Shown in pieces: positions 1 to 64,000 of a DNA stretch of 64,000 nt; the stretch's first letter is position 1, and every line of letters starts with the position of its first letter. Under the pieces are notes generated by a model, which had not been told where the DNA came from, did not search any database, and worked only from the letters and a program-made list of their open reading frames with translations. The position numbers and the translations under genes are program-made. The stretch is from Aquisphaera giovannonii. Lineage in GTDB: Bacteria; Planctomycetota; Planctomycetia; Isosphaerales; Isosphaeraceae. The stretch is from contig NZ_CP042997.1 of the NCBI RefSeq assembly GCF_008087625.1, positions 6,882,001 through 6,946,000 on the forward strand, read 5' to 3'.

Positions 1-625
1 CGAGCTTGCGGTGGGAGCCGCCGACGAGCGAGTTCACGGGCGTCTTCACCAGCGCGAAGGTCGGCGTGGCGGCCACGAGTGTCGCCTTCGACGTCTCGTA
101 GGCCATCGCGGTCAGGATCAGGCGCTCCTTGGTCGTCCACCCGCCGCGCGTGCCCTCGACCTTCGACGCCGTGACGACGACGTCCTCGCCTTCCGCGGCC
201 GCCGGTGCGCAGAGGCCCATGCCGACCCGCACCAGCCGCCACCGCGATCCGGGCTCGCCGTCGGCACTCTCCAGCTCGGCCGCGATGACGGGCCGGACCC
301 TCGAGGCGATGACGTGTGCCTGCTGGGAGACCGTGTCCAGGTCGCCGGTCTCCAGCTTCGGGATCGACTTGCTGACCAGGTGCGTCCAGCCCCGGGGCGG
401 CCGGTCCGCCGGGATCGGCAGCCCGGCCTCCAGGGGCTCCAGGGTCGCCGGCGAGGTCGCGGGAGAACCCTGAGTGGGCCCGGCCGAACTCACGAGGGTG
501 GCCGGCCCCCGGCGGTTGTCCCGCATCCCGTAGGCAACCGCCATGACGACAAGGGCCGCCAGGGCGGAAAGTCCCTGGCGGCCGGCTATGAGTCGCACGA
601 TGCGCCGGGGCGCTAGAAAGCTCAA
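1..625 (-). CDS. Membrane-anchored or exported protein of unknown function (3' end cut off)
   Basis: The reading frame is open on the minus strand from about 625 to the window edge, so the C-terminus is missing. I do not recognise the family. The N-terminus has arginines followed by a hydrophobic stretch (LSALAALVVMAVAYG), which looks like a signal anchor or signal peptide, followed by a Pro/Ser/Thr-rich linker. The rest is a soluble domain with motifs such as LVSKSIPKLETGDLDTV. The start is uncertain: TTG at 625 has GGAG seven bases upstream, GTG at 598 lacks a good ribosome site, and ATG at 544 would cut into the hydrophobic segment. It lies downstream of the Tat-type oxidoreductase on the same strand and could be co-transcribed with it. 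Confidence 0.6.
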   Translation of the reverse strand, partial: MSFLAPRRIVRLIAGRQGLSALAALVVMAVAYGMRDNRRGPATLVSSAGPTQGSPATSPATLEPLEAGLPIPADRPPRGWTHLVSKSIPKLETGDLDTVSQQAHVIASRVRPVIAAELESADGEPGSRWRLVRVGMGLCAPAAAEGEDVVVTASKVEGTRGGWTTKERLILTAMAYETSKATLVAATPTFALVKTPVNSLVGGSHRKL

Positions 626-718
626 GAAAGGACTCCGGGAGAGGTTGGCCGCACGGCGATGGGACCTGCGGCCGTCGGACCATCTTACAACCTTCCCGGG
701 CCCTCGGCCACCCGCGGT

Positions 719-2020
719 TCAGACGGCCGGGAGCTGCCACGGGCCGCGGCGCTCGCGGTCGAGCCAGCGATTGGCCTCGGGATCCCCGATGAACTCCCAC
801 TTCTGGGGATCCCACCGCAGGGTCCGGTGGTTCCAGTAGGCGAGGTTGCCCAGGATCGTGAGGGCCACGGAGCGGGCGCCGATCTCGACGTCGGCGAGGG
901 GCCGCTTCCGCGATCGGATGCAGTCCAGCCAGTTGCGGTGATGGCCGGGCGACTTCTCGAGGTGCACCTCGTCGGGCTTGAGCGGCTCCTTGACGATCTT
1001 CTCGGGATCGCTGGACAGCTCGCCGCGATCGATGTGGAGGGTGCCCTTGGTCCCCGTGAAGGTGCAGCCGCTCGGGCCGCCGTGGACGATCATGACGCCG
1101 TTGGCGTAGCGGAAGGCGACGCCGTGCCCGGCGCGGGGATCGACGGGGGGGATGATCTCGACCGGGTCGGACTGGTCCATCCCCAGGCACCACTGGGCGA
1201 TGTCGTAGTGATGGGCGCCCATGTCCGCGTGGGCGCCGCCCGCGTACTCGCGGTACCTCCGCCACTCGGGGAAGTGGTCGTGCACGCCGCGAGGGCTGAG
1301 CGTGGAGTTGTACGGACGCATCGGCGCGGGGCCCAGCCACAGGTCCCAGTCGAGGCCGGGCTCCATGGACTCCTCCGGGAGGTCGCACGGGCGGCTCGGG
1401 CCGCCCACGCCCACGGTCACCGCCACGACCTGCCCGAGCCGGCCGCTGCGGATGATCTCCGCCGCCTGGCGGAAGTCGCCGAAGACGTTCGACCGCTGCT
1501 GGCTGCCGGTCTGGAAGACCCGGTCGTACTTCCTCGCGACGTCGATGCAGCGCCGGCCCTCGGCCAGGGTCAGCGTCAGCGGCTTCTCGCAATACACGTC
1601 CTTGCCGGCTTTCATGGCCTCGATCGCCGGGATGGCGTGCCAGTGCTCCGGCGTGGCGATGCAGACCGCGTCGATGTCCTTCCGGCCGATGATCTCGCGG
1701 AAGTCGTTGTACGCGGCGCAGCCCTTGTATTCGGACTTCCCGCTGTAGGCCTTCTCGACCCGCTTCTTCGCGTGGTCCCGACGCCTGGCGTCGACCTCGC
1801 AGACCGCCAAGGCCTGGACGTCTCCCATCTTCAGCAGCTCGGGGAGGTGGTAATCATTGGCCATTTTGCCGCAGCCGATGAACGCGACGGTGATCCGATC
1901 GCTGGGCGCGGCCTTGCCGCCCCGGCCGAAGACGCTGGACGGGACGATCGTCGGCACGGCGATCGCCGAAGCGGCCCCTCTCATGAAGCGCCTGCGCGTG
2001 GCTCCTGCTCCCGGTTGCAT
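719..2020 (-). CDS. Gfo/Idh/MocA family oxidoreductase with Tat signal
   Basis: This 433-residue protein is a NAD(P)-dependent oxidoreductase of the Gfo/Idh/MocA family, which usually acts on sugars or inositols; its substrate cannot be read from sequence. The N-terminus carries a twin-arginine signal (TRRRFMRGAASAIAVP), so it is probably exported folded with its cofactor, as is common in planctomycetes. A Rossmann motif (VAFIGCGKMA) lies near residues 44-53 and the family EKP motif (CEKPLTLT) near residue 143. The C-terminal part has the GGAHADMGAHHYDIAQW segment typical of the substrate domain. The start at 2020 is preceded by GGGGGAG and puts the Arg pair close to the N-terminus; the longer frame to 2137 adds only low-complexity sequence. 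Confidence 0.9.
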   Translation of the reverse strand: MQPGAGATRRRFMRGAASAIAVPTIVPSSVFGRGGKAAPSDRITVAFIGCGKMANDYHLPELLKMGDVQALAVCEVDARRRDHAKKRVEKAYSGKSEYKGCAAYNDFREIIGRKDIDAVCIATPEHWHAIPAIEAMKAGKDVYCEKPLTLTLAEGRRCIDVARKYDRVFQTGSQQRSNVFGDFRQAAEIIRSGRLGQVVAVTVGVGGPSRPCDLPEESMEPGLDWDLWLGPAPMRPYNSTLSPRGVHDHFPEWRRYREYAGGAHADMGAHHYDIAQWCLGMDQSDPVEIIPPVDPRAGHGVAFRYANGVMIVHGGPSGCTFTGTKGTLHIDRGELSSDPEKIVKEPLKPDEVHLEKSPGHHRNWLDCIRSRKRPLADVEIGARSVALTILGNLAYWNHRTLRWDPQKWEFIGDPEANRWLDRERRGPWQLPAV

Positions 2021-2234
2021 GTCTCGCTCCCCCCGCTGCTCTGCGCTGGACCGTCCCGGCCCGCGCGTGGCGGTAGGCCACGCCGACGGAGCCCGGACAC
2101 GTCCCCCAATTAGAGCGCGTCGGAGAGGCCGAAACAACGGGCTTGCGCGGCCGCCGGGGGCGGCTGGCGCCCGGGGACCTCTCCCCCCGGGCGCCGGACT
2201 TCGATGGCAGGGGCCCGATCACCCCGCGGCCGGA

Positions 2235-3995
2235 TCAGGACGGCCGGATGTGCAGCTCCTTGAGCTGCCGCGGCTCGACCGTCCCGGGCGCGCCGGTCAT
2301 CAAGTCGGTGCCCTTGGCGGTCTTCGGGAAGGCGATGCAGTCGCGGATGTTGGTGATCCCCGCGTAGAGCATGACGAGCCGATCCACGCCCAGGGCGATG
2401 CCGCCGTGCGGCGGTGCGCCGTTGCGGAGGGCGCTGAGGAGGAAGCCGAACTTCTCCTCGGCCTGCTCCGGCGACAGCCCGAGCAGCGCGAAGATCTTGG
2501 ACTGGATGGCGGGGTCGTGGCAGCGGATCGTGCCGCCGCCGGCCTCCTCGCCGTTGATGACGAGGTCGTACGCCTGGGCGCGGACCTTCGCGGGATCGGA
2601 ATCCAGGAGCGCGAGGTCCTCGAACATCGGCATCGTGAACGGGTGGTGCTCCGCGACGTAGCGGTTCTCCTCCGCGTCCCAGGCGAGGAGCGGGAAGTGG
2701 ATCACCCAGGAATAGTGGAAGGACTTCGGGTCGTACAGCTTGAGCTCGGTCGCCAGGCGTGCCCGCAGGTTGGAGAGGGCCTGGTTGGTGACGGCCTGGG
2801 TGTCGGCCACGATCAGGATCAGGTCGCCGGCCTTGGCGTCGAACCGCTCGCGGAGCGCCGCCTGCGCCGGGCTCGGGAAGAACTTGGCGGTCGGGCCCGC
2901 GAACCCCTCGGCCTCGACCTTGAGCCAGACGAGGCCCTTGGCGCCGAACGTCCCGGCGAACTCCGTGAGGCCGTCGAGGTCCTTGCGGCTGTACTTCTCC
3001 GCCCCGCCCGGGGCGCAGAACCCCCGGACGCGGTGACCGAGCTCGGCCGCCTGCTTGAGGACCTTGAAGTCGGTCTGCGCGGCGACGTCGGCCAGGTCCT
3101 TCAGCTCCAGGCCGTAGCGGAGGTCGGGCCGGTCGCTGCCGAATCGCTCCACCACGTCGTGATATTCCAGGCGGGGCAGGGGGAGCATGAGCGTCTCCCC
3201 GGTGAACCGCTGCGCCATGGCGGCGATGAGGCCCTCCATGGTCGACATGACGTCGTGGTCCTCCACGAATGACATCTCGACGTCGAGCTGGGTGAATTCC
3301 GGCTGGCGGTTGGCCCGCAGGTCCTCGTCGCGGAAGCATCGCGCGATCTGGAAGTAGCGGTCGAAGCCCGAGACCATCAGGAGCTGCTTGTAGAGCTGGG
3401 GCGACTGCGGCAGCGCGTAGAAGTGCGAGGCGTGGACCCGGCTGGGGACGAGGAAGTCGCGGGCACCCTCGGGCGTGCTGCGGCCCAGGATGGGCGTCTC
3501 GACGTCGAGGAATCCCTGCTCGGACATGACATTCCGCATGAGCTGCGTGAGCTCGTGGCGGAGGAGGAACACGCGCTGGATGCTCGGCCGGCGGAGGTCC
3601 AGGAACCGATACTTCAACCGCAGCTCCTCGTTGGGCTCCGGGCCGCCGATCTCGAACGGGGGCGTGGGCGTGGCGTTGTAGAGGACGAAGTCCGTCGCGC
3701 GGACCTCGACCTCGCCGGTCTTGAGCCTGGGATTCTCCTTGCCCGCGAGGCGCGGTGCGACGGTGCCCTTCACGCCGACGACGTACTCGTTGCGGAGATC
3801 CCGGGCCCTGGCCTGCAGCTCCGCCCCGGCGTCCGGCTCGAAGACCACCTGCGTGACGCCGTAGCGGTCCCGCAGGTCGATGAAGACGAGGCCGCCGAAA
3901 TCACGCCAGGCGTCCACCCAGCCGTTGAGGACGACGGCCTCCCCGACTTGCCCCTTCGTCAGCTCCCCGCACGTGTGCGTCCGTTTCAGCAGCAT
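2235..3995 (-). CDS. aspS: Aspartate--tRNA ligase
   Basis: Class II aminoacyl-tRNA synthetase that charges tRNA with aspartate in the cytoplasm. It is 586 residues long, the usual bacterial size. The N-terminal OB fold (GELTKGQVGEAVVLNGWVD) binds the anticodon. It is followed by motif 1 (FLDLRRPSIQ), the region LYKQLLMVSGFDRYFQIARCFRDEDLR with motif 2, a bacterial GAD-type insertion, and motif 3 (GGIALGVDRLVML) near the C-terminus. The start at 3995 matches the family N-terminus (MLLKRTHTCG) and has GGAAG upstream; the same frame stays open to 5624, but that extension is GC-driven noise. A likely promoter sits at 4071-4100. Whether it also charges tRNA-Asn cannot be told here. Confidence 0.97.
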   Translation of the reverse strand: MLLKRTHTCGELTKGQVGEAVVLNGWVDAWRDFGGLVFIDLRDRYGVTQVVFEPDAGAELQARARDLRNEYVVGVKGTVAPRLAGKENPRLKTGEVEVRATDFVLYNATPTPPFEIGGPEPNEELRLKYRFLDLRRPSIQRVFLLRHELTQLMRNVMSEQGFLDVETPILGRSTPEGARDFLVPSRVHASHFYALPQSPQLYKQLLMVSGFDRYFQIARCFRDEDLRANRQPEFTQLDVEMSFVEDHDVMSTMEGLIAAMAQRFTGETLMLPLPRLEYHDVVERFGSDRPDLRYGLELKDLADVAAQTDFKVLKQAAELGHRVRGFCAPGGAEKYSRKDLDGLTEFAGTFGAKGLVWLKVEAEGFAGPTAKFFPSPAQAALRERFDAKAGDLILIVADTQAVTNQALSNLRARLATELKLYDPKSFHYSWVIHFPLLAWDAEENRYVAEHHPFTMPMFEDLALLDSDPAKVRAQAYDLVINGEEAGGGTIRCHDPAIQSKIFALLGLSPEQAEEKFGFLLSALRNGAPPHGGIALGVDRLVMLYAGITNIRDCIAFPKTAKGTDLMTGAPGTVEPRQLKELHIRPS

Positions 3996-4700
3996 GGTCT
4001 TCCAGTCGCCCGGCTTTCGGCCACAAGGTCCATCGCGATCGTCATTTGGAATGGCTACGAGGCGTGGCTCACGATACCCCGCCCGGCCGCGGACCGTCAA
4101 GCATCCCCGGGGACCCGGACACGCCGCCCCGCGAGCGGGTTCCCTCCGCCGGGACATCGCGGGGCCGGCCGAGGAGGGGGCCATACGGGCGGCCATCCCG
4201 CGGGGTGACAGAGAGGCGTGGGCCGCCCCCCGATCGGGCGGCCCGGGGCCGTCCTCGACGACCGGGATCAACGCGTGTCGCCGCGCCTCATGCCTCGTCG
4301 CATCGCGTGAACATCCCTGCGTCCCAGAAGGCGTCTGACGCGTCGGGATTGCACAACATGCGTCCGTGGGTGCGATTCGACGCCGTAAGAAGACCGCAGT
4401 CAGCAACGGCGAGCGGCCGACTGGCTCTCGAAGCGGTCGGCCGAATGGATGTCGCCCGCCGGGCGGTAAGGGCTTCTGAGCCGGCTGGGCTCGCCCGACA
4501 CACCCGGATTCCGATGCCCGCCGGCGACGGGGCGTCGGGCGTGAACTCGGAAGCCGCGCGACGCGGGGGACGTGCCCCCGCGATGCGGACGCGGTGCGCC
4601 CGGTCCCCGGGCCCGGCGGGACTTCGGCAAGGACTCGACTTCTCCGAACGATCCCGGACTCGACCCTATCGTCACCCAAGTCCCTGCAAGGTGCATCCAG
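3996..4700. other. Intergenic region between divergent aspS and the PEP-CTERM gene
   Basis: About 700 bases without a credible gene. The ORFs here are short, Arg-rich or Pro-rich and have no ribosome sites. The only supported element is the aspS promoter at 4071-4100. The rest may hold the leader and promoter of the PEP-CTERM gene, but I could not find a convincing -35/-10 pair there. Confidence 0.6.
4071..4100 (-). promoter_or_regulatory. Predicted sigma-70 type promoter of aspS
   Basis: Reading the minus strand, TTGACG (4100-4095) is followed after 18 bases by TATCGT (4076-4071). This would start transcription near 4064 and leave a leader of about 70 bases before aspS. Confidence 0.55.
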
Positions 4701-5402
4701 ATGAATCAGTTGATCGGACGGTTCTCGATGGCGGCCGCGATGCTCTTCGTGGCTGCCGGCATGGCCCGCGCGGGCCAGATCACGACCCTCTACTCCACGG
4801 GCGTGGCGGACGACGGCAGCGCGCTCGCGAACGGGGCGATCGACCCGCATTACACGCTGACCTCCACGCCGGGCGGTTCCGGCTACGGCCCGACCGCGTA
4901 CGTGGCGGACGACACGAAGTACCCGCTCTCCGGGGGGCCCTGGGTGGGCAACCTGAGCGACGCCCGATGGATCGGCCCCGTGGCCGACCAGACGACCATC
5001 TCGGGGGTGACCGGGAGCGGCTATTACGTCTACAAGACGACCTTCGACCTGACGGGCTTCGACCCTTCGACCGCCCACATCTCGGGGCAGTGGTCGTCCG
5101 ACAATCCGGGCGAGATCTACCTCAACGGCGTGGACACCGGCATCGGCACGACCGGCGAGTACGCCTACCAGAGCCTCCACAGCCTGGACATCGCCACCGG
5201 GTTCATCGCCGGGATCAACACCCTCGAGTTCCGGATCTACAACATCCCGATCTCGAGCAACAATCCGACCGGCGTCATCGCCCAGCTTTGCGGCACCGCC
5301 GCGGTCCCCGAGCCGTCCTCGGCGGCCCTCGGCCTGATCGCGATCGTCGGGGGGCTCGCCGTCAGGAAGGGGATGCGTGGCGTCCGGCGGCCGAAGGGCT
5401 GA
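4701..5402 (+). CDS. PEP-CTERM sorting domain protein
   Basis: This 233-residue exported protein has a signal peptide (MNQLIGRFSMAAAMLFVAAGMARA), then a beta-rich domain with Gly, Thr, Ser and aromatic residues that resembles carbohydrate-binding or galactose-binding sandwich folds. It ends in a PEP-CTERM tail: VPEPSSAAL, a hydrophobic helix (GLIAIVGGLAV) and basic residues (RKGMRGVRRPKG). PEP-CTERM tails are recognised by exosortases in bacteria that make exopolysaccharide, so the mature protein is probably processed at the cell envelope. The start at 4701 has AAGGTG upstream. It stands alone, with no exosortase in the window, and its specific role is unknown. Confidence 0.88.
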   Translation: MNQLIGRFSMAAAMLFVAAGMARAGQITTLYSTGVADDGSALANGAIDPHYTLTSTPGGSGYGPTAYVADDTKYPLSGGPWVGNLSDARWIGPVADQTTISGVTGSGYYVYKTTFDLTGFDPSTAHISGQWSSDNPGEIYLNGVDTGIGTTGEYAYQSLHSLDIATGFIAGINTLEFRIYNIPISSNNPTGVIAQLCGTAAVPEPSSAALGLIAIVGGLAVRKGMRGVRRPKG

Positions 5403-5614
5403 CCGCAGGTCGACCACCCGCCCGACGCCCGCGGGGAGGGCCCTCCGATCGGCGGCCCGGCCCCGCGGGCTCGCGCCTCGGCCCGGGATTCGGCCCGGGA
5501 CGATCGGGTGGCCCCTGGGGCAGCATTCGGGTACTCTTATGCGGTACGGGCCTCCGGCCGCGGGGCTCGTCCGCGATCGGGACGGCGGCCGGTTCAAGAC
5601 AGGCCCGTCGCCCG

Positions 5615-6325
5615 ATGCCCACACCCCGCCTCGACGCCGGCCAGCTCGACAGGCTGCGGCTCTACAACACGCCGACGATCGCGAACGCCATCGAGCTCTT
5701 CGACGTCCGCCCTCGCGACCGGGGCTTCCTCCCGCACGCGATCCGCTGCCTGCTGCCGGAGATCGGGCCGGTCGTCGGATATGCGGTCACGAGCCGCACC
5801 ACGGCGAAGCCCCCCGGGCCCGAGGAGAGCGAGCCGGACCTCCTGGCGGATTACCTGCGGTACGTCGCCGCCGCCCCCGGGCCGAAGATCTCGGTGGCCC
5901 AGGACATCGACGACCCGCCCGGCCTGGGGGCGCAGTTCGGCGAGGTGACCGCCACCATCCACAAGCGACTCGGCTGCGTCGGCCACGTCACCAGCGGCTG
6001 CCCGCGCGACCTGGACGAGGTCCGCGCCCTCGGCTTCGCGCTCTTCGGCCTCAACCCGTGCGTCAGCCACGCCTACGTCCGCCTCGTCGATTTCGGCGGC
6101 CCCGCGGTGCTCGGCGGCGTCACCGTGGAGTCCGGCGACCTGATCCACGCCGACAAGCACGGGGTCTGCATCATCCCGCCATCCGTCGCGCCCGATCTGG
6201 CCGAGGCGTGCGCCGAGGTGGAGCGGAGGGAGCGGCCCCTGCTCGAAATCTGCCGGTCGGACGATTTCTCCCTGGAGCGCTACATCGAGCTACGCCTGGG
6301 GCTCCAGTCCAAGACCCACGAATGA
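5615..6325 (+). CDS. RraA-like (dimethylmenaquinone methyltransferase-like) family protein
   Basis: This 236-residue protein belongs to the RraA / HMG aldolase-like fold family. The signature regions are the N-terminal LYNTPTIANAIE, the central GQ-type loop (VTATIHKRLGCVGHVTSGCPRDLDEVRALGFALF) and the C-terminal GVTVESGDLIHADKHGVCIIP, which supplies the metal-binding Asp. Family members are either RNase E inhibitors or divalent-metal aldolases for 4-hydroxy-4-methyl-2-oxoglutarate and oxaloacetate. With RNase E regulation unlikely to be shared by name alone, an aldolase or decarboxylase role is at least as probable. The start at 5615 fits the family N-terminus; the ribosome site is weak, and the frame is open far upstream without conserved content. 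Confidence 0.85.
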   Translation: MPTPRLDAGQLDRLRLYNTPTIANAIELFDVRPRDRGFLPHAIRCLLPEIGPVVGYAVTSRTTAKPPGPEESEPDLLADYLRYVAAAPGPKISVAQDIDDPPGLGAQFGEVTATIHKRLGCVGHVTSGCPRDLDEVRALGFALFGLNPCVSHAYVRLVDFGGPAVLGGVTVESGDLIHADKHGVCIIPPSVAPDLAEACAEVERRERPLLEICRSDDFSLERYIELRLGLQSKTHE

Positions 6326-6360
6326 GGGGCGGGCGGGGTGGGATGAGCCGGTCGCGATTC

Positions 6361-6831
6361 TCACGACACCCGGCGGACGTTCGGCTGGATGATCGCGACG
6401 GGCTCGTAGCGGCGATTGCGGCCGACCGCCTCGTCGGGGCGGATCTCGTCGAGCCGCTTGCCCTCGGCGATCCAGCGGCCCTTGTTGTATTCGAAGACGG
6501 CCGTCGCCAGCCGCTCCGCCGACGACGGCTCGAAGGGCTCCGGCTCGAAGTGGACGCAGACCAGGGCGAGGAAGCGGCGGGTCTGCCGGTCGCGGGCCCA
6601 GACGACCTCGTCGTGCCACCGCGCCTCTTCCCAGCGGCCGGCCTCCGCGACGTCGACCCGGCCGAGCATGGTCACGAAGCGGGCCTCGAGGTGCTCTCGC
6701 TGGCGGTGGAACGTGTCCCTCGCCTGATCGACGTGCAGGTCCTCGAGGAAGAGGCGGATCGGCCGCTGGAGGAGGAAGTAGGCGGCGACCAGGCACAGGG
6801 GCAGGATGGCAGCCCAGATCAGCCAACTCAT
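6361..6831 (-). CDS. Small single-pass membrane protein of unknown function
   Basis: This 156-residue protein starts with one membrane helix (WLIWAAILPLCLVAAYFLL) followed by a cytoplasmic or periplasmic soluble domain rich in charged residues. The domain contains GRWEEARWHDEVVWARDRQTRRFLALVCVHFEPE and ends with EYNKGRWIAEGKRLDEIRPDEAVG. I do not recognise the family. The start at 6831 is well supported by GGGAGGAAG seven bases upstream and places the helix at the N-terminus. A promoter is predicted at 6878-6907. The gene diverges from nfo and converges on the RraA-like gene. Confidence 0.75.
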   Translation of the reverse strand: MSWLIWAAILPLCLVAAYFLLQRPIRLFLEDLHVDQARDTFHRQREHLEARFVTMLGRVDVAEAGRWEEARWHDEVVWARDRQTRRFLALVCVHFEPEPFEPSSAERLATAVFEYNKGRWIAEGKRLDEIRPDEAVGRNRRYEPVAIIQPNVRRVS

Positions 6832-6877
6832 GGTCTTCCTCCCCGCGCCGACCCAGGTCGTTCCCGCGAACAATTTG

Positions 6878-6907
6878 ATTCTAGGATCGCCCACTCCCGC
6901 CGTGCAA
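6878..6907 (-). promoter_or_regulatory. Predicted promoter of the small membrane protein gene
   Basis: On the minus strand TTGCAC (6907-6902) and TAGAAT (6883-6878) are separated by 18 bases. The predicted start of transcription lies about 40 bases upstream of the ATG at 6831. Confidence 0.55.
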
Positions 6908-6968
6908 GGGGCGGTCTGCATCGTTCCTTAACGAGCCCAACGCTCGGAGTCAGGGAGGACCTCCGCCC

Positions 6969-7868
6969 ATGCCGCGTACCCGCGCGAAGTGCACCGCACC
7001 GCCCCAGGAACCGCCCAGGTTCGGGGCCCACATGTCGATCGCCGGGGGCTACGAGCGGGCGATCCACGCGGCCCACGCCGTCGGCTTCGGCGCGGTCCAG
7101 CTCTTCACGAAGAACAACAACCAGTGGAAGGCGCCGGCCATCACCGACGGCCACCTCGCCCGCTTCCGCGAGGCGCTCGAGGCGACGGGCATCGGGGCGC
7201 TCGTCTCCCACGCGTCGTACCTGATCAACCTGGCGAGCCCCGACGACTCGCTCTGGGGGCGATCGATCGACGGGATGGTCGTCGAGGTCGAGCGCTGCCA
7301 TGCGCTGGGCATCCCCGACCTGGTGGTCCACCCCGGCGCCCACATGGAGGCCGGCGAGGAGGCCGGGATGGACCGCGTGGCCGCGGCCCTGGACCGGATC
7401 CTGGAGCGGACGGAGGCATGCCAGGTGACGATCGACCTGGAGACGACGGCGGGGCAGGGGACCTGCCTGGGCCATCGCTTCGAGCACCTCGGGGGGATCC
7501 TGGAGCGGGTCCGCCATCCCCGGCCGCTCGGCATTTGCGCGGATACGTGCCACATTTTCGCGGCGGGCTATTCCCTGGATGGAGGCGAAGGGTACGATGA
7601 GACGATCAGGCAACTGGAGGCCGCCGTCGGGCTGCACCGGTTGCGCGTCTGGCATCTGAACGACAGTTGCCGGGATTGCGGCAGCCGGGTGGACAGGCAT
7701 GCCGGGATCGGCGCCGGGCGGATGGGCCTGGAGCCGTTCCGCAGGCTGGTCAACGACCCTCGGTTCCGCCACCTGCCGATGATCCTGGAGACTCCCAAGG
7801 GGACCGAGGAGGGCGAGGAACTCGACGCGCAGAACCTGAGGACGCTCCGCCAGCTCATCGCGACCTGA
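6969..7868 (+). CDS. nfo: Endonuclease IV (AP endonuclease)
   Basis: Base excision repair enzyme that cuts DNA 5' to abasic sites. The 299-residue protein is a TIM barrel with three zinc ions. It keeps the family landmarks: GAHMSIAGGYERAI near the N-terminus, LVSHASYLINLASP, VVHPGAHM, DLETTAGQGTCLG, the DTCHIFAAGYSL signature, HLNDS followed by SRVDRHAGIGAG, and the final ETPKG. The start at 6969 leaves a short N-terminal extension of about 18 residues before the fold begins, and GGGAGG lies about ten bases upstream. The protein is slightly longer than the common bacterial enzyme only because of this extension. Confidence 0.96.
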   Translation: MPRTRAKCTAPPQEPPRFGAHMSIAGGYERAIHAAHAVGFGAVQLFTKNNNQWKAPAITDGHLARFREALEATGIGALVSHASYLINLASPDDSLWGRSIDGMVVEVERCHALGIPDLVVHPGAHMEAGEEAGMDRVAAALDRILERTEACQVTIDLETTAGQGTCLGHRFEHLGGILERVRHPRPLGICADTCHIFAAGYSLDGGEGYDETIRQLEAAVGLHRLRVWHLNDSCRDCGSRVDRHAGIGAGRMGLEPFRRLVNDPRFRHLPMILETPKGTEEGEELDAQNLRTLRQLIAT

Positions 7869-7929
7869 GCCCGCCGGAGTCCGTCCCCGCCTCCCTCTCT
7901 TTCCGCCTTTCACCAGATGAGCCCGGCCC

Positions 7930-10140
7930 GTGGCGCTCGCGCGGGGCCGAGGCCGACCGTCCGGGATTTCAGCCGTGGCAGTCATTCACTCGCTTCCCAA
8001 CGGGCCCCCGTCGACCGCGACCCCGACCCTGACCGTCGATCCCAGCCTGTTCATCAATCGCGAGCTGAGCTGGCTGGACTTCAACGAGCGCGTGCTGGAG
8101 GAGGCCCGCGACCCGTCCAATCCGCTCCTCGACCGCCTCAAGTTCGTGGCGATCTGCGCCTCCAACCTGGACGAGTTCTTCGAGGTCCGCGTCGCGGGCC
8201 TCCAGGCCCAGCTCTACGAGAACCTCGAGCCCCAGGACCTGCCCCCCGACGGCATGGGCCCGCTGGCCCAGCTGCTCGAGATCGCCCGCCGCGCGCACGA
8301 CTTCGTCGGGCGGCTCTACGACACCTGGCTGCACGACATCCTCCCCAAGCTCCGGGAGTACGGCATCCGGATCTGCTCACCCGACGAGCTGACGCCCGGC
8401 CAGGTCGGCTTCCTGGACGACTACTTCGACAGCCAGGTCTACCCGGTGCTCACGCCGCTGGCCATCGACCCGGCCCACCCGTTCCCGCACGTCCACAACA
8501 AGAGCCTGAACCTGCTGATGCGGATCGAGTCGATCACCCAGCACAACCGCCTCCTGTACGCGGTGCTCCAGGTCCCCTCGGTCATCGGCCGGCTCGTCCC
8601 GCTCCCGGACGAGGGGGACGGCCAGCGCCGGTTCGTCCTGCTGGAGGACGTGATCGGCCCCCGGCTCGACGCCCTCTTCGGGGGATACCGGGTGATCGAG
8701 CGGGTCGCCTTCCGGGCCACCCGGAACAGCGACCTCTCGATCCAGGAGAACGAGGTCAAGATCAGCCTGCTCTCGACCATCGAGGAGACCCTCCGCCAGC
8801 GGAAGTGGGGGGCCCCGGTGCGGCTGGAGATCTCCGAGAGGGCCGACGACGGCTTCCTCGCCCAGCTCCTCTCCGCCTCCGCGTTCGAGCTGGAGGAGCG
8901 GGACGTCTACAAGGTCCCCGGCCCGGTGGACCTGACCGCCCTGGCGGGCCTCTACAAGCTCGAGGGCTTCCGGGAGCTGAAGGAGCCCCCCTTCGACCCC
9001 CAGATGCCCGCCTGCATGGCCACCCGGAAGAGCGTCTTCTCGGCGATCCGGGAATCCGACATCCTGGTCCACCACCCCTTCGAATCGTTCGGCACGGTCG
9101 TCCAGTTCATCGAGCAGGCCTCCGAGGACCCGCAGGTCCTCGCCATCAAGATGACGCTCTACCGGACGGCCGACTCCAACCCGATCATCAACGCCCTCGC
9201 CCGCGCCGCGGAGAACGGCAAGCAGGTCACGGCCCTCGTCGAATTGCAGGCCCGCCTCGACGAGGAGAACAACATCGACAAGGCGCGGATGCTCCAGAAG
9301 GCGGGCGTCCACGTCGTCTACGGCATCGTCGGCCTGAAGACCCACTGCAAGGCGGCGCTCGTGGTCCGTCGCGAGCACGACGGCATCCGCCGCTACGTCC
9401 ACCTCGGTACGGGGAACTACAACCCGACGACCGCCAGGCTGTACACCGACCTGAGCTATTTCACCTGCCGCCCGGACTTCGGCGAGGACGCCAGCGCCCT
9501 GTTCAACCTGCTGACCGGCTACTCCCAGGGCGGCCCCTGGAGGAAGCTCGTCGTCGCCCCCGTCCACCTGGCCAATCGCCTGACGATGCTCATCGAGCGA
9601 GAGACCGTGCACGCCCGGGCCGGCCGCCCCGCGCGGATCATCGCCAAGATGAACTCGCTGGTGGACCCGAACATCATTGAGTCCCTCTACGAGGCCTCGG
9701 TCGCGGGCGTGAAGATCGAGCTGATCGTCCGGGGGATCTGCTGCCTGCGCCCCGGCGTGCCGGGCGTGTCCGAGAACATCCGCGTCGTCAGCATCCTGGA
9801 CAAGTACCTGGAGCACTCCCGGATCGCCTATTTCCTGAACGACGGCCTCCCCGAGGTCTTCCTCTCCTCGGCGGACTGGATGCCGCGGAACTTCCGCCGG
9901 CGCGTCGAGCTGATGTTCCCCATCGAGGAGCCGGCCCTCCGGACCCGGATCATCGACAGCATCCTCGCCCTGGTCCTGGCCGACAACACGAAGGCCCGCG
10001 AGCTCCTCCCCGACGGCACCTACCGCCGCATCAAGCCGAAGCCCGGCGAGCCCGCCCTGCGCTCCCAGATCGAGTTCCAGAACCTCGCCCGCGAGCATGC
10101 CGAGGACAATCCGATCCGCCACCCCATCGCGGCCATCTAG
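7930..10140 (+). CDS. ppk1: Polyphosphate kinase 1
   Basis: Reversible enzyme that builds polyphosphate from ATP. The 736-residue frame has the family N domain (LFINRELSWLDFNERVLEEARD), the head domain (HPFPHVHNKSLNL) and the catalytic C domains. The autophosphorylated histidine is His491 in YVHLGTGNYNPTTARLYTDLSYFT, and the second phospholipase-D-like half carries HSRIAYFLNDG. The family typically has about 690 residues, so the first 30 residues here may not be translated. GTG at 7930 is the longest start; GTG at 7975 is an alternative in the same frame, and neither has a clear ribosome site. The gene follows nfo by about 60 bases and could share its transcript. Confidence 0.96.
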   Translation: MALARGRGRPSGISAVAVIHSLPNGPPSTATPTLTVDPSLFINRELSWLDFNERVLEEARDPSNPLLDRLKFVAICASNLDEFFEVRVAGLQAQLYENLEPQDLPPDGMGPLAQLLEIARRAHDFVGRLYDTWLHDILPKLREYGIRICSPDELTPGQVGFLDDYFDSQVYPVLTPLAIDPAHPFPHVHNKSLNLLMRIESITQHNRLLYAVLQVPSVIGRLVPLPDEGDGQRRFVLLEDVIGPRLDALFGGYRVIERVAFRATRNSDLSIQENEVKISLLSTIEETLRQRKWGAPVRLEISERADDGFLAQLLSASAFELEERDVYKVPGPVDLTALAGLYKLEGFRELKEPPFDPQMPACMATRKSVFSAIRESDILVHHPFESFGTVVQFIEQASEDPQVLAIKMTLYRTADSNPIINALARAAENGKQVTALVELQARLDEENNIDKARMLQKAGVHVVYGIVGLKTHCKAALVVRREHDGIRRYVHLGTGNYNPTTARLYTDLSYFTCRPDFGEDASALFNLLTGYSQGGPWRKLVVAPVHLANRLTMLIERETVHARAGRPARIIAKMNSLVDPNIIESLYEASVAGVKIELIVRGICCLRPGVPGVSENIRVVSILDKYLEHSRIAYFLNDGLPEVFLSSADWMPRNFRRRVELMFPIEEPALRTRIIDSILALVLADNTKARELLPDGTYRRIKPKPGEPALRSQIEFQNLAREHAEDNPIRHPIAAI

Positions 10141-10314
10141 GCATCGCCGCGACCCGACGTCGCGCCGAGACGGGCGTAGCAAGGCCCGGGGCCCGGCGGA
10201 TGCCGGAGGCCGGGGCGACGTCCGTCCGGAACGCTCGCCCGCCGCGGACGGCGTCCGGAGCCTTGCCATCGAAGCCGGGGGTCGGAGTCCGGCCGCTCCC
10301 GCCGGAGGCGATCG

Positions 10315-10343
10315 TTGACACCCCCGCCGTCGGTCTGGAAGAT
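10315..10343 (+). promoter_or_regulatory. Predicted promoter of icd-aceK
   Basis: A perfect TTGACA at 10315-10320 is followed after 17 bases by a weak -10 element (GAAGAT at 10338-10343). It would give a leader of about 60 bases before icd. The weak -10 suggests help from an activator or another sigma factor. Confidence 0.45.
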
Positions 10344-10408
10344 GGCCGGAAGAATGCCCCGAGAGCGGCATCCACGCAAGCGGCTACGTCCTTCCAGGAG
10401 CGAGTTTG

Positions 10409-11707
10409 ATGGCCAGTCCGAAGCCGGAGGTCCCCGCCGGGGGCGAGAAGATCACGATCGAGAACGGCAAGCTGAACGTCCCCGACCGGCCCATCATCCC
10501 GTTCATCGAGGGGGACGGGACCGGGCCGGACATCTGGCGGGCGTCGGTGCGCGTCCTGGATGCGGCGGTGCAGAAGGCCTACGGCGGCAGGAAGACGATC
10601 CGGTGGACGGAGGTCTACGCGGGGGAGAAGTCCTATCAGCTCTTCTCGACATGGCTGCCGGACGAGACCGTCGCCGCCTTCCGCGAGTATCTCGTCGGCA
10701 TCAAGGGGCCGCTCACCACGCCCGTCGGCGGCGGCATCCGGTCGCTGAACGTCGCGCTGCGGCAGATGCTCGACCTGTACGTCTGCCTGCGCCCCGTCCG
10801 CTGGTTCCATGGCGTGCCCTCGCCCGTGAAGCGGCCCGAGGCCGTGGACATGGTGATCTTCCGCGAGAACACCGAGGACGTGTACGCCGGGATCGAGTTC
10901 GAGGAGGGCTCGGCCGACGTCAAGAAGGTCGTCGCGTTCCTCAAGGACAACTTCCCCAAGATGTACGACAAGATCCGCTTCCCGGAGACCGCCGCGATCG
11001 GCATCAAGCCGATCTCCCGCGAGGGGAGCGACCGGCTCATCCGCTCGGCGATCCAGTATGCGATCGCCAACAAGCGGAAGAGCGTGACGATCGTCCACAA
11101 GGGCAACATCATGAAGTTCACCGAGGGCGCCTTCCGCAACCACGGATACGCCCTCGCGGAGGCGGAGTTCGGCGACGCCACCTACACGTGGGGCCAGTGG
11201 GAGAAGACCAAGGCCGCCGGCGGAGAGGAGGCCGCCAACGCCGAGCAGAAGGCCGCGCTGGCGTCGGGCAAGGTCCTCGTCAAGGACGCGATCGCCGACA
11301 TCACGCTCCAGCAGGTCCTCACCCGTCCCAATGAGTTCGACGTGATCGCCACGATGAACCTGAACGGCGATTACCTGTCGGATGCCCTGGCCGCCCAGGT
11401 CGGAGGGATCGGCATCGCGCCCGGCGGCAACATCAATTACGTCACGGGGCACGCCGTCTTCGAGGCGACCCACGGCACGGCCCCCAAGTATGCCGGGCTG
11501 GACCAGGTCAACCCGGGCTCGGTGATCCTCTCCGGCGAGATGATGCTCCGCTACCTGGGCTGGACCGAGGCCGCGGACCTCGTCATCAAGGGCATGGACG
11601 GCGCCATCGGCGCGAAGACCGTCACCTACGACTTTGCCCGCCTCATGGAAGGCGCCAGGCAGGTCAAGTGCAGCGAATTCGGCGACGCCGTCATCAAGGC
11701 CATGTAG
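10409..11707 (+). CDS. icd: Isocitrate dehydrogenase, NADP-dependent
   Basis: TCA cycle enzyme that converts isocitrate to 2-oxoglutarate and CO2 in the cytoplasm. The 432-residue protein aligns by eye with the E. coli type: [12 protein letters not shown] at the N-terminus, the substrate loop [33 protein letters not shown] and [17 protein letters not shown]. Ser112 in the substrate loop corresponds to the serine phosphorylated by AceK in E. coli. Lys360 and Tyr361 match the residues that bind the NADP 2'-phosphate, so NADP is the likely cofactor. The start at 10409 has GGAG upstream. It is followed 91 bases later by aceK, which makes reversible inactivation of this enzyme very likely. Confidence 0.97.
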
Positions 11708-11798
11708 GACGCGCCCACCCCGCGCCGCCGCCCCGAGCTCGGGGCCGGCGCGGGACGCGGGGCGACCCGGGGCGCGTCGGAACCGGGAGCGGCCTGCC

Positions 11799-13535
11799 AT
11801 GTGGATCCCGGCCGAGCATCATCGCCTGGCCCGACGGGGGGCCGCCTCGATCGCCGAGGCCTTCGACGCCTACGAGCGGGAATTCCGGTCCATCACCGCG
11901 AGGGCCCGTCATCGCTTCATCCGCCGCGACTGGCCGGGCATGCATCGCGATGCCGCCGAGCGGCTGGACGTATACGGCCGGGCCGTCGCCGGCGTGGCCG
12001 CCGCCGTCCGCACCTCGCTCGACGCCTCCGAGAAGGACCCCAAGGTGTGGGCGACCATGAAGGGCGCCTATGCCGAGCTCATCGCCGGCCGGCCGGACAT
12101 CGAGCTCGCGAGGACGTTCTTCAACTCGGCCAGCCGGCGAATCTTCACGACCATCGGCGTCAACCCGCAGATCGAGTTCCTCGGCCCCGACCTCGACGAC
12201 CCGGCCGACCCGCCGGGCGAGGCGGAGCCCGTCGAGAGGACCTTCCCGGCGAGTCGCTCGCTGCCGGGCCTGATCCGAGAGATCGTGGAAAGCTGCGGCT
12301 TCGAGGCCCCGTTCGAAGACCTCGACGCCGACGCGAGCGAGGTCGCCCGGCGGATCGAGGTGGAGGCCGCCCGCGCGGCCGCCGACCCCCTGGACGCGAT
12401 CGACGTGATCGCCTCGGTCTTCTACAGGAACCAGGGGGCGTATCTCGTCGGCCGCATCTGGCGAGGGACGCGTGCCACCCCGCTGGCCCTCGCGATCGTC
12501 CACGGACGCGCCGGCCTCGTCATCGATGCCGCCCTGCTCCACGCGGACGACGTGAGCATCCTGTTCAGCTTCACCCGCTCGTATTTCCACGTGGAGGTGA
12601 GCCGGCCGGCCCGGCTGGTCGCGTACCTGAAGGGCGTCATGCCCCGGAAGCCGACCGCGGAGCTGTACAACGCCATCGGCTTCAACAGGCACGGCAAGAC
12701 GGAATTGTTCCGCGACCTGATGGCACACATCCAGCACTCGACCGAACGCTTCGAGATCGCCCCCGGGGAGCGCGGGATGGTGATGTGCGTCTTCACGCTC
12801 CCCTCGTTCGACATCGTCTTCAAGGTCATCCGCGACCGCTTCGCCTATCCCAAGACCGCGACCCGGCGCGAGGTGATGCAGAGCTATCAGCTCGTCTTCC
12901 GACACGACCGCGCGGGGAGGCTGGCCGACGTGCAGGAGTTCGAGCACCTGGCCTTCCCGCGGGCCCGGTTCTCGGATGACGTCCTGGACGAGCTCGCCCG
13001 GGAGGCCGGCCAGACCGCGAGCATCGGAGCCGACGTCGTCGAGCTGCGGCACCTCTACGTCGAGCGGCGGATGATGCCGCTCAACCTGTTCCTGCGGGAA
13101 GCCTCACCGGCCGACGCCCGCGCGGCGATCCTCGACTACGGGCAGGCCGTCAAGGACCTGGCCGCCACGGACATCTTCCCGGGCGACATGCTCCTGAAGA
13201 ACTTCGGCGTGACCCGCCATGGACGCGTCGTCTTCTACGATTACGACGAGCTCTGCCGCGTCACCGACTGCCATTTCCGCGAGCTACCGACGGCCAGCAG
13301 CCCGGACGAGGACTTCGCCGCCGAACCCTGGTTCTACGTCGGCCCCGCCGACATCTTCCCCGAGGAGTTCCTTCGCTTCCTCGGCCTGCAAGGGGAACCG
13401 CTCCGGGCCTTCCTGGAGTTCCACGCCGACCTCCTGACCTCCCGCTACTGGACCGGGATGCAGTCCAAGCACCGGGCCGGTGAGCTCGTCGACATCCTCC
13501 CCTACCGCGACTCCCTCAGGATCACCCGCGCTTGA
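11799..13535 (+). CDS. aceK: Isocitrate dehydrogenase kinase/phosphatase
   Basis: Bifunctional enzyme that phosphorylates and dephosphorylates isocitrate dehydrogenase and so switches carbon between the TCA cycle and the glyoxylate shunt. The protein is 578 residues long, the same as I recall for E. coli AceK. The conserved core is easy to see: the ATP-binding lysine Lys342 in FKVIRDRF, catalytic Asp463 in FPGDMLLKNFGVTRHGRVVFYDYDE, and Asp481 in the same block. The N-terminal regulatory part includes FFNSASRRIFTTIGVNP and YRNQGAYLVGRIW. The start at 11799 has GGGAG nine bases upstream. AceK is best known from proteobacteria, where it sits in aceBAK; here it is attached to its substrate gene icd, while aceBA lies about 22 kb away. 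Confidence 0.95.
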   Translation: MWIPAEHHRLARRGAASIAEAFDAYEREFRSITARARHRFIRRDWPGMHRDAAERLDVYGRAVAGVAAAVRTSLDASEKDPKVWATMKGAYAELIAGRPDIELARTFFNSASRRIFTTIGVNPQIEFLGPDLDDPADPPGEAEPVERTFPASRSLPGLIREIVESCGFEAPFEDLDADASEVARRIEVEAARAAADPLDAIDVIASVFYRNQGAYLVGRIWRGTRATPLALAIVHGRAGLVIDAALLHADDVSILFSFTRSYFHVEVSRPARLVAYLKGVMPRKPTAELYNAIGFNRHGKTELFRDLMAHIQHSTERFEIAPGERGMVMCVFTLPSFDIVFKVIRDRFAYPKTATRREVMQSYQLVFRHDRAGRLADVQEFEHLAFPRARFSDDVLDELAREAGQTASIGADVVELRHLYVERRMMPLNLFLREASPADARAAILDYGQAVKDLAATDIFPGDMLLKNFGVTRHGRVVFYDYDELCRVTDCHFRELPTASSPDEDFAAEPWFYVGPADIFPEEFLRFLGLQGEPLRAFLEFHADLLTSRYWTGMQSKHRAGELVDILPYRDSLRITRA

Positions 13536-13676
13536 ACACTCCAATCGCCGATGACGAATGACAAATCTCTCAGCCTTCCCATCTTGTCTATTCATGCCTT
13601 GCCGACCTGGTACAATCTCCCCAATCCGAAAGATCGGACCGCATGGCATCCCGAAGTCGCACCGAGGAGAACGAAG

Positions 13677-14258
13677 ATGGGAATTGGTTCTGAGACGACC
13701 CGCCGGAAAGTCCGGACGATCGGCCTCGCCGTCGAAGGGGTGGAGGAGCGCGTCCTCCTCTCGACCGGGATTGCGAGCCCGCTCCGGTCGCATGTCGCGC
13801 ACTACGCCGCGATGCCGAAGTCGCAGAAGCTGGTGCTGTCTGGAAACCTGAAGGGAAGTCTCACGCCACAGCCGCTGGCCGATCTTCAGAATGTCAGCCT
13901 TACGGCGACTCTGCAGGGCAGGACCGGCAACAGGAAGCTGGGCAACGTGCTCATCACCGCGACCGGGATCGCACCCGCCGCGATCCAGGATCAGGTCGGA
14001 CGCATGAAGCTGGTGTCGCAGCTTCAGGTCCAGTTCGTCACGCCTTCCGGCTCGGATACCTCTCCCGGCACGCTGACGCTCGGCACGTCGCGGAACCGGT
14101 CGAAGGTCCCCTTCAAGGTGACCGTGTCGCTCTCCAATGGCACCGACATCCTCGCCGGCGCGTCCGGGACGTACACGATCCAGGGGACTCTGAACGCGAA
14201 CGCTGGCTCCATCTCGGGCCGGCTCCGCGGCACGCTGAGGACGCAGCCGATCGCCTGA
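13677..14258 (+). CDS. Exported or surface protein with LEPR-XLL-like N-terminal motif
   Basis: This 193-residue protein begins with a basic segment (ETTRRKVRTIGLAVEGVEERVLLS) that resembles the planctomycete LEPR-XLL motif found at the start of many large surface proteins. The rest is a beta-rich domain with repeated Leu/Thr/Gly strands (SGNLKGSLTP, LTATLQGRTG, SGTYTIQGTLN, SGRLRGTL), without cysteines. I do not recognise a family. The ATG at 13677 is supported by GAGGAGA seven bases upstream; the frame is open back to 13551, but that part lacks coding character. A TACAAT hexamer at 13611-13616 could be a -10 element but has no well-placed -35. Base composition is visibly less GC-rich than in neighbouring genes. 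Confidence 0.7.
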   Translation: MGIGSETTRRKVRTIGLAVEGVEERVLLSTGIASPLRSHVAHYAAMPKSQKLVLSGNLKGSLTPQPLADLQNVSLTATLQGRTGNRKLGNVLITATGIAPAAIQDQVGRMKLVSQLQVQFVTPSGSDTSPGTLTLGTSRNRSKVPFKVTVSLSNGTDILAGASGTYTIQGTLNANAGSISGRLRGTLRTQPIA

Positions 14259-14291
14259 GCGAGACCCTCGAGCGCCGGAGCGAGACCCTCG
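14257..14291 (+). repeat. Two copies of a 14-base direct repeat
   Basis: GAGCGAGACCCTCG occurs at 14257-14270 and again at 14278-14291, a 21-base period, right after the stop codon of the LEPR-XLL-like gene. No function is evident. Confidence 0.6.
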
Positions 14292-14313
14292 CCGGGGAAA
14301 GGACTCCTCGGCA

Positions 14314-14334
14314 CCCGCCGGACGATCCGGCGGG
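14314..14334. terminator. Hairpin between convergent genes
   Basis: A perfect inverted repeat with arms CCCGCCGGA and TCCGGCGGG and a three-base loop lies between the convergent genes ending at 14258 and 14347. There is no clear U-tract, so it may terminate poorly alone or act as a transcript-end stabiliser. Confidence 0.55.
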
Positions 14335-14346
14335 ACCCTACGCCGG

Positions 14347-15045
14347 TCACGCGTCCACGGCCTGGCGGACCCGGAAGTGGGGTGCGGGGATGCTCGGGAT
14401 GGACTCGGGCACCACGCCCTCGCTGAGGAGGAACGGGGCGAAGCCTCGATGGACCTTCTGGGCGACGGCCTGGAACCCCGCGGCGCCCATGAGCTCGCGG
14501 AACCGGCGGGACGAGGCGTGGTGCACGTTCCCCTCCCGGAAGGTGACGCAGACGTCGTAGATGAACCAGCCCCAGGGGCCATCCCGGTAGCCGTCGATGA
14601 TGAGCAGCCGCCCGCCGGGGCGGAGCACCCGCTGCATCTCCTGGACGGCCCGCTCCTGGTTGGGATAGTGGTGGAAGCTGTTGGCGCAGGTGACGAAGTC
14701 GAACGTCCCCGACGCGAAGGGCAGGCGTTCCGAGTCGCCGCGGACCGGGATGACGTTGTCGGCGAGGAACTCCCAGCGCCGGCGGCCCTTGGCGAGCATC
14801 TCCGGCACGAGGTCGATCCCGACCACCTCCGCCTCGGGCATGGCGGCCCGGATGCGGGATGCGAACAACCCCGTGCCGCAGCCGACGTCGAGGACGCGGA
14901 ACGGACGATCCGCGGCCACGGCCCGGATCCGGCGGATCAAGGCGCGATGCGACGGACCGAACAGGAGCCACTGGAGGATGCAGCGGTCGTAGCTCTCGCT
15001 CCAGCGGGTGAATTCCTCGGCCGCCTGGTCCCTGTCGTAGCTCAT
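14347..15045 (-). CDS. Class I SAM-dependent methyltransferase
   Basis: This 232-residue protein has the methyltransferase type 11 fold. The SAM-binding motif I (VLDVGCGTGLFASRI) is near residues 52-66, followed by the acidic end of strand 2 (VVGIDLVPEM), the DSERLPFASGTFDFVTCANSFHH block and the VLRPGGRLLIIDGYRDG motif. The arrangement resembles UbiE/ubiquinone-type enzymes, but the substrate cannot be told. The ATG at 15045 is well placed with GGAGG six bases upstream and starts just before an amphipathic helix (SYDRDQAAEEFTRWSESYD) that is common in this group. It stands alone on the minus strand and is divergent from iscS. Confidence 0.9.
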   Translation of the reverse strand: MSYDRDQAAEEFTRWSESYDRCILQWLLFGPSHRALIRRIRAVAADRPFRVLDVGCGTGLFASRIRAAMPEAEVVGIDLVPEMLAKGRRRWEFLADNVIPVRGDSERLPFASGTFDFVTCANSFHHYPNQERAVQEMQRVLRPGGRLLIIDGYRDGPWGWFIYDVCVTFREGNVHHASSRRFRELMGAAGFQAVAQKVHRGFAPFLLSEGVVPESIPSIPAPHFRVRQAVDA

Positions 15046-15142
15046 CGTGGCCTCCATGCCTGATGCCGCTCGAATCGGTGGGCGATACCTCCCGGACCTC
15101 GCCTTTCTAACCCGCAATCCGAAATCGGACAACCCGGAATCG

Positions 15143-15166
15143 ATCGGGGCATCGGGGCATCGGGGC
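15143..15166 (+). repeat. Short tandem repeat, three 8-base units
   Basis: ATCGGGGC is repeated three times without change in the region between the methyltransferase and iscS. It may vary in copy number between strains. Confidence 0.6.
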
Positions 15167-15221
15167 CGCGTGAACGGGCGAGCGGGGCGAACGGTTCGGG
15201 GGGCCGCGTCGGAGGCCTGGA

Positions 15222-15250
15222 TTGAATCCGCGGACGCCGAGGCCTAAAAT
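15222..15250 (+). promoter_or_regulatory. Predicted promoter of iscS-iscA
   Basis: TTGAAT (15222-15227) and TAAAAT (15245-15250) are 17 bases apart, a strong sigma-70 type match that stands out from the GC-rich surroundings. The predicted start at about 15257 leaves only around ten bases before the iscS ATG, so the ribosome site AGGAAG would sit at the very 5' end of the mRNA. Confidence 0.6.
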
Positions 15251-15264
15251 AAAACAGGAAGAAT

Positions 15265-16500
15265 ATGATGCGAAAAAGCCCGAGTCCGGTCGAGGCCCCG
15301 AGGCACGTGCTCCAGCTCCCCGTCTACATGGATAACCACTCGACGACCAGGCCGGATCCCCGGGTGGTCGAGGCGATGCTGCCGTATTTCGGCGCGATCT
15401 ATGGCAACGCGGCGAGCGCCTCGCATCGCTTCGGCTGGGAGGCGGCGGAGGGCGCGGACCGCGCCCGCGAGCAGGTCGCCCGGGCCCTGGGCGCCGAGCC
15501 CCGCGAGATCGTGTTCACCTCGGGGGCGACGGAAGCGAATAATCTGGCGATCAAGGGCGCGGCGCAGGCGTATCAGCGGAGAGGGAAGCACGTCGTCACG
15601 GCGGCCGCCGAGCACAAGGCGGTCCTGGATACGGTACGGCGACTCGGCCGCGAGGGCTGGGAGATCACCGTCGTGCCTTGCGACGCGACCGGTCGCGTGG
15701 ATGCGGCGAGCATCCTCCCCGTGCTCCGGCCCGATACGGTGCTGGTGTCGGTCATGGCGGCGAGCAACGAGGTCGGCACGATCAACCCCATCCGGGAGAT
15801 CGGCCGAATCTGCCGAGAGCGGGGTGTCGTCTTCCACACCGACGCCACCCAGGCCGTGGGCAAGATCCCCATCGAGGTGAACGACGACCACGTGGACCTG
15901 CTCAGCCTGTCCGCCCATAAGGTGTACGGCCCGAAGGGGGTCGGCGCCCTGTACGTCCGCCGTCGCGACCCGATGGTCCGGCTCGTCCCCCAGATGGACG
16001 GGGGTGGGCACGAGCGCGGGATGCGGAGCGGGACGCTCCCCGTGCCGCTTGTCGTCGGTTTGGGGAAGGCCCTCGAGCTGGCCATGGAGGAGCGGGACGC
16101 CGAATCGGCCCGGCTGCTCGTGCTCCGCGAGCGCCTGCATCGGGGCATCGCGGGCCGGGTCGAGGGGATCCGCCTGAACGGCCATCCGACGGAGCGGCTG
16201 CCGGGCAATCTCAACCTCAGCTTCGCCTACGTGGACGGCGAGGCCCTCATGATGGCGATGCGGGACGTCGCCGTGAGCTCCGGGGCCGCGTGCACGTCCG
16301 TCGATCCGGAGCCGAGCCACGTCCTGCTGGCGATGGGCCTCGACGAGGACATGGCGCGTGCCAGCCTGAGATTCGGCCTGGGCCGATTCACCACCGAGGT
16401 GGAGGTCGACTTCGCGGCGGACGCGGTGGCGGAGGCCGTCGAGAGGCTCCGCGTGCACAGCGCCGCGTGGGCGTTTTCAAAAACCGGTCGTGAGGTTTGA
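15265..16500 (+). CDS. iscS: Cysteine desulfurase (IscS/NifS family)
   Basis: PLP enzyme that takes sulfur from cysteine for iron-sulfur clusters and other thio-cofactors. The 411-residue protein has the family N-terminus (PVYMDNHSTTRPDPRVVEAM), the SGATEANNLAIKG block, HTDATQAVGKIP, the PLP lysine Lys219 in SAHKVYGPKG, and the active-site Cys343 in SSGAACTSVDPEPSHVL. The catalytic loop is of the long, IscS-like kind. Two ATG codons (15265 and 15268) follow AGGAAG, and either could be used. It is followed 88 bases later by an IscA-type carrier, a minimal isc pair without iscU, hscA or fdx nearby; other scaffold genes must lie elsewhere. Confidence 0.95.
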   Translation: MMRKSPSPVEAPRHVLQLPVYMDNHSTTRPDPRVVEAMLPYFGAIYGNAASASHRFGWEAAEGADRAREQVARALGAEPREIVFTSGATEANNLAIKGAAQAYQRRGKHVVTAAAEHKAVLDTVRRLGREGWEITVVPCDATGRVDAASILPVLRPDTVLVSVMAASNEVGTINPIREIGRICRERGVVFHTDATQAVGKIPIEVNDDHVDLLSLSAHKVYGPKGVGALYVRRRDPMVRLVPQMDGGGHERGMRSGTLPVPLVVGLGKALELAMEERDAESARLLVLRERLHRGIAGRVEGIRLNGHPTERLPGNLNLSFAYVDGEALMMAMRDVAVSSGAACTSVDPEPSHVLLAMGLDEDMARASLRFGLGRFTTEVEVDFAADAVAEAVERLRVHSAAWAFSKTGREV

Positions 16501-16587
16501 CGCGTCGATATGATAAGGTATCGCGACCGGTCCTCCATCGGCCGCAATCACCTGGATTCTTCGAAGAGCACAAAAGGAGCCGATTCG

Positions 16588-16917
16588 ATGGGTGTAACCC
16601 TGACCGAGAAGGCCGCGGGCGAGGTCAAGAAGATCATCTCGGAGCAGAACCTCCCCGAGGGGACGGTCCTCCGCGTCGGCGTGCAGGGCGGAGGCTGCAG
16701 CGGCTTCGCCTACAGCCTGAACTTCGACACCGGCACCACCGACAAGGATCGCATCGTGGACGCCCACGGCGTCACGCTCGCGGTCGAGAAGAAGTTCGAC
16801 CCCTTCCTCGACGGGACGGTCGTGGACTTCTACGACGGGCTGGAGAAGCGCGGGTTCGTGTTCAACAACCCCAACGTGGTGAAGAGCTGCGGCTGCGGCT
16901 CCTCGTTCCAGGTCTGA
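16588..16917 (+). CDS. iscA: Iron-sulfur cluster assembly/carrier protein (IscA/ErpA type)
   Basis: Small A-type carrier that receives iron-sulfur clusters and hands them to target enzymes. It is 109 residues long, normal for the family. The three ligand cysteines are present: Cys37 in GGGCSGFAY, and Cys101 and Cys103 in the C-terminal SCGCGSSF. The strong ribosome site AAAAGGAG precedes the ATG at 16588. Its position behind iscS suggests one operon. Whether it is functionally closer to IscA, SufA or ErpA cannot be settled from sequence. Confidence 0.93.
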
Positions 16918-16963
16918 TCCCCGCCACGCCCCGGGCCCGAGCGAGGCGATGGGATGCCGAGGT

Positions 16964-16985
16964 CCCGCCCCGGAGATGGGGCGGG
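16964..16985. terminator. Hairpin between convergent iscA and dehydrogenase genes
   Basis: Perfect arms CCCGCCCC and GGGGCGGG enclose a six-base loop in the 78 bases between the two stop codons. It may stop transcripts from both sides. There is no U-tract. Confidence 0.55.
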
Positions 16986-16995
16986 AGGCCGGGCC

Positions 16996-17979
16996 TCACC
17001 ATCGCCAGCCCGGCCGGATCTCCTCGTTGACCACGCACCCCTCCGGCCAGCGGCCCTGGTGGAGGTCCACGATGGCGCGGGCGGCCATCTCCGCCATGTC
17101 GCTCATCGACTGCCGGTCGGTCCCGCCGACGTGAGGGCTGAGCGCCACGTTGGGCAGGCCGATCAGCACGTTCTCCGGCCCCGGCGGTTCCTCGTTGAAG
17201 ACGTCGAGGCCCGCGCCGGCGAGATGGCCCGAAACCAGGCCGTCGCGCAGGTCCTCATCGACGACGAGCCCGCCCCGGGCGGTGTTGATGAGGTACGAGC
17301 CGGGCTTCATGAGCGACAGGAATTTCCTGTCCACCAGCCCCTTCGTGTGATCGTTGAGCGGCGCATGGAGGCTGACGACGTCGGAGGATGCCAGGAGCTC
17401 CGGCAGGTCCACCCGTCGCACGCCCGCGCGGTCGAAGGCGTCCTGCTCGGCGAGCGGGTCGAACGCCACGACGCTCATGCCGAACGCGAGGGCGCGCACG
17501 GCGACGGCGTGGCCGATCCGCCCGAAGCCCACGAGCCCCATCGTCCGGCCCCGGATGGGCGCGACGAGGCGGCGATCCCAGGTCCCCTGGCGGATGGCGG
17601 CGGTGCTGGCCGCGACGTTCCGCGTGAGGGCGAGCAGCAGCGCGAAGGCCTGCTCGGCGACGCTCTCCTGGTTCGTCCCCGGCGTGATCAGGACCGGGAT
17701 GTTCCGTTCCGTCGCGGTCGCGACGTCGACGCTGTCGTAGCCCACGCCCGTCCTGGCGATGGCGCGGAGGCGGGGGGCCGCACGGATCACGTCTCCGGGG
17801 AGACGCTCGCCGCCGGCGATCAGGGCGTCGGCATCGGGGAGATACTTCCGGTAGTCCTCCTCGGTCATGACGAAGCCGGCCTCGGGATCCACGATCGAGA
17901 ATCCGGAGGCGAGGAGGACGTCTCGGAACGGGCCGGGCTGATTGCGGATCAGGTGGGGGCCGATCAGGACCGTGGGCAT
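16996..17979 (-). CDS. D-2-hydroxyacid dehydrogenase (phosphoglycerate dehydrogenase-like)
   Basis: NAD-dependent dehydrogenase of the D-isomer-specific 2-hydroxyacid family, 327 residues. The substrate domain spans both ends and the NAD domain lies between, with GLVGFGRIGHAVA as the dinucleotide motif. Catalytic residues can be seen: Arg in NTARGGLVVDEDL, Glu in FNEEPPGPENVL and His in LSPHVGGTD; the segment ARTGVGYDSVDV is also typical. It lacks the ACT domain of full serine-pathway SerA, so it may act on phosphoglycerate, glyoxylate/hydroxypyruvate or another 2-oxoacid. Glyoxylate reduction would fit the C2 genes further along, but this is only inference. The start at 17979 has a weak ribosome site; upstream sequence in the frame is not conserved in character. 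Confidence 0.9.
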   Translation of the reverse strand: MPTVLIGPHLIRNQPGPFRDVLLASGFSIVDPEAGFVMTEEDYRKYLPDADALIAGGERLPGDVIRAAPRLRAIARTGVGYDSVDVATATERNIPVLITPGTNQESVAEQAFALLLALTRNVAASTAAIRQGTWDRRLVAPIRGRTMGLVGFGRIGHAVAVRALAFGMSVVAFDPLAEQDAFDRAGVRRVDLPELLASSDVVSLHAPLNDHTKGLVDRKFLSLMKPGSYLINTARGGLVVDEDLRDGLVSGHLAGAGLDVFNEEPPGPENVLIGLPNVALSPHVGGTDRQSMSDMAEMAARAIVDLHQGRWPEGCVVNEEIRPGWRW

Positions 17980-18377
17980 GGCGGGAGACTCGGACGGGCA
18001 GGGGGGGGAGACACCAGGCGCTCGCAACAGGTTAACGGTCCCCGGGGCCCGAGGGAATCGGCCAGGGCCGTCCCCCCCGTGCGGCCGATTATGCGGGCGG
18101 TAAGGTGCGGGCCGGTCGCGTTCCGTTTTCCTCGCGTCCCGAGTCTGGTCAGGACCGATTCCTCGGTATATTGTAGGAAGGATTGAGGCGGGAGGCGGTC
18201 CGACCCCGTCCGGGTTCGGGCCGCACTCCGGGGCCCCGGGTCGTCGCGGCGGCGGAGGATTTCCGGCGTTCGGGCTTCCTGAAGCGGGTGAAGACGAACG
18301 GGGCACATGCCTCCGGGTCCAGTACCGCGGGTTCGGCGCGGTCGGCGGCCGTTGGCCTGCATTGGAAACGTGGCCGC

Positions 18378-19868
18378 ATGGGGGTCCTCAAGTTCCATCT
18401 CCCGGCGACTGACATGGCACGCCGGCTGCCGGGCTTCCGCAAGGCCTACGTCACGGGCCTGGATCGGACCCCCGCCCGGCTCAGCGTCGAGTTCCGCAAC
18501 GGGCTGATGTCCTGCTTCCGGGAGACCAGCGAGAGCGGCCGGCTGTTCGTGCCCTGGCCGATCACGGGCTATGGTACCCCGATCGTCGGCACCGCGACCC
18601 TCGCGGAGCGTCAGGCCCCCTACGTGCTCGCGCTCGAGCTGGCGCGGGGGAAGCTCAACGACGTCCGCAACCAGATGGCGGACTGGGTGCAGCTGGGGCT
18701 GCGGATCGCCCCGGAGCTCGCCGCGGCGATGTCCAGCGCCCACAAGGGATTCGTCGCCGCCGCCCTGGCGAGCGACGACCCGGACGCCTCTCTGGCCGCC
18801 GCGCAGTCCAGCCTGGAGGCATCGAGCCGGGCCGGCGAGCTCCTGACGGAGGCGTACCTCTCGCAGATCCTCCAGAATCGCCTCGCCGCCACGGGCAAGC
18901 TCTCGACCCACCTGGGCTGCATGCTCTCCAGCGATCCCGAGAAGACGCCCGGGACGGGCCAGTGGCCCACCGCCTTCAACGCGTGCCAGGTCGGCGTCTC
19001 CTGGCGCCAGCTCGCCCCCTCGGAGGGCAAGTTCCGCTGGGACCAGCTCGACGCCCGCCTCGCCTGGTGCCGGAAGAACAGGCTGGAGATCGAGGCCGGC
19101 CCGCTGATCGAGTTCCGCCCCGGGGCCCTGCCGGACTGGATCTGGCTCTGGGAAGGGGACCAGGAGACCATCGGCGGCTTCGTCACCGAGTTCGTCCGCC
19201 AGGCCGTGCTCCGCTACCGGGGCAAGATCCCCCACTGGCACGTCGTCCACCGGGCCGCGTCGCAGGAGATCCTCGGGCTCTCGGAGGAGGAGCAGATCCG
19301 CATCACCGCCCGGGCGATCCAGGTCGCCCGCCAGGCCGACCCCGCGGCGCAGTTCAGCATCGGGATCGACCGGCCCTGGGCGGAGTGGATGAGCTCCAGC
19401 CACTTCCAGCTCGGGCCGCTCCACCTGTGCGACTACCTGCTCCGCTCGGACCTCGGCATCTCCAGCATCGCCATCGAGATCGCCCCGGGCTACACCACGC
19501 CCGGCAGCCACCTCCGCGACCTGTTCGACCTCTCCCGGCTGCTGGACCTGTACTCCCTGCTCAACGTGCCCCTCCACCTCATGATCTCCGTGCCGTCGGG
19601 CGTCGGCCCGGACGCCCACGCCGATCCGTCCATCTCGGTGGACGTGCCCCAGTGGCCCTCGCCGCCCGACGAGGTGCTCCAGTCCAACTGGGGCGCCCGA
19701 TGGCTGGCCCTGGGCCTCGCCAAGCCCTTCGTCCGCTCGGTCACCTGGATGGGCGCCTGCGACACGCAGCCGCACGTCTATCCCCACTCCGGCCTCTTCC
19801 GCGCCGACGGCACCCCCAAGCCGCTCTTCGCGTGGCTCCAGTCCTTGCGCAAGGACGTGATCGCCTGA
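18378..19868 (+). CDS. Glycoside hydrolase family 10-like protein with altered active site
   Basis: This 496-residue protein has an N-terminal region of about 190 residues (start MGVLKFHLPATD) and then a GH10-like TIM barrel. Barrel landmarks are the VSWRQLAPSEGKFRWDQLD block, the strand IEAGPLIEF and the GKIPHWHVVHRA strand. In true GH10 xylanases the last strand reads W-D-V-V-N-E; here His291 and Arg292 stand in the place of Asn and the acid/base Glu. Glu367 in SIAIEIAPG could correspond to the nucleophile. There is no signal peptide. The protein is therefore probably not a classical xylanase; it may bind sugar or use a different mechanism. The start at 18378 has GGAAAC upstream. Confidence 0.7.
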   Translation: MGVLKFHLPATDMARRLPGFRKAYVTGLDRTPARLSVEFRNGLMSCFRETSESGRLFVPWPITGYGTPIVGTATLAERQAPYVLALELARGKLNDVRNQMADWVQLGLRIAPELAAAMSSAHKGFVAAALASDDPDASLAAAQSSLEASSRAGELLTEAYLSQILQNRLAATGKLSTHLGCMLSSDPEKTPGTGQWPTAFNACQVGVSWRQLAPSEGKFRWDQLDARLAWCRKNRLEIEAGPLIEFRPGALPDWIWLWEGDQETIGGFVTEFVRQAVLRYRGKIPHWHVVHRAASQEILGLSEEEQIRITARAIQVARQADPAAQFSIGIDRPWAEWMSSSHFQLGPLHLCDYLLRSDLGISSIAIEIAPGYTTPGSHLRDLFDLSRLLDLYSLLNVPLHLMISVPSGVGPDAHADPSISVDVPQWPSPPDEVLQSNWGARWLALGLAKPFVRSVTWMGACDTQPHVYPHSGLFRADGTPKPLFAWLQSLRKDVIA

Positions 19869-19912
19869 GCGGGGTGCCGTGGGCCCGATGATGGCCCGGT
19901 CCGGATTCCTCG

Positions 19913-21178
19913 TCAGCGAGCCGGCGCCTTCGACAGCTCGCGCCAGGCGAGGTCCAGCTGGAGGCGCTTCGCGACCTCCCTCGCCCAGAGGTCGGCGCCC
20001 GCCGGCGAGAAATGGCGGTCTCCCTGGAGGTGGAGGTTGTACAGGGTGCTGGTGCAGCAGGTGCCCGCCCTCAGCTGCTCGACCCGCAGGCGGATCTTCT
20101 CCGCCGCGAACGCTTCCAGGGGGTCGAAGTACTCCCGGCCGCTGCGGCGATAGATGCGCGTCACCTGGCCCGTGAACAGGCTCAGGTCCCGGCGACCGAC
20201 GAGGTCGGCCTCGTTCGGGGCCGGCACCAGGAGCAGGGGCCAGCCCCGGTGGTAGCAGAGCGACGCGACCGCGTCGACCCAGTGCTCGCTCTCCAGCCAG
20301 TTGTCCGGCGAGTTCATGTCGCCGAAGTCGTTCGACGTGACGCTCATGACGACGTAATGCGGCCGGAATCGCTCGCCGAAGGCCTCGAGGGTGTGGAAGT
20401 ACTGCTCCGGCGAATAGCCGAGGTGGCCCGTATTCAGGACCGACACCCGCTCGCCGAGCGCCTCGCCGAGGCGGACGCCGAGGCGCGCGGGCGGGGTCTC
20501 GTCGTCGCCGATGAGGGCCCCCTCCATCACCGAGTCGCCGAGCACGAGGAGGCGGAAGGGCGCGTCGGGATCCGGCTCGGGCCCGCGGCAGCCCCACGAG
20601 TTGGTCCACTGCCTCGATCCCTCGACCACGGTGCCCCCGGCGCGGGCGGCCGCGGCGCGGACCTCCGCGTTGTCGGGCACGAGGAACAGGCCCAGCATGT
20701 CCCTCAGGCTCAGGCCGATGACCCAGACCGACCGGGTCTGCGGCAGGAGCCGATAGGACCGGCCGGAGTCGTCGGCCTCCAGGACCGCCGAGGAGAGGAG
20801 GAGCGTCCGATCGAAGTTCCCCCATCGGAGCAGGCCCGTCTCCGCGTCCATCTTCGCGGCCCGCATGAACTCGCGCATGGGGGGGCTGAGCGTCCCCCGG
20901 AAGGAACGCTCGAGCGACCGCCGCGCCGATTCGACCTCGATCGGGCGACGCACGCGACGCAGCGCGAGGAGCCGATCCTCGGCCGCGGACATGCCGGCCA
21001 GCTCGGAGGCCCGCCATCGCCAGCTCTCCAGGACCTCGCGGGCCCGACCCCTCGCGTCGGGCTGGCCGGCCACCAGGGCACACCCGGCGACGAGCGTGGC
21101 GGCCGCGATGAGGGCCTTGAACCCGCGGTCTCGCCGCCGGGCGCGGGCCAGGAAGGGGAGCTCGCGCTGTTTCGTCAT
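19913..21178 (-). CDS. SGNH/GDSL-type hydrolase, membrane-anchored
   Basis: This 421-residue protein has an N-terminal signal anchor (FKALIAAATLVAGCALVAG), a helical spacer and a C-terminal SGNH hydrolase fold. The catalytic blocks are LLVLGDSVMEG (Ser block I), a Gly in VLNTGHLGYSPEQ, VMSVTSNDFGDM (Asn block III) and DRHFSPAGADLWA (His block V). This fold covers esterases, lipases and acetylesterases that modify polysaccharide or lipids; the exact substrate is unknown. The AlgX/AlgJ-like blend of periplasmic anchor plus SGNH domain suggests a role in envelope polysaccharide. The ATG at 21178 is chosen because it begins the basic-then-hydrophobic signal; the frame is open further upstream. 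Confidence 0.82.
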   Translation of the reverse strand: MTKQRELPFLARARRRDRGFKALIAAATLVAGCALVAGQPDARGRAREVLESWRWRASELAGMSAAEDRLLALRRVRRPIEVESARRSLERSFRGTLSPPMREFMRAAKMDAETGLLRWGNFDRTLLLSSAVLEADDSGRSYRLLPQTRSVWVIGLSLRDMLGLFLVPDNAEVRAAAARAGGTVVEGSRQWTNSWGCRGPEPDPDAPFRLLVLGDSVMEGALIGDDETPPARLGVRLGEALGERVSVLNTGHLGYSPEQYFHTLEAFGERFRPHYVVMSVTSNDFGDMNSPDNWLESEHWVDAVASLCYHRGWPLLLVPAPNEADLVGRRDLSLFTGQVTRIYRRSGREYFDPLEAFAAEKIRLRVEQLRAGTCCTSTLYNLHLQGDRHFSPAGADLWAREVAKRLQLDLAWRELSKAPAR

Positions 21179-21413
21179 GAGTCTCTCATCCGCCACCGGC
21201 CCCGCGTATGCCGGGGCCGGAGGGGCCTCGGGCACGCCGAGCAAGGGATCAAACACGCCTCGTATGTCTTCTCGATTTTATCCCCGGCGACCGGCCCGGC
21301 CGCCGCCGCTGGCATTGGCTTTGCCTCACATTATGGGGATTCCCAAATCGGAAGTCCCGGGCCATCCAAGATCCGGGTCGCTTCCATTCGCCACTCCAAC
21401 GGGGAGAATCAAC

Positions 21414-22520
21414 ATGGCTGCCGCGACGCAACGTACCACGATCGTCGGCGTCTTCGAGGATCGTAGCCAGGCCGACAAGGCCGTGAGCGCGCTGATGCGG
21501 GCGGGATTCCGCCAGGATCAGATCGGCGTGGCGATGCGATCGAACGAGGGCGAATACGCCGCGACGGACGAGACGGCCGGCGAGACGCACGCCGCCTCCG
21601 GGGCGCTCACCGGGGCCCTGACGGGGCTCGGCCTGGGCGCCCTCGCGGGGCTCGGCGTGCTGGCCGGCGTGATACCGGTCATCGGGCCGGCCATCACGGC
21701 GGGCACGCTGGGGGTCGTCCTCACGAACGCGGCCGCGGGGGCGGGGATCGCAGGCATGGTCGGCGCCCTCATCGGGGCGGGCGTGCCGGAGCACGAGGCC
21801 CGCTACTATGATGAGGAATTCCAGGCGGGGCGCACCATCGTCACCGTCACCGCCGACGGCCGGTCGAGCGAGGCGACCTCCATCCTCCGCGACCATGGCG
21901 CCTACGACATGAGCAGCCGCAGCTCGGCCGCGGGCTTGCGCGAAGGCCAGCCCGGCATGACCGGCTCCAGGGCGGGCGTGACCCCCGCCGGGCACACCTC
22001 GAGCGGCTCGTCGACCTCGGCAACGACCTATTCCGCGGGGCACGAGTCCGCGACCACGGCGGGCGGCGTCGGCTCATCCGGGGCGTCCGCGGCCCCTCGA
22101 TCCGGCTCGCCGACGATCCGGGGGAGCGGGGCGGATTCGATCGAGCTCCGCGAGGAGCGACTCCGGGCCGAGAAGCGGCCCGTCGAGACGGGCGAGGTGA
22201 GCCTCCGCAAGGAGGTCATCACGGAGAACCGCAGCATCGACGTCCCGGTCGAGCGCGAGGAGGTCGTGATCGAGCGCAAGCCCGCCCACGGCCGCGCCAG
22301 CTCGGACATCGCGGCCGAGGGGCAGGAGATCCGCATCCCGGTCCGCGAGGAGCAGGTCAGCGTGACCAAGGAGCCCGTCGTGACCGAGGAGGTCACCGTC
22401 GGCAAGCGGAAGGTCGAGGACACGAAGCACGTCACCGGCCAGGTCCGCAAGGAAGAGCTCAGGGTGGACAAGTCCGGCGACGTCAGGCTCGACGAGAAGG
22501 GGCAGGGCCGCTCCTCCTGA
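21414..22520 (+). CDS. YsnF/AvaK-like stress protein (general stress domain plus DUF2382)
   Basis: This 368-residue protein has three parts. Residues 1-60 match the general stress protein 17M-like domain (TTIVGVFEDRSQADKAVSALMRAGF). Residues 60-125 are a Gly/Ala-rich hydrophobic stretch with glycine-zipper spacing (GALTGLGLGALAGLGVLAG) that may insert in membranes or self-associate. After a Ser/Thr/Gly linker, the C-terminal region is a DUF2382 domain (LREERLRAEKRPVETGEVSLRKEV, then repeated V-P-V-x-R-E-E-V and KRKVEDTKHVTGQVRKEEL). The two end domains often occur together in envelope or desiccation stress proteins. The ATG at 21414 has GGGGAG upstream. A strong hairpin follows at 22554. Confidence 0.85.
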   Translation: MAAATQRTTIVGVFEDRSQADKAVSALMRAGFRQDQIGVAMRSNEGEYAATDETAGETHAASGALTGALTGLGLGALAGLGVLAGVIPVIGPAITAGTLGVVLTNAAAGAGIAGMVGALIGAGVPEHEARYYDEEFQAGRTIVTVTADGRSSEATSILRDHGAYDMSSRSSAAGLREGQPGMTGSRAGVTPAGHTSSGSSTSATTYSAGHESATTAGGVGSSGASAAPRSGSPTIRGSGADSIELREERLRAEKRPVETGEVSLRKEVITENRSIDVPVEREEVVIERKPAHGRASSDIAAEGQEIRIPVREEQVSVTKEPVVTEEVTVGKRKVEDTKHVTGQVRKEELRVDKSGDVRLDEKGQGRSS

Positions 22521-22553
22521 CCCGACGCCGCGAAGAGTGTCCATTTCCGTCGC

Positions 22554-22585
22554 CGAGGCGGGCACGCGAAGGTGTGCCCGCCTCG
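22554..22585. terminator. Strong bidirectional hairpin between convergent genes
   Basis: A perfect 12-base inverted repeat (CGAGGCGGGCAC and GTGCCCGCCTCG, 8-base loop) lies between the stop codons at 22520 and 22594. Placement and stability fit a shared terminator, although no U-tract follows on either strand. Confidence 0.75.
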
Positions 22586-22593
22586 CCGCGCGC

Positions 22594-22818
22594 TCAGGCC
22601 ATGCCGGCGATGTACTGGCCGACCGCGTCGAGCAGGCGTCCCGCCTCCTCGGTCCCGAGGCTCGGGCTGTGTCGCACCGAGAAGACCCGTTCGCCTTCCC
22701 AGGTCGGGGATTTCGCCCCGTCCTTCGCATGCACGATGACGCCCTGGAACGTCGTGCGGCGTAGCAGCTCGTCGACCAGATCCTGCGTCGAGTAGAGCTC
22801 GAGCTCACCTGCGCTCAT
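22594..22818 (-). CDS. Small conserved-looking protein of unknown function
   Basis: This 74-residue protein (MSAGELELYSTQDLVDELLRR) is mixed alpha/beta with no cysteines, signal or membrane segment. Motifs such as TTFQGVIVHAKD and GERVFSVRHSPSLGTEEAG suggest a small compact domain. I do not recognise it. Two ATG codons are possible; the one at 22818 is preferred because GGAGAG lies eight bases upstream, while ATG at 22833 has no ribosome site. The good coding character and the shared hairpin with the stress gene support it as real. Its neighbour suggests, without proof, a stress-related role. Confidence 0.65.
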   Translation of the reverse strand: MSAGELELYSTQDLVDELLRRTTFQGVIVHAKDGAKSPTWEGERVFSVRHSPSLGTEEAGRLLDAVGQYIAGMA

Positions 22819-23142
22819 GTGCGTTCTCTCCATGTCGGGACGGGCTTCGTCCTCGTCTCGCGTCGCATCCCTGCCGTCGGCTGATGGAGGAATCGTATCA
22901 GAGCCGTCCAGCCCGTGTCACCTGTGCGAATGAACAGTATGGGCGGCCGGCACGAGTCCGGGCGGCCCGTTCACGTCGATGAGAACGCGTGAATCCACGG
23001 TCTGGATCTGGTAGCATACGCAGCTCCGGTAGAGAGCAGCCGATCGCGTCGTGGGGTGCGAGGCCCGGTCCGCTGGCGGGGGCATCCCGGGCCCTCGCGT
23101 GCCTCCTCGCCGTGCTTCATGATGCGCAGCTCGTACGAAGCG
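22819..23142. other. Intergenic region upstream of ffh
   Basis: No supported gene lies in these roughly 320 bases. I looked for a signal recognition particle RNA because ffh follows, but saw no segment with the conserved GGAAG/AGCAGCC-type core. A short ORF at 22989-23204 is rejected because it overlaps the ffh promoter. Confidence 0.55.
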
Positions 23143-23171
23143 TTGCCCTTGGGATGATCCCCGGGTATACT
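23143..23171 (+). promoter_or_regulatory. Predicted promoter of the ffh-rpsP-trmD-rplS operon
   Basis: TTGCCC (23143-23148) and TATACT (23166-23171) are exactly 17 bases apart, followed by an AT-rich stretch. The predicted transcription start is near 23178, about 33 bases before ffh. Confidence 0.7.
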
Positions 23172-23210
23172 TTTTCCTTCGTCATCGCCGTGTACCTGGT
23201 GTGATCTCCC

Positions 23211-24692
23211 ATGTTCGACGACCTTCAGAAACGTCTGGGGACGGCCTTCCGTCGCTTCCGGGTCAGCGGCCTGCTGACCGAGGCGAACATGAAGGAGGGG
23301 CTGCGCGAGGTCCGGACCGCGCTGCTCGAGGCCGACGTCAACTTCAAGGTCGTCCAGAAGTTCATGGACCGGGTCACGGCCAAGGCCGTGGGCACGCAGC
23401 TCATCAAGGCCGTCCGGCCCGAGCAGCAGATCGTCAAGATCGTCCACGACGAGCTCATCGAGCTGATGGGGGAGGCCGATCCCACCGTCCGGTTCGAGAA
23501 GGCAGGCCCCACGGTCCTGATGCTCTGCGGCCTCCAGGGCTCCGGCAAGACGACGACCTGCGGCAAGCTCGCGAGGATGCTCGCGAACCAGGGGCGTCGG
23601 CCGATGCTGGTCGCGGCGGACCTCCAGCGCCCGGCGGCGGTCGAGCAGCTCAAGGTGATCGGCGGCCAGCTCAACCTGCCGGTCTTCAGCGAGGCCAATT
23701 CCAACCCGGTCAAGGTCTGCCAGGATGCCCTCGTCGAGGCCAACCGGCAGAATTGCGACACGATCATCCTGGACACCGCGGGCCGCCTGCACGTCGACGA
23801 CGAGCTGATGGCCGAGCTCGTCCAGATCGAGAAGAAGGTCAAGCCGCACCAGGTCTTCTTCGTCTGCGACGCCATGACCGGCCAGGACGCGGTGGCCTCG
23901 GCCGAGGCCTTCAACAAGGCGCTCGAGCTGGACGGCGTGATCCTCACGAAGCTGGACGGCGACGCCCGCGGCGGTGCGGCCCTCTCGGTCCGCAAGGTCA
24001 CCGGGGTGCCGATCAAGTTCGTCGGCAAGGGGGAGAAGCTCGACCAGCTCGACCCGTTCGCCCCCGAGCGGCTGGCCGGCCAGATCCTGGGCATGGGGGA
24101 CATCGTCTCCGTCGTCGAGCGGGCCCAGCAGGCGGTGGACGCGGAGGAGGCGCGGCGGCAGCAGGAGCGCCTCGCCAAGGGGAAGTTCGACCTCAACGAC
24201 TTCCGCCAGCAGATCGTCCAGATGAAGAAGATGGGGTCGGTCCGGGAGCTCATGAGCATGATCCCCGGGCTCAACCAGCTCTCCGGGGAGATGGGGGGCA
24301 TCGACGCCGAGGGGGAGATCAAGCGGATCCAGGGCATCATCGACAGCATGACGCCGCTGGAGCGGTCCCGGCCGGACCTCATCGACATGGCCAGGCGGCG
24401 CCGGATCGCCTCCGGCGCCGGCGTGGATCCATCGGACGTGTCGGGCCTCGTCAAGCAGTTCGACGCCATGGCGGCGATCGTCCGCTCGATGTCCCAGATG
24501 AGCATGTTCGACAAGCTCAAGGCCCTGACCGGGCTGGGCAAGGCCGCCGCCAGCAACCCGGGCGCGCGGATCTTCGCCCCCAAGGTCGGGACGGGCAAGC
24601 GGCTCTCCCCGAAGGAGCGGGAGAAGCTGCGGAAGCAACGCGAGAAAGAGGAGCGGAAGCGCCGCCGCGAGGAGAGGGACCGCCCCACCTGA
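23211..24692 (+). CDS. ffh: Signal recognition particle protein Ffh
   Basis: GTPase subunit of the signal recognition particle, which brings ribosomes making membrane proteins to FtsY. The 493-residue protein has the N domain (residues 1-90), the G domain with P-loop GLQGSGKTTTCGKLA, DTAGRLHVDDELM, TKLDGDARGGAAL and GKGEKLDQLDPF, and the methionine-rich M domain (MKKMGSVRELMSMIPGLNQL, SRPDLIDMARRRRIASGAG). The C-terminal tail is Lys/Arg/Glu-rich. The start follows a strong promoter by about 33 bases. It leads an operon with rpsP, trmD and rplS, a gene order widely conserved in bacteria. Confidence 0.97.
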   Translation: MFDDLQKRLGTAFRRFRVSGLLTEANMKEGLREVRTALLEADVNFKVVQKFMDRVTAKAVGTQLIKAVRPEQQIVKIVHDELIELMGEADPTVRFEKAGPTVLMLCGLQGSGKTTTCGKLARMLANQGRRPMLVAADLQRPAAVEQLKVIGGQLNLPVFSEANSNPVKVCQDALVEANRQNCDTIILDTAGRLHVDDELMAELVQIEKKVKPHQVFFVCDAMTGQDAVASAEAFNKALELDGVILTKLDGDARGGAALSVRKVTGVPIKFVGKGEKLDQLDPFAPERLAGQILGMGDIVSVVERAQQAVDAEEARRQQERLAKGKFDLNDFRQQIVQMKKMGSVRELMSMIPGLNQLSGEMGGIDAEGEIKRIQGIIDSMTPLERSRPDLIDMARRRRIASGAGVDPSDVSGLVKQFDAMAAIVRSMSQMSMFDKLKALTGLGKAAASNPGARIFAPKVGTGKRLSPKEREKLRKQREKEERKRRREERDRPT

Positions 24693-24901
24693 ACGACCGG
24701 CCGCCGATCCGCCCCCGCGACGAGGGGCCGGCGGCAACCGCGCGATCCCCCGGGCCCCGGGACGGGTCGCGGATCGTGCAACGAGCCCCGGGAGGGGCGG
24801 GCCAGGCCCACCGCGGCGAGCGGCGGGGGCCGGCAGACGGCAATGTTCCCCGCAGACAAGATCGTAAGGCAAGAGCGTCAGAGAGCGAGAGGAGAACGCG
24901 A

Positions 24902-25252
24902 GTGGTTCGTATCCGAATGAAGTCGATGGGACGCCGTCATCGGCCGTTCTTCCGGATCTGTGCGATGGATTCCCGGACGCCCCGCGACGGGCGGTCGATC
25001 GAGGAGCTGGGGCACTACGACCCCATGAGCCGGAACGCCGAGACGCAGACGGTCCTGAACGTCGATCGCCTCCGGTACTGGCTGAGCGTCGGCGCGCAGC
25101 CCTCGGAGAAGGTCCAGGCGCTGCTCCGCAAGCACAACGTCAAGAAGCCGGCCCCGGGCGAGCCCTGGGCGCTGCCCAAGCCGGCGGCGGCCCCCGTGCC
25201 CTCCGCCCCGGCGACGACCCCGGCCGGCCCGGCCGCGACCACGGCCCCGTGA
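24902..25252 (+). CDS. rpsP: 30S ribosomal protein S16
   Basis: Small-subunit ribosomal protein of 116 residues. The conserved core runs from VVRIRMKSMGRRHRPFFRI through RDGRSIEELGHYDP to VLNVDRLRYWLSVGAQPSEKV and LLRKHNV. The usual protein ends soon after that; here a Pro/Ala-rich tail of about 30 residues (GEPWALPKPAAAPVPSAPA) follows, a lineage-specific extension. The start is GTG at 24902, with GGAG nine bases upstream; the ATG at 24917 would remove part of the first beta strand. It is separated from ffh by about 210 bases and is followed closely by trmD. Confidence 0.95.
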   Translation: MVRIRMKSMGRRHRPFFRICAMDSRTPRDGRSIEELGHYDPMSRNAETQTVLNVDRLRYWLSVGAQPSEKVQALLRKHNVKKPAPGEPWALPKPAAAPVPSAPATTPAGPAATTAP

Positions 25253-25274
25253 GTCGGGAGCGAGTCAACGGCCC

Positions 25275-25961
25275 ATGGCCCCGCCCGCGCTTCGCATCGA
25301 TGTGCTGACCCTGTTCCCGGCCGTGCTGGACGGCTTCCTCGGCCAGACCATCGTCCGCAGGGCGATCGACAAGGGGCTCGTGGCGATCGAGCGCTGGGAC
25401 CTCCGCGACTGGGCGGAGGGGAAGCACAAGCAGGTGGACGACCGGCCGTTCGGGGGGGGGCCGGGGATGGTCCTGATGGCCCCCCCGGTCGTGGCCGCGG
25501 CGGAGGCCGTCCGCCTCGCCGCCGAGCCCGAGGGAGAATTGATCGCCCTCTCGCCGCAGGGGCCCCGGCTGACCCAGGCCGCGGTCGCCGACCTCGCCAC
25601 GAGGCGGCGCCTGATCCTCCTCTGCGGCCGATACGAGGGCTTCGACGAGCGGGTCTTCGACGTGCTGTCGCCCCGGCTGCTGTCGGTCGGCGACTTCGTC
25701 CTCTCGGGGGGGGAGGTCGCGGCCATGGTCGTCATCGACGCCGTGGTCCGGCTGGTCCCCGGCGTGCTCGGCGACGACCAGAGCGCCGTGGACGAGTCGT
25801 TCGGCCCCGACGGCGGCCTCGAGTATCCGCACTACACGCGGCCCCGCGAGTTCCGGGGGAGGGCCGTGCCCGACGTCCTGCTCGGCGGCGACCACGCCGC
25901 CATCGCCCGCTGGCGCCGGGAGCACCGCCGGCCCTCGCCGCCCCCGCATCCTGCCTCCTGA
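25275..25961 (+). CDS. trmD: tRNA (guanine-N1-)-methyltransferase
   Basis: SPOUT-class methyltransferase that makes m1G37 in tRNA and prevents frameshifting. The 228-residue protein has the family start (RIDVLTLFPAVLDGFLGQTIVRRA), the RPFGGGPGMVLM motif, the knotted SAM site (LILLCGRYEGFDERV and SVGDFVLSGGEVAAMVVIDAVVRLVPGVLG) and the end YPHYTRPREFRGRAVPDVLLGGDHAAI. It starts 22 bases after rpsP. Length is slightly shorter than many homologues but all catalytic blocks are present. Confidence 0.97.
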   Translation: MAPPALRIDVLTLFPAVLDGFLGQTIVRRAIDKGLVAIERWDLRDWAEGKHKQVDDRPFGGGPGMVLMAPPVVAAAEAVRLAAEPEGELIALSPQGPRLTQAAVADLATRRRLILLCGRYEGFDERVFDVLSPRLLSVGDFVLSGGEVAAMVVIDAVVRLVPGVLGDDQSAVDESFGPDGGLEYPHYTRPREFRGRAVPDVLLGGDHAAIARWRREHRRPSPPPHPAS

Positions 25962-26042
25962 GACGAATGACCCGAAGTTCGGAATCGAATCCCCGTCCGC
26001 GAGCGTCGTGAACCGCCGACGGTGCCGGGAAAGGAAAGAGCG

Positions 26043-26507
26043 ATGCAGAACCGCCTGATGACCCTGGTCGAAGAGACCTCCCTGAAGCCCTCCGTCCCCA
26101 AGTTCGAGATCGGCGACACGGTGGACGTGCACGTCCGCATCCTGGAAGGCGACAAGGAGCGCATCCAGGTCTACAACGGCGTGGTGATCGCCCGCTCCGG
26201 CAGCGGCACCCGCGAGATGTTCGTCGTCCGGCGGATCGTCCAGGGCGAGGGCGTGGAGCGGAAGTTCCCGGTCCACTCGCCGCGGATCGCGGACATCGTC
26301 GTGAAGCGGTCCGGCAAGGTCCGCCGGGCGAAGCTCTACTTCCTCCGCGAGCGGTCGGGCAAGGCCGTCCGCCTCAAGGAGCGTTTCGCGGCCACCACCG
26401 CGGCGACGACCGAGGCGAAGGCCGCCGCCAAAGCCGAGCGCAAGGCCGCCAAGGCCGCGCACAAGAAGGCCAAGGCCGAGGCGACCGCCGCGGCGAAGGC
26501 CAAGTGA
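26043..26507 (+). CDS. rplS: 50S ribosomal protein L19
   Basis: Large-subunit protein at the subunit interface. The core (PKFEIGDTVDVHVRILEGDKERIQVYNGVVIARSGSG through VERKFPVHSPRIADIVVKRSGKVRRAKLYFLRERSGKAVRLKER) is fully conserved. The protein has 154 residues, about 40 more than usual, because of a C-terminal tail built of Ala/Lys/Glu (AKAAAKAERKAAKAAHKKAKAE) that could form a long basic helix. The ATG at 26043 is preceded by GGAAAGG/AAAG; a longer start at 26022 is less likely. It ends the ffh operon or links to the next gene 45 bases away. Confidence 0.95.
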   Translation: MQNRLMTLVEETSLKPSVPKFEIGDTVDVHVRILEGDKERIQVYNGVVIARSGSGTREMFVVRRIVQGEGVERKFPVHSPRIADIVVKRSGKVRRAKLYFLRERSGKAVRLKERFAATTAATTEAKAAAKAERKAAKAAHKKAKAEATAAAKAK

Positions 26508-26551
26508 TCCGATCGACCTGACCCGCTCCCCCGTACGGAGGCACGCCGCCC

Positions 26552-27124
26552 ATGGACGCGGAGATCGTCGTCGTTTCCGGGCTCCCCCGGTCGGGCACCT
26601 CGCTCATGATGCAGATGCTCGACCGCGGCGGCGTCCAGGCCGTCACCGACAACATCCGGACCGCGGACACCGACAACCCGCGCGGCTATTACGAATTCGA
26701 ACAGGTCAAGAAGATCAAGGAAGACGCGAACTGGGTCCCCCAGGTCCGCGGCAAGTCCGTGAAGATGGTCTCCCAGCTCCTCTTCGACCTGCCGGCCGAG
26801 GAGCGGTATCGGATCGTCTTCATGGAACGCGACCTGGACGAGATGCTCACGTCCCAGGAGAAGATGCTCGAGCGGCTCAACCGGCCGGCGGGGCCCCGGG
26901 AGGAGATCAAGGCCGCGTTCATCAAGCACCTCACGCGGCTCCGCGCCTGGCTGGCGCAGCAGCCGAACATGAAGGTGCTCACCATCCGCTACTCGGACCT
27001 CGTTAAGGATCCCGAGGAGCAGGCGAGGCGGATCAACGAGTTCCTGGGCGGGAACCTCGACGTGGCCGCGATGGCGGAGGCCGTCGATCCGTCGCTGTAC
27101 CGGAACCGCAAGCCCGCCGGTTGA
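26552..27124 (+). CDS. Sulfotransferase-like P-loop protein (short)
   Basis: This 190-residue protein starts with the 5'-phosphosulfate loop typical of sulfotransferases (VVVSGLPRSGTSLMMQML). Later it has RIVFMERDLDEMLTSQEKML, which resembles the 3'-phosphate binding RDP region, and YSDLVKDPEEQARRINEFLGG near the C-terminus, another family trait. It is shorter than common sulfotransferases (about 250-350 residues) and lacks an obvious signal. The role could be sulfation of a small molecule or polysaccharide, but the acceptor is unknown. It starts 45 bases after rplS on the same strand and has GGAG 11-14 bases upstream, so read-through from the ribosomal operon is possible. Confidence 0.78.
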   Translation: MDAEIVVVSGLPRSGTSLMMQMLDRGGVQAVTDNIRTADTDNPRGYYEFEQVKKIKEDANWVPQVRGKSVKMVSQLLFDLPAEERYRIVFMERDLDEMLTSQEKMLERLNRPAGPREEIKAAFIKHLTRLRAWLAQQPNMKVLTIRYSDLVKDPEEQARRINEFLGGNLDVAAMAEAVDPSLYRNRKPAG

Positions 27125-27375
27125 CCGGCCCATGGGGCCAGGCCGAGCCTCGGCCCCGCGAGCCGTCCGCTCGGCCTTGACCCGCGCTCGCCCCGACCGC
27201 GACCGCCGATTCGATCCGTCCATGAGACGGAGGCTACGGACTGGCCTTCTGCCGGCCCGGCGGAAGCCCCGACCTCGGGGCCCATTCCGGGCGATTCTTC
27301 ATCGCCCAGAACGAGAACGGAGGAGGCGGTCGGTACCGCCCCCTCCCTCGCGGGGAACATCAAACGGACCGGCCG

Positions 27376-28437
27376 TCACTCCGGCTGAGGCTGGGGCTCT
27401 CCGCCCTCCTGGGCGCCGTTGTCGTCGTTGCCCTGGTCGTTGCCCCGGTTCCGGTTCGGACGGTTGCGGTTGGTGCGGTTGTTGCCATTGCCGCGATTCG
27501 CGGCGTTGCCGCGGCCGCCCGGCCCCCCCGGCCCGGGTCGCAGCGAGGCAAGGTCGAACTCCTTGCCCTTCATCTTCTCGAAGCTGGCCTTCTGGGCGTC
27601 GGTCAGGACCGAGTTGAGCTTCTCCTCGGCGTCGGTGCGGGCCTTCGTCATGACCTCCCGCATCTTCTCGAAGCGGGCCCGGAATTCCTCGGGGTTGAAG
27701 TTCGGCCGTCCGCCGCCCGGAGGGCCTCCGTCGTCGCCCGCCTCGCCGCCGGCCGGTGGCCCGCCGCCCTCGTCCCCCGCGTCACCGCCATTCGGGGGGC
27801 CGCCGCCCTCGCCCGGAGGTCCGCCGCCCTCGCCGCCGGGCCCTCGGCCGCCCCGGCCGCCGCGGAACGGCATGGCCTCCCGCATGGCCGTCTGCATCTC
27901 CTCCATGGCTTCCTTGACCTTGGCGTTCTGGTCCTCGGTCAGCTTGAGGGCCTTGGCCGTGGTCGGATTATTGATCGCGAAGATGCCCTGACTCTGGAGG
28001 CTAATCTGGGTGAGCCGCGTTTTCTGGGAGGGCTCGAGGACCTTGAGTAGGTCCTCGTCGTGCTGCTTCCGCTGCTTCTCCATCGCCTCGCGCGCCTGCT
28101 CGCGATCCTGGTTGCGATTGCCGCCCTGGCGATTGCGCGAGAACGACTGCTGCATCTTCGTCTGCCAGGCCTTCTGCAGGCTCTGGAGCTTCGACTTCTG
28201 CTTCTCGGTCAGCTTCAGTTCCTTCTGGACCGCCGGCGTGCTCAGGAGGAAGGTTTCGCCGCCGCCCCCGAAGCCGCCCATCATGCCCGGCGGGCCCATG
28301 CCGAAGCCGCCGGGACCGCCGAAGCCCCCCGGGCCCCTCTGGCCACGCCCGCCCGGCGGGCCCTGCGCATGGACCAGGGCCGAGCCGGCGACCAGCGCGG
28401 TCGCCGCTGCGAGAGTCAAGACACGTCGTGGCGACAT
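27376..28437 (-). CDS. Exported LTXXQ-motif, Gly/Pro/Asn-rich protein
   Basis: This 353-residue exported protein begins with a signal peptide (RRVLTLAAATALVAGSALVHAQ). After a Gly/Pro-rich stretch (GGFGGPGGFGMGPPGMMGG) come helical segments with LTXXQ-type motifs: LKLTEKQKSKLQSLQ, LKLTEDQNAKVKEAM and VLTDAQKASFEKM. LTXXQ motifs occur in the periplasmic chaperone-like Spy/CpxP group. The centre has repeated GGGPP units with acidic residues, and the C-terminus is Asn/Arg-rich (NRGNGNNRTNRNRPNRNRGN). The ATG at 28437 has GGGAGG six bases upstream. Low complexity makes the exact function uncertain; a periplasmic scaffold or metal/stress-binding role is possible. Confidence 0.8.
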   Translation of the reverse strand: MSPRRVLTLAAATALVAGSALVHAQGPPGGRGQRGPGGFGGPGGFGMGPPGMMGGFGGGGETFLLSTPAVQKELKLTEKQKSKLQSLQKAWQTKMQQSFSRNRQGGNRNQDREQAREAMEKQRKQHDEDLLKVLEPSQKTRLTQISLQSQGIFAINNPTTAKALKLTEDQNAKVKEAMEEMQTAMREAMPFRGGRGGRGPGGEGGGPPGEGGGPPNGGDAGDEGGGPPAGGEAGDDGGPPGGGRPNFNPEEFRARFEKMREVMTKARTDAEEKLNSVLTDAQKASFEKMKGKEFDLASLRPGPGGPGGRGNAANRGNGNNRTNRNRPNRNRGNDQGNDDNGAQEGGEPQPQPE

Positions 28438-28670
28438 TGGTGGACCTCCCAGGCGTATGTTCGCCGCCCGCATCGAGGAAATCGCCCCAGGGCAGCATCA
28501 CTGGATTCTAGCGACAAAATCTCTACGCCGGGGCAATTGTTTGATTCGTCCCCCTCGATTTCGCCGTCGAGGTTCACCCACCTGCAGGACGCAGGACGGA
28601 CGGGCCAAGCGCGCACGGCGGGCGACCCCCTGATGTCGCGGGCGGAGGTGGCGTCGAAATCCGGCCGCGC

Positions 28671-29921
28671 TCAGGGACGGTCGAGGGTGACGTGCGGGCG
28701 CGGGGGCACGGCGGGCCTGGAGGCCCCGGCCACCTCGCCGACGAGGCCCATGATGCGTCGGGTGAAGACGCCGAGCGCGAACTCCTCGGCGCGGCCGCGG
28801 GCTCGTGCGGGATCGTGGGGGCGACCGGCGGCTTCCCAGGATTCCAGGCAGGCGACCAGGCCGTCGGTCGTGGGCTCGTCATACAGCCGGCCGACCTCGT
28901 TGCTCACGGTCTCCGTCGCCCCTCCGCGGTTCAGTGCCATGACCGGGGCCCCGCAGGCCAGGGCCTCGACGGGGACGATCCCGAAGTCTTCCTCGCCGGG
29001 GAAGAGCAGGGCCCGGCAGCGCCGGTAGTGGTCGCGGATCACGTCGTCGGGTTGCCAGCCCCGGAAGGACACCGAGGGCCCGGCCATCGCCTCGAGCCTC
29101 GCCCGCTCCGGCCCCGCACCGATCACGACGAGACGCCTCCCCAGCCGGCTGCATGCCGCGACGGCCTGGTCGATGCGCTTGTAGGGGACGAGGGCGGAGA
29201 CGACCAGGTAGAAGTCCTCTCGGTCGCGAGATCCCGCATCGGTCGCGGGGGTGTAGTACTCGGTGTCGACGGGCGGCGCGATCACGCGGCTGTCGCGGCG
29301 GTAGCAGGCCGCGATGCGGCCGCGGATGGTCTCGGAGATCGCCACGAAGTGGGTGACGCGGTCGGACGTCGCCTCGTCCCAGCGCCGGAGCCGTCCCAGG
29401 AGGAATCGCGCGGCGGCGAGCCGCACCGGCCGGTCTCGCCAGCCCTGGAGATAGGCCTCGCGGCCTTCCCAGGCGTATCGCATCGGCGTGAAGCAGTAGC
29501 AGATGTGGGGGACGCCGACCGGCACGCGCACCGCCTTGGCCACGCAGTGGCTGAGGCTGATGACCAGGTCCACGTCGCGGGGCTTCCATCCCCTCGCGGC
29601 CACGGGCATCAGGGGCAGGAGGTGCCGGTAGTGACGGTCCACGCCGGGTATCGACTGGAGGATCGACGTCCGGATCCGCATCCTCTCGATGGCCGGGCTG
29701 GTCGACCCCCTGCGATGGATCAGCGTGTACAGGGTCGCGGACGGGAAGGCGCGGCAGAGCACTTCGAGGCATTTCTCGCCGCCCCGCATCCCCGTGAGCC
29801 AGTCGTGGACGAGCGCGACGCGGAGCCCGGCGAGCGACGTCCCGAACGCATCCCGCTCGAGTACGCCGGCCTCGAGCCGCCTCAGGCTGGACGTTTCCCC
29901 ATCCCGGACGCTGGCGTCCAT
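28671..29921 (-). CDS. Glycosyltransferase (GT4 family, GT-B fold)
   Basis: This 416-residue cytoplasmic enzyme has two Rossmann-like halves. The N-terminal acceptor half begins with LRVALVHDWLTGMRGGEKCLEVL, a start typical of GT4 mannosyl or similar transferases. The C-terminal donor half has VISLSHCVAKAVR, YLVVSALVPYKRIDQAVAAC, VVIGAGPERARLE and the GEEDFGIVPVEALACGAPVMALNRGGATETV block, where the E-x7-E motif (EEDFGIVPVEA) binds the nucleotide sugar. It probably adds a sugar during exopolysaccharide or lipopolysaccharide assembly. The ATG at 29921 has GAGGAGG upstream, though the same frame continues to 30284. No other glycan genes adjoin it. Confidence 0.9.
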   Translation of the reverse strand: MDASVRDGETSSLRRLEAGVLERDAFGTSLAGLRVALVHDWLTGMRGGEKCLEVLCRAFPSATLYTLIHRRGSTSPAIERMRIRTSILQSIPGVDRHYRHLLPLMPVAARGWKPRDVDLVISLSHCVAKAVRVPVGVPHICYCFTPMRYAWEGREAYLQGWRDRPVRLAAARFLLGRLRRWDEATSDRVTHFVAISETIRGRIAACYRRDSRVIAPPVDTEYYTPATDAGSRDREDFYLVVSALVPYKRIDQAVAACSRLGRRLVVIGAGPERARLEAMAGPSVSFRGWQPDDVIRDHYRRCRALLFPGEEDFGIVPVEALACGAPVMALNRGGATETVSNEVGRLYDEPTTDGLVACLESWEAAGRPHDPARARGRAEEFALGVFTRRIMGLVGEVAGASRPAVPPRPHVTLDRP

Positions 29922-30131
29922 GCCGGCCTCCTCGACTCCGACCTCCCGGCCGGCGCGAACCGCTTCCTTGATTGACCACCAGAGCGCCGGGAAGCTACTC
30001 GAATTGCGGGAAAGGGACAAGGCGGGCATGCCCTCGGGCCGGTCGGCAGACGGCCTCGGTCGTGCCCGGCGGACGATCGGCCGTCGCGTCCGTACGAGTA
30101 TCTGGAGGGACGCCGGAATCCGGGCATGTAC

Positions 30132-30160
30132 CTGACAAGGAGGCAGGCGTCGGTTAGTAT
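30132..30160 (+). promoter_or_regulatory. Predicted promoter of the glycolate oxidase operon
   Basis: CTGACA (30132-30137) and TAGTAT (30155-30160) are 17 bases apart, leaving a leader of about 47 bases before glcD. Confidence 0.6.
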
Positions 30161-30213
30161 CCAGGGCGCGTCTCCACAGGCCCTCCGAGCCCGGGCTACC
30201 CGAGGCCACCGCC

Positions 30214-31686
30214 ATGCCCGCGAAGGCCCCAGCCACCGCGACTTCCCCGCTCGCCGCCCGGCTGCTCGGGGACCTCGTTGGCATCGTCGGCGCGGAGAAC
30301 GTCCTGCATGATCGGGAGGAGCTGCTCGTCTACGAGTGCGACGGCTTCACGATCAACAAGAAGGTCCCGGATGTCGTCGTCTTCCCGACCAGCACGGAGC
30401 AGGTCGTCGCGATCGTGAAGCTCTGCAATCGGCTGGACGTGCCATTCGTCCCCAGGGGTGCGGGGACGAGCCTGGCGGGGGGCACGCTGGCCGTCGGCGG
30501 CGGGGTCATGATCTGCCTGACGAGGATGAACCGCATCCTCGAGGTCAACACGCGCGACCGGTATGCGATCGTCGAGCCGGGCGTGGTCAATGTCTGGCTC
30601 ACCCGGGCGCTGACGGGGCGGGGGTTCCACTACGCGCCCGACCCGTCCAGCCAGACGGCCTGCACGATCGGCGGGAACGTGGCGACCAACTCGGGCGGCC
30701 CGCACACCCTGAAGTACGGGGTGACGGTGAACCACGTCCGCGGCGTCCGGCTCGTCCTGCCAGACGGCACCGTGGCGGACGTCGGCGGTGTCACGGCCGA
30801 TCCGCCGGGCTATGACCTCGCCGGCCTGGTCGTCGGCAGCGAGGGGACCTTCGGCGTCGTCACGCGGGTGACGGTCGGGCTTACGCGCGACCCGGAGGCG
30901 GGGCGGACGCTGCTGGGCGTCTTCGACTCGGTCGAGGCCGCGACGGAGACGGTCAGCGGCATCATCGCGGCCGGGATCGTGCCCGCGGCGCTCGAGATGC
31001 TCGACAACCTGATGATCCGGGCCGTGGAGCAGGCCTTCGGCTTCGGCTTCCCGACGGACGCCGGCGCGGTGCTGATCATCGAGGTGGACGGGCTCGACGT
31101 GGGCCTGGATCGCGAGGCCCGGGACATCGCCCGCATCGTCGAGGCGAGGGGCGGCCGCGTCGAGCGCTCGATCACCTGGCGGACCCGCAAGGAGCCGGAG
31201 TACGTGGCGATCTGGAAGAGCCGGAAATCCGCCTTCGGCGCGATCGGCCGCCTCAGCCCCACCTTCTGCACCCAGGACGGGGTCGTGCCGAGGACCAGGC
31301 TGCCGGACATCCTCCGCTTCATCGAGGGGGTCTCGCGGCGGCACGGGATCCGCATCGCCAACGTCTTCCACGCGGGCGACGGCAACATCCACCCCATCCT
31401 CCTCTTCGACGAGGCGGACGCGGCCCAGGTGGCCAGCGTACTCCAGGCGAGCCACGAGATCCTCGACGAGTGCATCCGGCTCGGCGGCTCGGTGACCGGC
31501 GAGCACGGCATCGGCGTCGAGAAGATGGCCCTCATGCCGCGGCTGTTCGCGCCGGAGGACCTGGCGGCCATGGTCGCGATCCGCCAGGGCCTGAACCCGG
31601 ACGGCCGTTGCAGCCCTTCGAAGATGCTCCCCACCGGAGGGCATTGCATCGAGCGGTCCGCGCCGGGCCGCCGATCTTCGGCCTAA
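30214..31686 (+). CDS. glcD: Glycolate oxidase subunit GlcD (FAD-linked)
   Basis: FAD-binding catalytic subunit of glycolate oxidase, which oxidises glycolate to glyoxylate. The 490-residue protein has the PCMH FAD domain (VPFVPRGAGTSLAGGTLAVGGG, VEPGVVNVWL, GYDLAGLVVGSEGTFGVVTRV) and the C-terminal VAO-type domain with NVFHAGDGNIHPILLFD and GGSVTGEHGIGVEK, both of which are typical of GlcD. It is the first gene of a four-gene operon with genes at 31708, 32685 and 33953. D-lactate and 2-hydroxyglutarate dehydrogenases share this fold; the presence of GlcE- and GlcF-like partners favours glycolate oxidase. Confidence 0.95.
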   Translation: MPAKAPATATSPLAARLLGDLVGIVGAENVLHDREELLVYECDGFTINKKVPDVVVFPTSTEQVVAIVKLCNRLDVPFVPRGAGTSLAGGTLAVGGGVMICLTRMNRILEVNTRDRYAIVEPGVVNVWLTRALTGRGFHYAPDPSSQTACTIGGNVATNSGGPHTLKYGVTVNHVRGVRLVLPDGTVADVGGVTADPPGYDLAGLVVGSEGTFGVVTRVTVGLTRDPEAGRTLLGVFDSVEAATETVSGIIAAGIVPAALEMLDNLMIRAVEQAFGFGFPTDAGAVLIIEVDGLDVGLDREARDIARIVEARGGRVERSITWRTRKEPEYVAIWKSRKSAFGAIGRLSPTFCTQDGVVPRTRLPDILRFIEGVSRRHGIRIANVFHAGDGNIHPILLFDEADAAQVASVLQASHEILDECIRLGGSVTGEHGIGVEKMALMPRLFAPEDLAAMVAIRQGLNPDGRCSPSKMLPTGGHCIERSAPGRRSSA

Positions 31687-31707
31687 GACCCCCGCGGGCA
31701 TGACCCA

Positions 31708-32688
31708 ATGAACCAGGACCCCAACCAGGGCGACAGGAACAAGCGGCGGGCCTCCCGGCGAGACCCGTACTCGCGATGGAGTCGGCTCCCTCCCGTCTTC
31801 CGATCGGGCGAGCACCGCCTCCCGGCGGCGGGCGAGCAGCCCCTGCGGATCACCCTCTACCTCAAGGCCGCGATCCTCGACCAGGCGGAGGCGCTGGCGG
31901 AGAAGGCCGGCTCGGCGAGCGTCCAGGATTACTGCGCAGGGCTCCTCGCCGCCGCCATCGAGGCCGACCGCATCCGCAGTCAGGTCGCCGATGTCGAGGC
32001 ACGCCGCGGCGCCCTGGAAGGGCTCAACGCCATCGCGGACGACCCGGATTACCTGGCGGAGTGGCGCGAGAAGTCGGGGTCGGTCGAGATCCCCCCTGCG
32101 AGGAGAGGCAACGGGCACGAGTCCTCCTCGCCGGCGCCGGACGTGACGATCTCCCTGCCCGCGAAGCCGAGGCTGCCGGAGCCCGACGACGCGGACGAAG
32201 GGTCGGCCGAGGATGCTAGGACGGGCGATCCCGGCTCCCCTGCCGTGGTCCGGATCGAGCGATCGCGGCCGCGGGATGAGCCGAGGGTCGCGGAAAGGAT
32301 CAGGCCCGAGGTGCTCAACGAATCCGCCATCGACGTCCTGATGCGAAACCTCCGGACCGATGATCCGTCGGCCGAGGAGTTCCTCCCCGCCCTCAGGTCG
32401 GGCCGCCAGGTCCGGGCCGAAAAGGGAGAGGAGATGTTGCGGGCCCTCGATCAGGTCGAGGCCGACCTCCGCGGCGTCTCCGTCCTGGAGCGTCGACTCT
32501 CGTACGCGCTCCATCGGCTGGCCCTGGAGTCGCAGGTGCTGCTCACGGAGCTGTGGCCGGGCGTCTTCGACGAGCCGACGATCCAGCTCATCCGGGCCGT
32601 GCAGGAGCGGGTCGAGCGGATCCTGTCCGGCCCGGAGGTCCATTTCCTCCCGCCCGGCGACGGCCCGACCTGGGAGGCGGCCCCATGA
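31708..32688 (+). CDS. Unknown protein with ribbon-helix-helix-like segment in the glycolate oxidase operon
   Basis: This 326-residue protein sits between glcD and glcE and overlaps glcE by ATGA, so it is translated with them. I do not recognise the family. Residues 46-84 look like a ribbon-helix-helix DNA-binding unit: a short strand (LRITLYL), helix A (AAILDQAEALAEKAG) and helix B (SVQDYCAGLLAAAIE). The next part is acidic, Pro/Ser-rich and probably flexible; residues 210-310 are helical (LDQVEADLRGVSVLERRLSYALHRLALESQVLL). No signal or cofactor motif is visible. A DNA-binding autoregulator or an assembly factor are both possible. It is not part of known glc operons I can recall. Confidence 0.75.
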   Translation: MNQDPNQGDRNKRRASRRDPYSRWSRLPPVFRSGEHRLPAAGEQPLRITLYLKAAILDQAEALAEKAGSASVQDYCAGLLAAAIEADRIRSQVADVEARRGALEGLNAIADDPDYLAEWREKSGSVEIPPARRGNGHESSSPAPDVTISLPAKPRLPEPDDADEGSAEDARTGDPGSPAVVRIERSRPRDEPRVAERIRPEVLNESAIDVLMRNLRTDDPSAEEFLPALRSGRQVRAEKGEEMLRALDQVEADLRGVSVLERRLSYALHRLALESQVLLTELWPGVFDEPTIQLIRAVQERVERILSGPEVHFLPPGDGPTWEAAP

Positions 32689-33956
32689 ACGAGGCCGGGG
32701 CGTGCCGCTGGCCCGAGCCTCCCGCCGCCGGGCCCCTCGGCGACGGACGGCACGCGAGCGCGCGGCTCCGCCCGGGCAGCGTCGCGGACCTCTGCTCTGC
32801 CGTCCGCGACGGCGTCCGGTCGGGCATGGCCCTCTATCCCCAGGGGGGCGCGACGGCGATCGACTACGGCGGGCCCCCGGCGCGGCCGGGCGTCCTCATC
32901 GACACGCGGGGCCTGGACCGCGTGATCGACTACCCGCACGCCGACATGACCATCACGGTGGAGGCCGGGATCACCGCCGCCGAGCTGGCGACGGTCCTGG
33001 CCGCGAAGGATCAGCGCCTGCTCGTGGAGGTCCCCCAGGCCGACCGCGCGACCCTGGGCGGGGTCTTCGCGACGGGCGTCTGCGGCCCCCGGCGGTTCGC
33101 ATGGGGGCGGCCGCGCGATCAGATCATCGGCGTCCGCTTCGTGACCTCGGAAGGCGTGGAGGTCAAGGGGGGCGGGCGCGTCGTCAAGAACGTCGCGGGC
33201 TACGACCTGCCCAAGCTGCTGACGGGCTCGCTGGGGACCCTGGGAATCTTGACGAGCATGACGCTCAAGGTGCGACCCCGTCCCGAGTCCTCGGCCGTCG
33301 CGTGGACGAGGCTGGACCCGGGGCACGACCTCGAGGCCATCCTCGCGGGCCTGAATACGACGGCGGCGCGGCCGGTCGCCGTCGAGATCCTCGATGCCCA
33401 CTCGGCCGCGATCGTCGGCGAGGACGCGGGCCTCCCCGCCGCTCAACGCGTCCTCGCGGTCGGGTTCGAGGGGAGTGCGGACTCGGTCCGCTGGCAGCTC
33501 GACCGCCTCGAGGAAGAGCTGCCGCCCGGGCGGGTCACGCGGGCCGAGGGTGACGGGGCCGAGCGACTTTGGGCGGGGCTCACCGAGTTCCAGGTTCAGG
33601 CCCCCGGGCCCGTCTCCGTCGTCGTCGCGATGAGGCCGTCCCGGGTGGCGTGGTTCCTGGACGTGGTCGACGGCTCGCCCTGGACGTTCCAGTGCCACGC
33701 GGGGGACGGCATCGTGCGGCTGCATGGCCTCGACGACCCGGGCGAGGACGCCATGGCCGGCCGCATCGAGTCGCTCCGGGGATTGGCTCGCGAGGCGGAT
33801 GGAACCTTGATCGTCCCCCGCTGCCCGACGGCCTGGAAGCCCCGCCTCCGGGTATGGGGCGATCCGCGCCCGGACTGGGGACTCGCGGCGAAGGTGAAGC
33901 ACGCCCTCGATCCTGACGGGGCGCTCAATCCGGGCCGTTTCGTAGGTTCAACATGA
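32685..33956 (+). CDS. glcE: Glycolate oxidase FAD-binding subunit GlcE
   Basis: This 423-residue protein is a second FAD-binding subunit. It has a PCMH-type fold with MALYPQGGATAIDYGG, MTITVEAGITAAELATVLAAKDQRL, the TLGGVFATGVCGPRRFAWG block and VKGGGRVVKNVAGYDLPKLLTGSLGTLGILTS; the last is a hallmark of GlcE. The C-terminal half is shorter than GlcD and ends LDPDGALNPGRFVG. The start codon overlaps the stop of the preceding gene by ATGA (32685-32688), and the stop overlaps the glcF start by ATGA (33953-33956), so translation is coupled across the operon. Confidence 0.93.
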   Translation: MNEAGACRWPEPPAAGPLGDGRHASARLRPGSVADLCSAVRDGVRSGMALYPQGGATAIDYGGPPARPGVLIDTRGLDRVIDYPHADMTITVEAGITAAELATVLAAKDQRLLVEVPQADRATLGGVFATGVCGPRRFAWGRPRDQIIGVRFVTSEGVEVKGGGRVVKNVAGYDLPKLLTGSLGTLGILTSMTLKVRPRPESSAVAWTRLDPGHDLEAILAGLNTTAARPVAVEILDAHSAAIVGEDAGLPAAQRVLAVGFEGSADSVRWQLDRLEEELPPGRVTRAEGDGAERLWAGLTEFQVQAPGPVSVVVAMRPSRVAWFLDVVDGSPWTFQCHAGDGIVRLHGLDDPGEDAMAGRIESLRGLAREADGTLIVPRCPTAWKPRLRVWGDPRPDWGLAAKVKHALDPDGALNPGRFVGST

Positions 33957-35299
33957 CCGCGCCGACCGACGTGATGCAGGATCGTGCGGGCGTCGACCTC
34001 GACTGGCTGTCGCGGAGGATCGACTACCGCCACTTCCAGGAGTGCGTCCACTGCGGCCTCTGCACGGCGAGCTGCCCGACGTACCTGGAGACGTCGAACG
34101 AGAACGACAGCCCGCGAGGGCGGATCTACCTGATGCGGGCCGTGCTCGATCGTCGCCTCGGCATGGGCGACGCCGTCCGCCGCCACCTCGACCTCTGCCT
34201 CGACTGCCGCGCCTGCGAGTCCGCCTGCCCCTCGGGCGTCCGCTACGGCGCCCTGATCGAACCGTTCCGGCTCGCCATGAGCCGGCCGGTCGCCGGCGTC
34301 CCTCGCCGCGGCCGGCTCGAGCGGTGGGTGGTCCAGCACCTCTTCCCGCACTCGAGGCGGGTCCGCGCGGCCCTGTTCCCGGCGTGGGTCGCCCAGAAGA
34401 TCGGGCTCATCGACCTGGCCGAGCGCACGGGGGCGACCGGGCTGCTGCCGGCCACGCTGAGGTCGCTGGTCGCCATGCTCCCGCCGCTCTCGCGGCCCGG
34501 ATCGAGGCTCCCGCAGGTCCTCCCGCCGATCGGCCCGAGGCGGGCCCGCGTCGCGCTGTTCACCGGCTGCGTCGCCGACGCCCTCCAGCCGGGGACGAAC
34601 CGGGCCACGGCCCGGGTGCTCCGGCGGAACGGCTGCGAGGTGATCGTGCCCCGCTCGCAGGCCTGCTGCGGAGCGATGCACTACCACTCCGGGGTCGAGG
34701 CGCCCGCGTGGGACCTCGCCCGCCGAAACATCGAGGCCTTCCCTTCCGCGGACGTGGACGCGATCGTGGTGAATGCCGCCGGTTGCGGCGCCTTCATGAA
34801 GGACTATCCGCACGTCCTGCCGGACGTCGATCGCGAACGGGCGGCGCTGTTCGCGGAGCGGGTGGCGGACGTCTCGGAATTCCTCGACGGCCTGGGCCCG
34901 GCCACGCCGGTCCACCCCGTCCCCCTGAAGGTGGCGTACCACGACGCCTGCCACCTCTGCCACGCCCAGCAGGTCCGCTCCCAGCCCCGCCGGCTCCTGG
35001 AGTCGATCCCGGGCCTGGTGCTCGTCCCCCTGGAGGAATCCGAGCTCTGCTGCGGTGCGGCCGGGACCTACAACCTGACGCAGCCCGAGATGTCCGCGCA
35101 ACTGGCGAGTCGCAAGATGGACCGGATCGAGGCGAGCGGCGCCGACGCCGTCGCGGCGGGGAACATCGGCTGCCTGCTCCAGATCGCCCGCGAGGCGAAG
35201 AGGCGGGGCAGCCGGGTGAAGGTGCTGCATACCGTCGACCTGCTCGACATGGCCTACGAGGGCGACGCTCGCGGGGCCGACCGCCTCAATGGGCGGTGA
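33953..35299 (+). CDS. glcF: Glycolate oxidase iron-sulfur subunit GlcF
   Basis: Electron-transfer subunit of glycolate oxidase, 448 residues. Two cysteine clusters near the N-terminus (Cys31, 34, 37, 41 and Cys82, 85, 88, 92) form 4Fe-4S sites. Two CCG-type motifs follow ([12 protein letters not shown] and [12 protein letters not shown]), with DACHLCHAQ between them, as in other GlcF and heterodisulfide reductase-like proteins. The start overlaps the glcE stop by ATGA. The last 14 bases overlap the convergent aceA gene tail to tail. Electrons probably pass from GlcDE through this subunit to the respiratory chain. Confidence 0.95.
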
Positions 35300-36587
35300 C
35301 GACGTCGAACTGCGCCTCCTCCGTCGAGCCGGCGAGGGCCGTGGTGGACGACTTGCCCGCCGCCACGCACTGGGAGACCTGATCGAAGTAGCCGGTCCCC
35401 ACGAACCGCTGGTGCTTCACGGCGCGGTAGCCGGACTGGTCCTCGCGCGCGAATTCCTGCTGCTGGATCCTCGCGTAGGCGGCCATGCCCGCGTCCCGGT
35501 AGGCGCCGGCGAGCTCGAACATCGAGAGGTTGAGCACGTGGAAGCCGGCGAGCGTGATGAACTGGAACCGGTATCCCATCGCGCCGAGCTCGCGCTGGAA
35601 CCCGGCGATGGCCGCGTCGTCGAGCTTGGCCTTCCAGTTGAAGGACGGGGAGCAGTTGTAGGCCAGGAGCTTGCCCGGGAACTCGTCGTGGATGGCCTCG
35701 GCGAACCGGCGGGCCTCCGCGAGGTTCGGCTCCGAGGTCTCGCACCAGAGCACGTCCGCGTAGGGGGCGTAGGAGAGCCCGCGGCGGATCGCGGCGCGGA
35801 GGCCGCCCTCCTGGACGAAGAAGCCCTCGGGGGTCCGTTCGCCGTTGAGGAAGGGCCGGTCCCGCGGGTCCACGTCGCTGGTCAGGAGGTGCGCGGAGAG
35901 GGCGTCGGTCCGGGCCACCAGGACGGTCGGGACGTCGAGGACGTCCTGCGCGAGCCTCGCGGAGTTGAGGGCCCGGAGGAACTGCGAGGTGGGCACGAGG
36001 ACCTTGCCGCCCATGTGGCCGCACTTCTTCTCGCTGGCGAGCTGGTCCTCGAAGTGGACGCCCGCGGCGCCGGCCTCGATCATCGCCTTCATGATCTCGA
36101 AGGCGTTGAGCGGGCCGCCGAACCCGGCCTCGGCGTCGGCGACGATGGGCGCGAAGTAGTCGACCTCGTCGCGGCCCTCGGCGTGCTGGATCTGGTCGGC
36201 CCGGCGGAAGGCGTTGTTGATCGCCCGGGCGAGGGCCGGCGCGCTGTTGCAGGGATAGAGGCTCTGATCGGGGTACATCTGGCCGGCGAGGTTGGCGTCC
36301 GCGGCGACCTGCCAGCCGCTCAGGTAGATCGCCTTCAGGCCGGCCTCCACCATCTGGACGGCCTGGTTCCCCGTCACGGCGCCGAGGGCGGGGACGAAGG
36401 CCTCGGTGTGGAGCAGCTGCCAGAGCTTCTCCGCCCCGCGCCGGGCCAGCGTGCATTCGATGTGGACCGAGCCGCGGAGCCGCACGACGTCCGCGGCATC
36501 GTAGTCGCGCCGGATCCCCTGCCAGCGGGGATCGGAAGCCCATCGCTCGCGGAGCTCGGCGGCGGAGGGCGGTCGGTAGAATTCCAT
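35286..36587 (-). CDS. aceA: Isocitrate lyase
   Basis: Glyoxylate shunt enzyme that splits isocitrate into glyoxylate and succinate. The 433-residue protein has the catalytic KKCGH motif with Cys189, followed by MGGKVLVPT; the [22 protein letters not shown] start; [39 protein letters not shown]; and [12 protein letters not shown] near the middle. It keeps the length of the bacterial aceA type. It follows aceB by 23 bases on the minus strand. The start at 36587 has GGGAG nine bases upstream. The 3' end overlaps glcF, so the two glyoxylate operons converge. Confidence 0.97.
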
Positions 36588-36610
36588 GGCGGTCACTCCC
36601 GGACGGGGCG

Positions 36611-38221
36611 TCATTCCAGGTACTTGTACGCGGGCAGGGTCAGGAACTCGACGAGCGTGGGGCTCGTGGTGACCTCGTCGAAGATCTCCCGCGCGATCGG
36701 GAACTTGCCCGAGTCGTAGGCCTCCGGCCCGAGGTCCGCGCGGATCTTGGCGAGCTCCTCGTCCATGAACTGTCGGAACAGCTCGACGGTGATCTTGCGG
36801 CCGTCGTCGAGCTTCCCCGCGGGGTGTCGGATCCATTGCCAGATCTGGGTGCGCGAGATCTCGCAGGTGGCGGCGTCCTCCATCAGGTTGAAGATGGGGA
36901 CGCAGCCGCTGCCGCGCAGCCAGCTCTCCAGGTAGCGGATCCCGACGTTGATGTTGATGCGGAGGCCGGCCTCGGTGATCGGGCCGGCCGGCACGGCCAG
37001 CAGGTCGGCCGCCGTGACGTTCACGTCGTCGCGGAGCCGGCCGAGCTGATTGGGGCCGGGCATCCGCTCGTCGAAGACCTCCAGGGCGACCGGCACGAGG
37101 CCCGGATGGGCCACCCACGTGCCGTCGTGGCCGTCGGTCGCCTCGCGGACCTTGTCGTCGCGGACCCTCCGGAGCGCGTCCTCGTTCGCCGCGGGGTCGC
37201 CCTTGATGGGTATCTGCGCCGCCATCCCGCCCATGGCGAAGGCCCCGCGGCGGTGGCAGGTCCGGATCGTCAGCAGGGAGTACGACCTCAGGAAGTGGGT
37301 CGTCATGGTGACCAGCGAGCGGTCCGGCAGGACGAACTCGGGCCGGTTGCGGAACTTCTTGATGAAGCTGAAGATGTAGTCCCAGCGCCCGCAGTTCAGC
37401 CCGACGATGTGGTCGCGGAGCTCGTAGAGGATCTCGTCCATCTCGAACGCCGCGAGGATGGTCTCGACCAGGACGGTCGCCCTGGCGGTGCCCACCGGCA
37501 GGCCCAGCGCCTGCTCGGCCCGGGTGAAGACGTCGTTCCAGAGCCGGGCCTCGAGGTGGCCCTCCAGCTTGGGCAGGTAGTAGTAGGGGCCGCTCCCCTT
37601 CGCCTTCAGGACGGCGGCGTTGTGGAAGAGGTAGAGGGCGAAGTCGAAGATCGAGCCCGAGGCCGGCCGGCCGTCCACCAGGACGTGGGCCTCGTCGAGG
37701 TGCCAGCCCCGCGGGCGGACCATCAGGATGGCCGGGTTCGATCGGACGCGGTACTTCTTCCCCTCCGGGCTGTCGTAGGCGATGTCGCCTCGGTTGGCGT
37801 CGCGGACGTTGATCTGGCCCTCGATCGTCCCGCCCCACGTGGGTGAATGGGCGTCCTCGAAATCCGCCATGAAGACGCGGGCCCCCGAATTGAGGGCGTT
37901 GATGACCATCTTCCGGTCCACCGGCCCGGTGATCTCCACGCGGCGGTCGAGCAGGTCGTCCGGGATCGGGGCGACCTTCCAGTCGGACTCGCGGATCGGG
38001 CGGGTCTCCTCCAGGAAGTCGGGATTCCACCCGGAGTCCAGGCGTGCCTGCACCTCGGCCCGCCGGGCCAGCAGCTCGCGGCGACGGCCGTCGAATTCCC
38101 GCTGCAGCGCGGCGACCAGCCCCAGGGCCTCCGGGGTGAGGATCTCCTCGTAGCCGGGCCGCATCGGCCCCCGGATTTCCACGCCGGCGACCGCCGGCGA
38201 CACGGACTCGGATGCTGGCAT
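36611..38221 (-). CDS. aceB: Malate synthase A
   Basis: Glyoxylate shunt enzyme that joins glyoxylate and acetyl-CoA to make malate. The 536-residue protein is of the A type (about 530 residues, without the extra domain of type G). Family blocks include [87 protein letters not shown] and [17 protein letters not shown]. The start at 38221 has GGAGGG nine bases upstream. It heads the aceB-aceA operon. A LysR-type gene diverges from it and a LysR-box palindrome lies between. Confidence 0.97.
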
Positions 38222-38261
38222 CGTCGTGCCCTCCGCATGGGGAAAGGGTGGGCGAAACTGG

Positions 38262-38267
38262 AGTCTA
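38262..38267 (-). promoter_or_regulatory. Possible -10 element of aceBA
   Basis: TAGACT on the minus strand would start transcription near 38255, about 34 bases before aceB. No good -35 accompanies it, which is common at activator-dependent LysR targets. The palindrome at 38302-38318 would be centred near -55. Confidence 0.35.
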
Positions 38268-38301
38268 GGGACGCCGGGTCGCTCGGAACAGTCCGATCCA
38301 T

Positions 38302-38318
38302 TCAATACAGACTATTGA
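38302..38318. promoter_or_regulatory. LysR-type operator between aceBA and its divergent regulator
   Basis: A perfect inverted repeat TCAAT-N7-ATTGA fits the T-N11-A core of LysR boxes. It sits inside a longer near-palindrome at 38298-38326 with outer arms CCATT and AATGG, and within it ATTCAAT also occurs as a direct repeat. The region is strikingly AT-rich compared with the flanks. It overlaps the predicted promoter of the regulator, which suggests activation of aceBA and self-repression. Confidence 0.65.
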
Positions 38319-38342
38319 TTCAATGGTGGTGGCGGGTATCAT
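38315..38342 (+). promoter_or_regulatory. Predicted promoter of the divergent LysR gene
   Basis: TTGATT (38315-38320) and TATCAT (38337-38342) are 16 bases apart. The -35 overlaps the operator palindrome, a layout typical for self-repressed LysR genes. Confidence 0.5.
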
Positions 38343-38401
38343 TGGGCCGACCAATACTCGGCGATGGATGGCCCGGGCCCCCGGGCCGGGAGGCGTCCGC
38401 C

Positions 38402-39376
38402 GTGCGAAAGCCCAGCCCGCCGCAGGACGGCCAGGGGAACCGGCTCCGAAAGCTCCGCAGCTTCTGCTACGCCGCCCAGTCCGGCAGCATCTCGCGGGCG
38501 GCGGAGCAGGCGGGCCTGAGCCAGCCCTCGGTCTCCCTCCAGATCCAGTCCCTCGAGGTCGAGTTCCACGCCCGGCTGTTCCAGCGCCGGGGGCCGAAGA
38601 TCGAGCTCACGCCCGAGGGGCAGGCGCTCTACCGGCTGGCCCGGCCCCTGGTCGAGTCCCTGGACTCGCTGCCGGCCACCTTCCACGCCAACCGTCACGG
38701 CCTGGAGGCGGGCCGGCTCACCATCGCCGCGGGCGAGTCCACGATTCTGTACATCCTCCCGGGCGCGATCAAGGACTACGCCGCCGCCCACCCGGGAATC
38801 GAGCTGAAGCTCCTCAACGTCTCCGGGCGCGACGGGCTGAAACTCCTCCGCAACGACTCCGCGGACCTCGCGGTCGGCTCGATGATCGAGGTCCCGGAGG
38901 ACATCTCCTACACGCCGGCATTCCGCTACGACCCGATGCTCATCGCCGCCCGGGATCACCCGCTGGCCCTCCGGCCCCGGGTCACCATCAAGGACGTGGC
39001 CCGCTACCCGCTCATCCTCCCCCCGCAGCACCTGACCACCTGGCGCGTCGTCGATTACGTCTTCCACAAATACGGGCTCAGCTACCGCGTCGCCCTGGAG
39101 GCGGGCGGCTGGGAGGTGATCAAGCGCTACGTGGCGATCGGCCTGGGCATCTCCGTCGTGACGAGCCTCTGCCTGGACGGGACCGAGGACCTGGCCGCGA
39201 TCCCCTTCCACCGCTATTTCCCCCAGCGGACCTACGGCGTCGTGCAGCGGAAGGGGCGCATCCCGTCCCCGCAGGCGACCCGGTTCATCGAGGCCCTCAC
39301 CGCCCGGGCGAAGGACCAGGCGGCGTCCCGCGGGCGGAGGCGCCCGGCAAGTCCGGGGCGTCCCGGGCAGTCCTGA
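38402..39376 (+). CDS. LysR family transcriptional regulator, divergent from aceBA
   Basis: This 324-residue regulator has the LysR helix-turn-helix at residues 10-70 (LRSFCYAAQSGSISRAAEQAGLSQPSVSLQIQSLE) and a two-part effector domain after it. The effector half (YPLILPPQHLTTWRVVDYVF, VIKRYVAIGLGISVVTSLC) resembles the CysB-like branch by eye. The start is GTG at 38402 with GGGAGG ten bases upstream. Its position divergent from aceBA with a palindrome in between suggests control of the glyoxylate shunt; the inducer could be glyoxylate, glycolate or another C2 acid, which is inference. The C-terminal tail is Arg/Pro-rich. Confidence 0.9.
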   Translation: MRKPSPPQDGQGNRLRKLRSFCYAAQSGSISRAAEQAGLSQPSVSLQIQSLEVEFHARLFQRRGPKIELTPEGQALYRLARPLVESLDSLPATFHANRHGLEAGRLTIAAGESTILYILPGAIKDYAAAHPGIELKLLNVSGRDGLKLLRNDSADLAVGSMIEVPEDISYTPAFRYDPMLIAARDHPLALRPRVTIKDVARYPLILPPQHLTTWRVVDYVFHKYGLSYRVALEAGGWEVIKRYVAIGLGISVVTSLCLDGTEDLAAIPFHRYFPQRTYGVVQRKGRIPSPQATRFIEALTARAKDQAASRGRRRPASPGRPGQS

Positions 39377-39419
39377 CGGCCGGCCCGGACGCGGCCGATC
39401 GCCCCGCGGGATCGCCCGG

Positions 39420-39449
39420 CTGTCACGCGGCGAGCCACGCCCCTATAAT
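39420..39449 (+). promoter_or_regulatory. Predicted promoter of gpsA
   Basis: CTGTCA (39420-39425) and a perfect TATAAT (39444-39449) are 18 bases apart. The leader to gpsA would be about 57 bases. Confidence 0.65.
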
Positions 39450-39512
39450 GGCACCTTCTCCGGGGGCGAGCTTCGCCGGCTCCGGGCCGATCGACATGGT
39501 GAATTCGGAAAC

Positions 39513-40511
39513 ATGAAACGGGTTGCTATCCTTGGCGCGGGCGGCATGGGGACGGCGCTCGCCTTGCTCTTCCGCCCCGCCGTCCCGGAAGTCGTGCTCT
39601 GGTCGCGGTCGGACGAGCACGCCTCGGCGATGTCGGAGTCTCGCGTCAACGCCCGCCACCTGCCCGGCATCGCGATCCCCCCTGGCATCCACATCACCTC
39701 GGACCTACCGGAGGCCCTCCCCGGTGCCGACCTCGTCGTCGCGGCGGTGCCGACCGCCTACCTCCGGTCGGTGATGCAGCGGGCCTGTGGCCACCTCGCC
39801 GCCGACGTCCCCTTCCTGAGCGTGGTGAAGGGCATCGAGAACGCGACCTTCGAGCGCCCCTCTCAGATCATCGTCGAGGCCGCCGGGGAGCGTCCCGTCG
39901 CGGTGCTCAGCGGGCCCAGCCACGCCGAGGAGATCGCCCGGGGGCTCCCCGCCTCGGTGGTCGTCGCCGGCCGTTCCGCGGCGCTCAACCAGCTCGTCCA
40001 GGAGACGCTCAGCCACGAGGCCTTCCGCGTCTACACGAACCCCGACGCGGTGGGGGTGGAGCTCGCCGGGGCGCTCAAGAACATCCTGGGGCTCGCGGCG
40101 GGCATCTGCGACGGCCTGGGATTCGGCGACAACGCCAAGGCGGCCATGATCACCCGCGGGCTCGTCGAGATCCGGCGCCTCGGCGTGGCGATGGGCGGGC
40201 AGGCCGCCACCTTCCACGGGCTCGCGGGCTTCGGCGACCTCGTGACCACCTGCTACAGCCCCTTCGGCCGCAACCGCTCGGTGGGGGAGCGGGTCGGCCG
40301 CGGCGAGCCCCTGGAAGACATCCTCGCCGGGATGGTGAACGTCGCCGAGGGCGTCCCGACCACCCGGAGCGTCCACGCCCTCGCGAGCAAGATCGGCGTC
40401 GAGATGCCGATCACCGCCGAGCTCCATGCGGTGCTCTTCGAGGGCAAGGCCCCCCGCGAGGCCGTCTACGACCTGATGGTCCGCCTGCCGAAAGGGGAAT
40501 GGGATTCATGA
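39513..40511 (+). CDS. gpsA: Glycerol-3-phosphate dehydrogenase [NAD(P)+]
   Basis: Makes sn-glycerol 3-phosphate from dihydroxyacetone phosphate for phospholipid synthesis. The 332-residue cytoplasmic protein has the Rossmann motif VAILGAGGMGTALALL, SVVKGIENATFERPSQII, the VLSGPSHAEEIARGLP block, and the catalytic Lys in VGVELAGALKNILGLAAGI; NAKAAMITRGLVEIRRLG and FHGLAGFGDLVTTC are also conserved. It starts 57 bases after a good promoter and overlaps the next gene by ATGA, so it heads a short operon with a DUF1802 gene and possibly the rhomboid. Confidence 0.97.
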   Translation: MKRVAILGAGGMGTALALLFRPAVPEVVLWSRSDEHASAMSESRVNARHLPGIAIPPGIHITSDLPEALPGADLVVAAVPTAYLRSVMQRACGHLAADVPFLSVVKGIENATFERPSQIIVEAAGERPVAVLSGPSHAEEIARGLPASVVVAGRSAALNQLVQETLSHEAFRVYTNPDAVGVELAGALKNILGLAAGICDGLGFGDNAKAAMITRGLVEIRRLGVAMGGQAATFHGLAGFGDLVTTCYSPFGRNRSVGERVGRGEPLEDILAGMVNVAEGVPTTRSVHALASKIGVEMPITAELHAVLFEGKAPREAVYDLMVRLPKGEWDS

Positions 40512-41089
40512 GCGAGCTCCCCCCCGCCTGCGCGATCGCCTTCAAGGAGTGGGACGGCGTCTGCCGCGCGCTGCTGGAGGGCCGCCAATCCCTGCTGGTC
40601 CGCAAGGGCGGCATCGAGGAGGAGGGCGGCGTCTTCCGCCCCGAGCATCCGGCGTTCTGGCTCTACCCGACCCGCGTCCATCAGGCGGAGCAGGGGCTGC
40701 GCGAGTCCTGGGGACTCCCCTCCGGACCCGTCGACCCCGCGCATCCCATCGAGCTACGGGGCCTCGCGCACGTGGATCGGATCGCCCGGGTGAGCGAGAC
40801 GCAGCACCTGGCCGCGCTGATGCCCTATCACGTCTGGACCGAGGAGACGATCCTGAAACGCTATCGCTACCGGGAGCCCGGCCTCTGGGTGCTCGCGGTC
40901 CGCGTGTACCGCCGCGAGCCCGCCGTCACGCTGATCCCGACGCCCGAACAGCTCGGCTGCAAGTCGTGGGTCGGCCTGGAGGCCCCCCTCGAGACGGCGG
41001 GGGCGTCGCCGGTCGTCGGGGACGTCGAGTGGAAGGATCGGCTGGATTCGCTCTCGACGCTGCTCCCGTGGGAGGACCAGCCCGCCTGA
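40508..41089 (+). CDS. DUF1802 family protein
   Basis: This 193-residue protein matches the DUF1802 pattern: a start with AFKEWDGVCRALLEGRQSLLVRKGGIEEEGG, then F-R-P-E-H-P-x-F-W-L-Y-P-T-R-V-H-Q, and a later part with LMPYHVWTEETILKRYRYREPGLWVLAVRVYR. The family has no assigned function; the first part looks like a nucleotide or nucleic-acid binding fold. The ATG at 40508 overlaps the gpsA stop; ATG at 40499 in the same frame is less likely. It is followed 71 bases later by the rhomboid gene. Confidence 0.85.
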   Translation: MSELPPACAIAFKEWDGVCRALLEGRQSLLVRKGGIEEEGGVFRPEHPAFWLYPTRVHQAEQGLRESWGLPSGPVDPAHPIELRGLAHVDRIARVSETQHLAALMPYHVWTEETILKRYRYREPGLWVLAVRVYRREPAVTLIPTPEQLGCKSWVGLEAPLETAGASPVVGDVEWKDRLDSLSTLLPWEDQPA

Positions 41090-41160
41090 ACCGGGAGGAG
41101 TCGCCAGCCGCCGCCCGCCTTTGCGACGCCCCGCGAACGACCGATCCAACGAGTGCACGC

Positions 41161-42411
41161 ATGACCGCCCGCTCCCTGCTCCGCGAAATCCGCCAGTTCC
41201 CCGCCACGGTGCTCTTCTCGCTGGCCTGGGTCGTCGTCTTCGCCGCGATGGCCGTCCTCTGGCGACAGGGGGGACCGGCCGACGACTGGTGGGGCCTGCT
41301 CATCCGGGGCGTCGGGAACGGCCACCGCTTCGGCGCGCTCACGCTCGCCGACATCCGGCACGGGCAGGTCTGGCGGCTGGTGACGTGCAACTTCGTCCAC
41401 TTCAGCCTGCTGCACCTGGGGGTGAACCTCTTCGCGTTCTACCTCCTCGGGTCGCTCGTGGAGTCGTGGTACGGCTCGTCCCTGTTCACCGCGATCTACC
41501 TGATCTCGGGGAGCCTCGGGAATCTGCTGGCCATGCTCGTGAGGCTCGGCATGGGGAGCAACCCCCTCAACCAGTCCGGGGGCGGCTCGGTCGTGATCAT
41601 GGCCCTGATCGGCCTCTGCGCGATGGTCGGCTGGCGGTCGCGGACGCCGATGGGCAGCGACCTCGGCTGGCAGATGGCCAAGGCGGTGGTCATGACGGGC
41701 CTGCTCGGGGTGGCCTTCTCACGGTACATCGACAACCTCGGACACCTGGGCGGGCTGCTGGTCGGGCTCCCGATCGGCGCGCTCCATCCTCGGTTGCTGA
41801 AGCGGTATGGCCGGCCGCTGTCGTGGTTCCTCGGCCAGGTCGCCGCGGCCGTCATCGTCGCGAGCGGGGCCGCGCAGTGGGCGGCCGAGTTCCGGCATGG
41901 CACCTCGCAGAACGCCTCGCGCGACGAGACCCTTCGCCGTGCCCTCGACGAGACCAACATGACGATGCGCGTCCTGTCGCTGCTGGGCGAGCGGCCCGAG
42001 GACCGGAAGGACGCCGCCCGCGCGTTCGAATCGGCCGGGGCGATCCTCGAGGCCGCCGGCGGCCGGGTGGCGTTCCGTCGCGGCGCCGGCCTGGCGCTCC
42101 AGGCATCCAGGCGGAGGCTGACCGATGCCGAGGAGGCGGAGCTCGATCGCTGCCTCGGCTCGCTCTCGAGGCTCGTGCTCGTCACGTTCGCGAGGGTCTT
42201 CGAGCTGGGCCCAGACCCCGCCGGGGTCGACCGCCTGAAGGCGATCGCCGCCGTCGCGGAGACACGGCCGCTGACGGACGCCGAGCGTGAGGAATACCGC
42301 CGCGAGCTCGCCATCCAGAAGCGCTTCGTGAGCCGAGAGCTGGCCGAACGCGTCCGCCGGTACTGGCGGCAAGAAGAGGAGGAGGCTCGGAAGCGGGCGC
42401 GTCTTCATTGA
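41161..42411 (+). CDS. Rhomboid family intramembrane serine protease with C-terminal extension
   Basis: This 416-residue protein has six or seven membrane helices in residues 15-250 and a soluble helical C-terminal region. Rhomboid traits are the RLVTCNFVHFSLLHLGVNLFAFYLLG block, which holds the conserved WR/His segment, the catalytic Ser143 in QSGGGSVVIMALIG and His195 in NLGHLGGLLVGLPIGALHP. The residue after Ser is Val instead of the usual Gly/Ala, a mild departure. The C-terminal 170 residues (from about 245) are charged, helical and without known domains; they end QEEEEARKRARLH. Such tails may bind substrates or partners. Substrate is unknown. Confidence 0.88.
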   Translation: MTARSLLREIRQFPATVLFSLAWVVVFAAMAVLWRQGGPADDWWGLLIRGVGNGHRFGALTLADIRHGQVWRLVTCNFVHFSLLHLGVNLFAFYLLGSLVESWYGSSLFTAIYLISGSLGNLLAMLVRLGMGSNPLNQSGGGSVVIMALIGLCAMVGWRSRTPMGSDLGWQMAKAVVMTGLLGVAFSRYIDNLGHLGGLLVGLPIGALHPRLLKRYGRPLSWFLGQVAAAVIVASGAAQWAAEFRHGTSQNASRDETLRRALDETNMTMRVLSLLGERPEDRKDAARAFESAGAILEAAGGRVAFRRGAGLALQASRRRLTDAEEAELDRCLGSLSRLVLVTFARVFELGPDPAGVDRLKAIAAVAETRPLTDAEREEYRRELAIQKRFVSRELAERVRRYWRQEEEEARKRARLH

Positions 42412-42519
42412 TCGGGAGGAGATGAGACCCGCCGGGACGCCCCTCCGCTCCGGACCCCTCGCCATTGGGCCGCCGACGCCGCCCCGGGCGAGGCCGACCC
42501 CCTCGGCCGGTCCCGCCCG

Positions 42520-43155
42520 TCAATCTGCCGGGCCGCAGCTCAGCCGGATCCCGCGCCGGTGGCCCGGGCGGAATCCGCCGGCTTGCAGGGCGGAGACGAA
42601 GTCCGCCATCGAACGGATCGGCGTCGAGAACTCCGTGAAGTAGCAGCCGACGACGTCAATTTCATGGGCGTCGCTGGAGCCCGTCGCCCTCATGGGCGTG
42701 CGCCCGATCAGTCGCTCCGCGAGGGACCTAGTCTCGTCGGTCACGTTGTTGCTGACCAGCTCGATCGCGTCGAACGCCGGGCCGTTCTCCGCGACGATCG
42801 CGTCGAAGGGCTGGCCCCAGCGGAAGGGATGGGCCGCGACGATCGCCGCCTTGTGGCCCCGCACGACCTTGAGCAGGTCGGCGACCCGGATGCCGGGCTC
42901 CACGTCGGCCAGCGACGGGAGGCCGTAGACCAGGAAGTGCCCCTCGCGCGCGGAGATCTCGGCGCCGGAGAAGACTCGCAGGTCGCCCGCACGCGAGGCC
43001 AGGTCGGCGAGCTCGTCGGGCGCCCACTGGTGGTCGTGCTCGGTGATGACGACGCCTTGCAGGCCGACCCGCGGTGCCCGTTCGATCAGCTCCAGGGGGT
43101 CGATGACGCTGTCCGGCGAATGCCGGCTCGTGTGCAGGTGGTGGTCGAATCTCAT
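42520..43155 (-). CDS. PHP domain metal-dependent phosphoesterase
   Basis: This 211-residue protein is a stand-alone PHP domain. Metal-binding motifs can be seen: FDHHLHTSRHSPDS at the start, VVITEHDHQWAPDE, FSGAEISAREGHFLVYGL, AAHPFRWGQ and the final GSSDAHEIDVVGCYFTEF. PHP domains hydrolyse phosphate esters such as nucleotides, histidinol phosphate or nucleic acids; the substrate is not clear. The ATG at 43155 overlaps the stop of the upstream phosphoesterase gene by ATGA, so the two are co-translated and may act in sequence. Confidence 0.9.
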   Translation of the reverse strand: MRFDHHLHTSRHSPDSVIDPLELIERAPRVGLQGVVITEHDHQWAPDELADLASRAGDLRVFSGAEISAREGHFLVYGLPSLADVEPGIRVADLLKVVRGHKAAIVAAHPFRWGQPFDAIVAENGPAFDAIELVSNNVTDETRSLAERLIGRTPMRATGSSDAHEIDVVGCYFTEFSTPIRSMADFVSALQAGGFRPGHRRGIRLSCGPAD

Positions 43156-43919
43156 GACGGGGGGCAGCTCGCTCCGGCGTTGCGGCGGAGGGCCCCGGCC
43201 GGGGCGGCCGCCGGCGGGTCCTGTTCGCGCGGGATCACGTGGAAGGTCGCGCCGTCCGGGGCGATCCGCAGGTAGCTCGTCCCGCGCTGCCACCCGCCGA
43301 GCACCACCATGCGAGGGTGGGCCGCGGCGTCGTCCACGGGGCGGTGGACGTGGCCCAGGATGACGATGTCCGCCCGGTCGCCCTGCGCGTCCGCGTAGCG
43401 GCGGAAGACGGCCAGGTGCCGGTCCTCGTCCTTCAGGAGATCATTCTGGTTCTTCCGATCCAGGAGGCGGTCGAGCGAGCGCGCGATCGGGGCGGGGACC
43501 TTGCCGAATGCCCGGAAGAACTGGCGGGTCTCCATGAGGGCCTTCCATTTCTTCCGGGCCCCCAGCAGGTGCCCGTGCACCATGTGGATCCGATGCCCGT
43601 GCACCGTCACCTCGTGCGGCTCGGACACCATCGTGGCCCCGAGGTTCGCCTCGTAGAAGGGGCCCATCCACAGGTCGTGGTTGCCGGGCATGACGAACAG
43701 CGTGCCCCCCGCGGCCCGGAAGTCCGCCAGGGCGACCAGGCCCTGGCCGCGGACGATCTCGTGCTCCTGGTACCGCGTGCTCATCCAGAAATCGCAGAGG
43801 TCGCCGACGATCCAGAGGACGTCGTCGCGGCCGAGCGTGCGCACCCAGGCCGCGAACCGCGAGCCGCGGTCCGGATGGTCGGGTCGGAGGTGGACGTCGC
43901 TGGCGAAGTAGACGGCCAA
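43152..43919 (-). CDS. Metallophosphoesterase, UDP-2,3-diacylglucosamine diphosphatase-like (LpxH-like)
   Basis: This 255-residue protein is a calcineurin-like phosphoesterase. The metal motifs are in order: FASDVHL, IVGDLCDFW, VMPGNHDLWMG, IHMVHGHLL and ILGHVHRPVDD. The W and D residues around GDLCDFW and the length match LpxH, which cleaves UDP-diacylglucosamine in lipid A synthesis. Planctomycetes often keep lipid A genes, so this is plausible, but a related phosphatase without this substrate cannot be ruled out. It precedes the PHP gene with an ATGA overlap and lies 27 bases after the MBL hydrolase gene on the same strand. Confidence 0.85.
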   Translation of the reverse strand: MAVYFASDVHLRPDHPDRGSRFAAWVRTLGRDDVLWIVGDLCDFWMSTRYQEHEIVRGQGLVALADFRAAGGTLFVMPGNHDLWMGPFYEANLGATMVSEPHEVTVHGHRIHMVHGHLLGARKKWKALMETRQFFRAFGKVPAPIARSLDRLLDRKNQNDLLKDEDRHLAVFRRYADAQGDRADIVILGHVHRPVDDAAAHPRMVVLGGWQRGTSYLRIAPDGATFHVIPREQDPPAAAPAGALRRNAGASCPPS

Positions 43920-43946
43920 GGTGGTCGAGTCCCGGCAGGGGGTTGT

Positions 43947-44888
43947 TCAGGGGTTGTCCTGGAAGAACCCGGGCAGCAGGGCCTGGGCGCCGCCGGCCGG
44001 GCCGCGACGGCCGAGGTGCCTCGGTGCGGCCGGCGCGGTCGCGGACGCCGCCTTCTTCGAGGTGTCGACGTGCAGGTTGGGATGCGCCGGGCTCTGGCGG
44101 GCGGCGTGGATCAGGATCCGCCGGCCGGATTCCGCGACGGCCTCCCGCGCCTCGTGGATGGCCAGCTCCGGGCGGTTGCATTGCTGGCTGAGGTGGAGCA
44201 AGACCACGTGTCGCACCCGATCGCGTCCGGATCGCCTCAGGACGGAGCGGAGGAGGTCGGCCCCTTGCCGATTCGAGAGGTGGCCGTGGTCGCCGAGGTT
44301 CCGGGCGATCAGCGCGTGGGAACGTCCGGAGGCCCGCTGCATCGCGACGTCGTGGTTGAACTCCACGCCAAGGATGTCCACGTCCGTCAGCACGTCGGCC
44401 ATCGAGTCGGACCAGCAGCCGGTGTCCGTGAGGTAGCCGAGGCTGATGGCCCTGGCCCTCCGCCGCGGCACGGATTCGACCCGAAAGCCGAACGTGGGCC
44501 CGCCATGCTTGAGGGGGATGGGCTCGATCCGGAAGCCGCCGGGGGCCAGGAACGGCCGGTCGTCGAAGTGCCTGACCAGGCCGACCCGGTCCATGTCCTG
44601 GAAGCCCTGGTCGTGGTCGAGCTCGTCGCGGTGCCCCTCGTGGCAGTAGAGCGCGATCCCGCGGCGGAGCATCGCCTGCAGCATGCCCGAGTCCAGGTGG
44701 TCGCCGTGCGTATGGCTCAGCAGAACGGACGAGACCCTCGACAGGTCCCCGTCGACGCTCCTGAGCCGCTGATCCATGGCCCTGGGCCCGAGCCCGGCGT
44801 CGATCAGCAGGCCCTGGCCGCCGGCCTCGGCGACCAGCGACGAGTTGCCCCTCGACCCGCTCCCGAGCACCGCGAACTGGAATACCAT
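43947..44888 (-). CDS. MBL-fold metallo-hydrolase
   Basis: This 313-residue protein has the metallo-beta-lactamase fold with a full zinc motif SHTHGDHLDSG. It opens with FAVLGSGSRGNSSLVAEAGGQGLLIDAG, typical for the YycJ/WalJ branch, and has LGYLTDTGCWSDSMADVLTDVDILGVEFNHD and RNLGDHGHLSNRQGADLL further on. WalJ proteins are 5'-to-3' exonucleases in some bacteria, so a role in DNA repair or replication stress is one possibility. The C-terminal 40 residues are Ala/Pro-rich and may be flexible. The ATG at 44888 has GAGGTGG eight bases upstream. The gene leads a minus-strand group with the LpxH-like and PHP genes. Confidence 0.88.
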   Translation of the reverse strand: MVFQFAVLGSGSRGNSSLVAEAGGQGLLIDAGLGPRAMDQRLRSVDGDLSRVSSVLLSHTHGDHLDSGMLQAMLRRGIALYCHEGHRDELDHDQGFQDMDRVGLVRHFDDRPFLAPGGFRIEPIPLKHGGPTFGFRVESVPRRRARAISLGYLTDTGCWSDSMADVLTDVDILGVEFNHDVAMQRASGRSHALIARNLGDHGHLSNRQGADLLRSVLRRSGRDRVRHVVLLHLSQQCNRPELAIHEAREAVAESGRRILIHAARQSPAHPNLHVDTSKKAASATAPAAPRHLGRRGPAGGAQALLPGFFQDNP

Positions 44889-45301
44889 CGTCGGCCCCAC
44901 CTCGATCGGCCCGGCCATCCTCCTCGTCAGCACCGGGCCGACAGTCCGAGTTTAGGGGATCTGCCGGCCGGGAGGCAAGACGAGACCGCGGGGCCGAAGT
45001 CCGCGGCGGCGTCCCGCCGGCGGGCACTCGTCGCTTTGCGTCTGGCGGGATCGCCTCGCCGCCGTCGATTCCGGGGCCAGGCCCGTTTCGGGCGGACGAC
45101 GCGGGGCATGTACGGGCCGATTCCCGTTGACGATCGGCCGGCGTGATTCCGATAGAAGGTATATTGGGGAAGCGGCCGGGCCGGTTCTCTTCATGCATCC
45201 TCCCGGGGTGGCGGCACTCGAACCCGAAAAGACGAGCCGAGGGTGCGACGAGAGGGGAGCCGGCGGCTCCCGTCCACGCCTCGAATCGGAGATCGATCCC
45301 G

Positions 45302-45700
45302 ATGCGCAGGCGAGCTTTCCGGCCGGAGTTGCCGGGCCAACTGGAGGACCGATCGCTGGCATCCGTGGCGGCCGGCTCGCCCGGCCATCCCGCGGTCTTC
45401 CGGAAGGGGATGGTCAACGACATCATCCGGGAAGTCCACAGCCAGTTCCTGGTCTACATCCGCTACCGCGACCCGACCCTCCTGCGCGAGCAGATCGATC
45501 GGAACGTGACCCTGATCCCATACTCGCGGGCGGACCGCCTCCTGGACTCCATCGACGGCATTTTGCACGACATGCTGCGTGACCAAGCGGCCGGCGCGCC
45601 TCGCCCCGTCCTGAAGGCATCCAACCGCACCATCGCCCTGATCCGCTCCGACGTGGTGCAGCACGTCAAGGCCGGCGACCTCGTCCTCACGCTGTATTGA
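45302..45700 (+). CDS. Small protein of unknown function with LEPR-XLL-like motif
   Basis: This 132-residue protein begins MRRRAFRPELPGQLEDRSLAS, which resembles the LEPR-XLL motif of planctomycete surface proteins. The rest is alpha/beta with FRKGMVNDIIREVHSQFLVYIRYRDPTLLREQIDRN and ends in VVQHVKAGDLVLTLY. It has no signal peptide in the usual sense and no cysteines. I do not recognise a family. The frame is open back to 45143, but the start at 45302 has GGAG about ten bases upstream and begins the recognisable motif. Confidence 0.55.
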   Translation: MRRRAFRPELPGQLEDRSLASVAAGSPGHPAVFRKGMVNDIIREVHSQFLVYIRYRDPTLLREQIDRNVTLIPYSRADRLLDSIDGILHDMLRDQAAGAPRPVLKASNRTIALIRSDVVQHVKAGDLVLTLY

Positions 45701-45752
45701 CCGGGACGGCCGCGACGGGGCACCGTGGCCGCACCGTCGAGCCTGCCTCCTC

Positions 45753-46625
45753 TCATCCGTGCGCGTTCTGGCGTCCCCTGGATTCCAGGCTGTGGACGAT
45801 GTGCTCGCAGAAGACCTGCGCGGCCCTGGATAGCTCGTCGCGCTTCATCAGCGCGACCTCGGCGTCCGCCAGCTCCGGCAGCCTCAATTCGTCGCGGGCC
45901 GGGTGCACGCCCGCCGGGACCATGTTGGCCGGGAGGATCGTCACGCCCAGCCCGGCCTTGACGGCGGCGACCGTGCCCGCCAGGCTCGGGCTGGTGTAGC
46001 GGATGTGCCAGGTCCGCTTCGCGCGGTCCAGCGCGGCCAGGGCGCGCGCCCGGTAGATGCACGGCATCGGGGACAGCACGAGGGATAGCGGCTCCTCGGT
46101 GCGGTAGCCGTCGGCCGCGGCCCAGATCAGGGGCTCCCTCCAGACCTTCGTGCCCCCCCTCACCCGCTGCGGGTCGCGCTTGACCAGGATCGCGTCGTAC
46201 TGCCCCAGCGCGAAGCCGTCGAGCAGGTTGAGCGTCAGGTCGCAGGCCACGTTCAGCTCCACGCGCGGGTGGTGCTGCCGGAACGTCGACAGCACCGACG
46301 GCAGGTAGTGCGTCGCGAAGTCTTCCGGCGTGCCGAAGCGGATTTCGCCCTCGATGTCCGGCTCCCGAAGGCGGCTGAAGGCCTCCCACTGGAGCTGGAT
46401 CATGCGCCTCGCGTAGCCCAGGAAGATCTCCCCCTCCGGCGTCAGCACGACCCTCCGGCCGGTCCGGTCGAACAGCACGCAGCCGAGCTGCTCCTCCAAC
46501 TTCTTGATCTGAAGGCTCAGCGCCGACTGGGTGCGGTTGACCGTCGCCGCGGCCTTGCCGAATGTGCCCGTGTCGGCGATGGCGACGAAGCCCTTGAGCT
46601 GCAGCGTATCGACGACGAACGACAT
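45753..46625 (-). CDS. LysR family transcriptional regulator, divergent from dabBA
   Basis: This 290-residue regulator has an N-terminal helix-turn-helix (LKGFVAIADTGTFGKAAATVNRTQSALSLQIKKLEEQLG) and a PBP-like effector domain (EIRFGTPEDFATHYLPSVLSTFRQHHPRVEL; AALDRAKRTWHIRYTSPSLAGTVAAVKAGLGVTILP). The first part is similar in kind to CbbR-type regulators, though this cannot be proven here. It diverges from dabB-dabA with a perfect 21-base palindrome in the 109-base gap, so it most likely controls inorganic carbon uptake. It starts with a clear ATG at 46625 preceded by AGGAG. Confidence 0.92.
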   Translation of the reverse strand: MSFVVDTLQLKGFVAIADTGTFGKAAATVNRTQSALSLQIKKLEEQLGCVLFDRTGRRVVLTPEGEIFLGYARRMIQLQWEAFSRLREPDIEGEIRFGTPEDFATHYLPSVLSTFRQHHPRVELNVACDLTLNLLDGFALGQYDAILVKRDPQRVRGGTKVWREPLIWAAADGYRTEEPLSLVLSPMPCIYRARALAALDRAKRTWHIRYTSPSLAGTVAAVKAGLGVTILPANMVPAGVHPARDELRLPELADAEVALMKRDELSRAAQVFCEHIVHSLESRGRQNAHG

Positions 46626-46643
46626 GCGGACTCCTATTAGGAT

Positions 46644-46664
46644 TTCTCATCAGTGTCATGAGAA
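46644..46664. promoter_or_regulatory. LysR-type operator between the regulator and dabB
   Basis: A perfect 21-base palindrome TTCTCAT-N7-ATGAGAA lies between the divergent genes. Its centre (about 46654) is some 54 bases upstream of the predicted start of dabBA transcription, the usual position for LysR activators. Confidence 0.75.
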
Positions 46665-46672
46665 GAACCAAT

Positions 46673-46701
46673 TTTACTAATCGCACGCCCGCGCGTAGAT
46701 T
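46673..46701 (+). promoter_or_regulatory. Predicted promoter of dabBA
   Basis: TTTACT (46673-46678) and TAGATT (46696-46701) are 17 bases apart and lie just downstream of the palindrome. The leader to dabB would be about 27 bases. Confidence 0.5.
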
Positions 46702-46734
46702 GTCAATGCCTTAGGGGCGAAAGGAGACAAAACG

Positions 46735-48081
46735 ATGCTCGATGCGTTGCGTGAAGGGGCGGCCTTCCGCGCGGACGGCCTGTCCTGGGTGATGGCGACC
46801 CTGATCGTCTTCGTGGTCCTCAACGTGCTCGCGTATTCGAGGCGGTACCTGGACGGCGATCGGAACGCGAGGGGCCACCGGCGTGACGTGGCCCTCCTCG
46901 GGGCCGCGGTGCTGGCCCTGGCCTTCGCCGACCACCTGGCCGTTTTGGTCGCGGCCTGGGCGGCGGCGAACCTGCTGCTCGTCCGCCTCATGATGCACAA
47001 CGGGCGGTGGGAGGCGGCGCGGAACTCGGGCCTGCTCGCCCTCGGGACCTTCGCGGCGGGCTTCGCGATGCTGGCGGCGGGCACCTCGCTGCTGGCGTTC
47101 GAGGCGGGCACGGCGTCGGTCCGGGATATCGCGGCCGGGGCGGCCGACCCGACGGCGACGCGGTCACTCGGCCTGGCCCTCGTCGGGCTCGCGGCCATGA
47201 CGCAATCGGCCGCCTGGCCCTTCCACCTCTGGCTCATGTCCTCGCTGAACGCGCCGACCCCGGTCTCCGCGCTGATGCACGCGGGGCTGATCAACGGGGG
47301 CGGGTTCCTGCTGGTCCGATTCGCTCCCCTGTACGCGACGGAGCCCTGGCTGCTGCGAGCGATCTTCCTGGCCGGCCTGATCACGGCGACCGTGGGCACG
47401 TTCTGGAAGCTCCTGCAGCCGGACATCAAGCGGATGCTCGCCTGCTCGACGATGGGCCAGATGGGCTTCATGCTGATGCAGTGCGGCATGGGGCTGTTCG
47501 CCCCGGCCGTCTCCCACCTCTGCTGGCACGGGCTCTTCAAGGCCTACCTGTTCCTGAACGCCGGATCGGCCGTGCGCGAGGACCGTCGGGGCACCTCCGT
47601 CGCGGGGGTCACGCCGATCGGGCTGATCGTCGCCTCCCTGGCGGGCGTGCTGGGCGCGGTCGCCTTCTCGCGGGCGAGCGGCATCGGGCTCCGCGTCTCG
47701 GATACGTCCTGCGTCATGGCGGCGCTGGCGTTCATGGCGGCCGCCCGGCTGGCCGCGGGGCTGCTCGACGGGCGGCTCGCCGGCTGGAAGGTCGTCGCGG
47801 CTCCGCTGGCCGGCCTCCTCGCCGGCGGCCTCTACGGCCTCAACGTCCGCATGGTCGAGGCACTCCTGCCGTCGCTCGCCGCCGCCCGCCCGCAGGCGCT
47901 CGATGGCGTCTACCTCGCGGGACTGATCGTCCTCTCCCTGGCATGGCTCGCCGCGACCGCGGACCTGCCTTCGCGTCTGCAATCGCTCGCCGCCTGGAAG
48001 CGGCTCTACGTCGCGGCACTCAACGCGAGCCAGCCGCACCCGCGGACCATCACCTCCACCCGAACCGCGTACCGATATTGA
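46735..48081 (+). CDS. dabB: DabB, NuoL-like membrane subunit of a DAB inorganic carbon transporter
   Basis: This 448-residue membrane protein is a proton-conducting antiporter-type subunit (PF00361/NuoL-like). The family core is SAAWPFHLWLMSSLNAPTPVSALMHAGLINGGGFLLVRF, with later Lys/His residues in membrane segments (WKLLQPDIKRMLACSTMGQMGFMLMQCGMGLF, HLCWHGLFKAYLFLNAG). It has about 12-14 predicted helices. Alone it could be mistaken for a complex I subunit, but no other nuo genes are near and a DUF2309 (DabA) gene follows by 11 bases. DabB and DabA together take up CO2 or bicarbonate using ion-motive force. The ribosome site AAAGGAG is strong. Confidence 0.88.
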   Translation: MLDALREGAAFRADGLSWVMATLIVFVVLNVLAYSRRYLDGDRNARGHRRDVALLGAAVLALAFADHLAVLVAAWAAANLLLVRLMMHNGRWEAARNSGLLALGTFAAGFAMLAAGTSLLAFEAGTASVRDIAAGAADPTATRSLGLALVGLAAMTQSAAWPFHLWLMSSLNAPTPVSALMHAGLINGGGFLLVRFAPLYATEPWLLRAIFLAGLITATVGTFWKLLQPDIKRMLACSTMGQMGFMLMQCGMGLFAPAVSHLCWHGLFKAYLFLNAGSAVREDRRGTSVAGVTPIGLIVASLAGVLGAVAFSRASGIGLRVSDTSCVMAALAFMAAARLAAGLLDGRLAGWKVVAAPLAGLLAGGLYGLNVRMVEALLPSLAAARPQALDGVYLAGLIVLSLAWLAATADLPSRLQSLAAWKRLYVAALNASQPHPRTITSTRTAYRY

Positions 48082-48092
48082 AAGGGATCGCC

Positions 48093-50333
48093 ATGAACGC
48101 CTTACTGAGACCGGACGCAGGGCGCCGCACCGGACGGCGGCATCCGGAAGGCCCCCAGATCGGCGAGCTGGTCGCCGCCGCGTCGGACGTCGTGGCGCCG
48201 GCCTGGCCCCTGAAGACCTTCATCGCGGTGAATCCGCTCCAGGGACTGGAGGACCGTCCGTTCGAGGGCGCCGTCCTCGAAGCCCAACACCTCCGGCAAT
48301 CCGAGCGTCGGCCCGACGCCGGGCTCCAGGCGGTCAACCGCGAGCTGATCAAGTGGTGTTCGGTATTCTTCGACGAGGGCCAGGCCGTCTTCGCCATGCC
48401 GAACCGCCACCTCGGGCTCTACGGCGCCTTCGCCGACCTCGCGCCGTTCGACCGCCGGCTGAGGAAGGCCGGCCCGGCGGCCGACCTGCTCGACTCCCTC
48501 TCCGACTCGCCGGAGGCCGCGATCGAGGCCTGCCTGGAGCGGCTCCGGGTGCCGAGGGATGGGCGCGAGGAGTTCCTCCGCAGGGCGCTCGCCGCGCTCC
48601 CCGGATGGGCGGGGCACGTGAAGTGGCGGCAGGACTGGCAGGAGCCCGAAGAGGCCGCGAAGCGTCCGGCGTCCCTCGTCGACTACCTCGCCGTGCGCCT
48701 GGTCCTCACCTGCATCCTGTGGCCCCGGGCGGCGGAGGCCGAGGACGCGCCCCCGTCGGAGCCGAGCTTCCTCGCGGAGCTGCCCGCCAGGGAGGCAAGC
48801 TATCGCGACACGCTCCTCGGCAAGCTCCTGCCGCACGCCGGCACCCCCGAGCCGGCCGACCGGCCGAGGCCCGACGCCCAGCTCGTCTTCTGCATCGACG
48901 TCCGCTCCGAGCCGTTCCGGCGTCGCCTCGAGGAGCAGGGCGACTACGAGACGTTCGGCTTCGCCGGATTCTTCGGGATCCCGGTGCGGGTGAAGGGCTA
49001 CGACGACGACAGGTCGCATGCCTCCTGCCCCGTGCTCCTGAAGCCGAGCCACGAGGTCTGCGAACGGGCCTCGGGGGCCGAGCCGGCACGCGTCCGTCGA
49101 CACGAGCTGGGACGCACGCTGCTCCGCCTGCCGAACTCCTTCTATCGTTGGCTCAAGTATGGCTTCGCCACCCCGTTTGCCCTCGTCGAGCTCCTCGGGC
49201 CGTGGCTGGGCCTCCGGATGCTCGCGCGGACCTTCTGCCCCTCGCTCCTCGCCGCGGCCTCGACCAGCCTCAAGACGGCCGTCATGCCGCCGGTGCCCAC
49301 CGAGCCCGTGCTCGACGGAATCCCGCCGGATGGACAGGCGGACTTCGCCGAATCGGCCCTCCGTATGATGGGGCTGACGGGCAACCTGGCCCCGCTGGTG
49401 GTCCTGTGCGGGCACGGGAGCACGACGACGAACAACGCCTATGGCTCGGCGCTGGATTGCGGGGCCTGCGGCGGCAACCACGGCGGCATGAACGCCCGGA
49501 TCCTCGCCTCGATCCTGAATGACGGGCGCGTCCGGACGATCCTGGCGGGACGCGGGCTCGCGATCCCGGACTCCACGCTCTTCCTCGGCGCCGAGCACGA
49601 CACGACGACCGACCGCGTGGAGGTGGGCGTGCCGGCCCACGCCGGCGACGAGCACCGGTCGCGGATCGCCCGCCTCCGCGTCGATCTCGACCAGGCGGCC
49701 TCGCAGAACGCGCGGGATCGGTGCCGCTCGCTCGGGGTGGAGGCCGCCGACGGGCCGCAAGCTGTTCGCGCGACGGAACGACGACGCGCGGATTGGTCCG
49801 AAGTCCGCCCCGAATGGGGCCTGGCGCGGAATGCCGCCTTCATCGTCGGCCCGCGCCGGCTGACCCGTTCGATCGACCTCGAAGGGCGTTGCTTCCTCCA
49901 CTCCTACGACTGGCGGACGGATCCGACCGGGAAGTACCTCGCCACCATACTCACCGCACCGATGGTGGTGGCGCAATGGATCAACAGCCAGTACTTCTTC
50001 TCGGCCCTGGACAACGTGGCGTACGGGAGCGGCAGCAAGGTCACCCAGAACGTGACGGGGAAGATCGGCGTCATGCAGGGCAATGCGAGCGACCTCATGC
50101 ACGGACTCCCCCTGCAATCGGTCCACGCCTCGGACGAGAAGCCCTACCACGAGCCGCTGCGGCTGCTGACCGCCGTCTTCGCGCCCCGCGAGATGATCGA
50201 TCCGATCATCCAGCGACAGGAGGTGTTGCGGAAGTTGTTCGGGAACGGCTGGGTCCAGCTCGCCTGCATCGAGCCGGAGGATGGACGCGCTTATCGGCTG
50301 AACCGTGACTTGACCTGGGCGGCGTGTTCCTGA
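48093..50333 (+). CDS. dabA: DabA, zinc-binding subunit of a DAB inorganic carbon transporter (DUF2309/UPF0753)
   Basis: This 746-residue protein is the large DUF2309 subunit, thought to act as a membrane-associated, one-way carbonic anhydrase that traps bicarbonate inside the cell. The zinc ligands described for DabA correspond here to Cys267 and Asp269 (FCIDVRSEPFRR), His441 (CGHGSTTTNNAYGS) and Cys456 (LDCGACGGNHGG), with the same His-to-Cys spacing of 15. Other family blocks are FIAVNPLQGLEDRPFE, AWINSQYFFSALDNVAYGSGSKVTQNV-like text near 640 and LRLLTAVFAPREMIDPIIQRQ. The start at 48093 has AAAGGGA upstream. It is co-transcribed with dabB. Confidence 0.93.
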   Translation: MNALLRPDAGRRTGRRHPEGPQIGELVAAASDVVAPAWPLKTFIAVNPLQGLEDRPFEGAVLEAQHLRQSERRPDAGLQAVNRELIKWCSVFFDEGQAVFAMPNRHLGLYGAFADLAPFDRRLRKAGPAADLLDSLSDSPEAAIEACLERLRVPRDGREEFLRRALAALPGWAGHVKWRQDWQEPEEAAKRPASLVDYLAVRLVLTCILWPRAAEAEDAPPSEPSFLAELPAREASYRDTLLGKLLPHAGTPEPADRPRPDAQLVFCIDVRSEPFRRRLEEQGDYETFGFAGFFGIPVRVKGYDDDRSHASCPVLLKPSHEVCERASGAEPARVRRHELGRTLLRLPNSFYRWLKYGFATPFALVELLGPWLGLRMLARTFCPSLLAAASTSLKTAVMPPVPTEPVLDGIPPDGQADFAESALRMMGLTGNLAPLVVLCGHGSTTTNNAYGSALDCGACGGNHGGMNARILASILNDGRVRTILAGRGLAIPDSTLFLGAEHDTTTDRVEVGVPAHAGDEHRSRIARLRVDLDQAASQNARDRCRSLGVEAADGPQAVRATERRRADWSEVRPEWGLARNAAFIVGPRRLTRSIDLEGRCFLHSYDWRTDPTGKYLATILTAPMVVAQWINSQYFFSALDNVAYGSGSKVTQNVTGKIGVMQGNASDLMHGLPLQSVHASDEKPYHEPLRLLTAVFAPREMIDPIIQRQEVLRKLFGNGWVQLACIEPEDGRAYRLNRDLTWAACS

Positions 50334-50682
50334 ATGAGGGCCCGACGGGCCGCAGCCTCGAGCCTGCGCGGCCCGCCGCCGTGCGGCCGCCTCGGTGACG
50401 GCCGCCGGATCTTCCGTGTCCAATCTTGCATCGCGTATTGCAAGCTGGCCCGCCCGGCCGGCCCCGGCAACGGGTCCCTGGATGACCACCCCGGAACCGG
50501 GATGCCCGGTCCGTGATGGTCCACGCGGAATGCCCGGGCGGGTTCATGTCTGCGTCGAGGAACCGATCGAGGAGCTCCGCGTTCCCGCAGCCTCGGTCGC
50601 TTGACGGTCGCACGAATCCCCGCGACCATGGACCGTGTGCGAGCAGGGACCCGACGTCGCCTCCGCCTCGGGACGTGAGTTG
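50334..50682. other. Intergenic region between dabA and the kinase gene
   Basis: No gene is supported here. A perfect -35-like TTGACG (50601-50606) is followed after 17 bases by a weak -10 (GACCAT at 50624-50629), which may be the kinase gene promoter. A GTG at 50635 would extend the kinase frame upstream by 16 residues. Confidence 0.5.
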
Positions 50683-53676
50683 ATGCAGATCGAATGCCCC
50701 TCATGCCGCAGGGTCCTGGTCTACAACGGCGATCGTCCGTCGTTCTGCGCCTACTGCGGCGTCCGCTTCGCCGGCCAGGGCGTCGCGGTCGCCGATCTCG
50801 CCGGCTCGTCGGAGGACGTGCGGCCGGCCGCGATCGCCCCGAATCCCCGGGCGGAGCCGCCGACCGATCCGGACAGCACGCGGGCACAGCCGGCCGGGTT
50901 CGTCGGCGAGACGGTCGTCTTCGAGGGATCCTCCCCGCACCCGGGAGGACCGACCGAGGCATTCCCCGAGCAGATCGCCTCCTATCGACTGATCCGCAAG
51001 CTCGGCTCCGGGGGGATGGGGACGGTCTTCGAGGCCGAGGACGAGGCCCAGGGGCAGCGGGTGGCCATCAAGGTCATCGGCGGGGACTACCTGGACCAGT
51101 CCGAGGCCGTGAATCGCTTCCGCCAGGAGGGGCGGCTCGCCAGCGCGGTGACGCACCCGCGGTGCGTCTTCGTCCGGGCGGTGGACGAGTTCCAGGGCCG
51201 GCCCTACATCGTGATGGAGCTGATGCCGGGCACGACGCTCCAGACGCTCGTCGAGCAGGGCGGGCCGCTCGACAGCTCCGCGGCGATCCTCAAGATCCTG
51301 GACGTGATCGAGGGCCTCCAGGAGTTCCACAAGCGGGGGCTCATCCATCGGGACGTCAAGCCCTCGAATTGCTTCCTGGACGACGAGGGCCGGGTGAAGA
51401 TCGGCGACTTCGGCCTGTCCAAGTCGCTCGAGGGCGGCGCGGGGCTGACGCGCAGCGGGACCTTCCTCGGCACCCCGCTCTACGCGTCGCCGGAGCAGAT
51501 CAAGCGCGACGAGGTGGACCAGCGCACGGACGTCTATTCGGTCGCGGCGACGATCTACTACCTGCTCAGCGGCCGGCCGCCGGTGCGGGCGGAGGACGCG
51601 ACGGAGGCCCTGGCGCGGATCGTCTCCGAGCCCGCCCCCGCGCTGCGGGGGCTCAGGCCGGAGCTCCCCCGCGCGCTCGAGGCCGTCATCCATCGCGGCC
51701 TCGAGCGCGACCCGTCGCGGCGCTGGCGGAACCTCCAGGAGCTGCACGACGCCTTGCTGCCGTTCGTCCCGGAGCGGCTCTCGATCGCGCGGATCGGCCG
51801 CCGGGTCGGCGCCTACCTGGTGGACCTGGGCCTGTGGTACCTGGTGAGCTACGCGATCTTCGGCATCGTGCTCCTCTATCACAACATGGAGTACTACCCG
51901 TCGAATCGCGTGTACATCGAGTACGCCCGCCTCATCGGCTGGTGGGAGCGCGTCCTCTGGATCGCCTATTACGCGGTGGTGGAGGGGCTGTGGGGCGCGT
52001 CGCTGGGCAAATGGATGTTCCACCTCAGGGTGTGCCGGACCGATCGGGGCGGCCCGCCGGGCATCGGCCGGGGGCTGGCCCGATCGTCGATCTTCTACAG
52101 CCTCACCGAGCTCCCCGCCGACCTCTACGCGGAGTTCGCCGCGCAGCCGCAGGAGCTGAGGATGCTGCCGGCCTACCTGATGTATGAGCTGGCCATCCGG
52201 GCCTGCGGGCCGGTCGCCCTCCTCTCGACGATGCGGCAGGGGTCGGGGCTGCGTGGGCCGCACGAGTGGCTGAGCGCCACGAGGGTCGTCGGCGCGGTCC
52301 GCCGGAGCCGCCCCCGGCCCACGCATCGATTCCGGGCGATCGCCGGCTCGCGATCCTCGGCCGGGGGGCCGGTCGCGGCGGACGTCCCCGCGACGGTCGG
52401 CCCGTACGCCATCCGCGAGGTCGTCGAGTCGAACGGGCGGAGGTCGGTGATGGTCGGGCAGGACTCGACCCTCGGCCGCGACGTCTGGGTCGTGCGACGC
52501 GAGCCGGGCGATCCGACGATCCCCGTCTCGAGGCGGGCCCTCAGCCGCCGGGGCCGGTTGAGGTGGATCGGCTGCGGCGAGGACCGCTCGGGCCGCTGGG
52601 ACGCGTTCACGGCGCCGGCCGGCGTGCCGCTCGAGGAGATGGTGAGCGACGAGGGGCTGCCGTGGCGCGACGTCCTCACGCTGCTGCGGGAGCTCGCCGA
52701 CGACCTCCGGATGGACTGCGACGAGGGGACGCTGCCGGGGACCCTCTCGCCCCGGCAGGTCTGGATCGGCCCGGACGGCGCGGCGCAGCTCGTGGAATTC
52801 CTCGACGATCCCGGGTCGGACCGGGCGGGGCAGGGGGGGGCGGCGCCGGCCGCGACGCCCGCCGGCCCCCGGTCGCCGGAAGGCGGCGGCCCTCCGCACC
52901 CGAGCCCGGAAGAACGGCGGGCCATGTCGTTCCTCGGCGAGGTGGCGCGGACCGCCCTGGAGGGGGTCCGCCCGAGGGGGCTGCCCCGCTTCCTCCACAA
53001 TCCGAATGGGTCCTGGAGCGTCCGGAGGCGCCTCGCGAGGCGGGCCGAGACGAGCGGGTTGACGCCCCAGGCGGGCCGGCAGCGGATCCGAGCCGCGGTC
53101 CCGGAACGGGCGAGGCTCCTGCTGGACCGCCTGACCGGGGTGCGGGCCCCGTTCCACTCGCTGGACGAGGTGCGGGCGGAGCTCGAGCAGGCGGCGTCGA
53201 GGCCGACCGAGGTGGGCGTGGCACGGAGGGCCGTCCACCTGGCGATCCAGGGATTCTTCCTCTCGCCGGGGCTGGCCGTCATGCTGCTGATCTCCAGCGG
53301 CATCCTCGGCCCCGGCCTGTTCCCCGGCGACGCGGCCCTGATGGTGCTGATCCCGATGCTCTGGGTGCTCTGGTCCGCGGTCAGCCCCGGCGGCTTCAGC
53401 GCGGCGCTGGCGGGCCTCTGCCTGGTCCGCGGGGACGGCCGCCCGGCCGGCCGAAGGGCCTGCATCCTGCGGTCCCTGCTCATCTGGGCGGCGCCCGCGG
53501 CGCTCCTGGCCGCCTCCTGCTACGTCCGGGACGTCAGCCCCAGGTCCCTCGGGCTCGCGCTGGCACTCTGGCTGGCCGCGCTGGTCATCCTCCTCGCGTT
53601 CGTCGCGCTCGCCCTCATCTTCCCGGCGCGAAGCATCCAGGATCGGCTGGCGGGCACGATCCTCGTGCCGGCCTGA
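50683..53676 (+). CDS. Ser/Thr protein kinase with RDD domain and a second, degenerate kinase-like domain
   Basis: This 997-residue membrane protein has a zinc ribbon at its start (IECPSCRRVLV and FCAYCGVRF), then an active kinase domain (residues about 105-365). All catalytic residues are visible: glycine loop KLGSGGMGTVFEA, Lys130 in VAIKVIGG, Asp224 in HRDVKPSN and Asp242 in GDFGLSK. An RDD-type membrane domain with two to three helices follows (residues about 375-560). Residues about 570-800 look like a second kinase domain that lacks these motifs (VGPYAIREVVESNGRRSVMVGQD; LSPRQVWIGPDGAAQLVEFLDD), so it is a pseudokinase. Membrane helices at the C-terminus form a second RDD-like block. 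It likely senses a signal at the membrane and phosphorylates targets. Confidence 0.88.
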   Translation: MQIECPSCRRVLVYNGDRPSFCAYCGVRFAGQGVAVADLAGSSEDVRPAAIAPNPRAEPPTDPDSTRAQPAGFVGETVVFEGSSPHPGGPTEAFPEQIASYRLIRKLGSGGMGTVFEAEDEAQGQRVAIKVIGGDYLDQSEAVNRFRQEGRLASAVTHPRCVFVRAVDEFQGRPYIVMELMPGTTLQTLVEQGGPLDSSAAILKILDVIEGLQEFHKRGLIHRDVKPSNCFLDDEGRVKIGDFGLSKSLEGGAGLTRSGTFLGTPLYASPEQIKRDEVDQRTDVYSVAATIYYLLSGRPPVRAEDATEALARIVSEPAPALRGLRPELPRALEAVIHRGLERDPSRRWRNLQELHDALLPFVPERLSIARIGRRVGAYLVDLGLWYLVSYAIFGIVLLYHNMEYYPSNRVYIEYARLIGWWERVLWIAYYAVVEGLWGASLGKWMFHLRVCRTDRGGPPGIGRGLARSSIFYSLTELPADLYAEFAAQPQELRMLPAYLMYELAIRACGPVALLSTMRQGSGLRGPHEWLSATRVVGAVRRSRPRPTHRFRAIAGSRSSAGGPVAADVPATVGPYAIREVVESNGRRSVMVGQDSTLGRDVWVVRREPGDPTIPVSRRALSRRGRLRWIGCGEDRSGRWDAFTAPAGVPLEEMVSDEGLPWRDVLTLLRELADDLRMDCDEGTLPGTLSPRQVWIGPDGAAQLVEFLDDPGSDRAGQGGAAPAATPAGPRSPEGGGPPHPSPEERRAMSFLGEVARTALEGVRPRGLPRFLHNPNGSWSVRRRLARRAETSGLTPQAGRQRIRAAVPERARLLLDRLTGVRAPFHSLDEVRAELEQAASRPTEVGVARRAVHLAIQGFFLSPGLAVMLLISSGILGPGLFPGDAALMVLIPMLWVLWSAVSPGGFSAALAGLCLVRGDGRPAGRRACILRSLLIWAAPAALLAASCYVRDVSPRSLGLALALWLAALVILLAFVALALIFPARSIQDRLAGTILVPA

Positions 53677-53708
53677 TCCGCGACCGCCGCCCCGGAGGAC
53701 TTTCATTG

Positions 53709-55565
53709 ATGGCCTGGCCGGGATCGTCTCGAATCCGCTGGCGGAGCGTCTTGACCTGGGCCGCCCTGGCCGGGGGCATCCTCGTCGTGGCGGCCGGCCT
53801 CGCCTCCCTCGGCGCCTGGCTCCCCCTCATCCCCAGGCCCCAGGCCCGCCGGCTGACGGAGCTCCTCCTGCGATCCGTCCTGGTCGGTTACTTCTCCGCG
53901 GCCGTCCTGCTGCCGACCGTGCTCGTCCTCGCCGCGTCCCGGATCCTCCGCCGCCGTCGCCGAGGCCTGTCGAGCCCTTTGGCCGCCCGGCTCGCGCTCG
54001 CCTCGGCGTCCGGGCTGGCGGCGATCGCCGGCTGCGAGCTGCTCGCCGCCGGGTGGTCCGCGTGGGCCCACCGGATGCCGCGTCTCCCGACCACCTTCCC
54101 GCGCGCATCGCGGCCCGGCGAGCTCTCCCTCGTCGTCATCGGCGGATCGACGGCGCTCGGATATCCCTACGACCCCAAGGTCTCGATCGGCCGGATCGTC
54201 GCGAACGCGGTCGAGGACGCGCTGCCCGGGACGACCGTGGAGCTGGACATGCGGGCGAAGCTGGGCGCCAACCTCGAGGACATGCACAAGGGGCTGACGA
54301 GCCTCGCGAGGCGCCCGGACGCGATCCTGATCTCCTGCGGCCACAACGAGTACCTCTCCCGCTTCGCGACCTCGCGCGACGCCGGCTTCGCGGAGGCCCC
54401 CGCCGCCGGCCCCCTGCGATGGCTCTATGGGGCGAGCCTCCGGTCCCCGTTCTGCCGGTGGGTGTACGAGGCGGTCCGGCTCCTCCAGGTGGGGGGGCCC
54501 CCCCCGCTCGTCAATCGCCATCAGCCCATCGACCCCCCGATGTTCACGCCCTCGGAGCATCGGCGGATCGTCGAGGAGTTTCGGCGGCGGCTGGAGGCCC
54601 TGGTCGATTACTGCGAATGCATCGGGGCCGTGCCGATCCTGATGATCCCCCCGGGCAACGAGTCGGGCTTCGAGCCCAATCGGAGCGTCCTCCCCGACGA
54701 CGTCACGCCCGCCGAGCGCGAGCGGCTCGCGGGGCGGCTCCTCGACGCCCGCGAGATCGAGGACGAGAATCCGGACCGTGCCGTCGCCGCGTACCGCGGC
54801 CTCCTGGAGGACGCGCCGGACTTCGCCGAGGCTCACTTCCGGCTGGCCCGGCTCCTGGAGCGCGCCCGGAACCACGACGAGGCGCGGGGCCATTACATCC
54901 GGGCGAGGGACCTCGACGGCTTCCCGGTGCGCTGCCAGACCGAGCTCGCCCGGGTGTATCGGGAGGTCGCCGCGCGGCACTCCCTCGGGCTGATCGACGG
55001 CCCGGAATGCCTGCGTCCGCTCTCGGCCCACGGCATCCTGGACGACACGCTCTTCCACGACGCCCATCACTACACGCTGCGGACCCAGGTCGCCCTCGCC
55101 GCGGCGGTCTTCGACGCCCTGGCCGCGCGGGGGGCCTTCGGCCTGAGTCGCGACGCGCCGCCCTCGCCTCGGGATGACGACGCGGTGCGGAGGTGGGCCC
55201 GGCGGCTCGGGGTGGACGATCCGCTGTGGGCGACGGTCTGCGCTCGGACCGGGACGTACTACATGCACCTGGCCTCGGCCCGGTTCGATCCGGCGGAACG
55301 GGAGCGGAAGAGGGACCGCTTCTTCGGTGCGGCCGGCGCGCTCAAGTCGGGCTCCGCGGGCGCCGAGACGCTGGGCCTGCCGGGCGTGGGGACGGCGTCG
55401 GCCGGGCCCTTCGCGTGGGATTGGTGGCGGGCCGGGGATCGCCCGGCGGGGCGGAGCACCGGGGGGGACCCCGCCTCCCCCGGGCCGCCGGCCGCGGCAC
55501 GACCCGAACGATCCGGAAGGTCCGGGAGCGATCCGGCTCCAGGCGACCTCCCGCCCGCCCGATAG
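53709..55565 (+). CDS. Membrane-anchored SGNH hydrolase-like protein with TPR-like region
   Basis: This 618-residue protein begins with three hydrophobic segments (WAALAGGILVVAAGLASLGA; VLVGYFSAAVLLPTVLVLAA; LALASASGLAAIAGCELLAAG) followed by an SGNH-type domain. The Ser block is LVVIGGSTALGYPY, the Asn block is ILISCGHNEYL and a late HDAHHYTLRTQVALA may hold the His. Inserted before that is a TPR-like helical stretch (DRAVAAYRGLLEDAPDFAEAHFRLARLLERARNHDEARGHYIRARDLDG). The C-terminal tail is low-complexity. It starts 32 bases after the kinase gene, with GGAGG nine bases upstream of the ATG, so the two are probably co-transcribed. Confidence 0.8.
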   Translation: MAWPGSSRIRWRSVLTWAALAGGILVVAAGLASLGAWLPLIPRPQARRLTELLLRSVLVGYFSAAVLLPTVLVLAASRILRRRRRGLSSPLAARLALASASGLAAIAGCELLAAGWSAWAHRMPRLPTTFPRASRPGELSLVVIGGSTALGYPYDPKVSIGRIVANAVEDALPGTTVELDMRAKLGANLEDMHKGLTSLARRPDAILISCGHNEYLSRFATSRDAGFAEAPAAGPLRWLYGASLRSPFCRWVYEAVRLLQVGGPPPLVNRHQPIDPPMFTPSEHRRIVEEFRRRLEALVDYCECIGAVPILMIPPGNESGFEPNRSVLPDDVTPAERERLAGRLLDAREIEDENPDRAVAAYRGLLEDAPDFAEAHFRLARLLERARNHDEARGHYIRARDLDGFPVRCQTELARVYREVAARHSLGLIDGPECLRPLSAHGILDDTLFHDAHHYTLRTQVALAAAVFDALAARGAFGLSRDAPPSPRDDDAVRRWARRLGVDDPLWATVCARTGTYYMHLASARFDPAERERKRDRFFGAAGALKSGSAGAETLGLPGVGTASAGPFAWDWWRAGDRPAGRSTGGDPASPGPPAAARPERSGRSGSDPAPGDLPPAR

Positions 55566-55627
55566 ATGGATCTGTAGTGCCGCAGCGTCCCTTTGCGCGC
55601 CGCGGCGTTCCCCCCGGCGAGGCCCCC

Positions 55628-56206
55628 ATGGATCGGGACGTCAAGAACGACATGATCGCCGCGTGGCGCTGCCTTGCGGCCTTCCTGATCTATCCGGTGA
55701 CGGTCTTCCCGGGCCTTCACGCGCTCGGCCTCCTCGTCTCGAGCCTCTGCGTCCCCCTCGACGCCTGGAGCCCGGAAGGGGCCCTGAGCAACCTGCTCCT
55801 GGGCCTGCCCGCGATCGCCGCCATCGCCGCGCTGTGGTGCTCGGTGGTCGTCCCCCTCCCCGTCCTCGCCGGGAACCGCCGCCTCTTCGTCCTCGCGGCG
55901 TCCGGCCTCATGGCGGGCCTCGTCCTCGAGGCCCTCTTCCTGAGGGCCGGGCTCCGGGGCGGCTTCGGGCCGACGTTCCGCATGACGGTCGCCCGCGTGT
56001 GGCTGTTCTTCGCCCCGCCCGTCGTGGGCCTGGTCAACCTGTACCTGCTCATCCGCGCCAGCCTCGCGTCGCAGGGCGAGTCCGTCGCGGACCCGATCGA
56101 GGCGATGGCGACGCGGCTGTCGGCCTACCCGAGGCACCACCTGCCCGAATCCCCGGCCCGGGCCCCGGTCGTGCTGAGGCCCTTCCGTCCCGGCGGGCCG
56201 GGTTGA
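55628..56206 (+). CDS. Small multi-pass membrane protein of unknown function
   Basis: This 192-residue protein has four likely membrane helices (AFLIYPVTVFPGLHALGLLVSSLC; ALSNLLLGLPAIAAIAALWCSVVVPLPVLAG; RLFVLAASGLMAGLVLEALFL; VWLFFAPPVVGLVNLYLLI) and a Pro/Arg-rich tail. I do not recognise the family. It follows the SGNH-TPR gene by 62 bases on the same strand and may share its function in the envelope. The ATG at 55628 has a GGCGAGG ribosome site; the frame is open far upstream in GC-driven sequence. Confidence 0.65.
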   Translation: MDRDVKNDMIAAWRCLAAFLIYPVTVFPGLHALGLLVSSLCVPLDAWSPEGALSNLLLGLPAIAAIAALWCSVVVPLPVLAGNRRLFVLAASGLMAGLVLEALFLRAGLRGGFGPTFRMTVARVWLFFAPPVVGLVNLYLLIRASLASQGESVADPIEAMATRLSAYPRHHLPESPARAPVVLRPFRPGGPG

Positions 56207-56221
56207 AGGCGACCTGGGCAC

Positions 56222-57343
56222 TCAGGGCTTCGCGAGCGGCGTGTCGATCCACGTGCGCTCGGTATGCGAGCGGAGGACGGCGTCCGCGACGAGCTGGGCA
56301 TTCAGGCCGTCGAGGAAGCTCGGCACGGCCGCCCGCCGCTCGACGATGGCCGAGACGAACTCCCACATCAGGTCGTAGCGGAACACCGTCGCCGGCGCAC
56401 CCTGGGACGGGTCCCTCGGGCTCGCCTCGGGCTTGAGGAATTCCGAGGGGACCGGGACCGGGGCGAGGTCCTGGCCGCTCCGGCCGAGGAGGATCGTGTT
56501 CGGCTCGTGGAGCCGGTAGACGGCCGATCCCTCGGAGCCGTTGATCTCCGCCCACTCGTGGCCGAAGCCGTCCCGGTGGTAGCCCTTCGCGAGGGTGGTC
56601 CCTTCCCAGACCCCGGTCGCGCCCGATTCGAACTCGCCGATCAGGCTCGACCAGTCGTCCACGTCCGACGGCGGGCACGGCCTGCCGTCGGACGTCTGGG
56701 CCCGGGGCGCGAACCTCGCGACCGCGCCGCAGACGCGGGCGATCGGGCCGAGGAGGTCGATGGCGAAGTCGATGCGATGGATCGTCATGTCGAAGAGGTC
56801 GCCGGCCCCCGCCCGCTCCTTGTACTGCCGCCAGCCCCAGCTGGTCTCGGGCAGGTCGAGGAACCGCTGCGAGCGGAAGTGCCTGGGCGTGCCGAGCGCC
56901 CCGCTGCGCAGGAGGTGCTTCAGGTAGCGCATCGACGGGGCGAAGCGGTACGTGAAGGCCGTCATGTGGACGACCCCGTTGTCCCGCGCGGCCTCGTACA
57001 TCTGCCGGACTTCGCCCGCGTTCAGCCCGAGTGGCTTCTCGGCCATGATGTGCTTCCCGGCGCGGGCGGCGGCCAGGGCGATCGGGCGGTGGGTGTCGTT
57101 GGGCGTGGCGATGACGACGGCGTCCACCTCGGGCGACCGGCAGATCTCCTCCGGGTCGGTCGAGGCGAGGGGCACGTCCCATTCCTTCCGCCGCTGTTCC
57201 AGGAGCGCGGGGGCGGCGTCGCAGATCGCCGTGAGCCGGGCCCTGGGGTCGAGCCGGAGGCCGGGGAGGTGGTGGTAGGCCGTCACGGCCCCGACGCCGA
57301 TGAATGCCACGCGGACCGGGTCGTTCGCGGAGGAGATCGCCAT
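56222..57343 (-). CDS. Gfo/Idh/MocA family oxidoreductase
   Basis: This 373-residue NAD(P)-dependent oxidoreductase has the Rossmann start VRVAFIGVGAVTAYHHLPGL, the AEKPLGLNAGEV motif (catalytic EKP) and a C-terminal substrate domain with AGAGDLFDMTIHRIDFAIDLLG. It lacks a Tat signal and is cytoplasmic. Two ATG codons are possible; ATG at 57343 (MAISS) is preferred because AAAGGA lies seven bases upstream. It is transcribed divergently from a second family member at 57497, an arrangement that suggests related substrates such as sugar or inositol derivatives. Confidence 0.92.
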   Translation of the reverse strand: MAISSANDPVRVAFIGVGAVTAYHHLPGLRLDPRARLTAICDAAPALLEQRRKEWDVPLASTDPEEICRSPEVDAVVIATPNDTHRPIALAAARAGKHIMAEKPLGLNAGEVRQMYEAARDNGVVHMTAFTYRFAPSMRYLKHLLRSGALGTPRHFRSQRFLDLPETSWGWRQYKERAGAGDLFDMTIHRIDFAIDLLGPIARVCGAVARFAPRAQTSDGRPCPPSDVDDWSSLIGEFESGATGVWEGTTLAKGYHRDGFGHEWAEINGSEGSAVYRLHEPNTILLGRSGQDLAPVPVPSEFLKPEASPRDPSQGAPATVFRYDLMWEFVSAIVERRAAVPSFLDGLNAQLVADAVLRSHTERTWIDTPLAKP

Positions 57344-57496
57344 CTGCATGTCCTTTCGGGGTGCTTGCTTCAGCCCCTCGGTCCTACTATCCTGCACCCG
57401 TCTTCGCAAGGGGCGAGCGCCCGGAAGCGTCGTGCCGCTTCGACCTCTCCTCGACCCCCTTGACCCCACGGCTCGCACCCCGGAGGACCCTCCCCC

Positions 57497-58627
57497 ATGG
57501 CGAACGACAGGCCGATCCGCGTGGCGATCATCGGGCTGGGCTTCGGCGCGGAATTCATCCCGATCTACCAGAACTACCCCGGGGCCGAGATGGCGGCCAT
57601 CTGCCGCCGCGACCCGAAGGGGCTCGACGAGTGCGGGGACCGCTACGGCATCAAGGGCCGCTACGCCGACTATCGCGAGCTGCTCAAGGACCCGAGCATC
57701 GACGCCGTCCACATCAACTCGCCGATCCCGGACCACGCCTGGATGTCGATCGAGGCCCTGGAGGCCGGCAAGCACGTCGCCTGCACGGTGCCCATGGGGA
57801 CCTCGATCGACGAGTGCCGGAAGATCGTGGAGGCCCAGCGGGCCAGCGGCAAGGTCTACATGATGATGGAGACCGTCGTCTACAGCCGCGAGTATCTGTT
57901 CGTGAAGGAGCTTCATGACAAGGGCGAGCTGGGCCGGATCCAGTTCCTCCGCGGCAGCCACCAGCAGGACATGGACGGTTGGCCGGACTACTGGCCTGGC
58001 CTCCCGCCGATGTGGTACGCCACGCACTGCGTGAGCCCCTGCCTGGCCCTCCTGGGCAAGCATGCGGAGAGCGTCGTCTGCCACGGCTCCGGCCGGATCC
58101 GCGAGGACCTGATCGCCCGCTACGGCAGCCCGTTCGCCATCGAGACCGCCACGTTCAAGATCAAGGGCAGCGACGTCGTGGCCGAGGTCACGCGCAGCCT
58201 GTTCGACACCGCGCGGCAGTATCGCGAGAGCTTCGACGCCACCGGCAGCGTGAAGTCGTTCGAGTGGCAGCAGGTCGAGGGCGAGGATCCGGTCATCCAC
58301 ACCAAGAGCTCGACGGAGCACCCGCTGTCGGAGGCCGAGATCCCGAAGCGGGTGAAGGTCCCCGACTACGCCCGCCTCCTCCCCGAGGGCATCCGCCGCT
58401 TCACCCAGCCGGCGGCCATCCAGGACGCGGAGCACCTCTCGTTCCTCCAGGGCGGCGGCCACGGCGGCTCCCACCCGCACCTCGTCCACGCCTTCCTGAG
58501 CGCCGTGCGCGGCGACCGCCCCGCGATGCCCGACGCCGAGACCTCCGCCAACTGGACGATGGTCGGCCTCTGCGCCCACGAGTCCGCCATGAAGGGGGGA
58601 GAAAGGGTGGAGATCCCGACGTTCTGA
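57497..58627 (+). CDS. Gfo/Idh/MocA family oxidoreductase without the EKP motif
   Basis: This 376-residue protein has the family Rossmann start IRVAIIGLGFGAEFIPIYQNYPGA and a C-terminal substrate domain (PMWYATHCVSPCLALLGKHAESVVCHGSGRI). At the place where most members carry E-K-P, it reads T-V-P (residues 97-99, within CTVPMGTS), so the catalytic Lys is replaced by Val98. This points to altered chemistry or to a subfamily whose catalytic residue lies elsewhere. It lacks a signal peptide. It starts 150 bases from the divergent oxidoreductase at 57343. Confidence 0.9.
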   Translation: MANDRPIRVAIIGLGFGAEFIPIYQNYPGAEMAAICRRDPKGLDECGDRYGIKGRYADYRELLKDPSIDAVHINSPIPDHAWMSIEALEAGKHVACTVPMGTSIDECRKIVEAQRASGKVYMMMETVVYSREYLFVKELHDKGELGRIQFLRGSHQQDMDGWPDYWPGLPPMWYATHCVSPCLALLGKHAESVVCHGSGRIREDLIARYGSPFAIETATFKIKGSDVVAEVTRSLFDTARQYRESFDATGSVKSFEWQQVEGEDPVIHTKSSTEHPLSEAEIPKRVKVPDYARLLPEGIRRFTQPAAIQDAEHLSFLQGGGHGGSHPHLVHAFLSAVRGDRPAMPDAETSANWTMVGLCAHESAMKGGERVEIPTF

Positions 58628-58719
58628 AGGGGCTGGAGGATGAGCCCCGCATCCGCCGGGGTGACGGGGCGATGGGCTGTGCCAAGATGCATTGCCCGGG
58701 ATCACTCGGCTCCGTAGTC

Positions 58720-58732
58720 TGGGGGGGGGGGG
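58720..58732 (+). repeat. Homopolymer run of thirteen G
   Basis: A run of 13 G bases lies 54 bases upstream of the antitoxin-like gene. Long G runs are prone to slipped-strand change and to sequencing error. Confidence 0.85.
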
Positions 58733-58786
58733 AGACGTTCCAGTGAACACCGTCGCGATCATCACAGCCCGGAGCCGGGGGAATCC

Positions 58787-59047
58787 ATGTCCACGGACCG
58801 CCTCAATGACCTGCGAGCATTCCGCGATTTCGCGGATGGCAAGTTGACCTCCGGCGAATCCCCGCCGACCCTCGATCACGCGCTCGCCCTCTGGGAGCTC
58901 GAGAATGAGGGCGAAGAGGACCGCGCCGATGCCGTCCGCGAAGTCCGCGAGGCCATCGACGACATGCGGTCGGGGGACCGGGGAGTCCCCCTTGATGAGG
59001 CTATCGCCGAACTCCGGCAATCGCTCAACCTGCCCAAGGTGTCATGA
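58787..59047 (+). CDS. Putative antitoxin of a type II toxin-antitoxin pair
   Basis: This 86-residue acidic protein (ALWELENEGEEDRADAVREVREAIDDMRSGDRG) is helical and ends VPLDEAIAELRQSLNLPKVS. Its size, acidity and ATGA overlap with the next gene (59044-59047) suggest an antitoxin for the ParE/RelE-like toxin. The family is not one I recognise, and no DNA-binding motif is clear. GGGGGAA precedes the ATG. A run of 13 G bases lies just upstream and could affect expression. Confidence 0.75.
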   Translation: MSTDRLNDLRAFRDFADGKLTSGESPPTLDHALALWELENEGEEDRADAVREVREAIDDMRSGDRGVPLDEAIAELRQSLNLPKVS

Positions 59048-59370
59048 ACTATCAGGTTCGAGTCCTCGCGAAGGCGCGACGTGATCTCGAGTCGATCCTC
59101 CGTTACATCGCCCTCAAGTCACCGGCAGGGGCAGCTCGACTCCTCGGACGATTCCAGGCGGAGATGAAGCGACTGGAGCGGGAGCCCTATGCGTCGGCCG
59201 TCGCTCCGGAGGCCGACGAGGTCGGAGAAGAGGTCCGTCATGCCCTGTTCCGGACCAGGGCTGGCAGGACGTATCGCGCGATCTTCGTGATCGTCGGCGA
59301 AGAAGTCCGCATCCTCCGGGTTCGAGGATCGGGCCAGCCGCCCGTCCGTGATTGGGAACTGAAAGAGTAG
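59044..59370 (+). CDS. ParE/RelE superfamily toxin
   Basis: This 108-residue basic protein has the ParE/RelE fold: YQVRVLAKARRDLESILRYIALKSP at the N-terminus, an AEMKRLEREPYASAVAPEAD middle, and HALFRTRAGRTYRAIFVIVGEEVRILRVRGSGQPP at the end. The pattern R-x-Y-R-x-I-F-x-I/V-x-x-x-x-V-x-I-L is typical. RelE members cut mRNA on ribosomes, ParE members poison gyrase; this one cannot be assigned. It overlaps the antitoxin stop by ATGA. Confidence 0.88.
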   Translation: MNYQVRVLAKARRDLESILRYIALKSPAGAARLLGRFQAEMKRLEREPYASAVAPEADEVGEEVRHALFRTRAGRTYRAIFVIVGEEVRILRVRGSGQPPVRDWELKE

Positions 59371-59424
59371 GGCGGCCGACGCTGCCGAGCCCCCCAATCC
59401 CTCTCACCGGGGGCGCGATCTGCC

Positions 59425-60654
59425 TCAATCCATGAACCGGTTCCTATGCAGGTCCCCGTGCGCGTTGAAATCGCGCGGATCGTTGCCGGTCGCCTGGAGG
59501 ATCGAAGAGTAGACCGGGAATACCAGCAGGGCCGCCGCGACGACCCAGGCGGCGTGGCGGCCGAGGCGACGGCCGATCGCGGCCACTCCCTCGGCGATCA
59601 CGAGGTAGAGCCCGGGCGTCAGGCCCAGGATGAGCCGGCCGTGGAAGGGGTAGATGCGAAGTGCCGCGGCGAGGTAGGAGAAGACGACCGGCAGCGCGAG
59701 AAGCGCGAAGCCCCATCGTTCGCGACGCGCCAGCGACACGCTGCCCAGCACGAGCAGTACGACCGGCAGGGCGACGAAGGCCGCCGGCAAGCCCGGGGCG
59801 ACCAGGTCCAGCGGGTTGACGAGGACCTCCAGGACGATCCCGGTGAGCTTCCCGAATTCCGGCCGGTTGAGCGGGAGCAGCGGCGGGAACGCGAAGTTCC
59901 AGAACACGTACATGCCGTTCGTCGTGCCGAGCATGACCTGCGCGTACGCCCGCGTCCCCAGGACCCCGATTCCCCACGACACGGCGATCGCGGCGAGACG
60001 GCCGATGTCTCGGGCGTCGCGCCGCCGGGCCGCGTCGGCCAGCAGGACGGCCCCGCCGGCCGCGACGACGAAGACGGAGGGGAACGAGAACCACGGGCTC
60101 GCCGCCGCGATCGCCGCGAATCGGGCCAACGCCCCAGGCCGCCGAGGCCGTTCGAGACACGCGGAAGCCGTTACGAGCGCGGCCAGGCCGACGGCCACGT
60201 CGCCCATGTAGGGCTTCAATTCGCTCGAGTAATAGACGAGGTCGGACGAGAAGGCGAAGAGCATCATCGCCAGCAGCGCGGCCCGGGGGGAGAGCCAGCG
60301 CGTCGCGAGCGAGCGGAACAGCGGCAGCGACGCCAGGCCGCACGCGAGGGGCAGGAGGCGCAAGGCGAGCAGATGCCCCCCGAGGACCTGCGAGATCGCC
60401 CGCTCGACGATCAGGAAGCCGACGGGTGCGAGCTGTTCCGAGGACAGCCGCTCGGAGAAGTCGAGGACCCCCTTGCCGACGATGTTGCCGAGGAGCGACC
60501 CCTCGTCCATCCAGGGCTCGCGGTTCGACGCATAGAGCAGGACGCGGAGCATCGCCCCCGCCGCCAGGATCAGGGTCGACGGATGCTCGCGGGCCCATCG
60601 GATCCACGGCCCGGGGTCGATCTCGCGGGCGAGGACACCTCCCGACGTGTTCAT
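59425..60654 (-). CDS. Membrane glycosyltransferase-like protein (GT39/GT-C fold)
   Basis: This 409-residue protein has about nine to eleven membrane helices and a GT-C type layout. After helix 1 (STLILAAGAMLRVLLYA) comes a loop with the acidic motif REPWMDEGSLLGNIVGKG, where D-E is typical of the catalytic loop in GT39-like and ArnT-like enzymes. More helices follow (LLALRLLPLACGLASLPLF; ALLAMMLFAFSSDLVYYSSELKPY; VVLLVLGSV). It probably transfers a sugar from a lipid-linked donor to protein or glycan outside the membrane. It stands alone on the minus strand. Confidence 0.85.
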   Translation of the reverse strand: MNTSGGVLAREIDPGPWIRWAREHPSTLILAAGAMLRVLLYASNREPWMDEGSLLGNIVGKGVLDFSERLSSEQLAPVGFLIVERAISQVLGGHLLALRLLPLACGLASLPLFRSLATRWLSPRAALLAMMLFAFSSDLVYYSSELKPYMGDVAVGLAALVTASACLERPRRPGALARFAAIAAASPWFSFPSVFVVAAGGAVLLADAARRRDARDIGRLAAIAVSWGIGVLGTRAYAQVMLGTTNGMYVFWNFAFPPLLPLNRPEFGKLTGIVLEVLVNPLDLVAPGLPAAFVALPVVLLVLGSVSLARRERWGFALLALPVVFSYLAAALRIYPFHGRLILGLTPGLYLVIAEGVAAIGRRLGRHAAWVVAAALLVFPVYSSILQATGNDPRDFNAHGDLHRNRFMD

Positions 60655-60795
60655 CGACGCAAGCCCCCCAGGTTCGGCTCCCGCAGGCCGGACGGACGAT
60701 CATGGTCGAGTGGCGTCGCCCCCGCTGTCAACGGTAAGCTGCGACGGAAACCCGCGGCCGTCACGCGGGAGACGGCAAAACCCGAGGCACAGCCC

Positions 60796-61458
60796 ATGCG
60801 AATCACCTGGTACGGCCACGCCGCCTTCCTCATCGAGACGGACGGCCTGCGGATCATCCTCGACCCCTACCGCTCGCCCGACTCCGGCGGCTACCTCCCG
60901 ATCGACGAGCCGGCGGATTACGTCATCGTCAGCCACGAGAACGACCGCTACCACAGCCACCTCGGCCAGATCACGCCGCCGTTCGAGGTCGTCCGCGCCC
61001 TCGAGATCCCGCCCGAAGGAGTGAATCTCCGCGGCGTCCGCGTGCAAGCCGTCCACGTCTTCGAGGACGCCCGGCGGCTCCCCGAGGACGAGGTCGCGAT
61101 CATCCACTTCCACGCCGGGGGCCTGCACGTCGTCTTCCTGGGCGACCTGGGGCACCCCCTTTCCGAAGAGGAGCTCGCCCCGCTCCGCGGCGCCGACGTC
61201 GTCCTCGCCGCGGCCGGCGGCCCGCCCACGATCGACTTCCCCGAGATCCCCCCGCTCCTGGACGCCATCGGCCCGAAGCTCGTCCTGCCAATGCACTACA
61301 AGACCCCGAAGATCGACCTGAATGTCCAGCCCGTCGAGCGCTTCCTGGAGGTCCTCCCCGACGATCCCGTCATCCGAACAGGCACGACGTCCTACGAGGT
61401 CACGCCGGCTTCCTTGCCGCATCGCCGGACGATCGTCGTGCTGGACCACCTCCGCTAA
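60796..61458 (+). CDS. MBL-fold hydrolase (UlaG-like) with altered zinc site
   Basis: This 220-residue protein has the metallo-beta-lactamase fold in the UlaG-like form. It opens ITWYGHAAFLIETDGLRIILDPY; later it has VVFLGDLGHPLSEEEL (Asp ligand region) and LVLPMHYKTPKID (His ligand region). In the usual H-x-H-x-D-H motif it shows SHENDRYHSHL, so the second and last His are Asn and Arg. One zinc site may be missing or rebuilt. The substrate is unknown. The ATG at 60796 matches the family start; the frame is open far upstream. Confidence 0.85.
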   Translation: MRITWYGHAAFLIETDGLRIILDPYRSPDSGGYLPIDEPADYVIVSHENDRYHSHLGQITPPFEVVRALEIPPEGVNLRGVRVQAVHVFEDARRLPEDEVAIIHFHAGGLHVVFLGDLGHPLSEEELAPLRGADVVLAAAGGPPTIDFPEIPPLLDAIGPKLVLPMHYKTPKIDLNVQPVERFLEVLPDDPVIRTGTTSYEVTPASLPHRRTIVVLDHLR

Positions 61459-61479
61459 CCGCGTGCCGGCGGGCGTCGC

Positions 61480-61493
61480 GTTAAATCCTTAAC
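61480..61493. promoter_or_regulatory. Upstream operator copy, GTTAA-N4-TTAAC
   Basis: A perfect inverted repeat GTTAA-ATCC-TTAAC. The same half-sites recur at 61541-61554, 61 bases away centre to centre. This copy lies upstream of the predicted -35 of blaI. Confidence 0.75.
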
Positions 61494-61501
61494 AGGTGCC
61501 C

Positions 61502-61531
61502 TTGCAGAGGGGCGGGTGAGGCTGCTATCGT
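61502..61531 (+). promoter_or_regulatory. Predicted promoter of blaI-M56
   Basis: TTGCAG (61502-61507) and TATCGT (61526-61531) are 18 bases apart and lie between the two operator copies. Transcription would start near 61538. Confidence 0.5.
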
Positions 61532-61540
61532 GGCCAATCC

Positions 61541-61554
61541 GTTAACGATTTAAC
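61541..61554. promoter_or_regulatory. Downstream operator copy, GTTAA-N4-TTAAC
   Basis: A perfect inverted repeat GTTAA-CGAT-TTAAC that begins just after the predicted transcription start and 14 bases before the blaI ATG. A repressor bound here would block the promoter or early elongation. Confidence 0.75.
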
Positions 61555-61567
61555 GAAAGGCGGAGCG

Positions 61568-61978
61568 ATGGCCCGGAATGCATCCGATGCGCTGACGGAG
61601 CGCGAGGCGGAGGTGATGGACGCCCTCTGGCGGCTCGGCGAGGCGACGGCCGAGCAGGTCCGCGAGGCGGTCCCCGGCGCGCCGCACGATTCGACGGTGC
61701 GCACCATGCTCCGGATCCTGGAGGCCAAGGGCTACGTCTCGCACGAGGCCCGCGGCAAGGTCTACGTCTATCGCGCCGCGGTCGATCGCAGCAAGGCCCA
61801 GCGACAGGCCGTCCGCGGCCTGCTGGCGCGGTTCTTCGGCGGCTCGGCCGAGGACCTGGTCCTCCGCCTGATCGAGGACGAGAGCTTGACGCAGGAGCAG
61901 CTCGACAAGCTGCGGGATGCCGCACAGCCCGCCGCGGACCCTCCATCGAAGCGCCGCAAGAAAGGAGACAGGCCATGA
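61568..61978 (+). CDS. BlaI/MecI/CopY family repressor
   Basis: This 136-residue protein is a winged-helix repressor: LTEREAEVMDALWRLGEATAEQVREAVP is the N-terminal helix pair, STVRTMLRILEAKGYVSHEARGKVYVYRAAVD the wing and recognition part, and the C-terminal dimer helix includes AVRGLLARFFGGSAEDLVLRLIEDESLT. In the BlaI system a membrane peptidase of the M56 family cuts or displaces the repressor upon a cell-wall or copper signal. Its gene overlaps the M56 gene by ATGA. Two GTTAA-N4-TTAAC repeats flank its promoter, so it probably represses itself and the M56 gene. Confidence 0.93.
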   Translation: MARNASDALTEREAEVMDALWRLGEATAEQVREAVPGAPHDSTVRTMLRILEAKGYVSHEARGKVYVYRAAVDRSKAQRQAVRGLLARFFGGSAEDLVLRLIEDESLTQEQLDKLRDAAQPAADPPSKRRKKGDRP

Positions 61979-64000
61979 GCCCGATGGCGGACGGATCCTG
62001 GACGGACTCGATCCCTGGCCTGGCCTTCGAGCTGGGGTGGAAGTCCACGGCCCTGCTGGTGGCCGTCGTGGTGCTGGTCCTCGCGACGTGGAGGCGGCCG
62101 ACGATCGCGGCGGCGCTGGCCAACGCCGGGCTCGTCGCCCTGCTCCTTCTGCCCGCCTCGCTGGTCTTGCTGCCGCCGCTGACCCTCGCGTGCTTGCCGG
62201 CGGCGCGGGTGACCACCGACGGGATCGAGATGTCCTCCGGGCTTCAGGTGGCGGAGCCCCGGGTCATCGAGAGGATTGCCCCTCCTTCCTGGCCGGTCCC
62301 CGACGATACGCGGAGCAAGCCCGCGGCCCGGCCGCCGCTCGCGGTCCCGGCCGCGGAAGGGCCTCGCGTGACGCCCCGCCCCGACGACTCCGTGGGAATC
62401 CGTCCGGCGGCCGTGATGCTCACGGCCTATGCTGGCATCATCGCGATCCTGGTCGGGCGGCTGGCCCTCGGCCTGGCCGCGGTTCGCCGGCTGCGTCGGC
62501 GGTCCGTCGCGGTGGACGAGGTCGAGTGGATCGCGGCCCTGGATCGCGGGAGGGCGAGGCTCGGGATCCGGCGGCCCGTGGCGCTGGCCTGGTCATCCGG
62601 CGTCAGCGTGCCGGTCGCCATCGGCTGGCGATGCCCAATCGTGCTGCTGCCGGCGTCGGTCTCGTCACTCGAAGGACGCCACCACACCGACGCCATCCTT
62701 CTCCACGAACTGGCCCACATCCGCCGCGGCGATTATGCCTGGAACGTGCTCCAGCGCCTGGCCGTCGCCCTCTACTGGCTCCATCCCCTCGCCTGGCTCC
62801 TCGCGTGGGCCTCCGCCGCGGCCCGCGAGCGGGCCTGCGACGACCTCTGCGTCCATGAGATGGGCGGCCCCGCCGGCTACCGCGCCACGCTGCTCGCGGT
62901 GGCCTCCGGCCTGGTCCGCCGCCCCGGACCGACTCTCGGACTGGCCATGGCCCGCTCGCCGCGCCTCGCGCGTCGGCTGCGGGGCATCGAACGCAGCCGG
63001 GGTTTCTCCCGCTGCCTGCCGCGGGGCAGGGCACGACTGGCGATCGCGACGACCGCCCTCGCCGTCGTCGGGCTCGTGGGCGCCTCGAGGCTGACGCGTG
63101 CCCAGGTCCAGGATCCTTCTAACCAACCGGGGAAGGCGACGACGGAAGCGACCAGTGGCAAGGTTTTCCATCTCGCGGTCGTCTCCGCCGCCACAGGCAA
63201 GCCCGTCCCCAGGGCCGACGTGCGCGTCTGGATGGGTCTGCGCAACGACTGGCGAGTCACGGATGACGAAGGCCGACTCGAGATCAGGCACTCCACGGGG
63301 CCGGCGGATCGGAACTTGAGCGTGGACGTCTGGGGAGACGGATATGCGATGCAGCGGCACGACTGGGGAAATAAGCCCCGCGAGGCCATGCCAGAAGGGG
63401 CCACCATCAAGCTCATGCCGGGCGAGACGCTGGGGGGCCTGGTGAGGGACGAGCAGGGGCGGCCCATCCCCGGCGCCACGGTCTATCTCTGGAGCCACAA
63501 CTACAAACACAAGGATCCCCATGAGCTGCTCTTTGATCTCCGGGCGGTGACGGGTCCGGATGGATGCTGGAAGACATCCGGTGCGCCGGAGACGACTGGA
63601 GAGATCCTGGGATTCCATATCGATCATCCGGACTTCCTGAGTGACCGCGATTATACGGCCGAGAGGGAGTTACCGAAGATCGCGGATCTTCGCGCGGGTA
63701 AGGCCGTTTCCGTGATGTCGAAGGGGATCCCGGTTGAGGGCCGGGTCCTCGACGCCGACGGGAGGCCGGTCGCCGGCGCCCTGGTCCGTTCGGCGAGCTG
63801 GGAGCAGAGCCTCCCGGATGGGAGCGGGCTCTTCGACGTGACCACCGACTCCAACGGGCGGTTTCGCGCGGGCCAGCTTCGCTCCCAGGAGTATTTCTTC
63901 GTCGCGAAGGCGGCGGGTCATGCGCCGGGGGAGGCCAGGATCCGGGTCCGGCAGGGGGCCCCCGGCGTCGAGATTCGGCTGGGGCGGGCTCGCGCCCTGG
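61975..64000 (+). CDS. M56 family (BlaR1-like) membrane peptidase with carboxypeptidase-regulatory repeats (3' end cut off)
   Basis: The frame starts at 61975, overlaps the blaI stop by ATGA and runs open to the window edge, so the C-terminus is missing. The first 360 residues form the BlaR1-like part: membrane helices (ALLVAVVVLVLA, NAGLVALLLLPASLVLLPPL, AAVMLTAYAGIIAILVG), zinc motif HELAH at residues 244-248 (LLHELAHIRRGDYAWNVLQ) and the third ligand Glu285 in AARERACDDLCVHEM. After another helix (ARLAIATTALAVVGLVGA) the rest has repeated carboxypeptidase-regulatory-like modules (GKVFHLAVVSAATGKPVPRADVRV; GGLVRDEQGRPIPGATVYLW; EGRVLDADGRPVAGALVRS). No penicillin-binding sensor domain is present so far, so the signal is probably not a beta-lactam. 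Confidence 0.9.
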   Translation, partial: MSPMADGSWTDSIPGLAFELGWKSTALLVAVVVLVLATWRRPTIAAALANAGLVALLLLPASLVLLPPLTLACLPAARVTTDGIEMSSGLQVAEPRVIERIAPPSWPVPDDTRSKPAARPPLAVPAAEGPRVTPRPDDSVGIRPAAVMLTAYAGIIAILVGRLALGLAAVRRLRRRSVAVDEVEWIAALDRGRARLGIRRPVALAWSSGVSVPVAIGWRCPIVLLPASVSSLEGRHHTDAILLHELAHIRRGDYAWNVLQRLAVALYWLHPLAWLLAWASAAARERACDDLCVHEMGGPAGYRATLLAVASGLVRRPGPTLGLAMARSPRLARRLRGIERSRGFSRCLPRGRARLAIATTALAVVGLVGASRLTRAQVQDPSNQPGKATTEATSGKVFHLAVVSAATGKPVPRADVRVWMGLRNDWRVTDDEGRLEIRHSTGPADRNLSVDVWGDGYAMQRHDWGNKPREAMPEGATIKLMPGETLGGLVRDEQGRPIPGATVYLWSHNYKHKDPHELLFDLRAVTGPDGCWKTSGAPETTGEILGFHIDHPDFLSDRDYTAERELPKIADLRAGKAVSVMSKGIPVEGRVLDADGRPVAGALVRSASWEQSLPDGSGLFDVTTDSNGRFRAGQLRSQEYFFVAKAAGHAPGEARIRVRQGAPGVEIRLGRARAL

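Follow-up and report, generated by a model that had tools for sequence, protein, structure and literature searches.

The question raised by this locus is why a gene for a 326-residue protein, here called X, should stand between the glcD-like and glcE-like genes of a probable glycolate oxidase operon, and what its product does there. Glycolate is an abundant algal product, and a ribbon-helix-helix (RHH) protein encoded within the operon and overlapping glcE would mean a different control of glycolate use in Planctomycetota. No paper on a glcD-X-glcE gene was found among the open-licence literature. Our computational analysis of the gene, its conservation, its synteny and its predicted fold leads us to favour, with moderate confidence, the view that X is an RHH DNA-binding protein acting as a local regulator, most likely a repressor, of glcD-X-glcE-glcF in Isosphaeraceae. 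The operon lies in the window, by which we mean the whole 64,000-nucleotide stretch of Aquisphaera giovannonii DNA analysed, and has the following parts.

30132 to 30160, forward strand: sigma-70-like promoter match upstream of glcD (CTGACA, 17 nt, TAGTAT)
30214 to 31686, forward strand: glcD-like FAD-linked oxidase subunit (TIGR00387, E 5e-138, below the equivalog cut-off)
31708 to 32688, forward strand: gene X, 326 amino acids
32685 to 32688, forward strand: ATGA shared by the X stop and the glcE start
32685 to 33956, forward strand: glcE-like FAD-binding subunit
33953 to 35299, forward strand: glcF-like iron-sulfur subunit, with a 4-nt overlap with glcE at 33953-33956

X begins 21 nt past the end of glcD, and the glcE ATG stands at 32685 within the shared ATGA, the overlap that the first-pass annotation had described. 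A scan of 29950-35450 gave the promoter match at 30132-30160 as the sole sigma-70-like match (shuffled sequences gave a mean of 0.2), and no terminator-like site was detected in the same interval (mean of 0.9 in shuffles); glcD-X-glcE-glcF is therefore likely to be a single transcript. Glycolate is only the probable substrate of the flanking GlcD, GlcE and GlcF homologues, because all three fall under their NCBIfam equivalog cut-offs (460 vs 568, 166 vs 284 and 311 vs 333 bits, respectively). Convergent to glcF on the reverse strand, at 35286-38305, are genes for isocitrate lyase (PF00463) and malate synthase (PF01274), the isocitrate lyase ORF and glcF overlapping by 14 nt at their ends; these glyoxylate-shunt genes fit a glycolate-glyoxylate locus. 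On the other side of the operon, a block at 29985-30030, judged by eye to be conserved with G002, which belongs to the genus of the window, and with G001, may be the promoter of a divergent ORF, which we take to be glycosyltransferase-like.

Gene X is genuine and more than a chance reading frame, since it has homologues in 42 of the 45 family genomes, a codon-position GC content resembling that of glcE (0.745/0.500/0.896 for X and 0.758/0.547/0.915 for glcE), and a low dN/dS ratio against Aquisphaera insulae. A simple Nei-Gojobori script gave dN 0.228 and dS 0.63 for X (dN/dS about 0.36), and dN 0.225 and dS 0.71 for glcE (about 0.32), values that indicate purifying selection on X like that on glcE. 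The ATG at 31708, which opens the 326 codons, is backed by the A. insulae sequence; in many X homologues of other genera, the start lies about 14 residues later. A single copy of X was found in G000.

The family count was obtained with a profile of 33 members, drawn from the 34 genomes with a single-protein match (G006 was omitted, its gene being split over two contigs). That single-protein search had found X in 34 of 37 family genomes and in 0 of 22 others, and a second alignment comprised the window and 22 of 23 loci, L103 being omitted as partial. Contig ends cut the X gene in G006 and G137. The 252 genomes sampled from the rest of the class include none with a clear X and two with weak partial matches. 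One of these matches, in G170, is a small protein (E 5.9e-4 to the X profile) with sub-threshold matches to RHH_5 (E 1.6e-4) and RHH_1 (E 0.007) and, on another stretch, a match to AAA_33 (E 1.7e-4); a weak match of the C-terminal block in G234 (E 1.5e-5) concerned an ORF without a Pfam family and was set aside. Plasmid and phage collections gave no X match. X is a defined protein family, and its members share the following layout.

31708 to 31842, forward strand: residues 1-45, basic N-terminal arm (net +5, low pLDDT, conserved SRWxRLPxVxRxGE)
31843 to 31980, forward strand: residues 46-91, predicted RHH domain (a strand at about 47-52 and two helices, at 54-67 and from 72)
31981 to 32082, forward strand: residues 92-125, rest of the second helix, with a conserved DPDYLAEW motif
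32083 to 32313, forward strand: residues 126-202, variable, Pro-rich, acidic linker of low confidence
32314 to 32643, forward strand: residues 203-312, conserved all-helical C-terminal domain

The assignment of residues 46-91 to the RHH fold is well supported by profile comparison and structure prediction, although single sequences do not reveal it. When residues 40-92 of the X family profile were aligned by hhalign with an RHH_1 (PF01402) alignment built from 24 matches in relatives (one of 25 loci, L124, was dropped for stops within it), the match had a P-value of 8.4e-8, a probability of 94 and a score of 33.5 over 40 columns, spanning positions 2-41 of 44 in the RHH_1 alignment. The best of 100 column-shuffled RHH alignments reached P 0.039 and a score of 11.1, a reversed control gave P 0.16, and the C-terminal block of X gave P 0.23 against the same alignment. 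AF2 modelled the isolated domain (residues 40-125) with a pLDDT of 80.9, which rises to about 95 in the RHH helices (about 90-97 for the helices at 54-67 and from 72). The structure tool VIA listed 50 matches for this domain with Z from 4.0 to 7.5, a range that is weak on its own, since the tool cautions that Z below 8 can reflect a common arrangement. Nearly all of these matches are, as we take them to be, RHH proteins: NikR, CopG, Arc, PutA52, AmrZ, TraM, MatP and RHH antitoxins. The NikR, CopG, Arc and PutA52 entries superpose at rmsd 0.9-1.9 A over 41-50 residues (Z 4.4-5.6), the exceptions being 2wvf (3.5 A) and 1arq (3.1 A). The strand-helix-helix layout that the first-pass annotation had read at residues 46-84 is thereby upheld by the profile match with its controls, by the superposition and by the small G170 protein.

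Several observations weaken the reading of X as an RHH regulator. A Pfam scan of X from the window found no family at E up to 1, and Pfam, NCBIfam and PHROGs gave nothing at a curated cut-off on single members; the best RHH models in the Pfam scans of the 33 members were RHH_7 (E 0.07) and RHH_5 (E 0.13), both covering the expected region. Foldseek found no match to the RHH model at E 0.001 (best 0.12), and the Z values are low. A PDB sequence search with the X profile was of no use (best E 0.62). DSSP assigned no strand to the RHH region in the AF2 models, which are monomers only. In favour of the RHH reading, the strand positions that face outward follow the RHH pattern, with R47 in 30, T49 in 18 and Y or F51 in 30 of the 33 members; against it, the position matching 51 is usually polar or basic in RHH proteins, not aromatic. 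In the second helix, Cys76 is present in all 33 members.

Outside this domain, the whole-protein AF2 model has a mean pLDDT of 68 and a pTM of 0.38, with confident parts at about 50-100 and 220-310. The linker is net negative and the N-terminal arm net positive in 33 of 33 members, and residues 203-312 are predicted to be all-helical. Seven of the nine invariant columns of the family alignment fall in the C-terminal domain (R230, R262, L271, E274, Q276, L278 and Q299, each in 33/33). Foldseek found no match to the full model at E 0.001, and VIA matched varied helical proteins over 196-319 with a top Z of 8.8; from these we make no family claim for the C-terminal domain, and absence from the list excludes nothing. 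DUF982 was considered for it and not counted, as the matches were weak (four members, best E 0.088, in the C-terminal domain in the three that were located). At E up to 1, the model phrog_13890, for which no function is given, was found in three of the 33 members (best E 4.8e-4).

X resembles the CopG/Arc/NikR proteins (RHH_1, RHH_5, RHH_7) in its strand-helix-helix of about 45 residues, its hydrophobic pattern and the R-x-T positions of its strand, and NikR likewise has a larger C-terminal sensing domain besides its RHH domain. It is set apart from them by its basic N-terminal arm, by the length of its acidic linker, by a C-terminal domain that is helical and without an assigned family, and by the aromatic residue at position 51 and the invariant Cys76; it also stays below all Pfam cut-offs. 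We propose that two X monomers would dimerise by pairing their strands (residues 47-52), so that R47, T49 and Y51 would reach into the major groove of the DNA with the assistance of the basic arm. By sensing a ligand or binding a partner, the helical domain, carried on a flexible linker, would change the affinity for DNA, while NTGA coupling to glcE would tie the amount of the regulator to that of the enzyme.

Regulators encoded at glycolate oxidase loci have precedents, although of another type: the activator GlcC and the glycolate-released repressor GlcR, both encoded beside glcDEF, belong to the GntR family (PMC11323563). As a putative regulator X would share their location at the locus, but it would be an RHH protein inside the operon rather than a GntR protein next to it. 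A Pfam scan of X at E up to 1 found no GntR or FCD domain, nor do the Pfam families listed for the 33 members include one. FCD-domain proteins (PF07729) occur in 33 of the 45 family genomes, including five in G000, none of them inside the 64-kb window.

Of the 42 X-bearing genomes, 38 have X ahead of glcE in the same orientation, with at most 213 nt between the two in 31 of them and a gap of about 2-2.9 kb in the other seven. Among the 31 direct pairs, 24 share an NTGA between the X stop and the glcE start (6 ATGA, 7 GTGA, 11 TTGA), a count that may be favoured by the script, which picked glcE starts near the expected start. This linkage to glcE across most of the family agrees with the first-pass claim that the amount of X is tied to that of GlcE; translational coupling itself we only infer. 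glcD is upstream of X within 200 nt in 29 of 42 genomes and at 0.9-1.7 kb, on the same strand, in three; in the remaining ten (five of genus g17, G021 and four of genus g6), it is not near X. In the six from g17 and G021, X nevertheless stays before glcE, and glcD was found elsewhere in the three of them that were searched. Taken together, the RHH fold, the operon linkage in 38 of 42 genomes, the persistence of X with glcE, the lone promoter upstream of glcD, the lack of a terminator match in the scanned interval and the gathering of kinase genes described below support a regulator of the glc operon.

Two kinds of exception, together with the operator search below, weaken this interpretation. 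In the four g6 genomes, X occupies another neighbourhood of nucleoside-salvage and SIS-domain genes: it directly follows upp-deoA in G024, G033 and G165 (where the neighbours were named from ORF likeness rather than Pfam in the case of G165), in G007 deoA lies some 3.7 kb upstream of it, and a SIS-domain gene follows it in G024, G007 and G165, the contig of G033 ending there. The glcD genes of G007, G024 and G033 and the glcE genes of all four lie at other places. Furthermore, G004, G011 and G023 (genera g3 and g10) have glcD and glcE 88-138 nt apart without X; their assemblies are 92%, 81% and 68% complete, and X may lie elsewhere in them. A GlcD tree built from 40 of the 45 family genomes and four outgroups (44 rows), in which nine of 41 inner branches are open, puts the X-less genomes at two places inside the X-bearing family, for which two losses of X would be the simplest reading. 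The operon position of the gene thus holds across most of the family, and the absence from close relatives that the first-pass annotation named as refuting its view is not what we see, although three of 45 genomes are without the gene.

A convincing shared operator upstream of glcD was not found in a Gibbs motif search of 24 upstream regions, which is a weak test. Because two of four settings in a first run had beaten their five nulls, the search was repeated with 60 better, dinucleotide shuffles per setting. Palindromic motifs were then at chance: the median real run was reached by 10/60 shuffles at width 14 and by 27/60 at width 18. For non-palindromic motifs the corresponding figures were 2/60 and 5/60, slightly better than chance, and none of the 60 shuffles at width 18 came up to the best of five real runs, but the sites of these motifs were scattered; these scores have to be read against the sequence that related glcD upstream regions share anyway. 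That X is an autoregulator, as suggested at first pass, we therefore still infer. By eye, many family genomes, the X-less G011 among them, have upstream of glcD a recurring GTGGC-like element that precedes a TA-rich hexamer by about 17 nt; the two are possibly the family's form of a core promoter.

The operator result is also compatible with X being an RHH regulator that acts chiefly on other targets, in another pathway or at many sites, and that owes no more than its expression to its position in the glc operon, a reading that we regard as possible but rather unlikely. It would account for the retention of X in g6, beside upp-deoA and SIS-domain genes and apart from glcD and glcE, and promoter-like sequence is visible by eye in many of the glcD-X gaps of 100-170 nt. 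The position of X before glcE, directly or after the 2-2.9 kb gap, in 38 of 42 genomes argues against it.

An assembly, membrane-linking or redox-sensing partner of GlcE, docking through the helical C-terminal domain and using the RHH domain for dimerisation, would explain why X is linked most tightly to glcE, through the overlap, why the two remain together in genomes that have glcD elsewhere than next to X, and why the C-terminal domain holds most of the invariant columns. The glcD-glcE pairs without X, in the three family genomes and in five genomes from other families of the class (G039, G041, G042, G044 and G045), and the distance of X from glcE in g6 make such a role improbable; an essential assembly factor is disfavoured by the three family genomes in particular, and the first-pass suggestion of an assembly or membrane-linking factor has lost ground accordingly.

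A further variant combines the two functions. Trifunctional PutA is described as an RHH domain fused to a flavin-dependent dehydrogenase, with autogenous control of its own operon (PMC5293562). X is similar in pairing an RHH domain with a flavin dehydrogenase that is associated with the membrane and acts on a carbon source, and different in that it is a separate ORF next to GlcE, its RHH domain not being fused to the dehydrogenase. We speculate, as a long shot, that X could act as a "split PutA", docking on GlcE via its helical domain, with glycolate-reduced flavin pulling X off its operator towards the membrane; the enzyme would then be the sensor, and control of the operon would track enzyme turnover.

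Least credible of all is an orphan antitoxin-like RHH protein with no present link to glycolate, for which the structural matches to AtaR, KacTA and ParD and the small RHH-like G170 protein speak, and against which stand the conservation of X in one operon across the family, the lack of an evident toxin gene among the neighbours examined (no toxin library was used), and the long linker and conserved C-terminal domain, which are atypical of RHH antitoxins.

For a local regulator of the glc operon, the gene content of the large X-glcE gaps is of interest. A PAS histidine kinase was identified by Pfam in six of the seven such genomes, which span several genera (at L048, L056, L058, L031, L061 and L063), the kinase of the seventh, G114, being judged by gap and ORF size only; signalling genes therefore gather between X and glcE. 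We do not claim a histidine kinase as a fixed partner of X, as G000 has several similar kinases elsewhere. The kinase at L056 bears a phosphonate-binding-type sensor domain.
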